Shown: positions 1 through 64,000 of the stretch, in pieces | Layout of the letters: the number at the start of each line of letters is the position of its first letter | Position numbering within the stretch: the first letter of the stretch is position 1 | Assembly: GCA_011109175.1 (NCBI GenBank) | Contig: RDEW01000044.1 | Span: 354,280-418,279 of the forward strand | Length of the DNA stretch: 64,000 nt | DNA from: Dicyema japonicum | Taxonomy: Eukaryota; Dicyemida; Rhombozoa; Dicyemidae | Reading direction: 5' to 3' | The notes under the pieces: model-generated | Seen by the model: only the letters and a program-made list of their open reading frames with translations | Told to the model about the DNA's origin: nothing | Databases searched by the model: none | Made by a program: the position numbers and the translations under genes

Positions 1-1308
1 AATTAACCTCCTTGATATCATAATCGTTATCTTCTCGAAAAAATATTTTTAGTTACTCCATAAACAGCAAGTGATTTGTTGGATAACTAGGGGATTCTGG
101 GCTGTGGTTGTGAATAGCCACTTTGGGGTATTTCGCATTCAGTATCCTGCACAGAAGATCCATTAGAAGAACAAAGACCTTGTAATATCCCCCTCTTTAT
201 CTTTACTTCCCCAATTTCATTGTGCTGATAAATTGAGCATACACGTAATTTTTCTTAATTCGTTTGGGTATGGCACATGTCTTTCTTCGGGATAGGTGAT
301 TCCAGTGTAGAACCACTCATCTGGAGAATGCTTTCCGTGTATTAACTTTGAGACCTCTTCACAGAGGCGGTCATAATTGATGTGAATTCTTTAAGGAAGA
401 AGTTGTAAACCCCATCACATCCGTAGCTCTCCACTTCGGGAGCTGTTTGTTTACTTCAAGAATGCTTTGTCTGCTAAAGTCCACAAACATGTTTTCTGTT
501 TCTGTCACTTTTTGTTAATCAGAAATTTGTTCTCATTGCCCACTTGTTTTTACCAAAGATTCTCCCAAAAAAGACACTCGCTTTCGCTGAACAAAAATTG
601 AGTATTCATTTGATCCTCGTTTAAACCACGATAAAAATATCTAGATTAAGCTCAAAACACTAATTATGTTTTCTTAATTGCTTTCTAGATTTTTGGATTT
701 GAAGTATTTTCTGCACAATCTCTCGTTTCTCATATCTCTGGTTTCCTCTCAGTCCAGTGAGCTCTGTTATTATTTATGCTGCTTTTTCAGTTTTGTGAGC
801 TTGGCTTCCAAATGGTGGATCCTATCGCTCCTTTTTCGAGCACGTTGCGAGATCTTCATACGCACACTGTCCAACATAAACAATATCCGTGATATTGCTT
901 ATATTTGTTGGTGGAGATGACATTATATTGATTGTGGATCTAATAGAGATGAAAAACCTCCTTTCTTGGTACGGTACTTTCCGTGTAGGTTTCTGATTAT
1001 AGCGGGCGATTAACCTCACTTGACGGATTTAAGAGTATAACTCTTCTATTGCATCTCTGCAGAGACCTCAACTTGGCCCGATGCTTTTCCCTAGACCCCA
1101 CACAAGCACGTATCAGCCGAATGCCTGAATCTTCGAAGTCACGACTGCGCGTTCCATGGTTCATGCGTATCATGGATTCTAGAGGCATTTGAGGCTGGAA
1201 CTCTGCAGAAGTCCATCGTTCCTTAATTTCGGAGGCTCTTTTACGGCTAGCCTTGATCTTCAAGACATTTTTTCCCAAAAATNTTTTCCCTAGACCCCAC
1301 ACAAGCAC
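1..1308 (-). pseudogene. Non-LTR retrotransposon reverse transcriptase remnant (R family)
   Basis: Read on the minus strand, broken frames carry successive pieces of one LINE polyprotein. An N-terminal charged region (about 1308-1000) contains RMNHGTRSRDFEDSG and RACVGSREKHRAK. Then come RT finger-like stretches near 440-300 (GCDGVYNFFLKEFTSI, DEWFYTGITY, RKITCM), an RGILQG motif near 210, and HLLFM followed by LKIFF near 70-20, where the catalytic YMDD-like motif should be. Several stops and frame changes, and loss of the second catalytic Asp, show it is dead. The copy runs off the window at base 1. Placement in a non-LTR family comes from remembered motif order; the exact clade is not established. 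Related fragments occur at 16142, 18085 and 60300. Confidence 0.7.
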
Positions 1309-1482
1309 CTATCGGCCGAATGCCTGAATCTTCGTAGTCACGACGGTGTGTTCAACGGTTTATGCATATCATGGATTCTTGAGGCATTGGAGGCTGGAAC
1401 TCTCCAGAAATCTATCGTTCCTTAATTTCGGAGGCTCTTTTTCAGCTAGTCTTGATCTTCAAAACATTTTTTCCGAAAAATG
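1085..1482 (-). repeat. Tandem duplication, about 199-bp unit, of the R-family 5' coding region
   Basis: The block beginning ttttccctagaccccacaca occurs at 1085 and again at 1284. Both copies run to a cattttttccc-type end with scattered substitutions, some of which would change residues. The first unit is in frame with the retrotransposon remnant and the second is its upstream duplicate. A single N lies at 1283, exactly at the unit boundary, so an assembly contribution cannot be excluded. Confidence 0.8.
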
Positions 1483-1597
1483 AATAGGCCCCAGATATCA
1501 AATGAGTAAAAATGTTTGGTTCAATGTATTGTTTTTATATAGTACTCAAAAAGAATGATTTTCGTACTTCCATTATCCAATAAGACATTTAAAGTCA

Positions 1598-1852
1598 TTA
1601 GTCTTCTCGCATTTTGTTATAACGTATTCTAAATGGGGCAAGAATGGTTAAGGTGTTAGGCACAGAGAGTGATTTCACATCCAACATAGTGCGGATTACA
1701 TAAGCGACTAGTTTGTCCATAGAAGTACTGCCATCCAGGTAAAGGTTGTCAGTGAGTGTGCTGTAAAGTCTCCAGTCTGCATGTTTGTAGTTGAATTGTT
1801 CTGGGAACCTCTTACAAGCAAAGTTTCTTTCTTGATCTAAAATAAAAATCAA
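1598..1852 (-). pseudogene. LINE fragment (endonuclease-RT linker type)
   Basis: An 84-codon minus-strand frame contains HADWRLYSTLTDNLYLDG, SMDKLVAYVIRTML and VKSLSVPNTL. The pattern (aromatic-aspartate-tryptophan, DG, then 'SIP'-like) resembles the linker between the AP endonuclease and RT of Jockey/CR1-type LINEs. No endonuclease or RT catalytic motif is present, so the assignment rests on this short pattern only. Confidence 0.45.
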
Positions 1853-1860
1853 AATAATTT

Positions 1861-2272
1861 TTATTTTAACTATTTATTACGTTTGTTCAATAAATCAATT
1901 CTATTTCAACTATTTATTACGTTTGTTCAATAAATCAATTCTATTTTAAATATTTATTGCGGTCTTTCCATGAAATCATTTCGATTATAACTGCGGTCTT
2001 TCGATAAAATCATATCGATTATAACGAATTCTAATGGCGGTTCTTGCATAAAATTAATTCTTTTGAAAATACAAACCCCACTCAATAAATTTTTTAAAGC
2101 CATAATCAATTCCATAACTTAAACCAAATTCATTATCTTATTTGCCCAAACTCATTGCAGAAATAGATATTTTATACCCACTCAATAAATTTTTTAAAGC
2201 CATAATCAATTCCATAACTTAAACCAAATTCATTATCTTATTTGCCCAAACTCATTGCAGAAATAGATACTT
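1861..2272. repeat. Two short tandem arrays (41-bp and 100-bp units)
   Basis: From about 1863 a 41-bp unit (core ctatttattacgtttgttca) is repeated twice almost exactly, then decays over two further degenerate units to about 2030. From 2077 a 100-bp unit beginning cccactcaataaatttttta is repeated once, the second copy at 2177, nearly identical. Both arrays lie just upstream of C1GalT copy 1. Confidence 0.9.
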
Positions 2273-2539
2273 TTCTTGACGATTTTTAAACCCGTAGTTC
2301 ATTCCTCATATACTCATCTTCATTTTCAACTACCCAGTATTTCTCATATTCTGGTCCATTGTATAATAGATACTGGGCGATATTCGAATCATTTTCTTGT
2401 TTAAAATCAATAATTTCTTTTCTATTTATTTATCTAAAAATTAGTTTAATTAAAAACTATTTAATTTTTAAATAATAAATTAAAATTTAAAATAAAACAA
2501 CACGATATTCAAATTGAAATAAATAATTATCATCACTTC

Positions 2540-3643
2540 ATGCTACAATTATTGTGTACGAAAAAGTAAATTTTATGTTGTTCACAAGATTTGTCAATAT
2601 TCTTGTATTATTAACACTTTTCGTCACTATAATATATTTGTCCAATAATATAGAACACTATCTAATAGAATTCAAATTTTTTTGTTATTCACAAGATTTG
2701 TCAATATTCTTGTATTATTAACACTTTTCGTCACTATAATATATTTGTCCAATAATATAGAACACTATCTAATAGAATTCAGAAACAGCCAAGTAGTTGC
2801 TTCGACTATCCTGTATAGTACAAGACATTCTCAAATCGAATTCAAAAGCAGTCAAATTGCTTCAAAGCAAACAATTTTTTGTATGGTTTTAACTAGCGTA
2901 ACCAATTATAAAACACGTGGAGTTTCTGTGTTAAACACGTGGGGGAAAAGATGTGACAAAGTTCTATTTTTTGTTGGAAAACCAGGCCTGAAGGAAAAAC
3001 ACGTGGTTTCATTAGACATTAATGACGACTATGAACATCTCCCATCCAAAACTTTTGGAGCGTTTGAATACATTGAGGATATCTTTTCTGGGCAGTTTGA
3101 CTGGGTTATCAAGGCTGATGATGACACTTACATTATTATGGAGAATCTGAGATATTTTCTGAAATTCTATGACCCAATTGATTTGAACAGTTTCGGTCTT
3201 AAGTTTTACAAGTATTTTCCGAACGGGTACTTCAGTGGAGGAGCATCTTACATTCTCAGCAAAACAGCGGTTAATAAAGTCGTTTCGGGCTTTAAATCTA
3301 AGGTACTTGATTTTGTCGATTTTAGAATCAACATTGTTATGCAGATACTGGAATGGAGGACCTCAAAATTGGGGAATGTCTCAACTTCCTTAATGTACCC
3401 ATTGTCACCGATGAATCCCGACCTTCAAAATTCTCCCCTTTTAATTTTTATGATACTATTTTAAAGAACTTCCCTAAATGGTACAAAAAATATAGAAAAA
3501 TTGATTCTTTTCCAGTTTGACCCAATTATGAAATTTAGGAACATTCCAATTTTCACAGAAATTTAATTTCTCTACATTATATGACTCCTAATGATATGAA
3601 AGTTGCTGATTACTTTATTTATAATATTTCGCTTATAAAATAA
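2540..3643 (+). CDS. Core-1 beta-1,3-galactosyltransferase-like protein, copy 1 (spliced)
   Basis: This is a Golgi type II glycosyltransferase of the C1GalT family (GT31), which adds galactose to O-linked GalNAc. Proposed exons are 2540-2565, 2696-3302, 3326-3514 and 3539-3643 (308 aa; human C1GALT1 is about 363). Introns are 130, 23 and 24 nt, all GT...AG. Residues 10-27 are a signal anchor (FVNILVLLTLFVTIIYL). IFCMVLTS and TWGKRCDKVLFF open the catalytic domain, the metal-binding DxD lies in KADDDTY (150-152), and SGGASYILSK is at 189-198. After the 23-nt intron come a Cys and EDLKIGECL (222-230). After the 24-nt intron comes LISLHYMTPNDM, matching the family's SFHY region. Without splicing the C-terminus is lost to frame change and stop. 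The first intron is 130 nt because a 107-bp duplication supplies a second acceptor; using the first acceptor (2588) gives a frameshift. Confidence 0.85.
2575..2788 (+). repeat. 107-bp direct duplication inside the first intron/second exon of C1GalT copy 1
   Basis: The segment containing ttcacaagatttgtcaatat starts at 2581 and again at 2688, about 107 bp apart. It includes the 3' end of intron 1, the acceptor and the codons for the membrane anchor. The two repeats are nearly identical, so the duplication is recent or an assembly artefact. 107 is not a multiple of three, so only one copy can be used in frame. Confidence 0.9.
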
Positions 3644-3728
3644 CACATTTTATTGACGTTTGTAATCTGTACTTAATATTATTATTACACAAAGCATATT
3701 CTAACTAACTAGCTTAAATTGGATCCCA

Positions 3729-4075
3729 ATACGAAGTGGTAGATTGGAGTTGGTTTCCAGACGGATGAGCCTGATATTGGGAGATGGGTCCAAATGCGTC
3801 AGGCGAGCATGGTTAGACCCACGTGCCTGGTATTAAGAGGTCGATCTGAATTTCTCAGGTGAGCATATGTAGACGGTGAGACTGGTGTTGGCAACCCGGC
3901 TTAAATGTCTCAGCTAAGTATAGGCAACAGTGAGTCTGATGTTGAGAGACCAGTCTGAATGTTTCAGCTGAGTATGGTTAGATCGATGATTATGGGTTGA
4001 CAAACCGGTCTAAATCTATCAGATGAGCGTGGTTGGACAAATGACAATTTGTCAGCCAAATTTGGCATCGAAACG
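3729..4075. repeat. 55-bp minisatellite downstream of C1GalT copy 1
   Basis: About six degenerate units of about 55 bp share the core ctcaggtgagcat followed by agac.gtgag.ctg.t.ttg. A related array lies at 50880-51345 after C1GalT copy 2, as part of the same duplicated block. No coding frame is supported. Confidence 0.8.
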
Positions 4076-5690
4076 TATGCGGAACGCAGACTTTTAATCC
4101 TAGTCGTATTGAGATCCCATACGGACGCATTCATCATCCATGAAGGTATCCAGAACTCCATTTGGAAATAACATAAATTACAAATGTCTTTATTCATGAC
4201 AAATGATTGATTGACAGCTGTCAATATCAATTTGGGCGCACACCACCAAGGCTCTAGGGATTGCGACACGTTTATTAATCAATGATTTCAATTAACGAAT
4301 TGTGAATAAAGTCCCTTTTTTAAATCTAAATTATTATTTGAAAGAAAGTCTTTTAGTTACTATGAAGAAAATAGCATCCAAATTTTGCCGCAAGGAAGTG
4401 ATCCACGTAGAAATTTAGCTCTGGGATGTGATGAATCAGAGTTTTGTCTCCTGACCTGACTAGATTGGTGATATTATCGATCAGTCTGTACCAGGACTAC
4501 CATGTGTTTTTCAAAATTATAACTCCAATACTTTAAATATGTTATCCCTCTAGTCATGTCGTTCATCATTTAAAATTTGAGACCGTGGAAAATGGTGTAA
4601 TATCATTTGATTCGAATAGGCCGACGACCGGCTATCCGCATTCACTCTCTATATCTGACTATCTAGAAAATGCGGAGAATCTATGGAGAACGAGACCGTT
4701 CCCGTTTCTACCAACTCTGTTGGATCTTCGAGGACCCCGAACGAGAGCCAGAACCCGGAAAACCAGGATCACTTGATTAGTAGTTAACTTTTAACTTTTT
4801 CTAACTCAGTGATCTTAGGGTAAAAAAATAGTGGAATATTGATGAAGCGAAAATAAAGGGGAACATGCAAATAATTTATTTGATGGGAAATATTGCCTTT
4901 TATACAAACTCAAGAGGATCCTTTCTAAGACTTCTAAATTTTTCAGTGGAGATAGTTATGCCGCCAGTAAATAAAATAATTACTGAGGTGAGTTGTTTGG
5001 TTTCGAGTAGGAAACGAATCCACCCCCAAATGGAAAAAGAGTCAAGGAATATTTAACAAGCACGCGATTATCAAAAGTGTTACTAAATCCATTAGGCTTC
5101 TTTCATTCTCTGAGCAATACATATAGAATTTATTAGAAACAAAAAACAACCCCCCTCAATTACGGCGGAAACCCAGTGATACTCCATAAAACTTTTCGTT
5201 TTCAATATAATTTGATAATCTGTCGAAATACCATCGCCCAGTAATTTTTCAGATTTAAACTAGAAATTCCTTTCTAGATCATGCGAACAATCGTCTTCGT
5301 TCATGTCGATGGAAGATGCCCAATGTTTTCACAATCGGCATGTCCTGTGTCTTTGAAGACATATGAGAGAAGAAATCTTATATTTTATCCAATATTAAAT
5401 TTAATGATTTATATCAGTAGAAATTTTCCCGCCTTGTGACGTCTAGCTCTGGAAAACAGGACAAACAAAGAGATCCCGAACCTCTTCACTAACTAGAGAG
5501 AGATAATGTCTACATCGTAAACGACAAAGTTCCACACTGACGGCCCTCAGAAGAAGCAGTTCTGAAGAGCCGATCTCAAGAGGTATGCGCTCCAGTGTCT
5601 TGGATATTTAAAATAATAATTAATTATTAAAAAAAATTATTTATTAAATAATTATTAATTTAAAAATTGACACGTCGACGTTTTATCGCA
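4075..5690. other. No supported gene
   Basis: The duplicated C1GalT block continues to about 4480. Beyond it are only short open frames (4585-4776, 4865-5056) with no recognisable motif, no plausible micro-intron partner and no homolog in the window. AT-rich palindromic stretches occur near 5610-5660. Confidence 0.6.
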
Positions 5691-5737
5691 TTGTCTTGTT
5701 GTTGACATTTTCAATTTTATTATTATTATTATTATTT

Positions 5738-6060
5738 ATTAACCCCGGATACACCGAGAAACAAGTTAAAGTAAACAACTAATTAAGTGTATCCAGTTTT
5801 CACTTCTACAGAAACAGAGTCCATCCGGAATCACCATAAAAGGTAAGACGTCCATTACATGCAGTTGTGGAAACCCCTCCAGTGGAGTGGGGAAGAGCAA
5901 ATGATCCTTTTCCATACCGGCCTGGCACTGGGCGTCACCTAGACAGGTGGATCACATGACGCCACTCTATTAGAAAGAGAGATGAGGAACAGACAAGCAG
6001 GCAGAAAAATTTAACCAATTAACCACGCAGCACCAAATGGCGCCACGCGGCAAAGGAACA
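5738..6060 (-). repeat. SINE G-type element, with a recurrent cap sequence
   Basis: The stretch ttattaaccccggatacacc (from about 5738) recurs at about 15965. From 5810 follow the blocks cccctccagtggagtgggg and acaggtggatcacatgacg, which recur in diverged form at 12940, 23410, 27650 (reverse), 54340, 55930, 56590 and 57850. In several copies the right end carries a reversed tRNA-like B box (ggttcgattcc in reverse complement). A tRNA-derived SINE is therefore likely, drawn here in minus orientation. Exact ends are unclear. Confidence 0.6.
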
Positions 6061-6121
6061 TTTTCAATTTTGTAGTATTATACTTTAATTAAGTTATAAT
6101 TTTATATAAATTTTCCTAATT

Positions 6122-6260
6122 ATTATTGGGGTCGGTGAATAGTGATGGAAGGGTATTATCAAAATGTGCTTGAAGAATTTTTTGGTAATTTCTTATGTTT
6201 GCATCTTCTACGCTATCTTGACTAATCAATGTACTATGTGTTATTCAATATCGAATATAT
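6122..6260 (+). repeat. Dispersed 60-bp block (copy 1)
   Basis: The pattern tattggggtcggtgaatagt then gatggaagg.tattatcaaaatg recurs in diverged form at 7628, 17853 and 35366, and partially at 22784. Each copy is followed by an AT-rich, hydrophobic-coding stretch. I cannot tell whether this is a shared exon of a small membrane-protein family or a plain repeat. Confidence 0.5.
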
Positions 6261-6394
6261 TTATATTTGAATTTTTTTGGAAACATATATTTTCAGAATA
6301 TTCTTCAATTTTATATAAATATTACCCCCCCCCCCCCACCCTTAATAACTTGGTTAACATTTTTGCTTTTTTTTAACGTTTTACCTTTTATATG

Positions 6395-6610
6395 AATTAC
6401 TTGTTTGATCTTCGTCATATCCCCTTGGACATATTGATGCAACAAATCCGTGGTGAAAATAAACTCATTTTGGCAGGAGCTGGTAGGAGGAATGTACATG
6501 TTTACAATTGTAATATTTCCCATATTTGCTCAAATGGAGATTTCAACGTATTACCTTCGGAGATGGAGGAGCTTAATGCGATGGCGTTATTGTGTAACAT
6601 ATCTGAGATT
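6395..6610 (-). pseudogene. LINE apurinic endonuclease fragment
   Basis: The minus-strand frame reads GNITIVNMYIPPTSSCQNEF and then TTDLLHQYVQGD. This is the 'I(V)NVYIPP....' motif of the AP-endonuclease domain in Jockey/I/CR1-type LINEs, just before the DFN motif. The upstream part (HRIKLLHLRR) is in another frame, and the DFN motif itself is lost in a homopolymer-rich stretch (poly-C at 6326-6338). Confidence 0.6.
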
Positions 6611-6614
6611 TGAC

Positions 6615-7594
6615 GAGAGTGTTAGAGTGGGAGGAAAGTGTGTCAATTTCATCTTGTTTGTTGGAATATCAACGCTCGTTATTTTTTCAATGTTAACACT
6701 TTGCTTCCTTCTTGTCCATATCTCTTACCAAAATCAATTTTTTCTATTATTGACATTTTTTAACATCCTTCCAGAATAGTGATCATTTCCTTTCTCCTTG
6801 TTAATATTTTGATTTATGAGGCCTGTTCAAGTTCTTTCGAGCCCTGGAGGTGTTTGCATATCAATCTAATTTTTCTTCGATGACGTCGTCGTTAATAACG
6901 AAATTGATTAAAGACTGGTCCCTCATCCTTGGACGGAATTCGTTGATAAAATCACTATCAGGTTTCGACGGATTTTTATGGATATCAATATTAGTTCGAC
7001 ATAACAAATGATCTGCCTCATCCGAGATACGAGAACTTGTACCTCCATCCCGGAATTACGGCATTTCGACTCCCGGTCTTTCAAGGAATAATACGTTTAT
7101 CGAAGTGAACCCACAAGGCATCAAATTTTCTTCCAGAGATTAAAAACATTTAAATGATTTTTAATGATTTAAATCTAACAACCATGTTTTTAAGGTACTT
7201 TGTTTTTTTTGTATTAATTTGATCAATAACAAGTATTTTCTGGTCAAACTTATTGAAGTATTCAACTGTGATTTATTTAACGATTTAATCCAGATCGTAT
7301 GTAATTTTTCTCCTTTTCTTAAAAGAAGAGTTTGCTGCTAATTTCCTTTTATTCTCTATCTCAATATTAAAGTCTGCAATTATATCTTCGTTCAGTCTAA
7401 TGACCTCACGACATGTCAGTTCCACTTGTATATTTGCGGCATTGGAGTATTCACAGTATATATTAATTTATACAATTAACAATATGGGAATTATGATTAT
7501 ACTAACTTTATAATTCTTTTTTTACGAGAAGTTTAACGTCGATCAACTTGGTTTTACTTCTTTCTCGGATTTCGGGTTCTACACCTCACCAATG
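6615..7594. other. No supported gene
   Basis: A 109-codon plus-strand frame (6450-6779) overlaps the antisense LINE fragment and continues into hydrophobic low-complexity sequence; I do not support it as a gene. The remainder is AT-rich with no repeated or coding signal that I recognise. Confidence 0.5.
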
Positions 7595-7760
7595 TATTGA
7601 GTTTCTCTAATATTTTATGAATATATTATTGGATTCATCATATAGTGTTGAAGTCTATTATCAAAATGTCTAATGTCTATATATTTTGGTAACCTATAAA
7701 TATTGATCGTTCTTCACTATTTGATTTGTCTTATTGCTTATATCCTAATAACAATCCATT
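7595..7760 (+). repeat. Near-identical dispersed repeat E, copy 1
   Basis: About 155 bp starting tctctaatattttatgaata match 35345-35506 with only a handful of differences. It embeds the dispersed 60-bp block (ttatcaaaatgtctaatgtc). High identity over 28 kb apart suggests recent duplication or a mobile unit. Confidence 0.85.
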
Positions 7761-7904
7761 GAGAGAGTCTTAATATTTATTGTTGTAATGAATAAAAGAT
7801 TTATTATGTCAAAAGTTAATTTATGTTAACCTGTAAAATACCCCTCTCACGAAAAGTATAAAAAATTCCAAAATCATTTATTGAATTACTCTAATAATCT
7901 TTAA

Positions 7905-8213
7905 TTAATTATCAAGATTACTTAACATGATTTTATCTTTGAACATCCATTCTTTAAGGTACGCTTCTAATTTTTCTTTTTTCACACCTTTCATTATTTT
8001 TATTCTTAATTTCTGTTTGTTCCAATAGCTTTCAATTGTTTGAGTGTTAACTCTGTTGATAAATACTTTTATATGATTTACAGTCAGGTGTTCGAAATTC
8101 AAGAACTTGTTAATATTGAGATTTCCTTTCCATTCATCCGACCAATTGAATGTACCAGGTAAACACACATCCATCACTATTGTATAACGTGACCTGTTAT
8201 CTATTGTCAACAA
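7905..8213 (-). pseudogene. ISXO2-like (IS1595-type) DDE transposase C-terminal fragment
   Basis: The minus-strand frame contains LTVNHIKVF, then TQTIESYWNKQKLRIK and GVKKEKLEAYLKEWMF. This is the 'VNHS.NFV...T..IE..W...K' signature at the end of ISXO2-like transposases, which are widespread as degenerate copies in animal genomes. The N-terminal zinc ribbon and the first catalytic residues are absent. A second fragment lies at 39899. Confidence 0.7.
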
Positions 8214-8270
8214 ATTTCATGTATTTTCTGGTTGGAGTGTATGAAGTATCTACAACCCCCGGGGGGTACT

Positions 8271-8860
8271 TTACAGGTGATCCAATTTATCTTTCTTTAG
8301 GGACTCAACAAAGAATTCTTGATCGTCAGTGAAACATAAAAAATCTATTAAAGATGTAGAATAATGGTCCTTGAAAGATTTGATAATTCCACAATCCAGA
8401 TTATTATGAGGCTCAACGTTGCCCATTAGCAGAATAATTATCCGATTTTGTGACAAAAAATGTTCATTAATCCTATGAAGCCAACAAACATCTAAACACA
8501 CCTTTTGTCATCCATGCATTTTTGGATGAAGAATAGATAACATTATGGTTTGACGGGAGGAAATTCTTGATGCATCTTAGATTACGAAACTTTTCAAAAA
8601 TCAAAGGGTCTAATTTTTCTCCTGTATAGCTGCAGCAGACAAAGACAGTTATTTTTTCTTTCCTGTGTTTGAATCCAAATATTCTTCATTGTTTCGAATA
8701 AAAGATTTTCTTTACACTACGTCTGAAAAAAAGACACGTTTCGTCGCAATTGAAAATGTTATGTTTTTCATATTTGTCAATTTTGATATTAAGTTTAATT
8801 AAGAAGTCATCAATCATGGAACTGTCACTTGAAACTTTTTCTCCAGACCTGTATCATGCA
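8271..8860 (-). pseudogene. pogo/Tigger-like (Tc1/mariner superfamily) transposase remnant
   Basis: Read on the minus strand from 8860: IFNCDETCLFF carries the first catalytic Asp, followed by KEKITVFVCCSYTGEKL, IFEKFRNLRCIKNF and KNAWMTKG. A frame change then leads to IIILLMGNVEPHNN and CGIIKSFKDHYSTSL. The order matches DDE_1/Tigger transposases. The position of the second catalytic Asp reads Gly (LLMGN rather than LLMDN), and an internal stop, a frameshift and a deletion before CGIIKSF make it inactive. Confidence 0.8.
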
Positions 8861-9012
8861 GTGCATTGCTTCCGGCCTTGGACTATTGATCCCCCAGTAA
8901 GCCATTCTATGTTCCATTGATATCGACATTCGTATTTTCAAAACACTTAAATATAATTGAATGAAGCAATTTTTGATTAGTCTTCTTCAGAGAAATCTTC
9001 TTTTGACATTCC

Positions 9013-9205
9013 TTTATATCAGTGGTTCTCAGCATTTCTGTGACAACTCGCATTATCAAGTATTCGATATTATTAGTGTTTCTTCAAAAATATACACACG
9101 TTCAAGATTTATTAGTGTTTCCGCAAAATCAATATGTATAAATAAAAGTATATACATTTTTCAAAAGATCTATCAATTTAAAATATATAAAACATTTATG
9201 TAATT
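9013..9205. repeat. hAT-type terminal/MITE-like repeat
   Basis: The segment starts cagtggttctcagcatttct and continues through gacaactcgcattatcaagt to aaaatatataaaaca. The same body is at 36143-36262. The start resembles hAT terminal inverted repeats, and a matching reverse end (ggctgagaacccctg) lies at 61579-61593. Short open frames across it are probably not genes. Confidence 0.55.
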
Positions 9206-10202
9206 GAATCAGGGAAAGTATTTGAATCAACAGTTGTAATACTATAATCATTCTGGCAAAACTATAAATGATTTATAATGCAATACAACATTCATTTTAT
9301 TAAATGAGAAAACATCTCCGAGAAGAAAAGTAATGTCTCTTACATCAAGAAATAACATCTCTAAATCTGAATTGTAGCTAAGTTCAGGATTTCTGCCAAA
9401 TTTACAGTTCATCCATTCTCTGTGATAATAAATATATTAGGTCATATTTGAAGAGGATTCGTGTGACATCAATCTATATCTTGAAAAAAGTACAAGTAAT
9501 TGACATTAAAAATGTTAAAAATTTGAAATTATAGAGTTTTTTTCGATATTTTTTTAAAATTTATGGAAGCATCCTGTAACAACTATTTTGGAAGAAAATA
9601 AAATTCTCGAAAAGGATAGAAACTTTAATGATAACGTTAAAAATTATTTGATGCTTTATTTCAATAGATTTGATTAAAATTAGTTTAAAGACCTATACAA
9701 AATCTTGGTGAGAGTGTAGGCCGACTCAGGAATCCGAGGGCCATGTTTTACTAACGTGTTTGTGAAAAACTTTATAAGGAGGGATATCAAGTTTAGTTGA
9801 CTGATAATTATTTTGAGTCAAAGTAAATTTAGAAGTCAACTGCAGATATTGTTCCAAGTCATCGATGGAACAAGGACATATATCAGAAAAATGATGGGAG
9901 TTAACTTGTAAAAAACAGTCGATTCTGTCAAATAAAAAACTGTCTGTCTAATAGGAAATTTGACAGTGTCTAAAGATTATACAATTTTTACTAGCAGATA
10001 CTGAGGAAGACAAAAGTTTTTTAAATATTCACGACTTGTATCAGTGCTCCTTACGCCAGTACTCCGCAATGCTATGAAGGTAGTAGATTACTTAAACGAA
10101 CCAATGGTAAAAAAAATCTCTGGAGACGATATAGATTTTTCTTCAGACGATGTGAGTTAATTTATCCAGTTTTTGATATTTTAATAAATAGTCAGTATAA
10201 AT
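9206..10202. other. Mostly non-coding; one exon candidate beside the gap
   Basis: Nothing recognisable to about 10040. Immediately left of the gap a frame reads MKVVDYLNEPMVKKISGDDI and ends at GAC GAT followed by gtgagttaattta (10153 onward), a good splice donor. The continuation is hidden by the gap, so this is only a possible exon. Confidence 0.3.
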
Positions 10203-10746
10203 NNNNNNNNNNNNNNNNNNNNNNNNNNNNNNNNNNNNNNNNNNNNNNNNNNNNNNNNNNNNNNNNNNNNNNNNNNNNNNNNNNNNNNNNNNNNNNNNNN
10301 NNNNNNNNNNNNNNNNNNNNNNNNNNNNNNNNNNNNNNNNNNNNNNNNNNNNNNNNNNNNNNNNNNNNNNNNNNNNNNNNNNNNNNNNNNNNNNNNNNNN
10401 NNNNNNNNNNNNNNNNNNNNNNNNNNNNNNNNNNNNNNNNNNNNNNNNNNNNNNNNNNNNNNNNNNNNNNNNNNNNNNNNNNNNNNNNNNNNNNNNNNNN
10501 NNNNNNNNNNNNNNNNNNNNNNNNNNNNNNNNNNNNNNNNNNNNNNNNNNNNNNNNNNNNNNNNNNNNNNNNNNNNNNNNNNNNNNNNNNNNNNNNNNNN
10601 NNNNNNNNNNNNNNNNNNNNNNNNNNNNNNNNNNNNNNNNNNNNNNNNNNNNNNNNNNNNNNNNNNNNNNNNNNNNNNNNNNNNNNNNNNNNNNNNNNNN
10701 NNNNNNNNNNNNNNNNNNNNNNNNNNNNNNNNNNNNNNNNNNNNNN
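10203..10746. other. Assembly gap (544 Ns)
   Basis: Unknown sequence. The right edge opens directly inside the LINE A C-terminal domain, so the gap probably hides more of that element. Confidence 1.
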
Positions 10747-10976
10747 CCATTCGCGGTGGAAACGTCAGGAATCCTTGGCCCCCAAGCAGATGAGTTGGTT
10801 CGTAAGATCGGCTCCATGATTCAAGCTGTGACCAAGGATCCGCGAGAGACTGGTTGGTTCCGAGAACGTATCTCGTTGGCTATTGTTAGGGGAAATAGCA
10901 TGGCCATTCAGATGCCTTAATTTAATTTTTATTCATTTGATAATAAAATTTCTTTTTAAAAAAAAAAAAAAAAAAA
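10747..10976 (+). pseudogene. LINE A 3' end with poly(A) tail
   Basis: Codons from the gap edge read PFAVETSGILGPQADELVRK and continue through TKDPRETGWFRERISLAIVR to GNSMAIQMP and a stop at 10918-10920. A short 3' UTR and a run of A (10959-10976) follow. This copy keeps five Cs at 10781-10785, where the longer copy at 28 kb has four, so here the C-terminal frame is intact. It is a 5'-truncated or gap-interrupted non-LTR retrotransposon. Confidence 0.85.
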
Positions 10977-11095
10977 TTAAGTTAATAACATTAACTGCAC
11001 GAATTTAATAAAGTCATTTTGAAGGCCATATTTAATTTTTTAATATCCTAAAAGTTTTTTTTGTATGAAAAATTAATTTATTTATAAGCAAAAAA

Positions 11096-11400
11096 ATGAC
11101 AAAACATTAGTTAGCAGTTATATTTTTAAACTAATACTTCAATCATTTTTTGGTGATTTTTATGACAAAACATTAGTTAGCAGTAATAAGGAAAAGACTG
11201 GTAGAACCAACAGTAAAGAATTTGAAACAAGAAAACCCCCCAAGTATTCAGATGCTCATGAGACACGTGATAGTTCTTTGGTTAAAGAAATCACAAGTAC
11301 AAGGTTCGATTGAGCTCTCCTTTCTGCGATTACAATGATCATCCAAGCAATCTAATTTCGATCTGTGTATATCTCATTTTGGTGGGTGGGTCGCATTCGT
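11096..11400 (+). CDS. Unrecognised spliced ORF candidate
   Basis: A hydrophilic open stretch at about 11184-11308 (NKEKTGRTNSKEFETRKPPK, then DSSLVKEITST) is bounded by a cag acceptor and an aag/gttcg donor. It can be joined in phase to an upstream ATG (11096, MTKH) through a 74-nt GT...AG intron, and perhaps to a short hydrophobic tail ending near 11396. I see no domain. Two 25-bp direct repeats (gacaaaacattagttagcag at 11098 and 11163) complicate the model, which may be chance. Confidence 0.25.
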
Positions 11401-11796
11401 TGTAACAAAAACCGGATACCTTTTTTTATCAACGATCAAAGTAAATTTGTCAAAATAAATTATTATCTTCTTTAAGTATCTTCCTATGACAACTATGGAG
11501 GGAAACGCTCTATCTGATTGATTTTCCTCTTCATAGAACGGATAGCCTAAGAATCAATTAGTCAGAAGGTGACTTATTTCTATCGCAGAAAATATCTTCA
11601 TTTTGTTAGGATGTATCTGAGCTTTCATTACGGTTGATGAAAAACTGAATTCAGGAGACATTGGTTCCACATAGTTTGAGAACAAAAACCCGTTGGGTGC
11701 ATTATGTCTGGGAATCTTGTATGGCACAAAAATTAAGGAACCTTAACAAGTATGCCTTGAAGGGGAACAAGGGAGTTATTGATTATTAATTCGCGA

Positions 11797-12120
11797 ATGT
11801 TCTTGGCAATTTGCTTTCTATCATTTCTAGCGGATTTTCTCCAACTGTCGATTTTGATAGATTACAAACTCATGATTTTCAGTTTCCTAAAAACCAAAAT
11901 ATGGAAGAGCTGTTTCGGCATCTTCTATTTATTTCTGTGGTGCCAATCACGTGGTGAGTCCAATCAAGGGGACTGTTCGTTCATGTTTCACAAATCAAGA
12001 TTTTTCCATTCTAGTGAAGTAGCCGAGTTCAAGACAGCAGCAATGATAGAAAGAGAATACAGGGGGTGTAAATGTTTACTATTGTTATTCAGACGAAGAG
12101 GAAGTTTATCTTCACTGTGA
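11797..12120 (+). CDS. Unrecognised ORF, predicted membrane protein
   Basis: A 107-codon frame from ATG 11797 has two hydrophobic segments (MFLAICFLSFLADFLQLSIL and FGIFYLFLWC) and then a charged, Cys-containing tail (AAMIEREYRGCKC). No family is recognised. The sequence cgtggtgagtcc inside it is donor-like, so the true product could differ. Confidence 0.3.
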   Translation: MFLAICFLSFLADFLQLSILIDYKLMIFSFLKTKIWKSCFGIFYLFLWCQSRGESNQGDCSFMFHKSRFFHSSEVAEFKTAAMIEREYRGCKCLLLLFRRRGSLSSL

Positions 12121-12225
12121 TCTGTTAGAGTGAATTTTGTCTCACCAAACTTCTTTCGATGAGAGACCTAATTTTATTTAAAATATTAATTAAATAAAAA
12201 TCATATTAAATTCGAATGTTTGCTA

Positions 12226-12600
12226 TTTATTTGTACCTTTTAGTGGTGGCCTTCTGATGACATTGAATCTGAAGGTCGTGGGTTCGAATCCGAAAGATGG
12301 AGTTGTCAGCGAAGGTCAATTCCTGTCAAACAGATACCACCCGTGAGGCGACGAATCCTTCTGACACGACACAATAGTTGAAAGGGATCTTCCTGACCAA
12401 ATCCTCTGGTGAAGATTACATTAGAACTTTTCCGCCGATGAATGAAGTGATGTCCGCGACAGTAGAACTTGCGATGAAAATGGAATAGGCTGAGCAATTT
12501 TTCCACCTCTCTTCGGAAGTGGAAGCCTGTAATGTACTATTGGAAGATTGATTTGGCCGGCACAACAGATGTTCCCCCTTGGGTTCCTCTTTTGGATTAA
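12226..12600 (+). repeat. tRNA-derived SINE (SINE H)
   Basis: The head carries ttagtggtggcc (A-box-like) and a near-perfect B box, gggttcgaatcc, about 45 bp downstream. A unique body runs to about 12600. This explains the open frame on its minus strand (12306-12506), which is not a gene. It is the only clear copy in the window. Confidence 0.55.
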
Positions 12601-12779
12601 TTAGTTAGGACTGTTTGCACTGCGCTTACCAAAGATTGTATGCCTGGGATTAATAATATTCCTCCAAGTTCAGTAGAGTGAGATATATTCGGTACATCAG
12701 AAATAACGAGAATTGCTTCCTACAGAGAAATGATAATTNGGACATCTGCGAGTCAAGTGTAACTCATAACGCTTTTTAA

Positions 12780-13100
12780 GAATTGAGGAAAGCAAAGGGC
12801 AGAAAAGAATGCTTCAAACAATGTAGTGGCATAGGAGTCGAACTCACAACTAATTGCGAGCGAAACACTAAGCTCAGATAACTGCGATCTTTGTTAGCTA
12901 ATCACGAACGTATTCTATTAAAATTATTCAAAAACCAAGGGTAACCATACTAACCCTTTGATCCTGAATCGTTCTATCATTCCAGTGTCCAGGTAACGAC
13001 ATTGTACCCCAGAAAAAGAATAGTTGGATCCTCTTGATGCCGGTCAGGCATTGGTATGGTGGATCCGATGACCCATAGCACCACATGACTTCACGCGGCC
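12780..13100 (-). repeat. SINE G copies
   Basis: This region holds gcaaagggcagaaaagaatg and a reversed tRNA-like segment (ggagtcgaactcacaac), then a second block with gtccaggtaacgacattgta, gatgccggtcaggcattgg and gcaccacatgac. These are shared with 23410-23650 and, more distantly, 5810-6060. Confidence 0.6.
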
Positions 13101-13144
13101 ACCGTGAAAATATATGAGGATCTTAATTAATATAATTAAGCACT

Positions 13145-13475
13145 ACCGCGTTGCCATAAGCAAGCAAGATGCCTAGGGATTCGCTTGTGCAGAACACACA
13201 CTTTATTTAAGTAAAGAACAGTTATTATAACATATCTTAGAGGGAAAACCAAGGAATGCTCTTCACTTCTTTGTTTATTCTTTTTCTTGTGTGTATGTCC
13301 TTTTGACTATCCAGTTCTGCAGTGAATCTCTACTGATGACGGCGTCACTTGCTCTTCACTTCTTTGTTTATTCTTTTTCTTGTGTGTATGTCCTTTTGAC
13401 TATCCAGTTCTGCAGTGAATCTCTACTGATGACGGCGTCACTCTTCAAACCCTTTCCGCATCGTAGATGCGTAAA
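13145..13475 (-). repeat. SINE F copy with internal 93-bp tandem duplication
   Basis: Homologous to 49229-49528 (gcactaccg.gttgc.ataag, tttattta.g.aaagaacagt, gcagtgaatctc.actgatga). The segment cttcacttctttgtttattc to ggcgtcact occurs twice, at 13261 and 13354, virtually identical. The short Cys-containing plus-strand frame here is a product of the duplication, not a gene. Confidence 0.8.
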
Positions 13476-13647
13476 AATATAATTATCTATATGAATAAAT
13501 TATAAAAATGAGAATTTGTTAAATTTAAAACATAATTTAATTTTATTGATATTTAAAATTAGGACCCTGTTGAGAAAAACTGATTTAAAATATCTATTCA
13601 AATATATCATGTAAATAAATAAATAATATATCTAAAATAGTCCATAG

Positions 13648-13923
13648 TGGCCATTTCTCAATCCCTCTCCTGAAACTATTAGCAATCCAAGAAGCTGCCG
13701 AAACAGTAATTATCAGAACTTTTTGTACTCCCTTATGGATGCAGTTTTGATTGGACAACAGCGGAAGTTTGTGAAAGTAGATACCCTGACTAACAACTCT
13801 TTTATCGAAGCCATGACCAAATACCTTAAAAATCATCCAAGATACGACAATCGTGTCCTCATCGCATGTCCTTTCTGGAGAGCCATCAAGGATTTTTGTT
13901 TACGTCGGTCTGGAGTCACTTAG
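13648..13923 (+). CDS. Unrecognised terminal exon candidate
   Basis: A fully open 91-codon stretch follows an acceptor-like tccatag. It reads WPFLNPSPETISNPRSCRN, then FLYSLMDAVLIGQQRKFVKV, NSFIEAMTKYLKNHPRYDN and CPFWRAIKDFCLRRSGVT before the stop. Composition and length look coding, and it would be a 3' exon of a spliced gene, but no family is recognised. An antisense 80-codon frame competes. Confidence 0.35.
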   Translation, partial: WPFLNPSPETISNPRSCRNSNYQNFLYSLMDAVLIGQQRKFVKVDTLTNNSFIEAMTKYLKNHPRYDNRVLIACPFWRAIKDFCLRRSGVT

Positions 13924-14029
13924 TTGGTTACTTTTTTTTCGTTTAACCCGGTAATAATAATAAAATACCCTAAGGCCTTCAAAAAAGAAGTCAATTGACT
14001 GATTAGAAATTTTTAAAACTTGAAAAATC

Positions 14030-14345
14030 CTTATCTCCTTAAACCTAGATGATTAATCACCCCAACATTGTCCGAAAGTGGCTTAAAGCGTTTTCAGGTA
14101 ATTTTGATCGGCTCATCCTTTTGCATAACAGTTGTTCTAATTTACAGAATTACGGGTGACACTAATCTATACCACGATGGCTTATCTCCTTACTCCTAGA
14201 TGATTAATCACCCCAATATTGTCCGGAAGTGGTTTAAAGCGTTTTCAGGTAATTTTGATCGGCTCATCCTTTTGCATAACAGTTGTTCTAATTTACAGAA
14301 TTACGGGTGAGACTAATCTATCCCACAATGGACTACACTAAGGAA
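14030..14345 (+). repeat. 151-bp tandem duplication with exon-intron-exon appearance
   Basis: Two units begin at 14030 and 14181. In each, ATG ATT AAT CAC encodes MINHPNIVRKW(L/F)KAFS and then meets a strong donor (tcag/gtaattttgatc). After exactly 34 nt ending ttgcataacag the frame continues VVLIYRITG(D/E)TNL to a stop. Several differences between units are synonymous. Either a duplicated small spliced gene or a repeat that mimics one. Confidence 0.5.
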
Positions 14346-15130
14346 AACCAACATTAAATAATCGAAACCCATGTACGGACATGTGCCATGAGCCAACTAT
14401 CCATAACTTTTCTATCACCTTTAAATTAGAGCTTTTAAAATCAAAGGGAGTCTATTTCTCATCCTTTTTTTCTGTTTAGCGTTGTTTTGAACAACTAAAG
14501 TCTGGATTCATAAAACATCCACATTTGCAAGGTTTTTCGCTAGTAAACTCTTATTTGCTGTTAGGAGGTGATGGTTGAGGTATCTTCTTGTACAAAATAC
14601 GACCATCTCCTCAAGATGGATGTGACCCTTTGCTTCTATCCGTACGAATGAGCGAAATTGTGTAGTCAGGAGACATTAATACAAAGTTTCGGAACAAGGA
14701 AGACTTGTCTGGTCAAAATTTGAGATTTTGTATAAATCTCCATTGAAGGTTGTCAATCCAGTTGTTGATGACGATTTTTCGAGGATCACCAATCACACGT
14801 ATATCAAAACATTTGGCTATACACCGTTTTGGGAAGTACTGCTCATTACTCTGGTGTGTTCACAAAAATGGAAGTAGTATTATTAAAAGCTAATGGGCTA
14901 AAACTTTGGGGGAGTATCTACGAGGGATTAAAATTGCCAATAAACTAACTTAAAAAAATTATGAATATTTGGCCTCTATTTCACCACGAATGTCCACGAA
15001 GAGAGTTTGTATGTCCTTTGTGTAATTGTAAGTTTTTTTGAGTGACCGCGAAAGATCATAATAAAGATCTACAAGGAATACAGTAGACTTTTTAAGTATG
15101 GAAATTTATAAGAAATTTGTATAGACACAA
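14346..15130. other. No supported gene
   Basis: Moderately AT-rich sequence with short frames only and no motif that I recognise on either strand. Confidence 0.5.
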
Positions 15131-15141
15131 AAAATATTAGA

Positions 15142-15188
15142 CGCCTCCGGCCGGACTCGAACCAGCAACCTTGCGGTTAACAGCCGCC
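15142..15188 (-). tRNA. tRNA-Asn(GUU)-like 3' half
   Basis: On the minus strand, GGCGG-CTGTTAA-CCGC forms an anticodon arm with anticodon GTT. GCTGG-TTCGAGT-CCGGC follows as a correct T arm, and CGGAGGCG could be the acceptor 3' strand. The D arm and 5' acceptor strand (expected GCCTCCG) are missing; the sequence upstream is a run of T then unrelated DNA. It is therefore a truncated tRNA gene or the head of a tRNA-derived repeat rather than a working tRNA. Confidence 0.45.
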
Positions 15189-15469
15189 TTTTTTGAAACC
15201 CAGACTCTGTAGATGAGACTTGACTTAGACGTTCCCATAGATAAACTGTATTAGAAATCATTGAATAAGGTTTCAAACTAGTTTTCTGAACGAAGAAAAG
15301 ATTAAATCAGCATCGCCTCCCTTTTCTTCGGGTGCTTACATAGAGGACAGTGGATGTTGGGACAACGAAAGCCTCTTTATCGGAATTGGTTTGCGCCACA
15401 GTTTCTACATCTGTAAACCTCAAAATAGTCGCTGTAAGGCGAGTAAAACTCGTTTATAGCCTCTCAGCT

Positions 15470-15840
15470 TATATTTATTGTTTATTCAGACTACCAGGAT
15501 ACTAAAGATTCAGAACAGAGAAGGTTAAGAAGTCTAGTCTTCAAAAATCGGTTCTGTTTCATACCAATCGTATTTGAATCTTCTGGTAGGCGGTNCTTAT
15601 TCGCCGCAAAAGACTTTGGAGAGTATGGTTGTATCATATAGGAACGAAGTCGACGTTTCGCGGCGTTATGATAAACTTAATGAAGGGATAAAGGATCTTT
15701 ACTCTCGGTTTGATAATGAAGGAATTCAAGAGGTGAGCTAAGTGATGACAATATATATTGAGGAAAAAAAAGGACTGAGCCAATCGGGTTTACTCGTTAC
15801 TCGAAGAGGAAACGAAGTGGATAGAGAACATTATAATTAG
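15470..15840 (+). other. Exon candidate(s) overlapping a possible LINE C-terminal remnant
   Basis: Two readings compete. One frame (to about 15650) gives RRLRSLVFKNRFCFIPIVFE followed by SSGR, resembling the 'F.P(F/I)..E..G' C-terminal region of the LINEs in this window. Another gives ESMVVSYRNEVDVSRRYDKL and SRFDNEGIQE, ending at a good donor (gag/gtgagc, 15733). A 30-nt intron to 15762 joins it in phase to EKKGLSQSGLLVTRRGNEVD and a stop at 15838. A 19-nt GT...AG segment (gtatggttgtatcatatag) would fuse the two. There is an N at 15595. I cannot decide between them. Confidence 0.35.
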
Positions 15841-15954
15841 AATTAACCTTTTAAGATAAGTTAGTTAGTTAGTTAAAAGCTTTTTCGCATAACCCTAAAA
15901 GGATTTCGCTTTAGCCATGATTTACAACCATCCTCCTCGCCATCCTCGCCAACG

Positions 15955-16005
15955 CCATCTTGTTTCTTATTTTATTTTATTTATTAACCCCGGATACACC
16001 GAGAA
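15955..16005. repeat. Recurrent cap sequence
   Basis: The stretch tatttattaaccccggatac followed by accgagaaa matches 5735-5765, probably an end shared by dispersed repeats. Confidence 0.6.
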
Positions 16006-16141
16006 AGAAGTTTTAAGAATAATCGTTTAAAAAAATATTTAGATGATATTTTTTATTAAATTGTTATATTTATTTAAGTCATTACACATTTTTTAATATT
16101 TTAATTTTTTATGGAGTCCATTCATCATTTGGACGAATCTC

Positions 16142-16375
16142 TTAAAGATCGAAGGTAGCCGTAAGAGTCTCCAAAATCACAGAACGATGGATTTCTGGAG
16201 AGTTCCAGCCACCAATTCCACTTAAAGTTTTGATACGAATGAACCATGGAACGCGCCGTCGTGACTGCGAAGACCCAGTCACTCGACCAATACGTGCTTG
16301 TGTGGGGTCGAGAAAGGAACATCGGGCCAAGATGAGGCCCTTGCTAGAGCGTTCTAGATCACGTGATTAGTTAGT
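16142..16375 (+). pseudogene. R-family LINE N-terminal fragment
   Basis: The frame with ITERWISGEFQPP, LIRMNHGTRRRDCEDP and IRACVGSRKEHRAKM is a diverged homolog of the region coded on the minus strand at 997-1308. It ends in a stop at about 16370. Longer antisense frames over the same bases are shadows. Confidence 0.7.
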
Positions 16376-16551
16376 TTATGTAGCCGTGGTCTCTGGTGTT
16401 ATTATTATTGTTATTACTCATTAATCAAATTCTGTTTGTGGATCGTCGATTTTGTCTATAAATAAGAAAATAAGTAAATACGGATGGAAAACGTCTTTTT
16501 CAATCTCAATGGACTGAGACTTTAGCGATCATATAAAGCTCAGATCTGACG

Positions 16552-16719
16552 TACAATTTCCTCTGTCCATTTTGCAAACTCTACGTGTTGCCAACAAATC
16601 ACCTATTTGAATGTAATGCATTGTTACAACGTTGGTCTAAAATACTAAGACTGATCGATCTATGGGAGCGACCGGCATTTTTCGTCTTATTTAATAGCTG
16701 CTGGCCTTTTCCAAGATAG
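16552..16719 (+). pseudogene. LINE C-terminal zinc-knuckle fragment
   Basis: The frame reads NFLCPFCKLYVLPTNHLFEC, with spacing C-x2-C-x8-H-x4-C, then IDLWERPAFFVLF. This is the 'CP.C....T..HL...C....DLW.RP' tail typical of Jockey/R1-type LINEs. It ends at a stop at 16717-16719. The reverse transcriptase is missing. Confidence 0.6.
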
Positions 16720-17700
16720 TGGTCGAGTTACTTAACTAACTAACCCCGACTATTTTGTATGAGGCTAGTCGTCCTTAGAACTGATATCAATAAAAAGTGT
16801 GAATATAGGACAACTAAGTAAAATTATAATGTCCATAAGTTCAATAATAATTCTTAGTAGTAGAAATGTCTGCGGAACTAAAAAAGTTAAAGCTCCACAT
16901 TTGCCATGCATATCAGGATACGCGCTGTAGTTGTTTCCATCCTCTCCTGTTTATCTCAACCGCCCTCAGAGCCTCTCCCTCTTTCACTTCCTTCTTATCC
17001 GCATGAGTTCTTTGTCGACCTCAATACACTTTCAATAATGTAAATTCGATAATGTACATATTCAAATTCGAGTTAATAGATTTCCAATTGTCGAATGAAT
17101 AAATGACTGAATTCAAAAACTTTTGGATGACTTAATGCTATTTAAGTCAGAAACATAAAATAGCCTATTTCTTAAATTTATTCATTTGACCTACTTGGTA
17201 GAGGACTCTCATCCTGTACTGTGTACATTTTTACTTGGTTCAATCAAAGTGTCGCCATGTGAACCACCTGTCTCAAAAAATACCAACCCTCTTGGCATAA
17301 AAAGGATTATTTCATCTCACTTAACTGGATCTTCAGGATTTTCTCCGATTGTAGTTCTGGGATTATGAAAGGTTGGGAAAATATTATTCCGAACAAAGGG
17401 AATGTTCATGATACTTTGCCTCTTAGGGCAATCTCGTTGCCGTTCAGTAGGTATTCCATGATTGAGAAAAGTTTAGTTATCTCCGTAGTAAGATGAGGGT
17501 GTTTTTTCAACGATCTCATTAATATATTTGAGACATCGGTTATATAACACTTTTTATTTATTTTTTAGGTTTTGTAACACTTTTTAGCAATTTGCAGCCA
17601 AAACTAACATTTTAATTTAATTCCAAATTACAGAAAAATATAAAAAAGTAAAATTAACATTTTTTAATTAATATAATAATTAATAACAAAAATATATTTA
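16720..17700. other. No supported gene
   Basis: A short frame from ATG 16867 (MSAELKKLKLHICHAYQDTR) looks N-terminal but has no partner. A 60-codon stretch at 17186-17368 carries no motif. Confidence 0.4.
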
Positions 17701-17704
17701 TTAT

Positions 17705-18055
17705 ATGGTAAACCAAGTTTCAAATATAGCGCGTCAACACTACTTTTATCTCTTGTGGTGGTTGACCGATCTTAATTTTTATTATGTATTATCGTTTAAT
17801 ATTCCAGTTAATTTAATCCAAGATATTTTGAATATACGTTTTCTATCTAATTTTTGGGGTCGGTTAATAGTGCTGGAAGGCTGTCATCGTAATGTTTTCG
17901 ATAAACATTTTGTAATTCAATTTTTTTATTTTCTACACGATTCTGGCAAACCAATATATTCAAGAGATGTCAAGTTGTCATTAAATATTTTTATATGTGA
18001 ATTTATTGGACACTTATATTTGATACGTCATTTAATTTTTATTGTAACATATTAA
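17705..18055 (+). CDS. Unrecognised 116-aa ORF
   Basis: Open from ATG 17705 to a stop at 18053-18055 in very AT-rich DNA. It is rich in aromatic and hydrophobic residues (YFYLLWWLTDLNFYYVLSF, FVIQFFYFLHDSGKP). It includes a copy of the dispersed 60-bp block (ttttggggtcggttaatagt at 17855). A 22-nt GT...AG segment at about 17786-17807 could be an intron. No family is recognised. Confidence 0.3.
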   Translation: MVNQVSNIARQHYFYLLWWLTDLNFYYVLSFNIPVNLIQDILNIRFLSNFWGRLIVLEGCHRNVFDKHFVIQFFYFLHDSGKPIYSRDVKLSLNIFICEFIGHLYLIRHLIFIVTY

Positions 18056-18084
18056 TAGAGATTCAGCTTCACATGATGTTCAAC

Positions 18085-18270
18085 TCTCTTGAGCCCACAC
18101 AAGTACCTATCTGCCATATATCTGGGTCCTCGTAGCCAAACCGACACATTCCTCGTTTCTTACTTGTTATTAATACAGAGGTATTTGGATACTGGGATTT
18201 TCCAGAGATAAATTGCTCCGTAATTTTAGAAGTCCTTTTTTTACATCAACATTGGGTTCCTGCATGCATC
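18085..18270 (-). pseudogene. Diverged R-family LINE N-terminal fragment
   Basis: Nucleotide similarity to 1290-1460 is visible in register (cccacacaagtacctatctg; tcctcgtag; ccagagataaat.gct; gtaattttagaagtccttttt). No intact frame remains. Confidence 0.55.
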
Positions 18271-18304
18271 TGAAGATACAGAATGTAATTTTTTACAATT
18301 AATT

Positions 18305-18475
18305 TTATAGAGCAAATATTGCCTCGATGGCCTTGAGGGACTCAATATCTATGTCCTTGTCGGCAATTCCATATTTATAATTAAGAAATCCTACGATTTT
18401 AGCCAAATGGCATTTCCTTTTTAATACTCGAAGAATCCCCGACCTATGCAAACATAAAGCCGACTTCCTTTCCAT
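18305..18475 (-). CDS. Unrecognised small gene, possibly spliced upstream
   Basis: A 56-codon minus-strand frame reads MERKSALCLHRSGILRVLKR, then KCHLAKIVGFLNYKYGIADK and SLKAIEAIFAL. A 23-nt GT...AG segment spanning its ATG would instead join an upstream exon beginning MFCQ in phase with KSALC, and a 20-nt one further upstream also fits. Either reading gives the same last 53 residues. No family is recognised; coding status is moderate. Confidence 0.35.
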   Translation of the reverse strand: MERKSALCLHRSGILRVLKRKCHLAKIVGFLNYKYGIADKDIDIESLKAIEAIFAL

Positions 18476-18479
18476 AATT

Positions 18480-19283
18480 TTTTATGGAACTGGCAGAACA
18501 TCAGTTCACTTTTGAAAATAACTTTCTCCCGAAAGTCTTACTGTTTAATATAACCTCCCTTTGTTACGTAGTCATTTATTGTATAAATTAGTTCGCTGAA
18601 TTTAACTTTGTTTCTTGAGGTCCCCTACATTGCAAGAATTCAAGTAGAAAGAAAAAATTCATTTCAGACATTGTTTGATGTAAAACCCTTTGGAATTGTG
18701 AGGACTTCAAGTACACTGTCCTTTCGACTTTAATTAGACAGCATCGATTTTGATTTTACAAATTTAAGAAGTTTCTCATATCCATTAGAGACATTATTTG
18801 ATGTGATTAATTACTAACACTTAATTTATAGATTTAATTGTAGTTCTTTGTGCTATTCACTCATAAACTTACATCACACTACTTCTAAGCAAGATACGCA
18901 ATCACTTAATCCATAGTAACAAAAACGTCATGCAGAAGTTCAGGAAAGTTAAGTCAGATGAGTTATATTCGACAAGGACCCTTCCTGGTGGAAGACAATC
19001 TCGTCAAAACCAGTATACCTTAAGTGATACTTTTACGTAGCGCTAATGTTTATATTCATTGTTTACCATTATTATGAGAGAACGCCAGATAAGCAGAGTA
19101 CTTTAACTGATTACTGATTTACTGGAGTTTTAATAATACAATGGACGACTTTAACCAGGCAAATATCCCTTTGAGGTATATCAGATAACAATATTTGCTT
19201 ATTTTTGCGATTATGTGGTAGATTACGCTTTCTTGTGGGAAAACCCAAATTTATGTGATTAGTCAAGGTTACAACCGCGTTTG
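18480..19283. other. No supported gene
   Basis: AT-rich intergenic sequence upstream of the homeobox gene. The phrase cattagagacattatttgatg is a diverged repeat of an earlier one near 18665. No promoter motif can be asserted. Confidence 0.5.
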
Positions 19284-19910
19284 ATGGCACGTGTTATTTG
19301 TGACAGTTTAAGGTCAGACATATTTCCAGCACATTCTATCCCCTAAATTTTTGATTTTTTCTCATTTTGTATTTATTGTTGCAGTGAAGCTTCATATTGC
19401 GATAATTATCCAAACCTGAGTTCAGATCAAGAAGTGCACCACGATTATAGTCCGTTAGACCAAATATCTCAACTTCCTCCCAAGAAAGAGACGACTGCAC
19501 GTTTGGCTTTGCAATATCTTTAGAAGGTCGTAAAAGAGTCCGAACCTCATTTTCTAAGGAAACGAAGGACATCTTTCATGCGTACTACAAAATCAACAGA
19601 TTCCCCGACATTTACACTCGAAGTGAAATTGGTCAGAAAACGGGGATTAATGTGCTCCACATCAAAGTATAGTTTCATTTTGTTATTCCCCAGACATGGT
19701 TCAAAAATAAAAGATCCAGCGAAAAGAAGGAACGGGTTAGATCAGAGCCAATTCTGAGTCAAAAAGAACTCCCGAGCTATCTCTCTGACAATAATTCCGC
19801 GGATAATTCCTACAGCATGAAACATCAAGCAGAACTGCTCTATTTGCAACCAAATGGGGGTAATTGTGTTTTTCAAACAATCCGTTCCCTCAGTATCACC
19901 CACCTATTGA
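19284..19910 (+). CDS. Paired-like K50 homeobox transcription factor (spliced)
   Basis: Proposed exons are 19284-19312, 19385-19500, 19524-19666, 19694-19859 and 19894-19910 (156 aa). Introns are 72, 23, 27 and 34 nt. The homeodomain spans residues 51-110: RKRVRTSFS (R5, F8), F16 and Y20 as conservative replacements, FPD at 25-27, and helix 3 HIKTWFKNKR with W48, F49, K50, N51 and R53. Lys50 and the PD pair point to the Otx/Pitx/Gsc group of PRD-class factors, which bind TAATCC-type sites in the nucleus. The 27-nt intron separates codons 46 and 47 of the homeodomain, a classic intron site in PRD-class genes, and contains an in-frame TAG. The first exon is the least certain part (good phase and donor only). 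The last exon runs into sequence shared with a repeat at 36268. Confidence 0.85.
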
Positions 19911-20663
19911 CAGAAGAGACTATCCTTCTTATGTCAAAGTCACAGTTATTCAAGGCCGCTAATGACGAAATGTGAAGGACTTTCAGCTGAGAATTACACC
20001 AAACGCCAAATCGAAAATCCATATTTTCATATATTACCTAGTTCTCATTTCTATAATCACGGGGGAAGGGAGAGACCCTGTAAATGTGGATTCTGCCATT
20101 ATTATTGATTTACCTGATTTTCTAATAAAATTAGCCATCTCAAATTATTATTTTTTTTATTTATTAACAATAAAATATTATTTATTAACTATGGGGAAGA
20201 GCGGCTGCTGACATCACGGAGTAAGCGTTTCCGCGAACAACTGAGATACCAATTCTTTGCATCAGCCGGACCGCTTCCCGCACGTCTTTCTTGCGGTGGG
20301 CCAATTTTCCCCCGATTTCCTTTAGGAAAGAGGCTGTAATACTTCCAGCCGCATCAGACGTCTCGAATTATTATTTCATTGAGAAAAATTTAATAATTTA
20401 TTAGTCCAATGATTGCCACGTGGGAATTCTGTGGGAAATCTCAGCGAAATGTTGAAACGTGGGTCCCCCATTTAAAATTTAAAAACTACTAGACACTTCT
20501 AAATTTATTATTTAAGAAGTTTAGTGTGTCATTAAATATTGATATTTTATAGGCGATTATGCCGAATGTAAAACAATAATAATGGGAGAATCCACATTTA
20601 CAGGGTCTCTCCCTTCCCTGTGATTATAGAAATGATGATTTTGTGAATTATATGAAAATATGG
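19911..20663. repeat. Repeat with about 90-bp inverted arms (MITE-like)
   Basis: The arm at about 20026-20112 (ccatattttcatatatt; gggagagaccctgtaaatgt; ggattctgccattattatt) is inverted at about 20572-20663. The left arm and its flank (from agaagagactatc, 19912) recur at 36283-36616. Short open frames (for example 19972-20211) are not genes. Confidence 0.7.
20153..20360 (-). mobile_element. LINE C 3'-end insertion with 15-bp target-site duplication
   Basis: On the minus strand it encodes ETSDAAGSITASFLKEIGGK, then KKDVREAVRLMQRIGISVVR and GNAYSVMSAAALPHS, followed by a stop and a T/A-rich tail (seen as a T run on the plus strand). It interrupts the inverted-arm repeat. Target duplications TCTCAAATTATTATT (20138-20152) and TCTCGAATTATTATT (20361-20375) flank it, and the uninterrupted site is visible at about 36497. 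It is a 5'-truncated target-primed insertion. Confidence 0.85.
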
Positions 20664-21227
20664 TTATTAATGTACCGTTCAATATTGAATCCAACAAGTT
20701 TGTAAGATTCCGAATATATACTTAGCCATAAGTCATTTGTCTGTATTTGAAAAGTAATCTGGTCTTTAAGGAGGTCTTTCTGATTCACAATAACGGTGAT
20801 ATATTGTGAATCTAATCACCCTACTTTTCTAAAATCCCCATTTTTATCGGCTGGTGCAAAACTCCATGACGATCCGAATTAAAAGACGAGACATGGACAC
20901 CGAGGTCACCTAATTATACAATATTTCTTGTGTTCCTTTAGTTAAAAACATCCTCCTTTTTTTCAACCAAATTTTCACCTCTCTTCTCCCACTTTGAGCA
21001 AAATGTCTTCACACTAATTTCGACCAGAAAATCCTAATCTTACTAATATTTTGCTTTATATTTTGCCTTAAGAATTTTAATTACTTGCATTTTGCTCAAC
21101 CCATTCGAGGTGGAAAAATAGATTTTCTAACTGCTCTTCCAGCAGAACTAAATTTTCTTAAAAAGAAAATAAATTTTCAATCAGATTCTGGTTGTTAGAA
21201 ACGTTAGTGGTGTGCATCAATTGGTTA
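20664..21227. other. No supported gene
   Basis: AT-rich, no recognised coding or repeat signal. Confidence 0.5.
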
Positions 21228-22755
21228 GCCCAAATATCTAAGAACGGGAGATAAAGCCAATTTTCGAAAGAACAGGGTTCATATTAGAAATGAGGCTTTA
21301 TCCCGGGAAGAACTATTGCTTCGTTACATATATTTTTGCTAATCCTTTAGTTACCAAGACTACCCTCCGCAGTTTCCGCTATTTTGTTAAATAACGGATT
21401 AATTATAAGAAATCAACGAATAACCTGTGGATGGGCTAGGAATCAAGTATTAAATAAATTTTATTATTTAGGAAATTCCAGTCTAAGTTATTATGGGGGG
21501 CATTATTTCCCACCCGTTTTTTCAATTATTAATCATTTCTTTATTCGTCGAGACAAGACTCTTCGGTCAAGGAAAGAAAATAACCGTTCGAAAGAATTTC
21601 TCAACACTCAATTCATTCTGTTTTTTTTATTTTTTTGTTTTGAATAATAAAAATTTCTCATTATATATTGAATTGATTATTATATAGTCAAAATAACATA
21701 GATTCAGATATATTTTTAAGCTCGCAAAGATGACAAGCACAGTCTAAGCCCGATTCTATTACTCTATTTTTGTTTTGATTGATAAATAAACTATTTCTCA
21801 TTTATTTGTATGTTGTCTTGAATTACAGTCTCACACATACTCAGAGGTGGATAAAATCGTAGGTTTATTCATAATTTTGGTGAAATCTTCTACCTGCGAC
21901 AGTACAGTACATGACAGTAATGAATAAGGGGAAATTTACTCTCAAATATCTCCGAAAAGAATTAAGAATATTTTTGGCAGAACAGGTTTTATTTACAGCA
22001 TTAGGCATTTCCATGATAATGGTATTGCTTCGTAACTTGATTTTATTTTACAGAATAACAAAAAATATTTATAAGAATTTGCGAATAACTTGTGAATGGG
22101 TAAGGAATCATGTATTAAACTATAGCCTGAGTTTTATGGTGGGTATTATTTCCCAGCCATCCTCTGCCAAACAACGAGACTAAAAATAAAAATGACATCA
22201 ACTCAAATTAATAGTAATTTCCATTTTCGTCGAGTCGTGAGGAATTCGAGGCCAAGGAAAACCGAGTTAAGGATCCACTATTTTTTTAATAAATTGTAAG
22301 AAACACCGAATATCTTGTTGATAGGGAGCGGTCGAGTAAAAATAGATTTATTGATTTTAGGAAAATCCATGAGTTATTATCGAGTATGTTATTTCCCATC
22401 ATACTTCTTGTTTTATGATTAATAAATATATTATTTCTGTTTTATTTTTAAGTAGTATTTGAATGCAGTCTCACATAGTGGAGTGAATGAGCTGATGTTT
22501 CACTAATTTACGAGTTAAATGCCTCCATTATTATGCTACAAAAACTGAGTGTAAGCAAAATTTGGATTTCAAAAAACAATAAAATTCCTTAAATATGACT
22601 TTAATACACGGTGGACCACCCAATTATTGGTTATTAACACCCTTCTGTTCATAGAGATAATAAAATACTGTTTTCGGAAAATTAATAAACGATATAGATT
22701 GTTAACTCTTGTTCTTCTGATAAAATGACAGGGTTGCGGTCCAATAACTATACTG
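21228..22755 (+). pseudogene. Duplicated TIA-1-like RRM3 region, three degenerate units
   Basis: This block parallels 41583-43105 over about 1.5 kb. Unit 1 codes EREIKPIFERTGFILEMRLY, then PGKNYCF. A 28-nt intron (donor gttaca, branch-like ctaat, acceptor cctttag) then joins in phase to SAILLNNGLIIRNQRITCGW and a Tyr/Gly-bearing tail (SLSYYGGHYFPP). That is the beta3/alpha2/beta4 part of an RNA recognition motif such as TIA-1 RRM3. A stop (TAA at 21238) replaces the Ser codon of the other copy. Units 2 (LRITCEWVRN, 22078) and 3 (about 22300) repeat the same segment in more decayed form. Confidence 0.7.
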
Positions 22756-22805
22756 TCTTATAAAAAAAGAATTTGTATTATAGGCTTACAAATTCTGTTA
22801 TCAAA

Positions 22806-22997
22806 ATGTCTAATATATTTTATATTTTGGTGACCTATAAATATGGATTATTCTTCACTATTGTTTTGTCCCTATTTATATTTTCTTGCTTTGTTTTTCT
22901 TCCAGTCTATATGTATTCCAAATCGTTATGTCGTCCTCATCGTTTCAAGGTTATTTTCAGAAATAATATTATCAACAGAATTTTCATTTATCACTGA
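22806..22997 (+). CDS. Unrecognised 63-aa ORF with a membrane segment
   Basis: It starts MSNIFYILVTYKYGLFFTIV, continues hydrophobic to FLPVYMYSK, then has a basic tail (CRPHRFKVIFRNN). The ATG context (ttatcaaaatgtctaat) matches the dispersed block at 7663 and 35403, where the frame is not maintained. It could be the surviving member of a small membrane-protein family or chance. Confidence 0.3.
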   Translation: MSNIFYILVTYKYGLFFTIVLSLFIFSCFVFLPVYMYSKSLCRPHRFKVIFRNNIINRIFIYH

Positions 22998-23150
22998 TTT
23001 TATTTACTAATTTTCTTTCGACAATTAGGAAACCCCTTTTTCGGATGAGAGTGAGCGAACACGGAATTTTCAGTTATCACTGATCTGTTTTACTTATTTC
23101 TTTGACGATTAATATCAGAAAAATCTTTCTTTGGACGGGAGTAAGTGAAT
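22977..23150. repeat. Degenerate tandem duplication, about 85-bp unit
   Basis: The pattern gaattttcatttatcactga ... ggatgagagtgagcgaa is repeated as gaattttcagttatcactga ... ggacgggagtaagtgaa. Confidence 0.7.
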
Positions 23151-23409
23151 GGTCGTTTTGCTGAAAACTTGCACTGAACGCCTACATTAATTGTGAACCA
23201 CATGACGTATTATTAAATTTTCTCCAAGTGTTTTCAAAGCAAAGAAATAAATTGTCAGATTTACATTTGCCAACTTCAATTGAATTTATTGATTCTCATT
23301 TGAAATTCTTACTTAACGTTTGCCTGAATGAAATGTAAAAGATACCTCAAAATATATAGAAATGGTAGGTCAGATTGACAAAATCCTTCATAAATCAAAT
23401 TAAATTCCA

Positions 23410-23650
23410 AAGACCAAGAGTACCAAAACTAACAAACTCTTTGATCCAGACTCGTTCCAGCATTCCAGAACATGTCTCCAGGTAACGACGTTGTCCCTGG
23501 AGAAAAATTGTAGGATCTCTTGATGCCGACTAGGCATTGGGCGCCTCCTAAGTTAGATGGATCCAGTGACGCTATTGGAAGGAAAATAATTTTGACAAAC
23601 TATCCAAGTCGCACCACATGACACCACGCGAATGGGTCGTCCTGAAAACC
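23410..23650 (-). repeat. SINE G copy
   Basis: It shares tccaggtaacgacgttgtcc, gatgccgactaggcattggg, ggatccagtgacgc and gcaccacatgacaccacgcg with the other copies. A reversed tRNA-like trace (ggaatcgaacatgg) lies further right near 23741. Confidence 0.6.
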
Positions 23651-24269
23651 CCTACGACGGAATAGGAACGAAGATAAATCATTTTTGAATGCCGTTCACG
23701 TGCTAGGTTTCCGGTGAAAAAAATCGATTAACTTATACTTCTTAGGAATCGAACATGGCAAATGTACAAGTTTCAGTTACTCCCATAGAGTATCAACTTT
23801 CCCAAAATTTGTTAGGATGAATTCGAGATAGTGTATTTATTACTTCCTTGTTTCCGAAACATTGTATCTCCAATGTCAACTAACTCATCTTTTCGTTTTC
23901 GAACAGGAGTTTTCTGTGTTTACGAATGAAGAAGAGATGCTTATTTGTCTGAGATGAGAGACTTGAGAGAAGAGTAAAAATACTATTATTCTCATTGATT
24001 CTATCATCTTCCTAAAAATTGTTTTATTAAAACTTAGCCACTGATAAAAAACCACTTACGTTATCGCAGTTAACAACTGCTAGAAGTTCCTCTTAGTCAA
24101 GCCTAGCTGCTCTAAAAATTGAAAACACATTTCTCCTAACGATTTATAAGGAAATGAAGTCAATAAGCCAGCTATTTCCCTCTTATCCTATTCCTTCCTA
24201 GCTATAATCTATCCAATCAGTGATCAATCTCCAATGACTCATGGTATTTCTACGGCAACTAGGTAAAAA

Positions 24270-24612
24270 ATGAACTGTCTTCCGAGATATGATGAACTCT
24301 TGCCAACCACGAAAAGGTAACACCAAGAAAGAAGGAGTTAGACCAAGTTATAAGTGATCCTTATAATCACAACCTGTCCGTGAAATATCTTTTGTATTCC
24401 TACCTAGTTCCCACTGCTTTTCTGCTGCTTGACGCTCCTTTTCAGCACAATTTGAAAAGACGTGTGTTGGGATTCGACGCCACATAGAGTACGGAAACCG
24501 ACCTAATATTCCAGGTTACAGAGTTGTCAAGCAAAAGGTTGGAAAGAATAGAATCGAGAGGTATGTCAAACGGACCATTCCCCTTCATAGAAATTTATGG
24601 TTTCGTAACTGA
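24270..24612 (+). CDS. Unrecognised spliced gene, 3' part
   Basis: An open exon begins after an excellent acceptor (cgctccttttcag, 24445): QFEKTCVGIRRHIEYGNRPN, then IPGYRVVKQKVGKNRIE. It stops at a consensus donor (gag ag/gtatgt, 24561). A 30-nt intron ending ccccttcatag (24590) joins in phase to NLWFRN and a stop at 24610-24612. Upstream, ATG 24270 opens MNCLPRYDELLPTTK before a donor (gtaaca, 24317), but I cannot connect the two in phase. No family is recognised. Confidence 0.4.
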
Positions 24613-25636
24613 GACTAAGATTCTACAAACTCAAAAACACAGACATACTCCACTTGAGAGCAGATTGTGTAAGATGTAAATTGAACAAAAGTTTCTTAAA
24701 GAAAATATTACACTTTTTTATAGTCAACCTCCTTGTTTTCTTAGTAGCAAACAATTCCATCCTAATAAAATAAGATTAGACAATTTTTATTTGGTTAAAA
24801 ATTATTTTAATTATCAAAACATTTCATAATAATTAGATAATCAAAATTTCATAAATAATAGATAATTATTAATATATAAGAAATGCAAACTAAAATCGAA
24901 AAAATATTGACAAACATTTTTCTTTTAAACATTATTTATTTCAATTCTGATTCTCACAAAAAATACTTCATTCAATTATTACATTTCTTCTAAAACAGTA
25001 CATTTTAAAAAATCTGAGAAAGTTAAAATCTCAAGCATTAGCAGGATTCTGAATTAAAACAACAAAATCATTTTGATAAACTCTAAATTCAATGTAAAGC
25101 ATAAACTAATTTGTCATTTATATTGTCGATTCTCTTATTTACGTGTTTGACTAATGTGATTTCTACAAATCCTCAAATGAGGTATGATTTGTATTCTATT
25201 TAACTGTTCACAATTATTCAATATAACGCAAAACTTTGAACAGAAATCACTTAACATTTAGAGGTCTATCAGTTTCTTTTAATATATAGAAATCAAAATA
25301 AAATCTAAAAAAATATATACGAAACACTTTAATTCTAAAGCACCTCTTAATAATTACATTACTCCTAAAACATTATTTACAAAAATTACAGTTTTGATCT
25401 AAAATAACATTCGTCGCACCCACCTAGATGACGGTACTGTCCTTACCGGTATCTCCATCGAACGTAGACTGAAGAATTTCTCACAAGACATTTCTCTTCG
25501 AAATATAGCTACAGTCTCCAATTTAAATAAAAAGAGGACAACATCCTCATGAGCGTTGGTTGTAGAGAACCTTATACCAACAAAGTCTATAAAAGCTATT
25601 CAATCAGAGATCTTAAAGATTGGAATACACAAAATA
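24613..25636. other. AT-rich stretch without a supported gene
   Basis: Very AT-rich to about 25400. At 25410-25650 two open stretches in different frames (LDDGTVLTGISIERRLKNFS; SVGCREPYTNKVYKSYSIRD) suggest a decayed coding sequence of unknown type. Confidence 0.45.
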
Positions 25637-26064
25637 TTAAAAAGAAAAATCATTAAAATCACTAATTAGCATATCCAATTTAAGGATACCCAAACTATTC
25701 TTCGAATTTTCGTTTTTGATAGCGAATTGACGGCTAATTACATCAACTTTTACTTTGAACTCACTCAGTCTGTATTCATGCACCATGGCAATTTCTCTAT
25801 TTTTACTGGCAATGAGCCATGAAACGGAATCTTTATTCGGCAACATCACAACCTTAATTCTAAAATCTTCAGTGATTTTTCGAGGAATCAGTATTATATC
25901 CCAAAATTTCTGAACTGAATGTTTCATTATACATAGTCGATCATTTTTGGGAGATAGCACTCTATCAAATAGTACACAGTTTCATCATTAAAATAAGAAT
26001 CTAAATTACAGAGGAGAAAACAACATTCCATTGTGATCAAATGACTTATTCTCTTGCAATCCAT
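25637..26064 (-). CDS. Unrecognised gene with a 23-nt intron
   Basis: Minus-strand exons are 26064-25933 and 25909-25637 (134 aa). The first reads MDCKRISHLITMECCFLLCN and ends LPKMIDY. The 23-nt intron (25932-25910, gtataatg...ttcag) joins in phase to KFWDIILIPRKITEDFRIKV, then DSVSWLIASKNREIAMVHEY and a stop. Without splicing the first frame stops inside the intron. A possible upstream exon (ending YTKREKLHKI at 26082) fits through a 29-nt intron at 26081-26053, which would move the start. No domain is recognised. The two-frame join and canonical borders argue for a real gene. Confidence 0.55.
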
Positions 26065-26089
26065 TTTATAGTGATATCAACTATTTTAT

Positions 26090-26669
26090 GTAATTTTTCC
26101 CGCTTTGTGTACGAGTTCCTGTATTTCCGGTAGACATAAAATCAATATTTGTTATTATGTGAATAGATTTACACTAAGATTTCTTTAATTTATTAACCCA
26201 TCGAGAAGAAAGTTAGTAAATTAAGTTCCTATGATCGCAGAAGGGGAGTACTCTCAAACCATACAAATGCCTCCGTAATTAACAGAAAGAAGAGGAAATA
26301 TCAAGCCCTTGAAGCTGTGAGAACATCTACTTTTGGGTAACACTCTAGTAGAACTTGGAAAAAGAGGAACAAAAGAAAGAGAAATCTTCAATCAAGAGAC
26401 CACGTGGCACCACGTGAAATATCGTGTCTCTTAAAATTGTATTAAGAATATTATGGTGATATCACAAACGTATGTAGACGAGTATTAATCTGAGGGTTTT
26501 TGGGAGATTGTTTTAATGCAGGATCTAAAGACGTTAGTACTTTGTTATCCAGACTCAACGACACAGGAGGAAGCGAAAAATTGGCCTAGTTAGTTGAGAT
26601 AGAGCTCCGAGTCTGCATGATCAGACCTCCTTTGTTCAGAATCTGGTTTCGGATGTCCTCTGATTTCGT
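26090..26669. other. No supported gene
   Basis: It contains weak SINE-like sequence (accacgtggcaccacgtg near 26400) and no coding signal beyond the possible upstream exon of the neighbouring minus-strand gene. Confidence 0.45.
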
Positions 26670-27219
26670 CTATTTCCATGCAATAACTGAATCCTGCAAG
26701 GCTACTGGAGACGATTTGAGTGCGTTCTTGCTTATAGCATTAATCTTGTGAGTGCTTCCTTGAAATCTCAATCGACGCATAGCTGCGAATAGTCTAAATT
26801 CATGTAACACATCATTGGTCTGATTAACTCTCCCATACATGCCGTGCACTGTCTCTAAGGGTTTCCAAGGTTGTGAATCCAATATGAGTACGCAGATGGG
26901 ATTTAAACATGATTGGCCATCCAAAGATTCATTAGCTATGTCGTATTTGAAGCTGAAAGAGAGTGTAAAGGGGGTAAAGAATAAATTTTATTGACATGAC
27001 GTATGGTGGTCACAAGTTTTCTGAAGAAGAATCCGATTGAGATGGGAATTTTTGGACCAATCGGTTTTCTTTTTCCTTTGAAAAGTTTAGACAAAGCGGG
27101 TTTCCATTTTCCTCATAGACGCGGAGGAATCCGGTTCCACATAAAGGTTGCTTTAGTAAGCTGGGGAGCAATTGATGAAATGTCGGTGGTCCCAACATAC
27201 TAATAGTGGTCACATCCAT
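26670..27219 (-). CDS. Unrecognised spliced gene
   Basis: Minus-strand exon 27219-27014 starts MDVTTISMLGPPTFHQLLPS and continues VYEENGNPLCLNFSKEKENR to QSDSSSEN. A 61-nt intron (27013-26953) with donor gtgacc and a strong pyrimidine-rich acceptor (ctctctttcag) joins in phase to FFKYDIANESLDGQSCLNPI, then ETVHGMYGRVNQTNDVL, and a stop at 26670. The model is 162 aa. The frame stays open upstream of the ATG to about 27285 (NNATYYCCEYFHSS), so the real 5' end may lie further up. No family is recognised. Composition and splice signals are convincing. Confidence 0.5.
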
Positions 27220-27649
27220 GGCTGAAATAACGGAATTTGGAGATCGATCAACAGAACTGTGGAAGTATTCGCAGCAGTAATAAGTAGCGTTGTTCAGAGA
27301 TTAAACAACTAACAGCCGTCTTGATTAAACTAAAATAAGCCGTGAATTAAAAAATTTCTAGAGGAAACATCGAATGCCACTTCTAAACGATTGAATACTT
27401 ATTCTCCGCAAAAGTGGTAAATTGATTGGAAGGTTGTGATGTACCTTTATCCACAAATATGTCTCCTTTTTTCTTTTTCTCATAGTTATAGGTTAACAGT
27501 TAACATGAGTTTAGGCCAGTGTTATTCGACATCGAAGATATCAGAGAACCCTCTCTCAGTAGTGAATCATAAGAGTTCGAAATAATAACACGACCACCAG
27601 ACTTCTTTGCTGCCATGTCATGTTATAACACTGGTAATTGGTCGAGAGT

Positions 27650-27850
27650 TTCACTTTTCCTCTGTTCCGTATCTTGGCCATGTGGTCCACCTATCTCAGG
27701 TGACCCCAGCACCAGGAAGATACGAAAAAAAAGTTCATTCGCTTCCTTTACTTCATTGGAAGGGTTCCAAGAAATGTTATGGTTATCGGGACGAATATCG
27801 AAAAAAGGTGAGACGAATGCTTAAAGAAGTCAGGATCACCTGACATTTCT
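27650..27850 (+). repeat. SINE G copy (reverse orientation to the others)
   Basis: Reading catgtggtccacctatctca, then ggtgaccccagcaccagg and cttcattggaagggttcc, this is the reverse complement of the SINE G blocks at 5860-5960. The two overlapping 70-80 codon frames here are therefore SINE sequence and not genes. Confidence 0.65.
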
Positions 27851-27859
27851 TTTGAAATT

Positions 27860-28298
27860 GTCGGTGATTTTGGTTTTAAATAAATAAATTTTGTAAAATA
27901 GTAAGCATTGCCTGTCGGATCTTTCGGAGCGTACGTGCTTGACAGTGCTGTCTTTGTTTCCCACATTCAAAGGTACCGGGTAATACCTGAGAGTGTTTAG
28001 GATGTGGGAAAGATTTTTAAAAAAATGACTGCTATCATGAAAATTCTAGATTTTGATCAAATCAGACAGTTACTGGGTGTATTTTATGTCTCCTTTCAAA
28101 ATGTAACAGTTCAAGTAATATAATTTTTATACGTTTTTAATATGGACACTCGGGAAATTTTTAGTTTGAAATTTTGATTTTCAATAAAATAATTGAAAAA
28201 GACTCGTAAAAATAAAATTTATGTTTTTTAATAATGTGTGGCCAATTTCTTCTTTTTTAACATATAGATTTTATTATAAAATGAATAAAAATTAAATT
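27860..28298. other. No supported gene
   Basis: AT-rich flank of LINE A, including its short 3' UTR near 28280. Confidence 0.6.
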
Positions 28299-29866
28299 AA
28301 GGCATCTGAATGGCCATGCTATTTCCCCTAACAATAGCCAACGAGATACGTTCTCGGAACCAACCAGTCTCTCGCGGATCCTTGGTCACAGCTTGAATCA
28401 TGGAGCCGATCTTACGAACCAACTCATCTGCTTGGGGCCAAGGATTCCTGACGTTTCCACCGCAAATGGAACAAAAAGATACTCCTCCGAAATTCTCTGG
28501 TACTTCCTCCTTTTTCGTTCCTCGGCCAGCTTTGAAGCATGTCCTGGGTCTGAAGCAGAAGCAACCAAATTAGACGGGGAATAAGTATCAACACACGTCG
28601 CGTCCCAGATCAGGTTTCGTCCGTTGGCGAATGGAAAAGTCGTCATCCCATCAGGGCGTTTTCCATCGTTTCGGAAAAGACCAGCAGGTTCTAACAGGCA
28701 ACGGTGTTCAGCAGAGGCAAGGGAATTCTTTAATGTCATGTTAAGACAGGAGTGCATGGGGAAACGACCCGCACTCATCTTGCATGACAAGGGATGGTAA
28801 CCAAAAGGATCGATCCAACGTCCAAAGCGGCATTTTCTTTCGGCACACAATTTAATTCCAAGACGAAGCGAGGTAGCTATTCTCACAGCCTCATCATCCA
28901 ACAGGTTTCCAATTTCGGCAGATGGATAAGCGTTCATCCAGGCCCCTGTCGAGTGACAACTGGCTGTTTTGAGGCAGGTAAGCCTTCTTACATCTTCTGT
29001 CTTTTCAAGGGACTCTTTCTTCTTTTCGAAGACACAAAACAAATAGGACTTTTCCTTATCACAATTGACCGGAGCATTCAGGTACAAATTCATCTATTAA
29101 TCCCAGGCTCCCGACGGCGTCAGCGGTATGTTTAGTCCGGAAGTAGAGTGAAGGACCGTATCCACTAAACGCCTTGACGAACCGAACGAAGATAAATAGG
29201 CGCCCAAAGCAACGTCCGAAGGAAGAGAAAGACCCAAACCACCGCAGGCTACAGGGAGTGAGGCCTGTAACCATCCGAAATCATCAAAACAAACATTAAG
29301 AATGGACCCCATCGTCGACCGGATATCCATATCAATTAACGATAGAAGGTCATTTTCGGCGTAGCATGGGGATCCCCGTAGAATAAAAAGGAGTTTTGGG
29401 AGAAAAAGACAATTCTTAAGCATAAAAAAGGCGACATGACGGTCCAAAAAAGTCATCCTGTCGGCATACTGACGTAAATTTGTCCTCTTGCCTTTCAATA
29501 ACTCCCTCACCCGGTTTACCAAAATCCCACACCCAAGGAAGTCGAGAGAATCAAAATGAGTCTCCCTAACCTCTGGGATGATTTCGCAGAGTTTTCTATG
29601 AAAAAGGTAGAATGAATCAGAACTCAAATTCAGATTAATTGCTTCGCACTTTTCATTGTTAAATTCCAGACCGATTTTTTCACACAAACTTCTGATCGAC
29701 GCAACTTTGGAGAGAATATTATCGAGACTTCCACCGAGAATACAATCGTCCAGATACCAGACGTTCAGTGGAGTGCAACGGTCCTGGGCAATATGGTCGA
29801 TAGACAAGGAAAATAGAAGAGGACCGAGTGGGTCCCCCTGTTGAACTCCGGATCCAGACTCGTTGG
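28299..29866 (-). pseudogene. LINE A reverse transcriptase and C-terminal domain (5'-truncated)
   Basis: The minus-strand reading has RT motif B GVQQGDPLGPLLFSL, motif C WYLDD (about 29755), a thumb region (FLPKLLFILRG), then GAWMNAYPSAEIGNLLDDEA. A Cys/His cluster (CAERKC ... HPLSC ... RFPMH) follows, and a block with KRPDGMTTFPF and LIWDATCVDTYS. The CCHC-then-RPD...D arrangement resembles the zinc knuckle plus PD-(D/E)xK nuclease of R2-like LINEs; this is my inference. The frame is broken by tandem TAA-TAG stops (29094-29099) and by loss of one C in the run at 28434-28437, relative to the copy at 10781. The C-terminus RERISLAIVRGNSMAIQMP is in another frame after that. Confidence 0.85.
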
Positions 29867-29950
29867 CTATTGTTAGGGGAAATAGCATGGCCATTCAGAT
29901 ACCTTAATTTAATTTTTAATCATTTTATAATAAAATCTATATGTTAAAAA
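29867..29950 (+). mobile_element. Inverted 3'-end fragment of LINE A, head-to-head with the main copy
   Basis: Bases 29867-29921 are the reverse complement of 28299-28353 with about one difference, ending in the element's 3' UTR and an A-rich tail (gttaaaaaaaa). The RT reading frame therefore appears to start with codons that are really antisense of the element's own C-terminus (MAMLFPLTIANE). Confidence 0.85.
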
Positions 29951-30229
29951 AAATTTCTTTTTTGAACGCATGACGTGAAAAATTGTCCAATTAGAAAGAA
30001 ATTTTATTTTCAAATAAAAATTAAATTAAGGTAACTAATTATTAGAAGGGTCTTGTTGTCGTCGTTAATATATACAGTTCTCTCTCCTATTATCTATTCA
30101 TGTCTGTTTTTTATAATGTACTACACGAAGACACCTCATGCAAAGGGTGCAGAGTATCCAATTCTCGCTAGTGCGGAATTCGATGTTCTGTATGTGTTGG
30201 TTACTACCACATAGGTTGTTAAAAACTAT
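29951..30229. other. No supported gene
   Basis: It contains another short scrap of LINE A 3' UTR (aaaaattaaattaaggtaac near 30015) and otherwise nothing recognised. Confidence 0.5.
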
Positions 30230-31500
30230 CCAAGAAAATTGCTCGATCACTTTCCTCGTGGTCGTACCGGTCGTACCGTCTGGAACTCACTAAAATTGAA
30301 CCTCATGATCATTTGTTGGCTTAGCAATTCTGCACTATCCTTGTCCTTGATTTTGTCCATCATTTTTGTAAAGGGGGCTCATTATCATTTTAGTGTGACC
30401 TCCCTTATATTCATATTTCATTTTTTTGCAGCGTAACCTCCAGTAGTCTTCTTTATCCCTTCCTGGCTGCCTTTTTGAATTCAGAATTATGTTCTCTTAT
30501 CTTGTTTATATTCCAACAGACTTTAGCAGTTTTACGATTTTCAGCAATGTTTAAGCTGTTGACAGAAAGTCACTCAGAGCACTTGGCCGGCGTTTTGTAT
30601 TTGACATGTTTTATTGTTGCGTTCCTGATAACCAACTACATTTCATTCTACAATTTATCAAGCATCATTCCGTTCAAATCCAGTAATCAATATTGTGCTT
30701 AACTTCCATTGCGTATGCTGGTGGTATGTTTGAGACATCGAATTTCTATACTCGGGGGTATTCCAAGTGTTACTGAACTTCGTCCTAATTTTTGCAACAA
30801 AGAGCTTTTCCAACGTTTGGCGCACAAAATATAATCAATTCCATTAGGCGACGACCCAGTCTATAATCGTCGTTTGAGCTGTTTGAACCATGTGTTAGTT
30901 ATCTGAAATCCATTTTCCTGACAGAATTGGATCATTCGATCCCCAGCATCATTTCTTTTCCCCAAACCAAAAATCCCACAATATCTGTATGTGGCATACA
31001 CCCAACTTTTGAGTTGAAATCCCTCATTATGTAGATATGTCCATTTTGGGTATTACTTTTAGTGCCTCTTCAAATTCATAATAAAATTGGTCAACTTCGT
31101 AATCCTTGGCAATAGATGTTGGGGAATACACTTGCATGACCGTAATATTCAATGGTCGTCCACGGACGTACATTAGTATTATCCGATCATTAAATATTTT
31201 ATGACTTTCAATAACAGTGCAATTTTCTTTGAGGCAACGAAAGCCATTCCATTTCTCTTCGCATTAATGTTACCAGAATAATATGACGAAATCATCAGAA
31301 CGAAAAAAAACCACTGCAATATCAAGCCTTCTCATTTCTATTTTTACGACTTCTAGTTTCCTTCGCTTAATAGTCTTACGTTCCATGTTGAGAAATTGTG
31401 AGATTCTGTGTGACGAAGGCTCGAGATTTGATGTTTTGCAGTAACGTTGATTCCAATTAGATCGTAGGAGAGTATGCTCAAAAGATTTTCTTGGCATTTA
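30230..31500 (-). pseudogene. RTE-type LINE endonuclease region, heavily mutated
   Basis: In broken minus-strand frames: NIVMQVYSPTSIAKDYEVDQ, FYYEFEEALKVIPKMDI, DFNSKVGCMPHTDIVG and, further on, SSPNGIDYILCAK. These are the endonuclease motifs of RTE-clade LINEs. Downstream traces (FTKMMDKIKDKD near 30390) fit the spacer before the RT. Apparent small hydrophobic frames on the plus strand are shadows. Confidence 0.65.
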
Positions 31501-32110
31501 AATACAGGGTTGGTTGCCAGGTCTTTCCCCAATGTTAAACGTAATATCTTTTATATTCGTAGATGAAATTATTTTATATTTATTGATTGCGGTGTTTATA
31601 CCTTTTCAAAAGTTGGTACGGTACTTTCTTTGTAGGTTTCGAGAAAATTGGGGGATTACATCAGTGATGAATTAGGAAGTAAACCCATTTATAGTATCTA
31701 TGTAGTACAATATTATCCGTTTATTAGCGTCTTTTCAGCTTCCCGACCTGTTTGAGTAATAGAACACTTCTGTTGGATTTCACCAGACTCTTCAGATTTT
31801 CTACGGAATTCAACGTAAAAAGTTTACTATTGAAGGCTTTAGTTATTAAAGTTCATCAACTTCGAGGTAGTCTACCAAACCTTTGTTTGAAAAATTCTAA
31901 AACTTCTGACACCCAATCAACCTTGACCTCCTTATTCACCTGGTCGATAATCACTTGGAGACATATGATATTTGTTAGGGTCTCTGGATGAGAAATCATA
32001 TTAGGGAGTCTTGTATCAATTTCTTGTTTTCCAAACAGCCCCTGACCACTCCCCCATATTGATCAATGTTTTGTACATTGAGATCATTCGTAGGTCTAAG
32101 GTAATGTTCC
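31501..32110 (-). pseudogene. Possible R-family LINE fragment
   Basis: The stretch ttggtacggtactttctttg followed by taggtttc matches 967-992 of the R-family remnant. The rest of the minus strand is broken frames (PETLTNIICLQVIIDQVNKE). Weak evidence. Confidence 0.35.
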
Positions 32111-32239
32111 ACTCAGATTATTAGAAAAAAAATATAAACATCCACTAGAAATAAAATTAACATAATTATTATTAATATGGAAAAATTAATTTAGGATATT
32201 TCATGTTGGATTGATTTATTTATTTATTTAAATAAAATA

Positions 32240-33100
32240 CGATCGATTTCAAAAGGCCTTCGAATCTGACTCATGGAAAATCTTAACCCGGAAATTGTTT
32301 GCCCTCCCTGTCAACTCCAATATATAACTTTGGCTTGCTAACTTCATCAATAGAAGAAGGCCCGGGTATACATGGACAAAATCAGTTTCAAGATTAGTAC
32401 CCAATGGACTCCAACAAGGTTCCCTTTTATCAACAGCCTTATTTAACTTATACATGTCCGAGTTACCACAACCCGATATAAAGACGAGTTATATGCTGAT
32501 GACCTATAATTCGGATCCTGCAATCAAGATATCCTATAAGTATCAGAATGACTACTACAATACCTCAACAAGATTAAAATATGGCTAATTTATAACCAGC
32601 TTGATATATCTACTTGAAATCTTTTTCGTGCTTATTTACATCAGACAAACGACTTGAACAAATGACAGTGGATATATTTATCAACCAGAAAAAAATACCT
32701 TTCACGAAGAAACTGAAAATCAAGGGGATCACTTCCACACACATGTGTTTTTCATCTCACGTCGACGCTGTTTCTGGAAGCTGCTTAAGAAAGCTAGGGA
32801 TAATCAAAACTATTTTCGGTGCATTAAAACCCCTTTCCCAGCTTTGAAATTGTTGTACAAACAATTCAATTTTCTGTCAGCTATGCCTGTACGTCATAGG
32901 GGAATCAATCTGTCCTGAACGAACAAACAGGCTTAACAGCCATTACTATTAGTAATCTCGGGAAACTAGAAAAACTAATGCCCTCATCACTTGAAGACCT
33001 TATCCGACAAAATGAAAAAAGATTTGCTACCCTGTGCAGGCTGTGTAACTCTCAACAATACACAGCCACGACGTTTCTCATGAGAAGTATACATCACCCC
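32240..33100 (+). pseudogene. Jockey/CR1-type LINE reverse transcriptase remnant
   Basis: Plus-strand frames give LVPNGLQQGSLLSTALFNLY (RT motif B), TSY then a YADD-coding tatgctgatgac one frame over (motif C, about 32490), and later FTKKLKIKGITSTHMCFSSH. KLLYKQFNF appears in the tail region. Multiple stops and shifts make it inactive. Confidence 0.7.
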
Positions 33101-33194
33101 TCTCCTATTCCCGAAACCACCCCGCCCACAGAGAAGTTGTGTTGAATCCCAGAAGGCGCACGAGAAGAAAATGAGAAATTTGATTGAGGCTTGT

Positions 33195-33420
33195 TCCGAT
33201 CATCGTTTAAATGCATTGAAAATAATTTCGATTTTCCCATAAATAAGTTATTTTTTAAATATCGTTTTGTAGACAAAAATAAATACTTGCAATCAGAAAA
33301 TGGCACGGAGTTCAAGAATTACCATATCAAAAAACTCTATATTTGTATTATATCATGGAATATAAAGGAGGCGCAAATTTGTATATTAAGGCGATGGTGA
33401 ACAAGGTTTTGAATTTAATT
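33195..33420 (+). pseudogene. Retroelement integrase fragment
   Basis: A 69-codon frame contains KYLQSENGTEFKNYHIKKL, matching the 'Q(S/T)DNG.EF.N' second-catalytic-residue motif of rve integrases with Asp replaced by Glu. Neither the zinc-binding domain nor the D35E Glu is visible. Confidence 0.5.
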
Positions 33421-33649
33421 TTTTTAGTTGAGGTGGTGACGTCCCTCTTGAAAAGTATGTCTGAAAAACACGAAAATTGCAACCTAAATGACTTATCTCT
33501 TTTAACGTTAAAGATCAAAAGACTCTAGTGCATGGAAAAGAAAAGAACTTTGTGAAGACCTTTCAAATCAAGATATCAATCGGATGTTTCCAAGAGACAA
33601 AAATATCGAAGGAGTTTGAAATCTTATACAAGAGAACAGGAACTGAGCC

Positions 33650-33867
33650 AATATCATGTGAGATTATGATTCAAGATGGAGGCTCTTTGGACACATACTC
33701 CGCCACGATATGGGGAACCCTGCCAACATAACAATGGAGGAGTATTTTGTCTTAGAAGCTTCTCGTTTCCGCGGCCGGTCGAGAACAACACTGCCGGTTA
33801 TTCAAGATGAAGATCTCAGGATACGCTACGGAACATGGCAACGGATCGAAAAAGATGGGGGACGTTA
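33650..33867 (+). pseudogene. LINE C-terminal 'GH-LR ... RGR-R' tail
   Basis: The frame RWRLFGHILRHDMGNPANIT, then SRFRGRSRTTLPVIQDEDL, ending at a stop near 33867, matches the conserved tail after the RT of many LINEs (W.GH.LR...RGRPR.TW...). The preceding 67-codon frame (33528-33731) is in the wrong register. Confidence 0.65.
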
Positions 33868-34374
33868 ATTAGATTGTTAACTTTTCGTGTTGCACATGCT
33901 TTGTCATCATCTTGGCATCGCGTACGTGCCTATAATAATAATAAAGCCTTTTACAGAGAAAATCAAAATCATGTCACCAATTAACCAAAAATTTATTATT
34001 ATTGGAAATTTATAACCAATCAATATCTGGATTATGCAAATCCTATCATTGATTTTCTAATACTTTTTAATATTAATGCTTTGATATACTGCATGCTTAT
34101 TCCATAGTTATACTTTAGTTACCTGAAGGCATGCAACATTCATTCCGTATTGCTGTATATCTTGGCAAAGCTGAATTTTCGTATTTCAGAACCTATTTTT
34201 TCACATTAAAAGTAAGAACAATTTTTTCTTTCTCAGAGTTTTCGAGAGATAGAGGCACTAAGTGCTAGAGATTGACGTCACCACCTCACCCAAAACTTGT
34301 GAGATAATGACAAAATTACGTTTATTTATCCAGAGCCATCGGACATTCATTCCATGGTTAGATCCGGTGAATTC
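33868..34374. other. No supported gene
   Basis: LINE 3' flank and AT-rich sequence; nothing recognised. Confidence 0.5.
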
Positions 34375-34460
34375 CGAGAACACCAGTGACTGTTTGAGCG
34401 TATCTTCCTGGCAGTCCTTAGGGGAAATAGTCATGCCAGTCAGGGCCGCAGCAATATGAT
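34375..34460 (+). mobile_element. LINE B 3'-end fragment
   Basis: Codons RIFLAVLRGNSHA, then after a one-base shift VRAAAI and a stop, match the C-terminus of the LINE B copies at 36855 and 46020 (reverse strand there). Confidence 0.6.
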
Positions 34461-34744
34461 TCTCCCGAATTTGTCAGAGATAAAATACGTATTGTTTTGA
34501 CAGTTTATTGGGCAGAAAATAAGCACTTTCTGAAGGCCTTAAAATTTAGGAATTTATGCAGGTTTTACAATGCTTGCTAATCTTTTTGGGATTTGGGGAA
34601 CATATGATATCTTTTTATGACTGGCATACTTGCAGGATCACATGCCTTCTAGAAGACAACATAAGACTTTGTGTAAAAAATTCTGTCATGAGTATTACGA
34701 CCTAAATATATGCATTTCAATGCTAATATCAAACACTTGCGACT

Positions 34745-35182
34745 TTGATATTTCCTACTTTTAATACAAGTTCTCCGAAAGTGATCCTCCGAATTGTTTC
34801 GGTACTTCCTTCTCTTCTTGATCTTTGGCTTGCTTAAAAGCATGGCCTGGGTCTGAAGCAGAGATTGAAGCGGTCAAATTTTTCTGAGAGATGTATCAAC
34901 TCAGTCTCTGAGCGCCTTTTCTTTAAGGCTTGAGCCATCATAGTCTTGTGGGAAAACGCATTAAAATTGAATAAGGAAATACTTTATTTTATGGTTCTAA
35001 ATGAGGTCGCAGTTATTTATATAGTATCATCATCCTCAAAAAGGTTTTTCACTTCCAAGGAGCTGTCCAAGCATTTAAAGTCCTCCCAACAAATAGTTGT
35101 GAGACCACCTGACCGTTTTCTTCGCTCAGTTGCAATGATGAAAGCCAACGCTGCATCAATTATAGTGGGATTTAATAATTAA
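34745..35182 (-). pseudogene. LINE A-related fragment
   Basis: Minus-strand pieces KTFLRMMIL and FRPRPCF/KQAKDQEEKEVPKQ, and the nucleotide match cctgggtctgaagcagag, correspond to the LINE A segment around 28540 and upstream of it. A 78-codon plus-strand frame over the same bases is a shadow. Confidence 0.45.
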
Positions 35183-35339
35183 CGTCTAATTTTGACTTAT
35201 GAGATTAATTTAATATTTATTTATTTTTAAAATTGTTTTACAATATGGAGAACCTATTTTATCATTAATGCATTATTTCACGTATTTGTGCCACGTTGCT
35301 GTGGTCGTTGGTTTCTTTTTTTGTTGTATCATGTTTCTT

Positions 35340-35510
35340 GCAGTATTGTATTCTCTCTAATATTTTATGAATATATTATTGGATTCATCATATAGTGTTG
35401 AAGTCTATTATCAAAATGTCTAATGTCTACATATTTTGGTAACCTATAAATATTGATCGTTCTTCACTATTTGATTTGTCTTATTGCTTACAGTCTAATA
35501 ACAATACTCT
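35340..35510 (+). repeat. Near-identical dispersed repeat E, copy 2
   Basis: Matches 7600-7755 almost base for base, then diverges at ttgcttacagtc versus ttgcttatatcc. Confidence 0.85.
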
Positions 35511-35699
35511 TGAATATTTCTATCGACTAAACGTGGATCAACATCAAACGTGTACGAATTAAATTCAATCAATATTGCCCAATTCTGGAAAGTATTAATT
35601 TACTTCTTTTTGAAGATATGTTGAATGTGGATAAATAAGGTCGATTATTTTTAGTGGTCGATTCAAGCGAATAGGCAAAAAAAATTTTCTTTAAATCTC

Positions 35700-36105
35700 C
35701 AGCATACACATAACGAGAAATTATTATTAATTGAACACGTTCGCCACATCGGTGGATTCATTAACTTGTATCGCGAAATTTTCATGGCATTAACTTTTTA
35801 TTTGTTCTACCACCGTTAAAATAAATAACATAATATCAATGACCTGCTGTTAATATTTTTTGACATTTAAAAAAATCGTCGATGAACAGTATCATAGTGG
35901 TATATCCGAAATCATATTTTCAGCTGAGTGTCAATAAGAGTACGCACTATGTCTTTACAACAAGGAAGAATCAGTTTTTTGGCAATATTGTGAGGTTTCT
36001 TTTTTTTCGTTATACGTAATGAAATCATGTAAGATGAAGAGGACTTGAAGATTTTATTATTCCCATATTTAAGGGTTGAATTAAAGCGGTCGTATTTTTT
36101 GGAAG
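35700..36105 (-). pseudogene. hAT (Buster/ZBED-like) transposase N-terminal remnant
   Basis: In minus-strand frames: KKPHNIAKKLILPCCKDIVR, TLIDT, then YHYDTVHRRFF and MSKNI, and later KENFFCL. This order (KPHTIAE.LI.PA...., TV.RRI..M..DI) is typical of ZBED-like hAT transposases. Stops and shifts throughout. Confidence 0.7.
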
Positions 36106-36124
36106 AAAATGTAAATGAACATTG

Positions 36125-36616
36125 GAATATTGTGGATTTCTGTGACAGCTCGCATTATCAAGTATTCAAGGTTTCAGTGTTTCTGCAAAATCAATATGTA
36201 TAAATTTAAGTCTATGACATTTTTCAAAAGATCTATCAATTTAAAATATATAAAACAATGTGTAATCACCCACAATATGGCAGAAGAGACTATCTCTTCT
36301 TATGTCAAAGTCACGGTTATTCAAGGCCGCTATTAACGAAATGTGAAGGAAATTCAGCTGAGAATTACACCAAACGCAAATCGAAAATCCATATTTTCAT
36401 ATAATATTTGGTCATCATTTCTATAATCACGGGAAGGAGAGACCCTGTAAATGTGGATTCTGCCATAATTATTGATTTACCTAATTTTCTAATAAAAAGC
36501 TATCTCGAATTATTATTTCATTGAATAAAATTTATAGTTTATTAGTTCAAAGATTGACACGGGGAATTCTGTGGGAAATCTCAGTGAAATGTTAAAAAGT
36601 GGGTCCCCTATTTTTA
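36125..36616. repeat. hAT-MITE body joined to a truncated inverted-arm repeat
   Basis: Bases 36143-36262 match 9031-9200. From 36268 the sequence matches 19886-20130 and 20366-20470 (the inverted-arm repeat without the LINE C insertion) up to the LINE B boundary at 36617. Confidence 0.75.
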
Positions 36617-38213
36617 GGGTTTCTGAAATTACGAAAAAAAGTGGAAAACAGTTGCTTTCAGTTTTCGTAAAACAAAGTAGACATTTAATGCAATGGAATA
36701 CCGTCTCCAACTTAGCTTTCAAATAATTAACCACTCAGTTAAAAAGGCTAAGATTTGTTTTAATTGTAAAAACATTACATTCTTTTCGTTTTTTTCATGT
36801 TTTATTATTATTTTAAATACTTTAATTAAGAAAGACAAGAAAGTAACAGTTATATTGCGGCTGCCTTGATTGCGTGGCTATTCCCTTTCAGGATAGCGAG
36901 CGAGATTTGCTCAAATAGCCAACAGCGCTCACGAGGGTCTCCGTTTCGTGTAGCGATCCGATTCCCTAGACGACTCAAAAATTCTAGCTTCGCAGGCGAA
37001 AAGAAACCAGACGTCTTAACAGCGATGGAACAAACAAAAAATCCTTGGGTAGGAACGCCTACTTTTCCCGTTTCATCTTCTAGGCCTTCTCAGAGGCAGA
37101 ACAGGCTCCAGAGGCACTCTGGAGATGGTTGCAAGATACAAATGAATCGGTGCAAATAACGTCTCAGACAAGAGGTTTCCCCTGCTTCAAAAAGGAATTT
37201 TGTCATCCCATTAGATCGTTTCCCGTCCCGCCAGCAAAGACTGACTGGGTTGAAAATGGAGGGGTGTTTGTTGGCGTCCAGAATTCGCCTAACGACATCA
37301 TTTTAGGCCATATGTCTGGAAAATCAGCCTTCACTCTTCCAGTAGGAGAAGGGTATAGGTCGAAAACAGTCGATCTGGTTTCCGCATCGTCACAGATTTG
37401 GAACACAGACTTTTAATACCAGGTGCAATGAGATCCCAATAACGACGCATTCATATCCAGGAAGTACCCAGAACTGCATTGGGAATGGAATTGAACCAGG
37501 CACCGCTCTCAGAAGACGCACCCGACAACAAATATGCACGGGGAATGTTTCAGGTAGGGTTTCATTGTTTTGTGGTTATTGAGCATTTTAATGTTTCATT
37601 GGAGAATTTCAATGTTTTACCTTTTTATGTTTTAGGTCCGTGGTTAATGGGTAATTAACGGGAAGAGTTATTTCATTAATCTATCTTTAAAAACATAGAA
37701 ATCAATCTAATCATCGCCAAGATATTATCGAAGTTGAGTTGCCCCTGCAATTGCAAAAGAGATCAACTGGTGAAGCCACAAGTCTCACGTGCGTGGTGCC
37801 TATTTAGTGTAGCTAGGCGTCCAAGTTTCTTTAGGAAACTAAGGGATTTTCCGCTTATTCCATCTATATCTCAATTACGATAGTTTAGTCAAGTAATAAT
37901 TGCTTTAAGGTAAATTCAAAGTATAATATTAAAGAATTTATTTTTTCAGTTAATGAAATCTCAAGAATTTATGTCAAATCTAAAAATTACCAATAAATTA
38001 TTCTCAAAATAAACCAGAAAATAATACAAAAATAATTATAGACCCTGAAGTTCCAGCAGAATTCCTTCCAACTCTCACTGCTGTTCATTCCGATTGTAGC
38101 TTACACACATCTATGATGCATCCTGATTGACGAGTGACCTTTAAATCATTGATTACTCACTGCAGTACTAATTTGTCTACTTAAACTAGCATAAAATGAA
38201 AAAAGACGTTATG
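36617..38213 (-). pseudogene. LINE B copy with large internal deletion
   Basis: The outer parts match the longer copy at 45796-49192: the 3' region with the Cys/His and RPDG-like domain (36855-37550), and the 5' untranslated/leader part (37640-38213). The RT core (about 1.8 kb in the other copy) is absent, replaced by about 80 bp of AT-rich sequence. It could have behaved as a non-autonomous derivative or be a simple deletion. Confidence 0.75.
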
Positions 38214-38334
38214 AATCCAAATGACAAATAAGAATTTTATATACAACGACTTGATTTACCAACTATAATAAGCACGTTATTTAAGAATTAATAAATAATG
38301 GTTATCCAATATAATTATTATTATGGTCGAGACA

Positions 38335-38460
38335 ACTGGAGGAATAAGTGGAAAATCGCTTCTCTTTCTAAAGAACTTGGACGCCTAGCTACACTAAAAA
38401 GTCACGACGCACGTGAGACCAGGTGGCTTCTCCAGTTGATCTCTGCTGCAATCGTGAGAT
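38335..38460 (+). repeat. Inverted copy of LINE B 5' leader
   Basis: The stretch ggaataagtggaaaatcgct to ttgatctctgctgcaatcg is the diverged reverse complement of 37745-37870, giving a 5'-to-5' inverted pair 465 bp apart. Confidence 0.75.
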
Positions 38461-38689
38461 GGACGCAACGTCGTGTTATTAATTATTTATTTGTTGATTT
38501 GAATTTAATTATTATTATTATTAAAAATTATTAAAAGCACATTCACAGAACCAAAGAACGTTATATTAACTAAGGGTTGTTGAATAAATTATTAACTAAG
38601 GTTCAAAAGACCTGGATGTTCGTTATGGCAATGGTCGAAGGAATAAATGACCCAACATGACTTTTTCGACCCTTAAACGGTTCACTCAG

Positions 38690-39360
38690 TAATCAGGTGC
38701 ATAAGTAACTCGTCGTCCCGCGGTTCAGATGACATCTCCATTCTCCAACTGAAACACCTGTGTCCTTCCACGACGGCCGCAATAACATAAATTTTCTACC
38801 TCTCAATAAACGAATACAAAATTCCGTCAAAATGGAAGAAATCTCTGATACACCCTATCTTCTCCTCACATTCACTCATCAAGTGTATCTAGTTACCGAG
38901 GATCCAAAAGAAAATTGGAATTCTCAAGACTTTCACTCACTCTCCATTATCTTCCCGTCCATCGTTAGAGCTTCTATACAAACAATTTGTTCTACCTAGT
39001 ATCGAGTAAGCCTGTGCTGCATGGATCGCCCTCTATCAAAAATTCGACACAAAGCAAGCTGGAGATTTTACAAAATCGATGTCTCAGGATTCTATTCAGG
39101 TCGTCGAAAAAGACGTCCACCTCGTTACTGCAGAGAATACTAAACGTTCCCAATCATGAAGTACCTTACGGAACGTCAATATGACTTCCTCAAACGGCAA
39201 AGTCCTCAACTCAGAGTCAGAGTATATATAAGAAGAAACCTTCCCAGCATTGGAGATTAATCCAGGACTCCAAAACTAACCACAGAAAAAAAACTGGTAT
39301 TGACACAGATCACTTAATTAGACGATAGCTTTTATTCACTTCTCTTGATTTCGGGATTAA
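38690..39360 (+). pseudogene. Jockey/CR1-type LINE RT, fingers joined to tail
   Basis: GSDDISILQLKHL and SINEYKIPSKWKKSLIHPI are RT finger motifs. They are followed at once by LELLYKQFVL, SKLEILQNRCLRIL and STSLLQ, which lie after the palm and thumb in intact elements. The catalytic core has been deleted. Confidence 0.7.
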
Positions 39361-39559
39361 TAAAATAAATAAAATTAACTAAGGTCCCGTTTGTGCCACA
39401 CGTTTCGAAATTTGATTCATTAGGCGTCTCCATCGTCTTCTGCTTTGCGCATCTGTCCGTAGATATTCTAATGTATCTCGTAAGTTCCAATCCATCATAT
39501 AAGGCAATTGTCTTGAATTGGCTTCATTATCCTGTCTAAATAATTTTTAATAACTATAG

Positions 39560-39830
39560 GAAACTTTTGTATATATTCTGCCAGTTTTAAAGGCATATTC
39601 ATCGTATTTCCATTTACGATATTCTTCCATTTTCTCATTCCTGTAATTCGTCGTCGTCGGCATTCAATTGTTCTACCGAATTTTTAGCATAACTTCTCCA
39701 AATATCCATTACGGAATTCAGTTCCTTTGTCTGTATGTAAAGTCAATGGAGGGTCGATTCGTCTGAACACAGTTTGCAATAAATTGTCTATCTCGTCAGC
39801 TTAAGCTCTGTCGGTCTTTTGCGTTCTGCA
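39560..39830 (-). pseudogene. Retroelement integrase fragment
   Basis: The minus-strand frame DEIDNLLQTVFRRIDPPLTL, then HTDKGTEFRNGYLEKLC and a stop, carries the 'HTD.G.EF.N' integrase motif. No other integrase residue is preserved. Confidence 0.6.
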
Positions 39831-39898
39831 AGTCCCTCATTGAGTTTCTCCAAATAAATTCATAAAGATAACAAGTGAATAATTGATTTTATGTTCCT

Positions 39899-40330
39899 TT
39901 ATGCAATTAGAATCAAATTTATACCATATTGTTGACGACTTTTTCTTTTAGCACGCTGCCATAGATTCTCGATGGACTGCGTGTAGACATTTGGATCGGC
40001 GATATCAACAAAATTTTGGGAGTGATTCACCAAAGAATGTCTGTATATACCGTCATCCCATTGTGGATTGACTGATATGCCAGCCATCCATCCGTTATAA
40101 TCCTCGTCTTACACATTTCCAATCTAATTATTACACATTTTCAAAAATAACCTTGCACAGTCTGCAGAAAATTGTGTTCTTTATCAAACGCCGTGCTACA
40201 CACAACTTTATGCATTCCTCCAGACTCGGTGTACTCATCAGAAGCCTCAACAGGGAGAGTCGTTCGGTTGAATGGCAGCACGACTCATTATTTCTTCTTG
40301 TTAAATTATGCTCTTGCTACCAGCTCGCAC
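39899..40330 (-). pseudogene. ISXO2-like DDE transposase remnant
   Basis: YRHSLVNHSQNFVDIADPNV, then YTQSIENLWQRAKRKSRQQY is the ISXO2 C-terminal signature (VNHS.NFV..... T..IE..W...K). Upstream in another frame SLEECIKLCVARRLIKNTIF and CRLCK suggest the N-terminal zinc ribbon. The middle catalytic Asp region is lost. Confidence 0.75.
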
Positions 40331-40389
40331 ATGTTATTCAAATTTGTTCAAATATAAAACAGAAAGTTACTCTAAATATGCTGATATAA

Positions 40390-41263
40390 TTTAAAATATA
40401 ATTATTTTTTATTCTCGAAAAAATATTGCTCATTAAACTGTAACATTGCTAGCTCTTCCTCTTCCTTGCAACAAATCTCAATTTAGTTTGATTTCTAATT
40501 GAATAAAACTATCATTTTCAAAATTAAAGATTTAGATATTTGATTTAGCCCAAACCTTTTCACTCTTGATACAAGATCTACTGCCCCCAAATTGCGTGGA
40601 TTGAGTATTGAATTCTTTATTTTTAGAGTGTTTCTTTGTCGAGACTCACTAAACCCATTCAGACACGTTATATTTTTTTTAAATTGTAGCTTATTAATAT
40701 ATATAATTTTATAAATATTTGTCGTTTTCTAATAAGCTTGTTATTAAAAAAATTTGTTATAGAGCGTTACACAACGGCCCCGTTATACCTATGGACTGTC
40801 ACATGAATTTATTCAAATTTGTATTTGGCTGGCGGACACAGTTTGACAATCTCTGGATTAGAGAATTGTTCAAAATTATAGTCTAATAATTTTATTAATA
40901 AATAATAACCATCCAGAATATTTAGTATTACATTCTTCTCACGTGTCTTCGCTTCTGCCACAAACAAAAAATTTTTCTAACTGTTTACTATTATCTTCAT
41001 CGACTGTAGGCTGTTTGATTACTATTAATTTCTGCACAGGATGATTAGAAATTATAGCCTTAATAAAATATGAAGAATTGTATCAAAAAATAATTTTTAA
41101 AGCAAACAGTAAATAGTTCGAATCTACTAATAAGTAGAGACTCTCTTTCTAATAAGTAGAGAGAATGAAACGTATTCTATGAAAAATAATTCGTTTTATT
41201 GAAATATTGGTACCGTGGGATTAACTCCACGAGATTCAATTATTCTAATAATCTAGGAATTAG
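40390..41263. other. AT-rich, upstream exons not identified
   Basis: This stretch should hold the 5' exons (RRM1, start codon) of the TIA-1-like gene if it is complete, but I cannot identify them. Confidence 0.4.
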
Positions 41264-41832
41264 AAGACGAAACGAACCGTGTTTGTCGGGGACTTAGCCA
41301 ACGAGGTCACTGAGAAAATATTAAGGGATAGATTTAATCACCTCGGGGAAATAATGTAGCCAATACTCGGTAAACTTAAATAGGGATGCTAGACTCGTTA
41401 TGAACCCCCAAACGAACTGTCATAGAGGAAATGAATGGCATAGTCATCCAAGGACGTCCTATCCGAGTAAAGGAGGCGCTAGTGCAGAATCGAGGTACTA
41501 CTAATTCTTATTTCAGCCAATAATAATTTTGGTGGAATCTTTTATTCGGGGTCTATGGTCAATACGACCATATATGTTCGGAATCTACCCCCAAATATCT
41601 CAGAACGGGAGATAAAGCCAATTTTCGAAAAACAAGGTTCATATTAGAAATAAGGCTTTATCCCGGGCGGAACTATTGCTTCTTTACGTTTATTTTTGCT
41701 AATCCTTTTGTTACCAAGACTACCCCTCCGCAGTTTCTGCTATTTTGTTAAATAACGGATTAATTATAAGAAATCAACGACTAACCTGTGGATGGGTTAG
41801 GAATCAAATATTAAATAAATTTTATAATTTAG
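41264..41832 (+). pseudogene. TIA-1-like RNA-binding protein: RRM2 and RRM3 exons
   Basis: After an acceptor (ggaattag) the exon reads KTKRTVFVGDLANEVTEKIL and FNHLGEI, with RNP2 being VFVGDL. A 28-nt intron (41356-41383) joins in phase to MDARLVMNPQTN. The next codons jump to VIEEMNGIVIQGRPIRVKEA, so about 19 residues containing RNP1 are missing and the frame shifts by deletion. A 22-nt intron (41495-41516) leads to VNTTIYVRNLPPNISEREIK, the start of RRM3. A one-base loss near 41620 and mutation of the next acceptor (cctttag to ccttttg) follow, before EIRLYPGRNYCFFTF and NNGLIIRNQRLTCGW. TIA-1/TIAR proteins bind U-rich RNA and regulate splicing and translation. This copy looks decayed or misassembled. 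Confidence 0.65.
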
Positions 41833-44150
41833 GAAATTCCAGTCTAAAGTTATTATGGGGGTATTATTTCCCACCTGTTTTCTTCAATTATTAATCATTT
41901 CTTTTCTTTTTTTCGGCGGACTCTTCGGTCAAGGAAAGAAAATTACCGTTCGAAAGAATTTCTCTACACTCAATTCATTCTGCTTTTTTTGATTTTTTTG
42001 TTTTGAATAATACAAATTTCTCATTATATATTGAATTGATTATTATATAGTCAAAATAACATAGATTCAGATATATTTTTTAAGCTCGCAAAGATGACAA
42101 GCACAGTCTAAGCCCGACTCTTTTACTCTATTTTTGTTTTGATTGATAAACAAACTATATCTCATTTATTTGTATGTTGTCTTGAATTACAGTCTCACAC
42201 ATAGTCAGAGGTGGATAAAATCTTAGGTTTTATTCATAATTTTGGTGAAATCTTCAGTACATAACAGTAATGAATAAGTGGGAAATTTACTGTCAAATAT
42301 CTTCGAAAGAGAATTAAGAATATTTTTGGCAGAACAGGTTTTATTTACAGCATTAGGCATTTTCATGAGAAAGGCATTGCTTCGTAACGTGATTTTATTT
42401 TGCAGAATAACAAAAAATATTTATAAGAATTTGCGATTAACTTGTGGATGAGTAAGGAGTCATGTATTAAATTCTAGCTCTGAGTTTTCATGGTGGGTAT
42501 TATTTCCCAGCCATCCTCTGTTAACCAGACGAGACTAAAAATGAAAATGACATCAACTCAAATTAATAGTAATTTCCATTTTCGTCGAGTCGTGAGGAAT
42601 TCGAGGCCAAGGAAAACCGAGTTAAGGATCCACTATTTTTTTAAATAAATTGTAAGAAACACCGAATATCTTGTTGATAGGGAGCGGTCGAGTAAAAATA
42701 GATTTATTGATTTTAGGAAAATCCATGAGTTATTATCGAGTATGTTATTTCCCATCATACTTTTTGTTTTATGATTAATAAATATATTATTTCTGTTTTA
42801 TTTTTAAGTAGTATTTGAATGCAGTCTCCCATAGTGGAGTGATTGAGCTGATGTTTCAATAATTTGCGAGTAAAATGCCTCCATTATTATGCTACAAAAA
42901 CTGAGTGAAAGCAAAATTTGGATTTCAAAAAACAATGGAAATTCCTTAAATATGACTTTAATACACGGTGGACCACCCAATTATTGGTTATTAACACCCT
43001 TCTGCTCATAGAGATAATTAAATACTGTTTTCGGAAAATTAATAAACAATATAGATTGTTAACTCTTGCTCTACTGATAAAATGACAGGGTTGCGGTTCA
43101 ATAACTATGACAGGTTTCATTGGTTTGAAACCACGTTTCTATAAAACATTTCCAAAATTAATGAGCGGATATAAAAAATGAAGTATTGAATTAATAATAG
43201 AGATTCTTTAGGTTTTATTAATGACAGAGAATAACCAGTAAATCGTTTCATTTCAAAATTAAAATAACATAGACTTGGAAATAGTATCTCAATCAGCAAA
43301 GTGAAGGTTGTACAAGGAAATATAAAAGTTTGTTTTTCACTCGAATTTTTCGTTTTTGTATATAATGTAATAAATAATTACATTTCCATTAGACTTTATA
43401 GGACCAATTAACAAGTGGGTATTAACAGCTTTGTTCTCATGGACAAAATAAATCGGTAATTAATAGAAATTAGATCAAAAAATATCTGTGTTATAGTAAT
43501 TTGAAAACATCATTAGAGACACATGCTTATTCGATTTTGAAACTATTTCCAAGAATGTATGATGATTAAATAATTCGTAACAAAATGATTTATTTTATAA
43601 ATTACTGTTTATAATGATGTTATTTTTTGATTATTGTTTGTTTGCTTTAAATTTGAGGCATTTAATAACAAAATTATATTTTTAAGTAGTTTCTAATTAT
43701 AGTCTCACATAGTCTATTAATTAAGGTTTTACTAATAATTTAAGTGGAATCTTTACCCAGGATCTGTGGTGAATAGGACAGTATATGTGGGGAATTTAAC
43801 AACAAATATCTGAGAATGGGAGTTAAAGCTGATTTGTGAAAGAACAGGATTTATATTCAAAATGAGGCTATATCCTTTGAAGAACAATTCCTTCATAATG
43901 TAATTTTCACTATTCCTTTAGTTACTATCCATTGCAGAATCAAATATTCTGTTAAATAACGGATTATTTATAGTTTCTCAGAAAATTCCTTGTGGATGTG
44001 AAAGAATCAGTATTAAATTGATTTATTGAGGAAAATCCAGTCCGAGTTATTATGGAAAGTATTATTTCACAACGTCTTCTACTTGTCCGACGTAGATAAG
44101 AATAAAAGGACATAAATGGAAATAAGCAATAAAATCGTTTGTCCTGTTTC
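41833..44150 (+). repeat. Tandem degenerate copies of the RRM3-coding segment
   Basis: Units starting at about 42230, 42860 and 43735 repeat the layout of 41517-42100. The last codes VNRTVYVGNLTTNI, ICERTGFIFKMRLYP, then stops. Up to 43105 the block is duplicated at 21900-22755. All units carry stops, so this is a pseudogene array. Confidence 0.65.
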
Positions 44151-45436
44151 AAATTAATAAATTAAAGTAGATATGAAATTAAAAGCAGCTCAACGGATCT
44201 AAAGGATCGTTGATCTAAAAGACCAACTCATAAATTATTCTAAACATTTGTGTATTGAAAAAATAAAGTTTTGAATAAACAATAGAAATTGTTAGGTTTG
44301 TTTTTGAAGACAACGGAAACAATAGTTAGTAAAATAATGTTTTAGGCATTTCACCAAACAATTCAGATTGTGTTTAATAAGCGGAAATTGAAAATGAAAA
44401 TTACCGAGAAATGAAATGATTGTGCTATTTTTAATGTTTTGTTTGTTTGTTTCGAATTGGAGGTATTTAATAACCAAATAATGTTTATGTGTGAATTATG
44501 ATGAGATTTCTATTTGCGGCTCTCATTTCTCTAAGTAGTTTATATATTAATTATTACTAGAATATTACATAGTTTATTACATAATTCAATTTCATAATTT
44601 GTTGTATGAATCAGATTGGGTTTTGTGTGAAAGCTTGTTGAGGAAAAATGCGTGGGTCAACATATTATTCAGAATAAAAATTTATACAAAACTTCTTGTT
44701 TTTGAGAGAAAGTTATATGTCAGTTATCGAAATTAACATGATGATAAATGGGTAATGTTGAATTCATAGTTTATGTCATCCTTTTACTTTAAACCTAGCA
44801 TATTAACCAATTTTGGTGGGAGATGACTTAGGAATAGACTAAAATGTATCAGCGACTTGTAAGACCTCGTTAGTAAGATTTTGATATTTTTGAATTATCC
44901 TAGATATATTAAATAATAAATTGTTAAATAATATTAGTACATCTGATTTTAGAGCAAATATGAATAAATATATCCACGTGAATATACTGAAAATTCAACT
45001 GCGTATCATTTTAAGCAACATTATAGACTGAAATCGACAACAGCTATAACAGAATTAACTCAGACGTCTAATCTACTGGAAAATACTGAAAAGTCAACTC
45101 CATATCACTATATTAGCATTATAGACAATAATCGACACTACAGAATTATGTGCAGCAACGACTGCAAAGTCATCCTTGACTAAAAAATAATAAAAATTAA
45201 TTTATTTAACAGATCACTCAAAAAAATGAACCATCAGAATCAATCATTCTACAGAAGACTAAAACAAAAATAAACACTACTCTGACAGTAAAAAGTTAAA
45301 ATGAAGAAAATAATCTACTTACTCATGTAGAATATGACTATCGAGAGACTGCGGAGTATTCACTAGTTTCATTTTGTTCTCATTCGTGTTGATTCTATTT
45401 TTTTAGTGTATGGAATTTTTTATAATTTAAAATCAA
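44151..45436. other. No supported gene
   Basis: AT-rich. A degenerate direct repeat of about 95 bp (aatactgaaaa.tcaact.c.tatca) lies at about 44983-45150. Confidence 0.5.
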
Positions 45437-45585
45437 AATTTTTTTTTTTTTTTTTAAGAACAAAAATTTATTAACAATAAAATATTATTTATTAACTATG
45501 GGGGAGAGCGGCTGCTGACATCACGGAGTAAGCGTTTCCGCGAATAACAGCGATACCAATTCTTCCGCGAATAACAGCGAATCAA
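45437..45585 (-). mobile_element. LINE C 3'-end fragment
   Basis: A T run (the A tail on the minus strand) is followed by aacaataaaatattatttat and gagcggctgctgacatcacg, as at 20153. A 27-bp tandem duplication (ttccgcgaataacagcga) has occurred near its 5' end. Confidence 0.75.
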
Positions 45586-45795
45586 AAATGAATACAAAAA
45601 GACTCCAGACATGAAGATTAATCTCGCAAACATGCAAGTCACTGTTATTTATTATTCATAGATTGTTGGTTATTAGAAAATTAAGTTATTCTTCCAGCTT
45701 ATGATAGATGATAATCAAGTTTTTCCAATTTAGGGTTGAGGAGATTTTATCCATACTATTCGTGTACTTGACACTTCTTGTGAATAGAACTTCGG
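45586..45795. other. No supported gene
   Basis: Short unique spacer between LINE C and LINE B. Confidence 0.5.
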
Positions 45796-48700
45796 GTTTC
45801 TGCAATTACGAAAAAAGTGAAAAACAGTTGCTTTCAGTTGTCGTAAAACAAAGTAGACATTTAATGCAATGGAATAACGTCTCCACCACTCAGTTCAAAA
45901 GGCTAAGATTTGTTTTAATTGTAGAAACATTACATTCTTTTCGTTTTTATTTTTTCATGTTTTATTTTTATTTTAAATATTTTTATTAAGGAAAGACAAA
46001 AAAGTAAACTGTTATATTGCGGCTGCCCTGACTACGTGGCTATTCCCTCTTATGATAGCGAGCAGATTCGCTCAAATAACTAGCAGCGCTCACTAGGGTC
46101 TCCTTTTCGTGTAGCGATCCGATTCCCTAGACGAGTCAAAAATCCTACGTCGCAAGCGCAAGGGAACCAGACGTCTCACTGGGGAGTGGAACAAACAAAA
46201 ACTCCTTGGGTAGGACCGCCTACTTTTCCCGTTTCATCTTCTCGTCCTTCTCTGCTGCAGAACAGGCTCCAGAGGCACTCTGGAGATGGTTGCAATATGC
46301 AAATGTGTCGGTGCAGGTAACGTCTCAGACAAGAGGTTTCCCGGCTCAAAAGGGAAGATTATTATCCCATCACGTCGTCTCCCGTCCCGCCTGCAAAGAC
46401 CGACTGGTTCGAATATGGAGGGGAGTCCGGCGGCGTCCAAAATTCGCCTAACGACTTCGTTCAAGGCCATGAGTCTGGGAAATTTGCATGCACTCTTCTT
46501 GTATGAGAGAGGGTGTAGGTCGAAACAGTCGATCTGGTATCCGCATTGGCACGGATGTGGAATACAGACTTTTATTCCCAGTCGCAGTGGGATCCCAATA
46601 AAAACGTCAAAAAATGAACCATCAGAATTATAACATCATCCAGGAAGGTACCCAGAACTGCATTGAGAATGAAGTTGAGCCAGACACCGCTCTCAGAACA
46701 CGCTTCCGACATCAAACAGGCACGGCAATGTTGGATAGTTGACACTAGCAAATCTTTGAAAGAATTCCAGCATATAGCATCATCCAAGCTCCGCTGAGAG
46801 AACGAAAAAGGCAGGGAAAACTAATACGTGCGGCTCCAGGCCTTACCAGCATGTCCAGCGTCCTCGTCAATAGAGAATTCAGGTAGTCTTTTACATGGGA
46901 GATACAGGCTACTAGCGATGATAGGTATGAAGGAGAGAAAGGTCCATATGGTTCCAAAATTCAAGTCTTCCGAGTCTTACTGGCAGCGTGGCATGCTTTT
47001 ATGAGTAATCCTCGAACCGGACGTTGAAGATACCTTCCACTATCGTACGGAAGATCTCGTTAATCTGTGCGAGTTGGTCACACAAAGTGAAACAGGGAGC
47101 AGTCCTCAAGACATATGCAAGCATCTGTACGTTAAGAATGTTTTTCATTAGGAACAATGCTGATTGCATGTCAGATAGACACAAGAGGTTCAGAGAGTCT
47201 CCGAGTAACAGTCGTTTTTTACGTATAGCTCTTCCCATTGCATTTATGGTGATTGGGGATCCTAGGAATATAAGTTCATCATCGGATGTGGAAATACTTC
47301 TAGGCAGTAAATTTCCGAAAAATGACAAAGCGTTTGAATACTTCTCTTCTGAAAGTCTGCATTTGTAGAATTTGCATTTAATGTAATTTAATTCCAGTCC
47401 AACTACCAACAGGAATCACTTCAAAATCTCGAAAAAATTATCACTTCCAAATCTCTGAAATAGTATCTGGGGGTCCTCCGAGGACCGCATCATCCAGATA
47501 CCCTGTTGCACTTAAGAAAACTAATGGATTAGGAAGTCCCCTAAAAGTAAGGATGAAAGTGAGCTTGTAACTGATTCAAAAATTCGAAAATATTGGGGCA
47601 TCTCTCAAAACACTCCTCCAGGAAATTGTCCCTCCATTGACTATTAAAGGCGTTCTTGATGTCCATTTTGACCAGGACATGTCTTGGAGAATCTACTATA
47701 CTGCGGTTTATGAAATTCCTCACTGAATGGAGAGCGGCGTCGCATCCCAAGCGAATACCGACACCTACTTGAGGGGGGTTCAAGAATTTTGTGACGAGTG
47801 GAATAGAATCTCTGCTGGCGATTTTAGCAACCAGTCTTCTTGGAGACAAACCCGACCGCAACTGGTCGTACTCCGCTACCCTTCTTATCAAAGGCTATCA
47901 AATTGGCGGAGAACTAAACATGGCTGATAACTTCGAAAAGAACTCCAGACATGATCCGGTTCATATTTAAAGTAATTGAATTCGTAAAACGAATTCCCGG
48001 TCTCCTACAGACAAAGAGGTTAGATCCTTCAGGAAGCCAGGTCTCAACAGTCGAGCCCGCCACTGTTACTAGGGGCAAAATTCCGTATTGCGAGGAGAAC
48101 TTTATCGTTTGATGCAATCAGGGATTCACACCGGATGGGGAGCGACTTGGAGTAGGTTTTGGGGATGGCAGTGGATGCTTGTTTAGTAAATTATTGTAGG
48201 TGTCTGGAGTCGGTTTTCGTGGTCCACTCGAGGAAAGTGCCCTGATGGCTGCGCGGGTGCCACCTTCGTTCTCTTGAGACGGTGCATTTCGACTTCCTCG
48301 TTCTGACCACGTGTCTCCCTCGTACGGTTAGAAGTCATCGGACAACTGGGTATGTGAATACCCCCCAAAAAAACGAATGTTGTTCCTCATGGTGGTAGCA
48401 AGAGACTCCTTTCCGCGACCATCTCGATAAAGTCCCAGTGCGGAAGGCGCAAAACTGAATAAGCGCATCCAATCATGTACTGCGTTAGTCCGGAGGGCAT
48501 CTTCGATCGATTTGGAAAGGGCCTCCGCAGCGATAAGTCGTACGGCCTTGGAAATCCTCAAAGGGATAGTCCGTGGAGAACTTAGAGATGAGACGTAGGA
48601 ATGTTTCATGGTCCGTGGTTGATGGGTAATTAACAGGACAGTTATTTCGTTAATCTATCTTCAAAAACATAGAAATTAATCTAAAATCATCGCCGCATAT

Positions 48701-49192
48701 ATTATCGAAGTTGAGTTGCTTCTCGCGATTGCAAAAGAGATCAACTGTGAAGCCACAAATCTCACGTGAGTGATGCCTATTTAGTGTAGCTAGCCGTCCA
48801 AGTTCTTTAGGAAACGAAAAGATTTCCCGCTTATTCCTTATGGTGTCTCAACTACGATGGGTTAGTAAAGTAAAAATTGCTTTAAGGTAAATTCAAAGTA
48901 ATAATATTAAAGAATTTATTTTTTCAGTTAATGAAATCTTAACAATTTATGTCAAATCTAAAAATTACCAATAAATTGTTCCAAAATAAACCAGAAAATA
49001 ATACAAAGATAATTATAGACCCTTAAGTTCCAGCAGAATTCCTTCCAACTCTCACTGCTGTCCATTCCGATTGAGGTTTCCACACCTCTATGATGCCTCC
49101 TGATTGGGGAGTGACCTTTAAATCATTGATTACTCAATGCGGGACTAATTTGTCTACTTAAACTAGCATAAAATGAAAAAAGACGTCATGAA
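45796..49192 (-). pseudogene. LINE B, longest copy (about 3.4 kb)
   Basis: Minus-strand pieces run 5' to 3'. RTIPLRISKAVRLIAAEALS and SIEDALRTNAVHDWMRLFSF (48600-48420) form the N-terminal region. RRLVAKIASRDSI and VKMDIKNAFNSQWRD (47850-47620) hold RT motif A with its Asp. GLELNYIKCKFYK to MKNILNVQMLAYVLRTAPCF (47400-47080) is palm/thumb. ACSESGVWLNFILNAVLGTF lies near 46700, and LHPLSYKKSACKF with VGLCRRDGRRRDGIIIFPF (46510-46340) is the Cys/His and RPDG-like region. The end is GNSHVVRAAA-like (46020). The frame is interrupted many times; motif C is not legible. Boundaries come from comparison with 36617-38213. Confidence 0.8.
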
Positions 49193-49228
49193 CATTCTTA
49201 ATAACTCGTCGGCGATATTCGGATCATT

Positions 49229-49528
49229 AAAAAAAGTAAGCACTACCGTGTTGCTATAAGCTAAGGAACACACACTTTATTTAAGAAAGAACAGTTATTA
49301 TAACTAATCGTAAAGGGAGAACCAAGGAGTACTCTTTACTTGTTTTTTCTTTTTCTTGGGTTTATGTTTTTTTGACAATCCAGTTCCGCAGTGAATCTCC
49401 ACTGATGACGTCGTCACTCATCAAACTTTTTCAACATCGTAGATGCGTGGAACCTTCCACCAGGTGAACAACAGCGAACATTGAACCCGTGACCTAAGCC
49501 ACTTTGTCTAACACCTAGACACTATACC
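49229..49528 (-). mobile_element. SINE F, complete, with 12-bp target-site duplication
   Basis: Flanked by ATTCGGATCATT at 49217-49228 and 49529-49540. On the minus strand the head reads ggtatagtgtctaggtgtta (A-box-like) and cacgggttcaatgttc (B-box-like), so it is tRNA-derived. The body matches 13145-13475 and 62610-62770. It sits in the duplicated C1GalT upstream region, which is uninterrupted near 2390. Confidence 0.8.
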
Positions 49529-49586
49529 ATTCGGATCATTTTTTTGTTTAGAATCAATATTTTCTTTTCTAAAAATTAGTTTAATT

Positions 49587-49729
49587 TCTTTTTTTTCAAA
49601 AATTTATTAACAATAAAATATTATTTTTTAACTATGGGGGAGAGCGGCGCTGACATCACGGAGTAAGCGTTTCCGCGAACAACTGCGATACCAATTCTTT
49701 GCCTCAGCCAGACCGCTTCCCGCAAGTCT
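49587..49729 (-). mobile_element. LINE C 3'-end insertion with 11-bp target-site duplication
   Basis: Flanked by TTAGTTTAATT at 49576-49586 and 49730-49740; the undisturbed site is at about 2440 in the other C1GalT block. Same 3' coding end as 20153-20360, shorter. Confidence 0.8.
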
Positions 49730-49838
49730 TTAGTTTAATTAAAAACTTTATTTAATTTTTTTAATTAAATATTATAAAATAAAATTTAAAATAAAACAAC
49801 TCAATATTCAAATTGGAATAAATAATTATCATCACTTG

Positions 49839-50770
49839 ATGCTACAATTGATGCTTACGAAAAAGTAAAATTTTGTTGTTTACAAGATTTTTCAATATTC
49901 TTGTATTTTTAACACTTTTCTTCTCTATAATATATTTTTTGTCCAATAATATAGAACAATCTCAAATCGAATTCAAAAGCAGCCAAATTGCTCAAAGCAA
50001 ACAATTTTTTGTATGGTTTTAACTAGTGTGACCAATTATAAAACACGTGGAGTTTCTGTTTTAAACACGTGGGGGAAAAGATGTGACAAAGTTCTAATTT
50101 TTGTTGGAAGACCAGGCCTGAAGGAAAAACACGTGGTTTCATTAGACATTAATGACGACTATGAACATCTCCCATCCAAAACTTTTGGAGCGTTTGAATA
50201 CATTGAGGATAACTTTTCTGGGCAGTTTGACTGGGTTATCAAGGCTGATGATGACACTTACATTATTATGGAGAATCTGAGATATTTTCTGAAATTCTAT
50301 GACCCAATTGATTTGAACAGCTTCGGTCTTAAGTTTTACAAGTATTTTCCGAACGGGTACTTCAGTGGAGGAGCATCTTACATTCTCAGCAAAACAGCTG
50401 TTAATAAAGTCGTTTCGGGCTTTAAATCTAAGGTACTTGATTTTGTCGATTTTAGAATCAACATTGTTATGCAGATACTGGAATGGAGGACCTCAAAATT
50501 GGGGAATGTCTCAACTTCCTTAATGTACCCATTGTCACCGATGAATCCCGACCTACAAAATTCTCCCCTTTTAATTTTTATGATACTATTTTAAAGAACT
50601 TCCCTAAATGGTACAAAAAATATAGAAAAATTGATTCTTTTCCAGTTTGACCCAATTATGAAATTTAGGAGCATTCCAATTTTCACAGAAATTTAATTTC
50701 TCTACATTATATGACTCCTAATGATATGAAAGTTGCTGACTACTTTGTTTATAATATTCTTATAAGATAA
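49839..50770 (+). CDS. Core-1 beta-1,3-galactosyltransferase-like protein, copy 2 (spliced, frameshifted)
   Basis: The gene structure equals copy 1. ATG 49839 (MLQLMLTKK), a 22-nt intron (49865-49886), an anchor segment (FFNILVFLTLFFSIIYF), the catalytic exon with KADDDTY and SGGASYILSK, a 23-nt intron (50433-50455), EDLKIGECL, a 24-nt intron (50645-50668), and LISLHYMTPNDM to a stop at 50768-50770. No 107-bp duplication is present, and about 65 bp of copy 1's stem region is absent. One base is missing near 49991 (attgctcaaag versus attgcttcaaag in copy 1), which shifts the frame before IFCMV. From ATG 50013 onward the reading is intact. It is therefore a pseudogene unless the base loss is a sequencing error. 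Confidence 0.75.
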
Positions 50771-50879
50771 CACATTTTATTGATTTTTTATTCTGTACTT
50801 TACATTATTTATTTCGATATTATGTGTTCATAAAGACTATTCAGGACTCCCTAGCTTGAATAGGATACCAATGCGAAAT

Positions 50880-51345
50880 GGCAGAGTTGGAATTTGTTTC
50901 CAGACGGACGAGCCTGCTATTGATAAACCGATCTAAATGTCTCAGGTGAGCATAGGCAGACTGTGAACCTGGTTTAAGAGACTGACCTTATCTATCAGGC
51001 GGTATGGTCAGACAGATGAGTTTGGAATTAAAAGACTGGTCTGAATGCGTAGATCGTCTAGTCTAGTATTGAGAGAGCGATCTAAATGTCTCAGGTGAGA
51101 ATATGCAGACGGTGAGTCTGGTTTGAGAGACCACTATAAATATCTCAGTTGAGCATAGGCAGACGGTAAGACTTGTGCTGACAAACCGACCTAAATGTCT
51201 CAACAGATGATAAGCAGACGGTGAGTCTGATGTTGAAAGACCAGTCTGATTGTCTCTGCTGAGTATGGTTAGATCGATGACCATGGGTTAACAAACCGGT
51301 CTAAGTCTATCAGATGAGCGTGGTTAGACAGACAACCATTTGTCA
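50880..51345. repeat. 55-bp minisatellite downstream of C1GalT copy 2
   Basis: About eight degenerate units with the core gtctcaggtgagcataggc; the counterpart of 3729-4075 but longer. Short minus-strand frames across it are not genes. Confidence 0.8.
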
Positions 51346-52890
51346 ACCAAGTCGGCATCGAAACGGATGCAGAACACAGACTTTTAATCCCAGTCGTATT
51401 GAGATCCCATATGGACGCATTCATCATCCATGAAGGTACCCAGAACTCCATTTGGAAATCACATAAGTTACAAATGTCTTTAGTCATGACAAATGATTGA
51501 TTGACAGCTGTCAATATGGGCGCAGCACCACCTACGCTCTAGGGATTGCGACACATCGTATTAATCAATGATTTCTCATTAACGAATTGTGAATAATGTC
51601 TCTTTTTATGTAAATTTATTATTCAAGAAAGTCTTTTAAGTTCCTATGAAGAAAATAGCATCCGAATTTTGCACGAGAAGGTGATCTACTAAAAATTTAG
51701 CTCTGGGATAGGACGAATCAGAGTTTTGGCTCCCCTGACCTGACCAGATTGGTGATATTATCGATCAAATCATTTCCGTGCTAGGACCACCACAACAATA
51801 AGGAACTTGTGGGGACGCCATCACTTTCAGCTAGACGCTTTATAGCAGTCGGCCTCGTGCATGTTAGAAAGCTCTGGGTAACTAACTAACAATTAAGTAA
51901 AAGCAATAATACATTTTTTTCCTGGCACGTGTTCATTAATCTTGATCAGAGTATCTTCGGAGTCGAGGTGTATATTAATAGTATATGTTTAATGGAATCG
52001 CGTTGGTTTAGGATAAATCTATCAGAGACTTGATATTGCATGGGATTCATGGGGGTGACTTAAATAATGAGCAAGGGACACTAAAAGTAAAATGTGCTGA
52101 AGAAAATATAATGAATAGCTCTCTCTTCATAGGGGAATGTCCACGAACCTATCCTTCCCTTTTCTCCATACTGAGTGTGTACGAGACCGATACATAGTCA
52201 GAAGCATTGATTCGAAGTTGACCGAGATTTCTGTATAAAAATATTGACTCGATATCAACCTAGATTACTGTATGGTTTTTTGATTACGATCTTTCTTCAC
52301 AGAATTATCGTATCTATTAAAACTCTAGTAAATAGAATGGCCCTGTTAGTCTTACTGTCTTATCTCTTCAATGTTAGTGTAATCTCGGATTCAATGGACG
52401 TCAGATACGCTAAGATTTTGATAACCAATATCACAATTCGATTCAGATAAACTTAAATAAGATTGCGGTGAAACTGCAAGTAATTATTACTTGCTAATGG
52501 CCATTAGAGTGGTATATGTATTTCTAAGTAAAGACGCATTCTATCTTATTAAAAAATAAGTTTGAGATTTTTTGCCTACCCAGGACCACCTGGACTCGAC
52601 GTGAATTTTGGGGATCTATGTAAGAGACATGTTTAGAGACTGCGTCTCCAAATAGTTTTAAGATTCCTACATGCAGAAATAACAATTTATTTTAACTTCT
52701 ACAAGAAGAGAAAATTTTCGAAGATCAGTTGCAAGTATTTAGCAGAAGAGATGTAATTATCATTTCTCGAAAATTTTCAATTTTAATTATTAACATTTTA
52801 AAATAAATTTATTTGAAAAAAATAATATTTAAAATGTAAAATAAAATAAATAATTAATTCAAATTATATTCATATTCACTTTGTCTAATC
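51346..52890. other. No well-supported gene
   Basis: The duplicated block ends at about 51755. A 68-codon frame at 52244-52450 contains a signal-like MALLVLLSYLFNVSVISDS but is otherwise unrecognised. The rest is AT-rich. Confidence 0.4.
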
Positions 52891-53832
52891 ATGTTCCGAT
52901 TAGTGATTCCAAGAAAGTAATTTTTTTATTGATCCTAAGATTTGTTAATATTCTAGTGATACTAACAATTTTCTTCTCTATTACATTATCTTTTGGTTAA
53001 TACTGGACAGTATATAGTCAAATTCAAAAAAAGTAGGAAAGATGTCTTTTTTAATCAAACTATTTTTTGCATGGTTTTGACTTCTGTGGGCAAATATAAA
53101 ACACGTGGAATTACTATTAAAAAAACGTGGGGAAAAGATGCGACAAAATTCTATTTTTTGTTGTAAAACCTGGCCTGAATATAATGAACGTTGTTTCGTT
53201 GGACATTAAAGACGACTATGAGCATCTCCCAACGAAAACTTTTAAAGCGCTAAAATACATAGAGGACAAATTTTCAGGCCAGTTTGACTGGGTTATCAAG
53301 GCCGATGATGACACATACATTATTATGGAGAATCTGAGATATTTTCTGAAATTCTACGACTCATTTAGTTTGATCAGTTTAGGACATAAGTTTTACAAGT
53401 ATTACTCTAATGGGTACCTCAGTGGAGGGGCTTCCTACATTCTCAGCAAAACAGCTGTTAGTAAAGTCGTTTCGGCTTTTAAACATAAAGTATTTTCATT
53501 CTGGCGATTTCAGATTCCTGGGTGTTCTGAAGATGATGCGACTGAGGATGTAAAAATGGGTGAATGTCTAAACCACCTCAATGTACAAATCGTCTCTGAA
53601 GAATCCAAGCCTTCAAAATTTTCAGCTTTAAATTTGTATGATACCGTTTTGAAGAAATTTCCCAAATGGTTCGTAGATTACAGGAAATTTGATACTTTTC
53701 CGGTTTGACCTAATTAGTGAAATTTAGGAGCATTCTAATGTTCATAGAAATCTAATTTCTCTGCATTACATGACTCATGTTGATATGAAAGTTTTAGATT
53801 TCTTAATTTATGATGTTGAGGTTGTGAGGTAA
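52891..53832 (+). CDS. Core-1 beta-1,3-galactosyltransferase-like protein, copy 3 (spliced, diverged)
   Basis: Proposed exons are 52891-52916, 52940-52995, 53018-53489, 53514-53702 and 53728-53832. Introns are 23, 22, 24 and 25 nt. It starts MFRLVIPRK, then the anchor FVNILVILTIFFSITLSF. The 22-nt second intron (52996-53017) has no counterpart in copies 1 and 2 and is needed to reach VFFNQTIFCMVLTSV in frame. Catalytic motifs are KADDDTY and SGGASYILSK. The 24-nt third intron has no stop and is in frame, so it also reads through as coding. It is followed by GCSEDDATEDVKMGECL, and the 25-nt intron leads to LISLHYMTHVDM and a stop at 53830-53832. A G run has four Gs at 53129-53132 where the other copies have five, shifting the frame inside TWGKRC; this is decay or a homopolymer error. 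Confidence 0.75.
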
Positions 53833-54339
53833 TGAGTTGATTTTTCTTATTAAAACTATATCTGCCGGAAATGCTGGAGTGTCATAAGTGCCGAACAAAA
53901 TCTTGATGGTCACGTATTCGAATCTCGTTGATATACATTTCGACTAAGGTTCTAACTGAGCTATGGATTGACGAGTGTCGTCATCATCAGTAAATATTTT
54001 GCTAAAGGAACCAGATCGTTTACTAAGACTTGCAGGCGAAAAAAGGTAACAGAAGTGAAGAAAAATTGACGGTTCCCTTACTGAGATAAAATTGGGTCAT
54101 CTCTTCTCTTTTTCTTGTCAGCTTTTGAATTCTACCAGGCCAGCGACATTTGACTGATCTATGAGCCGTCAGCATTGAAGTTAATTAATGTCCAATTAAG
54201 GTATATCGAGTTCCCATAGTTGGAGTGAAACGCATACTACCCAATCTTCGCATACCACCATTGTAGCAATCCCCAATCACTAAGAAAGAGCAGATGTTTT
54301 GTAGATACAAGTCAGTTTATAGACGTCTCCTGAAACAGG
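53833..54339. other. Intergenic; tRNA-like trace
   Basis: Near 53870-53930, cttgatggtcacgtattcga followed by atctcg resembles a B box, probably another degenerate SINE head. No gene is supported. Confidence 0.4.
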
Positions 54340-54480
54340 TGGCTCTAAGAAGGTAAAGAGCAGATCGGAATCTTCTAACCAAGTAGGTATCGCCCTAGGA
54401 ATCGAACCCACAGATAATCGCGACTTAAAAACAACACTCCACCATAGTACAAGTCGTTACTTTTTTGTTAACCACAGTTT
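54340..54480 (-). repeat. SINE G head region
   Basis: On the minus strand, tatggtggagtgttgttttt (A-box-like) and gtgggttcgattcc (B box) precede gcgatacctacttggttaga, which recurs at 56050 and 56700. Confidence 0.65.
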
Positions 54481-54730
54481 CCATTTTGAAGAACTTAGAG
54501 GTACATAGAAGAAATTAATCAACACTACTTCCAATCATTAAACTGTACTCAGGAGAAGCTCTCTACAATGACACTAATCAAATTTGGAATCAGCATTTTC
54601 CTTATTAAAATCTGATTCTTTGAAAAATTCTAAATGAAGTCCACTTCCTCAATTCGTTATTCAAATTACAATAATTTTGATGTGGTTACGTACCTCTATT
54701 CACGAAATGTCTACTTAGCTTTATGGTGGA

Positions 54731-55003
54731 TCAAAGCCTTGTCTTCATATTCCTCTGAGTGTGGCAGAGGTGACGACTAGGGAGAGATGAAACGTCAAGT
54801 TCTTGACAACGAAAGTGTCTAATGCACATATGATTGGAATATGAATCTCGTCCAGCCCAAAAAGAAAAATAATTTTGAGGAACATTTGTCAGAAGTTGAA
54901 TGGTAAGTCCTACTGTTGTGGACATTACTTCATCATACATAGAGGAGTTTTCAGAATGGTAATCTTCACCAGTGGATTTTGACAAGGAATGGTAGGTCCT
55001 CAC
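54731..55003 (-). CDS. Unrecognised 90-aa open frame
   Basis: Minus-strand frame with HSLSKSTGEDYHSENSSMYD, then VGLTIQLLTNVPQNYFSFWA and CIRHFRCQELDVSSLPSRHL. It is open further upstream to about 55025 but the apparent start is GTG, so this would be an exon rather than a complete gene. No family is recognised. Confidence 0.35.
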   Translation of the reverse strand: MRTYHSLSKSTGEDYHSENSSMYDEVMSTTVGLTIQLLTNVPQNYFSFWAGRDSYSNHMCIRHFRCQELDVSSLPSRHLCHTQRNMKTRL

Positions 55004-55140
55004 AGGTTCGATAGGTTTGACGAGAATTCACTCTTCGTTGAAAAAACTGCAAGCTTATTATAGCTTAAAGTCAATAATTTTTAAGGTAAACAAATAAAAG
55101 ATGATTTTTTGATGAAATAAAACGAATTGCTTCAAAACAT

Positions 55141-55330
55141 CAAAATTAATTTTAATCAACGCAGTTTGAATGGCAAAGCTATTTTCCCTGATAATAGCTA
55201 TCGAGATAGGCTCTCGAGGCAATCCAGTTTCACGTAGATCCTTGCTGACCCTTTGGATCATTGGCCCATCGATGGACTAGGTCGTCTGCTGACCCCTTAA
55301 CAAAAAAGGACAATCAAATAATCCTCCAAA
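55141..55330 (-). pseudogene. Diverged LINE A 3'-end fragment
   Basis: Codons MIQRVSKDLRETGLPREPIS and IAIIRENSFAIQ align with the LINE A C-terminus (MIQAVTKDPRETGWFRERIS). More diverged than the copies at 10.8 and 28.3 kb. Confidence 0.7.
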
Positions 55331-55929
55331 GATAATTTACTATGTATTATACAGGGAGAAAATTCACTGATGCTAGTTGACTGAATCAAAAGATACTTTG
55401 ACCTGATTGCAGATTAGTATTCTTGTAGATAATATCAGTAGATTATACATCATCCAAAATTACGCTAAAACTGTGTTTACAAACTTTGGTTGATTTATTT
55501 AATTAGCCAAAATATACTGAGAGGTGATTAAGTATAATCTAGGTATATGCTGTCTCCCAGGAAATATAGTGAGAAAAAATTATTATGTCTGCCATGAGAA
55601 CCACTTTTCTGAAAAATAGTGTAAACTCTTCCAGTCGCACTAAATGATGACTCAAAAACAATGAAAAGGGAGCTGAAAACCGCAGACGACCTAGACCCTA
55701 TAAAGTCAGATCAAATATAGTACTTCGCACGCTCCCAGCTCAGAGAGGTCTGCATTTAAACTGGGGTTTTATCAAAAGTGCAGAATTTACCATCATGAAC
55801 TCTGGGAGCCTCAACAAAGATTGGCTAAGAGATGTGTATTAATCTAAGAAAATATATGTGACCCCTGTTTCCATGATAACTAAGTGATCCCAATTCTCAC
55901 TCATCCATTCAATGATAACATCCATCCAA
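55331..55929. other. No supported gene
   Basis: Nothing recognised on either strand. Confidence 0.5.
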
Positions 55930-56120
55930 TCAATAATTGTGGGAACCTCTCCAGTGTAATAGGAAAGAATAAGTTACTGGTGGTAGCCTTTGACAGTCGG
56001 ATCGCATGACGCCTCTCAGGGATTAAAAAACAGAAAAAAATTCTTCGACAAAATAGGTAGCGTTGTAAGAATCGAACCCAGAGCCAATCGCAACAAAAGC
56101 CATAGGCCTAGCGTTTACTT
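55930..56120 (-). repeat. SINE G copy
   Basis: Contains gtgggaacctctccagtgta, cggatcgcatgacgcctc and the reversed tRNA-like head gtaagaatcgaacccagagc. Confidence 0.65.
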
Positions 56121-57076
56121 TGTTAACAAGGGCCTGGACTCCTTACTAGAGTACATCTTCAACAATTCAAAATCCACAGTAAACTAGAACTACATAAGCA
56201 GGTCACAACCTCATGTACAAAGGCCACTATTCTTCTCCATACAACCACCCCTTTGGTCTCAATAATTTCTACTGATCCTCCTTTTAACTTTGCGTCAGAG
56301 CTCATCTGAAAACAAACCTTTCAAAAAATATCGAAATTAGTCGAAGTATTAATATTTGTTATCCTATTCGTTCGAATTGTCCGAGTTTTCTCAGTTTGAG
56401 TTCCTCTGCACAAAAGAAGAGGAACATGAGGTTACTCAAAGGGTATGAAGCTGTTTTACTTTTTAATAATACCAAATATACCCGAAATAGGTTTCATGGG
56501 GTTGCTCCTATCGGATTGGGACGTATGTTTTCCAGCATCGTGTCCTCTCAAATATTTACTATAATAAGAACCCCTCACTGAAGTATTGAAGAGAGGGATC
56601 ATTTTGGATCCGACTAGGTAGTTGGTGGGTCATGCATAAGTGGAACTATGACACATCTAGAGATCGAAGAAGGCAAAGAGCAGAAAAGAAATCCTTGACC
56701 AAATAGGTAGTAATATATGAATCGATGCGACAACATCAACGTCGAACACTAGACTAGAACCGGCAAATTTATTATTTATTATTTATAATTCTAAATGTAA
56801 TAATTAAAGTACTAATTAAATACTAAATATAATAATTACATATTTTTGCTAATAAAATAATTATACTAGCAAGATTTCCTATAATTGGCCAAATCTTAAA
56901 AGCATCCGCTTGGTCATAATTCAGATCATCCCTTCCCTAAGATATAGAAGAAACTATTTCTTCAATGGAAATTAATTAAATTTAAATTTAAGAACAAAAC
57001 CACACCGTCAAAACTAAAAAGAAAAAATTCAGCTTATCCCGGCCTCCCTCACAGTCTTCCCACCTTATCCTGGTGT
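56121..57076. other. SINE G remnant and AT-rich sequence
   Basis: A partial SINE G (gaaggcaaagagcagaaaag; accaaataggtagtaatat) lies at about 56640-56760. A 61-codon plus-strand frame at 56396-56581 (GVAPIGLGRMFSSIVSS) is unrecognised. Confidence 0.45.
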
Positions 57077-57370
57077 TCAGACTGTATTCCGAACATCTAC
57101 AATAAGGATGGAGTTAAAGCGCACGAATCCTTCCCAGAAAATTGCTCCAGTGGTATTAATTATAGTTTGGAAGCTTCTGGGGAGGATTTCTTTGCAAAAA
57201 TCCAGGATTCTAAAACAAACTGTATGAGAATTCAAACATGGGAAGTGGGATAACTTAATTGGATGACAACCTTTTCCCTTTGAGTTTCTCCAAATTAATA
57301 AATTAAATAAATTGAAATATTTTATACAAAAAAGTTGAAAAAAAGCAGGGATCAAGATTGTTCTGCGCAA
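57077..57370 (-). CDS. Unrecognised 97-aa open frame
   Basis: MRRTILIPAFFQLFCIKYFN, then CFRILDFCKEILPRSFQTII and GFVRFNSILIVDVRNTV. The N-terminal third is hydrophobic. No homolog in the window and no splice evidence; it may be chance or an old LINE piece. Confidence 0.25.
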   Translation of the reverse strand: MRRTILIPAFFQLFCIKYFNLFNLLIWRNSKGKGCHPIKLSHFPCLNSHTVCFRILDFCKEILPRSFQTIINTTGAIFWEGFVRFNSILIVDVRNTV

Positions 57371-58210
57371 GTGACTTTACGAGATTCTAGATAAGGTGAA
57401 ATGAAATTTAATGATTAGGTTGCAGGAGGAAGTCTCTTAATTTGCTTATAAAAATAGAGACACAGCATGATTTAGTCGGCGATGTTCCTCTGTTACAGAA
57501 TGACACAGCTCTTAATGTCTTCGTCTCCTAAAGGTGGATACAAGATGTCTTTCCCTTAATAGTCTGAGTGGTACTCTAATTTTCGAAATAATGAATAATG
57601 TGCCAATATCTGGATTCGAATTCACGTTTACTAAAAATGATAAAATTGCTTGATGAAGAAATGAAATCTGTTGATTCAAATCAACAGAATTGCCGCGGAC
57701 GTTGTTATTCCAAAAGCTGAGAGACCATCCATCTTATTTAAGGGGTTTTTGAGTTGGATATATCAAATAGCGTATATCAAGTTCTAAGGTCAGAGTAAGA
57801 CACGTCCTTTCCCAACATCACGTCTATTTATATCCGTAGTTGTTGAGACCTACCTGAAAGTATGTAAGAGGGAACTCCTTTTTGGATGCAGGTCAGGCAG
57901 GGGGTCTACTGAGACAGCTGGATCACACAGAAAACATAGAGTAGCAGCAAGTACTTTGATCAGTTAGTTGGTGGTGTGAGAATAAAACGTTCAACAAATC
58001 GCGATATATCACTAATCACTATTTGCCAATGGTTTAATATCGAACTCCTAGGTTTATGATTCGGAAAAATAGTGAAAAAACAATATATGCCTTGCTTTAC
58101 AAAAAAGCTAAACTTTAAAATATTTTTATTAGATGAATCGAGTGTTAAAATTATTCCCATACACAAGGGATTTCTAGTAATTTAGGTCTGCGATGATTAC
58201 GTCTCTCCGT
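57371..58210. other. SINE G remnant, otherwise no supported gene
   Basis: Copy traces at about 57850-57935 (gatgcaggtcaggca; gacagctggatcacac). Overlapping short frames near 57590-57710 are ambiguous. Confidence 0.45.
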
Positions 58211-58432
58211 TTATACGCACCGTCCGTCGCTACTAGTGATGAATGATTTGTAAGTGCTCATCTGCAAGTGCGAGTAAATACACGTGCCTGTATCTGAACC
58301 AGCATAAGGATTATGTCTTGTACTACAAAGAGAATAAGTAGTAGTTTGTTTGTGAGCAAACCACACACAGTACAATGCTTTGAGCACATGTGAGTGCTGC
58401 AGCTTGAATACCGTTTTTCTTAACTTTGTCAT
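58211..58432 (-). CDS. Unrecognised 73-aa open frame
   Basis: Begins with a basic MTKLRKTVFKLQHSHVLKAL and continues with Cys- and Thr-containing sequence to a stop at 58211. No family is recognised; weak support. Confidence 0.25.
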   Translation of the reverse strand: MTKLRKTVFKLQHSHVLKALYCVWFAHKQTTTYSLCSTRHNPYAGSDTGTCIYSHLQMSTYKSFITSSDGRCV

Positions 58433-60299
58433 TTTTTGTGGGTGCGATCGAGGTGCATGAAAACTATGAATCTTATTGAGGCAACTATGCTTTATGGAGA
58501 CATTTAAATAATGGGAAGATCAAGTCAGAGAGTAAATGCCTTATATACGAAGTTTTTTTTGACTTTTATTTATCAATCTGTTGAGTTCATCGTCCAATAA
58601 ACGATGACTTCTCAGAAATAGTCACATACGCTATTCATTTAAGAAAGGAACATCATAGGATTTATTCTCATTCAATTTACCTGAACAAACGAGAAGAAAA
58701 TATTAATAAAATGAAACTGACTCATTCAAGAACTTGTCAATCTTAAAATCAATTAAGAATTTTGAAAGTTAACATATTCGGTTCTAATCCATTAAAATAA
58801 TAATTTTTATTAAATAAATAAAACAAATTAATTAAAAATAAATTTTATAATAAAGCGCTTCGTTATGTGGTTTCCCATCCAACCCCAACTAAAGAGGAAA
58901 TCTCATTATTGATTTCTTTCAGTTCCCCTTATTTTGCTGTTGTGTGCTAGACTATTATAGAATCTAGTTTCGCGTTGAGATGTTGACTGATGAAGGATTC
59001 ACTAGTCAAACCAAAGTATCTTAGATGCGTGGAACTTTTAGTCAGAAATTACAGCACGAGATTGATCTAGGGGTCAATATTCAATTTGGTCTGCACTCGT
59101 TAAATAATAATAATAACGTTTAGATAAAATTTTAATAATAATAACGTCTAGCCTTTTTGGTGAAGGAAAACAAAAGTCAAGATGTATGGTTTATTTTTAG
59201 AACCGGCCGTGTCAAAAAGACTTCGTCAGGGACCATTGAATGAAGGTCACTAACTTCGCTGCATCGGATAGCTCATCATGATGGGGAAATGGGATACGTA
59301 AGTGAAGGGTTGGCTCAATTAGCAGTTTCTGACAAATTGTGAAGGGACTGAGTTTCATTTCACTGCAGTCACTCACGTTTGGTTTCAGATTTGTTTGAAA
59401 AAAAATTCGTAGGAACAACATTCAAGACTTCAGAGGTAACATAACTATAGGAACAAATTTACACCAAGGAAAATTTAGCTACCTATTAGCAGTTCAATGT
59501 CTCGGCATTCCCAGCTGCTGAACAGGCATTTGCATCACCCTAAGATTAATCTGATGAGTGCACTAAGATTATAGAAGGTTGAAATCCATCCGGTCTTTGA
59601 ATTCCATACAAAAAAGTACATCAAGTCTGTCATCTCGTGTACATTCTCATCAAGGACCCTTTCATCTGTCCACAAAGAAATGAACTCTTAATGTGACAAA
59701 ACAGTGAACGTCTCGAGTTAAATGTTCAGAACCCTCATCTCTTGAGGCCTTAATTAGGAGGAATCCGAGTTTATCAAAAAATGTACTCGGATGACAAGAA
59801 AAAGTGAATAAAGCATATTTAAAAGGATTTCTTTTTATACAACCAAACACCTCACTCATCCACAGGTAAATAGGTGCTTTTTAGGGATTCGGGGATTCAA
59901 TACTATTGTGGAAAATATTGAAGTGACGGAGCCAGACGGAAACTTTAAGTAAAGGTGTTCTGTCTTTGATTTTACAAAAACTGATTTCGAATTTAATTTT
60001 CTGAAAGTCGATTTAAATACCCTTTATTTTATTATAAAAGAATGAATAGGAAAGATTGGAGTGCATCGATCAAAATATGAATTAGACTCTAGCGATATTG
60101 AATTCAATTTATAATTACTTAAAGGTTCGTATTAAAAAGATTTTGGTAGAAATACTAATTCAGATTTCTGATTGAATGTTGTAATTTTAGTTAAAATCTT
60201 TGATTTTTTAAAATCATAAAGTAGTAAAAATCCACTCAAAAAATTATAGCGGATTAATTATCAAAAACTTTATTAAACCGACAATAAAATAGTTAATAT
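58433..60299. other. No supported gene
   Basis: AT-rich with short frames at 59212-59421 and 59662-59859 (minus strand) that have no motif. A short tandem of taataataacgt units lies near 59110-59150. Confidence 0.45.
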
Positions 60300-60990
60300 T
60301 TAATAATCTAACCTTCGCATCCTCCTCGATTTCTGGTTGCTGAAACAACTCCGAGAGCGCCTTGTCCAATTGAACCCTCTCCAATATGCGATTTCCGGGC
60401 TCTGATCTTATACTCCAGCGTCAGGCTGTCTGGGTCCGCTTTAATACAATTGACTGTTGATAGGTCTGGAGCTAACTATCTATCCCTAACTGTTTCAGAT
60501 AACCCTTGTGGTAATTTGTTGCATTTCCTTCCTAAGTCATTACTATTGGACTAACGAGGACCTTGCAATCAAGTATCTGCCCCATCTCGATTGCAAGCAA
60601 GTCATAGTACCTTTTTTTCTTTACCTCCACAGTCTGCAAACGATCTTGCGAAGAAATTCCAACTTCATGATAAGGATTTGCCAGTTTACTTTATCTTGTA
60701 CCACAATGTCTGGCTTGTTGTGCTTGACTAGCACCAAGGTACAGATAACACTGTCTACATTGATTTGACCATGGTGTTCTCTACTACAGATTGTATTTAT
60801 GAGTCCTCAACTTTCTGGTGTGACGGATACACACTTATTCCATAGTAAAAGATACCTAGCTACTGGATATTTCTCCACACATGCAGAGCATAGATCCGTA
60901 CCGATAGACTAAATGATAAACCGACATGCACCTTGACTAACAATGGGAACGTGTATTTACTGATCGACCCAAAAAATATACGGTCTTGCA
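60300..60990 (-). pseudogene. R-family LINE C-terminal domain remnant
   Basis: Minus-strand frames contain CVSVTPES, INTICSREHHGQINVDSVIC and NKPDIVVQDKVNWQILIMKL. The 'N.PDI(V/I)V.D......L(I)(E/D)' pattern is typical of the C-terminal region of RT-bearing LINEs of this type and looks like a PD-(D/E)xK nuclease core. Stops follow. The RT part is not in the window here. Confidence 0.5.
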
Positions 60991-61175
60991 TATACGTGAC
61001 AACGCATCTGATCTATGTTAGTTGTCACCGTATTTTAGTCATATGTAAGTTGTTCAATGCTGTGAGGAGGACCTTATAAAAAGCTTTCTTGTTGATCTTT
61101 TCAAACAAATTATTACTGTGTAATTCGATCAACGTCTTGATATTGACAAACCAATCATCATCTATATTATAGAAA

Positions 61176-61338
61176 ATGAAAGAGAGTTATCCAAAATTGT
61201 GGACAGATATTGAATGCGGATTTAGCATTCTACATCGAATTGTAAATAAAGAACGAAACAGATTGGATGTGTCCATTAGAGGAGATATTCGTTTAAAAAT
61301 AACACAAATAGAGCCAAATATCGAATCTTTGGTCTAAA
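61176..61338 (+). pseudogene. hAT transposase C-terminal dimerisation fragment
   Basis: KESYPKLWTDIECGFSILHR, then KERNRLDV, LKITQIEPNIESLV and stop. This is the 'CE.GFS....I..K.RNRL.....L.+.....PNI..L' hAT dimerisation signature. The element's 3' terminal repeat (ggctgagaacccctg) is at 61579-61593. Confidence 0.75.
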
Positions 61339-62075
61339 ACATCAGTCAAATGGATCCCATTGGTACTTAATTCTCTTTTATTATAGATTTATGCTAAAAT
61401 ACCATCTTAACATCGAGTATATACTTTTTTACTTGATTATTAAAAATGAAGTCATTTTAGATAGTTAACTAATTTTACATAGAATTGTATGTTCTAAATA
61501 AAAAAGTTTTAAGTGGTCGATTAAATATTAGGGAGTCGAAAAAAAAGTCAAGAAGTTGATGAGTAAAAAAAGGCTGAGAACCCCTGATCTATACATACTT
61601 AGAGAGAAAAAAGGCCTAATAGTGCCAAGGTGAGTTGCCCGTGTTTTCTCGGTCTTTATTATGCATATTTCCAAAATAAAATGAAGTCTAAATAAAATAA
61701 TAATTTAATTAAAAATATAATAAAATACTGGGCTGTCTTGTAGTTTGTATGTATAGTCAATCACGCATTTGTAAATTTTCTTGAGAATAATTATTTTAGA
61801 ACTAAAAAAGATAATCTAAAGAATGTCAATTTTTATACAGATACGAAAAAATTCCCAAGAAAGATCTTCTGTCACCATCGATTTGAACTTACTATTAAAG
61901 ATGTACATCAAAAAAATGTATGTCAATACAACAGAATATCTAAAAAATATAGACACAAACAACCAACAACAAAAATGTGCAACAACATGCCAAATAATAT
62001 CAATTGTATTAAAAGGTTCGCCATTCTATTAAACAGTTTTTAAAAATAAATAACTATTAAATTAATATAAATTAG
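61339..62075. other. hAT 3' end, then AT-rich sequence
   Basis: The hAT element ends at about 61593. A 69-codon plus-strand frame at 61823-62032 is low-complexity and unrecognised. Confidence 0.5.
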
Positions 62076-62358
62076 TTAAAATTTAACTTTAATTAATAAA
62101 TCTACAATAATTTTTATCGGTTGAGTTTTGCAATAGCGGTTGAGCATTTGAAGGGCCGACTTCTCACTTGTTAGTAAAGCTAAGCTAACTAGACTAATAG
62201 ATTTATAAATTATTTTGTACCTTTGATCTATTATATCTTATCAGTTGGACTATTTTAATCCCATTTTTTAATTTATTAATTTGATATGCAAAGTCGTTAA
62301 TCACATTTTTAACCTTTTCTGGGTTGGGGCAGTCATCATCATTTTCAAGATTAGACAT
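62076..62358 (-). CDS. Unrecognised small gene, probably spliced
   Basis: The minus-strand ATG at 62358 opens MSNLENDDDCPNPEKVKNVI and NDFAYQINKLKNGIKI. Unspliced it stops at 62203. A 23-nt GT...AG segment after KNGIKI and a 41-nt one 7 nt later would connect in phase to LLTSEKSALQMLNRYCKTQP and IKIIVDLLIKVKF, stopping at 62076. Both coding blocks look convincing; the 7-nt exon between them makes the exact join doubtful. No family is recognised. Confidence 0.35.
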
Positions 62359-62609
62359 ATTCCCCACAATCAAAATCTTTGTTGACGTCAGTAATGCTTA
62401 ATTTCACATGCATTACGGTTACGGTTGTAAATAAAGTCAGTTAAAGCAGTTATAATAACTTTTTATTATTTTGATTTAATAATAAAGATAATAAAGATCA
62501 CTTACGGTGTTAAACAGAATCAGATAGCTCATCGCGAAGATTAAAAATAATAGAAGAAGGTAGGTTGCTAATTGAGTGCATTTCCTTTCAAATCATCAAG
62601 GGAATTTAA

Positions 62610-62775
62610 TCTTTATAGACACACACTATATATAAGTAAAGAACAGTTAATTTTAATTAATCGTACCAAGAAAAATATCTTCACTTTTTTTTCTTGTGTG
62701 TGGGTCCTTTCTAGACATTCCAGTTCCGCAGTGAGTATCCACTGATGACGGCGTCACTCCAACAAGTCCGATCAT
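62610..62775 (-). repeat. SINE F partial copy
   Basis: Shares aagtaaagaacagtta, ttttcttgtgtgtg and ccactgatgacggcgtcact with the copies at 13145 and 49229. Confidence 0.7.
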
Positions 62776-63519
62776 CTCAACAAATTATATGATATCGACT
62801 AGAGTTTTTAATACTTGTAAGTGTGGATTTGTAGTCATCTTAATTCATAAAACGTACAGCTGAATAATAAAAACATCAAAGTAAAAATGATATTAAACCA
62901 ATATGTTCAAATGATGATAGTGATTATAATCAGGTGAAGTGTATACGCACAATAACAAAGATAATACTACTGAGGTCACTACTAAAGTGGATTTTGCAAT
63001 GAAGTAGCATGTGCCGCTCCCTTTGTGTTATGCCTAGAACCGTTAACCAGACTCATCAATTCCCAATTCGAACAAGTGACCATCATTTGTGAAGAAATTT
63101 ATTTTAGTATGAATCACCTATTTTTATTGATGACAAAACTGAAAATCTACGGTCATGAATGAATGTTTTGGTGTATTTTTGAGATAAATCAATATGAAAT
63201 TTATTTTCTCGTGATCAGACAAGTACAAGGAGCACCGTCCATGTCAATAAGCGAATAAAAAAAGCTCTATTTACAATTTGTTGAATTTGGTTGAGTGGAT
63301 GAAGTAAATCGCTTTAATGAGCGCATCTTCCTTAAGATCCTACGCAAATAACTCATAATTAAAAAATCAACTTAAAAGTCCTTAACTCAGTCCTCTTCAA
63401 GGCAATGATAACCTTATGATTATGTTAAATCTTCAACGTGTTTACAATATGTTAATAACACACTTCTAAGTAAGGCATTATATACTTCAAGACAATAATC
63501 GTTTTGGAGTGGATCGAAG
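62776..63519. other. No supported gene
   Basis: Nothing recognised on either strand. Confidence 0.45.
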
Positions 63520-63717
63520 ATGTTTCATTATTATGTCAACATACTGTTGATCATTTGCCAACTGAATTGCTTTAGTGTTAAATCAGAAATTGTGGTACAC
63601 GACAAAGTCATGTTGAATCTAGCAAGACACATCCGTTCTCTCCATAGTATGTTCGTTATGCCATCCGGCTCTATCACATTACCTCAGTCAGGACAGAAGG
63701 TTCCAAATGGCAAGTAA
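63520..63717 (+). CDS. Unrecognised 65-aa open frame with signal-like start
   Basis: MFHYYVNILLIICQLNCFSV is signal-peptide-like, followed by KSEIVVHDKVMLNLARHIRS and a Ser/Pro-rich end. Antisense frames over 63620-63720 give FCPD-stop-GNVIEPDG, resembling a broken zinc-binding CPDCG, so the region may instead be an old minus-strand transposon. Right of it, a plus frame (HGLYFSLADYQLQYIELGLR, 63850-63910) runs towards the window end. Confidence 0.3.
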   Translation: MFHYYVNILLIICQLNCFSVKSEIVVHDKVMLNLARHIRSLHSMFVMPSGSITLPQSGQKVPNGK

Positions 63718-64000
63718 ACCCGGCATTTTCGATAGCTCCACAAACCTACATCTGCATGACAGCGATGTAGTCCATTCCTGTCAACCATCCCACCGCATTG
63801 AGATCGGTGTTCCAACAGACGTCACGGCGTAGCCGAAGAAGAACTTCAACATGGACTGTATTTTAGTCTAGCAGACTACCAACTCCAATACATAGAGCTA
63901 GGACTCCGAATTCACCAAAATGCATTCAGACATGTAAACCTTCCAAGTTCATTTAGCTTTTTCAGAAAGGATTTCATCCCAGTCCTATTGAGTGGTAAAG

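Follow-up and report, generated by a model that had tools for sequence, protein, structure and literature searches.

The question raised by this locus is whether segments as short as 22–25 nt can be spliceosomal introns. Three genes that resemble core-1 β-1,3-galactosyltransferase (C1GalT) are each interrupted by such segments in the window, the stretch of 64,000 nucleotides of Dicyema japonicum DNA that was analysed here. We conclude, with a probability of roughly 0.96, that the segments are real introns of the U2 type, 21–25 nt long, in a dicyemid gene family of seven copies, and that a normal major spliceosome would remove them from the mRNA.

The three genes lie on the forward strand, copy A at 2540..3643, copy B at 49839..50770 and copy C at 52891..53832. 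The spliced product of copy A, which comprises 308 residues when the long form of intron 1 described below is used, matches PF01762 and PF02434 above their Pfam cut-offs; this is the outcome of the profile search of joined exons that the earlier note had proposed. Animal C1GalT1-like proteins are among its top matches (46 at E ≤ 1e-3 from 462 candidates), and its best solved relative is Drosophila C1GalT1 (7q4i; E 9.4e-42, residues 62–304). The alignment with the Drosophila enzyme spans the junctions of introns 2 and 3, and the C...EDLKIGECL and LISLHYM blocks that follow these introns align to it, in agreement with the earlier claim that family motifs lie beyond the segments. Regarding C1GALT1 (T-synthase, GT31), the dicyemid copies share with animal relatives the KADDDTY stretch; however, they have a short divergent stem and are present as seven gene copies. 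Judged by its sequence, the family is C1GalT-like (GT31), with a putative galactosyltransferase activity on the Tn antigen. The count comes from a PF02434 profile search of the genome (64.7 Mb in 191 contigs), which gave seven matches, all above the cut-off; these were taken as seven gene copies (A, B, C and L001–L004), a number that is a lower bound. Copies A and B lie inside a duplicated block (window positions 2441–4483 and 49730–51767) with 93% identity over the main part of the gene and 86–87% on either side. The window also holds two neighbouring open reading frames of 265 and 231 residues on the minus strand at 28398–29894. The 265-residue frame matches the reverse transcriptase family PF00078, and the pair is therefore called LINE-like; no Pfam family matched the 231-residue frame. 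As for the host, an aldolase taken from the genome has its top match in Dicyema acuticephalum, with 75% identity over the whole length, while the others among the best 120 of 7984 matches do not exceed 62%. On the sequence of this one protein, the host is a dicyemid.

Each gene carries three segments at corresponding sites. Intron 1 is found at 49865..49886 in copy B (22 nt) and at 52917..52939 in copy C (23 nt), both in phase 2; in copy A it starts at 2566 and has a short form ending at 2588 (23 nt) and a long form ending at 2695 (130 nt). Intron 2 occupies 3303..3325 in copy A (23 nt), 50433..50455 in copy B (23 nt) and 53490..53513 in copy C (24 nt). Intron 3 occupies 3515..3538 (24 nt), 50645..50668 (24 nt) and 53703..53727 (25 nt), respectively. 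Introns 2 and 3 are in phase 0 throughout. All nine sites, at 22–25 nt, start with GT and end with AG. The four segments listed in the earlier note (intron 2 of copies A and B, and intron 3 of copies A and C) were located exactly as given, with these termini and with lengths of 23, 24, 23 and 25 nt in order of position, and the five further sites that it implied also exist. Its statement that removal brings back motifs holds as well, in that all three copies show the C...ED-K-GECL block and the LISLHYM block once introns 2 and 3 are taken out.

The homology of the positions, which had been proposed for three copies, extends to the whole family. Using a protein-to-genome aligner of our own, we found introns 2 and 3 at residues 211 and 274, both in phase 0, in all seven copies. 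GT...AG termini occur at all 14 of these sites, in an alignment that permitted GT–AG only. The length of intron 2 is 22 nt in three copies, 23 nt in two and 24 nt in two, and that of intron 3 is 24 nt in two copies and 25 nt in five. Intron 1 (phase 2, 21–23 nt) sits at the same protein position in 7/7 copies, six of which were identified by motif and one, L003 (22 nt), on inspection. The interiors of introns 2 and 3 differ among the seven copies, whereas the ends and the protein position are kept. Intron 3 opens with GTTTGAC in every copy, and the remainder of this intron varies. Mytilus C1GalT1, taken as an outside reference, placed introns 2 and 3 identically in four copies (A, B, C and L003). 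The alignments of L001 and L002 ended before intron 3 and so recovered intron 2 alone; in L004 another segment, of 28 nt, was picked for intron 2, and the alignment again ended before intron 3. Several further proposals were not accepted: a 22-nt segment of copy C proposed by the aligner (52996–53017), a second 25-nt candidate in the same copy that lacks an upstream Met, and longer aligner segments (50–1051 nt) in L001–L004, where the N-terminal part is weakly conserved.

These positions bear on the simplest alternative, namely that diverging copies have gathered random indels and stops, and that GT...AG ends were then chosen by eye. AT-rich sequence does offer many possible segments, and a control restricted to C1GalT is not decisive. 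When any of the 256 dinucleotide pairs was allowed as intron ends, with the distant Mytilus protein as reference, GT–AG ranked 4, 5, 13, 22, 38, 77 and 85 on the seven copies, and in the total over all copies it was outscored by AT-rich pairs, TA–TT among them. Chance would nevertheless have to place GT and AG at the same codon positions in 7/7 copies despite changed interiors and lengths, and the same class accounts for 95 of the 97 introns in the conserved loci examined. We consider this explanation highly improbable. A second alternative accepts the segments as features of the mRNA that are translated or bypassed, as a retained insert, a programmed frameshift or a ribosome hop. Here the reading frame has to be treated with care. 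The earlier note stated that removal is needed to keep the frame; however, three of the nine introns are 24 nt long and thus frame-neutral, so frame alone cannot demonstrate them. Intron 3 of copies A and B carries an in-frame stop if retained. Intron 2 of copy C has none, so the unspliced frame runs through it and the 24 nt could stay as eight additional residues, which is the observation that favours translation. The other eight sites in the window shift the frame or hold a stop, and segments of the same class interrupt actin and Prp8 at well-conserved boundaries, which leaves translation or bypass with very little probability.

The comparison with conserved genes places the C1GalT introns, which we read as spliceosomal, in a genome-wide class. 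We examined 17 conserved loci (L069–L079, L081, L084, L085, L089, L103 and L104), comprising Prp8, ten actins and one more actin, three of nine CCT/Hsp60 loci and two aldolase genes. The 97 introns of this set are not independent, since paralogous actins are included. Ninety-five of them are 20–29 nt long (mean 23.9, s.d. 1.6), the remaining two measure 43 and 78 nt, and none longer than 78 nt was reported in the 17 loci. In Prp8, all 35 introns are 20–26 nt long. The ten actin loci have introns at the shared codon positions 41, 113, 191, 246 and 308, all but one of 78 nt measuring 22–29 nt. The control over 256 dinucleotide pairs was also applied to the 5′ third of Prp8, with a Lingula protein of about 80% identity as reference, and there GT–AG ranks first (3137, versus 2989 for the next pair and 2424 without introns).

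The signals in these 97 introns are sparse. Beyond AG|GT the donor is weak, with less than 0.5 bit at each of the positions +3 to +6 and a G at +5 in 13%. The acceptor is T-rich and ends in TAG in 71%. No clear branch-point motif was found in the set: CTRAY occurs in 5/97 introns versus 3.5 expected, and the largest excess among branch motifs, that of TAAY (43/97 versus 36.6 expected), was equalled in 37 of 500 shuffles. The genome encodes Prp8 and has 25 matches to U2 RNA (22 above the cut-off) and ten to U6 RNA (nine above). All 11 matches to U1 RNA fall below the Rfam gathering score, the best at 69.0 versus 69.5 bits; the U1 RNA has ACTTACCTG near its 5′ end, despite the weak donor signal. 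At least 25 U2-like and at least 11 U1-like matches are spread over several contigs, which are many snRNA copies for a small genome. Position, termini, phase and membership of a genome-wide class, together with the spliceosomal RNAs and Prp8, are direct observations for the C1GalT introns. Removal from the mRNA by the normal major spliceosome would follow a scheme in which the intron is recognized mostly through the AG|GT donor and the T-rich acceptor ending in TAG, the AT-rich stretch between them being tiny and devoid of a clear branch-point motif; recognition would probably take place across the intron. The original interpretation as spliceosomal introns is supported by the positions conserved in 7/7 copies, the genome-wide 20–29-nt class, the spliceosome parts and the dN/dS values of exon 4. 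This exon lies past intron 3; of the 21 copy pairs compared over it in the spliced frame, 20 have a dN/dS below 0.6 and one, C and L001, has 1.58.

That the introns are real does not settle whether all copies encode a working protein. According to the earlier note, splicing restores three genes, and in this respect its claim has to be narrowed. One-nucleotide frameshifts in copy B (approximately 49990–49991) and copy C (approximately 53134–53135) survive the removal of all introns. In copy A, the frame closes after 52 codons with the 23-nt form of intron 1, and 308 codons are open only with the acceptor at 2695, which gives the only open-frame reading that we found for this copy. The second acceptor and the 130-nt intron exist because of a tandem duplication at 2571..2781 on the forward strand (107 bp, 2.0 copies, 98%), which covers intron 1 and exon 2, so that the acceptor at 2695 lies in the second unit. 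Because several two-copy tandem repeats occur in the window, this duplication could be an artefact of the assembly. The repeats lie at 2571–2781, 2077–2274, 13257–13442, 14030–14331 and 1085–1481, with units of 93–199 bp and 89–100% matches, and may reflect local duplication or assembly artefacts.

It is therefore conceivable that copies B and C, possibly along with further copies, are pseudogenes in decay, with introns that are real but irrelevant to a working protein. The aligner introduced frameshifts in L003 and L004 in addition to B and C, so some copies may be pseudogenes, and the N-terminal stem region of copy C is disrupted. On the other hand, at least one frameshift was introduced in 11 of the 17 housekeeping loci of the same assembly, some of them within weakly conserved stretches; single-base errors of sequencing or assembly may therefore account for those of B and C as well. 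The pattern of substitution does not resemble decay in the pair A and B, which differ by five non-synonymous and seven synonymous changes over 239 codons (dN/dS 0.19). Among all copies, dN/dS over codons 66–308 ranges from 0.18 to 0.50. In the weakly conserved exon 3, the pair L002 and L004 gives 1.67. Weighing both sides, we consider decay of copies B and C, possibly with others, to be a serious prospect, with a chance slightly short of even.

The content of the short introns can be compared with the consequences of retaining them. Among the 97 introns, an in-frame stop would be met upon retention in 23 of the 26 whose length is divisible by three, versus 28 of the 71 others (Fisher P 2e-5). 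Shuffled interiors predict 17.6 of 26 and 36.9 of 71, respectively. The contrast between the two classes is clear, but paralogues contribute many of the introns, and taken alone the divisible class shows a modest excess. The 24-nt intron 2 of C1GalT copy C, which lacks a stop, is an exception to the rule. A similar in-frame-stop rule has reportedly been seen in Paramecium. In the accessible sections of a paper on Paramecium bursaria (PMC12862383), we found nothing on such a frame rule.

The same genome also keeps minor introns, a second and rarer class. U12-type introns follow a consensus of an RTATCCTTT donor and a TTCCTTRAY branch motif, with AC or AG at the end. A U12 RNA is present (one match, 85 bits versus a cut-off of 53) and contains GAGTAAGGAAAA, which we take to be the canonical box; there is also one U6atac candidate (37 bits versus a cut-off of 33). 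A strict pattern, TATCCTTTN{0,30}TTCCTTRAY, gave nine matches in the genome versus two in a reversed control, and of the eight examined four were accepted. All four are AT–AC introns with the donor ATATCCTTT and the branch motif TTCCTTAAC/T, situated between coding stretches of conserved genes: a PLC-like gene (L093, contig C126, 58 nt), a SMAP-like gene (SMAP1; L094, contig C137, 48 nt), a GGPP-synthase-like gene (L095, contig C148, 52 nt) and a gene resembling an N-type Ca channel (L098, contig C83, 53 nt). In L094, L095 and L098, the alignment of the joined peptide to a solved relative shows no gap where the exons meet; the Pfam matches of these three short peptides are below the cut-off. 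For the PLC-like gene the PDB alignment starts at the junction codon, and a Pfam PI-PLC-Y match (88 bits) spans the junction. Use of the nearest AC acceptor would shorten this intron to 50 nt and breaks the frame, and 58 nt was therefore chosen. Two of the matches, L092 and L107, were rejected since a T precedes TATCC, and L096 and L097 were rejected for want of clear coding on the two flanks together; a second match on contig C62 is letter-identical to L097.

When the gap was widened to 31–60 nt, the pattern gave nine matches versus none in the reversed control, so some of these may be genuine longer minor introns. Six loci were examined (L099–L102, L105 and L106), and clear conserved coding on both flanks was found in none of the six, L106 being judged by eye. 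In L100 a T precedes TATCC. Of the other three matches, two are letter-identical to L105 and one nearly so to L106. No Pfam family matched the joined sequences of L099, L101, L105 and L107. L102 (contig C34, about 91 nt) has a weak match to HEAT_PSME4 (E 0.036, below the cut-off) and may hold a longer minor intron. The four confirmed minor introns, at 48–58 nt, are about twice as long as those of the U2 type, and U12-dependent splicing is predicted for them. In the available portion of a pan-eukaryotic survey, which excluded introns shorter than 30 nt, the shortest species mean for U12-type introns is that of Blastocystis, at just under 42 bp (PMC10639083), compared with 48–58 nt in the dicyemid. 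A search of open-licence full texts returned no description of U12-type introns or of a minor spliceosome in dicyemids. The one paper found there that mentions both dicyemids and U12 is PMC2483917, and its accessible dicyemid content deals with the shortness of introns, with branch points and with 5′ boundaries rather than with the U12 type.

Ultra-short introns are not new for dicyemids, which are minute octopus parasites, and those of C1GalT are ordinary there. In the parts of the earlier literature available to us, the mean length of dicyemid introns is given as 26.2 ± 1.9 nt for n = 16 (PMC2222250), and the median in Dicyema sp. as 27 nt (PMC6543705). A table row for D. acuticephalum reads 41, 25, 24.93 and 2.51, which we take as number, median, mean and s.d. 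on assumed column heads, and the same source describes Dicyema as having a 5′ boundary weaker than any other known and as lacking a branch-point signature (PMC2483917). For D. japonicum, excerpts of the genome description give 67.5 Mb with 4.1% gaps and an intron mean of 38.2 (PMC6736024). Our set fits the published dicyemid introns in its mean of 23.9 nt, its weak positions +3 to +6 and its lack of a clear branch motif; it differs in that the mean is slightly shorter and was measured in 17 conserved loci, to which the C1GalT family is added. Introns of 20–35 nt in Paramecium tetraurelia and of 18–21 nt in the Bigelowiella natans nucleomorph are cited in the accessible text of PMC2222250. These resemble the dicyemid introns in their weak signals, as far as the available part of PMC2483917 goes, although the lineages are unrelated to dicyemids.

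The C1GalT introns are thus added members of an already published class, and they suggest a reason for the failure of automatic gene models in this group. The C1GalT product has its best match in P0001, a protein of 172 residues on a contig of 49 kb that is listed as Octopus sinensis, with 64% identity over 47% of the query. Its alignment to the family stops exactly at residue 211, the position of intron 2, and the model ends three residues further. P0001 is possibly a dicyemid contaminant in the octopus assembly, in which the gene predictor would have run into intron 2. At the level of the spliceosome, it is an even bet, in our judgement, that one animal has distinct length floors, about 20–29 nt for U2-type introns and at least about 48–58 nt for confirmed U12-type AT–AC introns, which are perhaps the shortest minor introns of any animal, and that the stop rule of the U2-type introns reflects mRNA surveillance, which would safeguard the accuracy of a spliceosome working with very weak signals. 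Such an animal would serve as a natural test of how small a substrate can be for each spliceosome, approximately 23 nt for the major and 50 nt for the minor, in which the short major introns bear a possible signature of surveillance.
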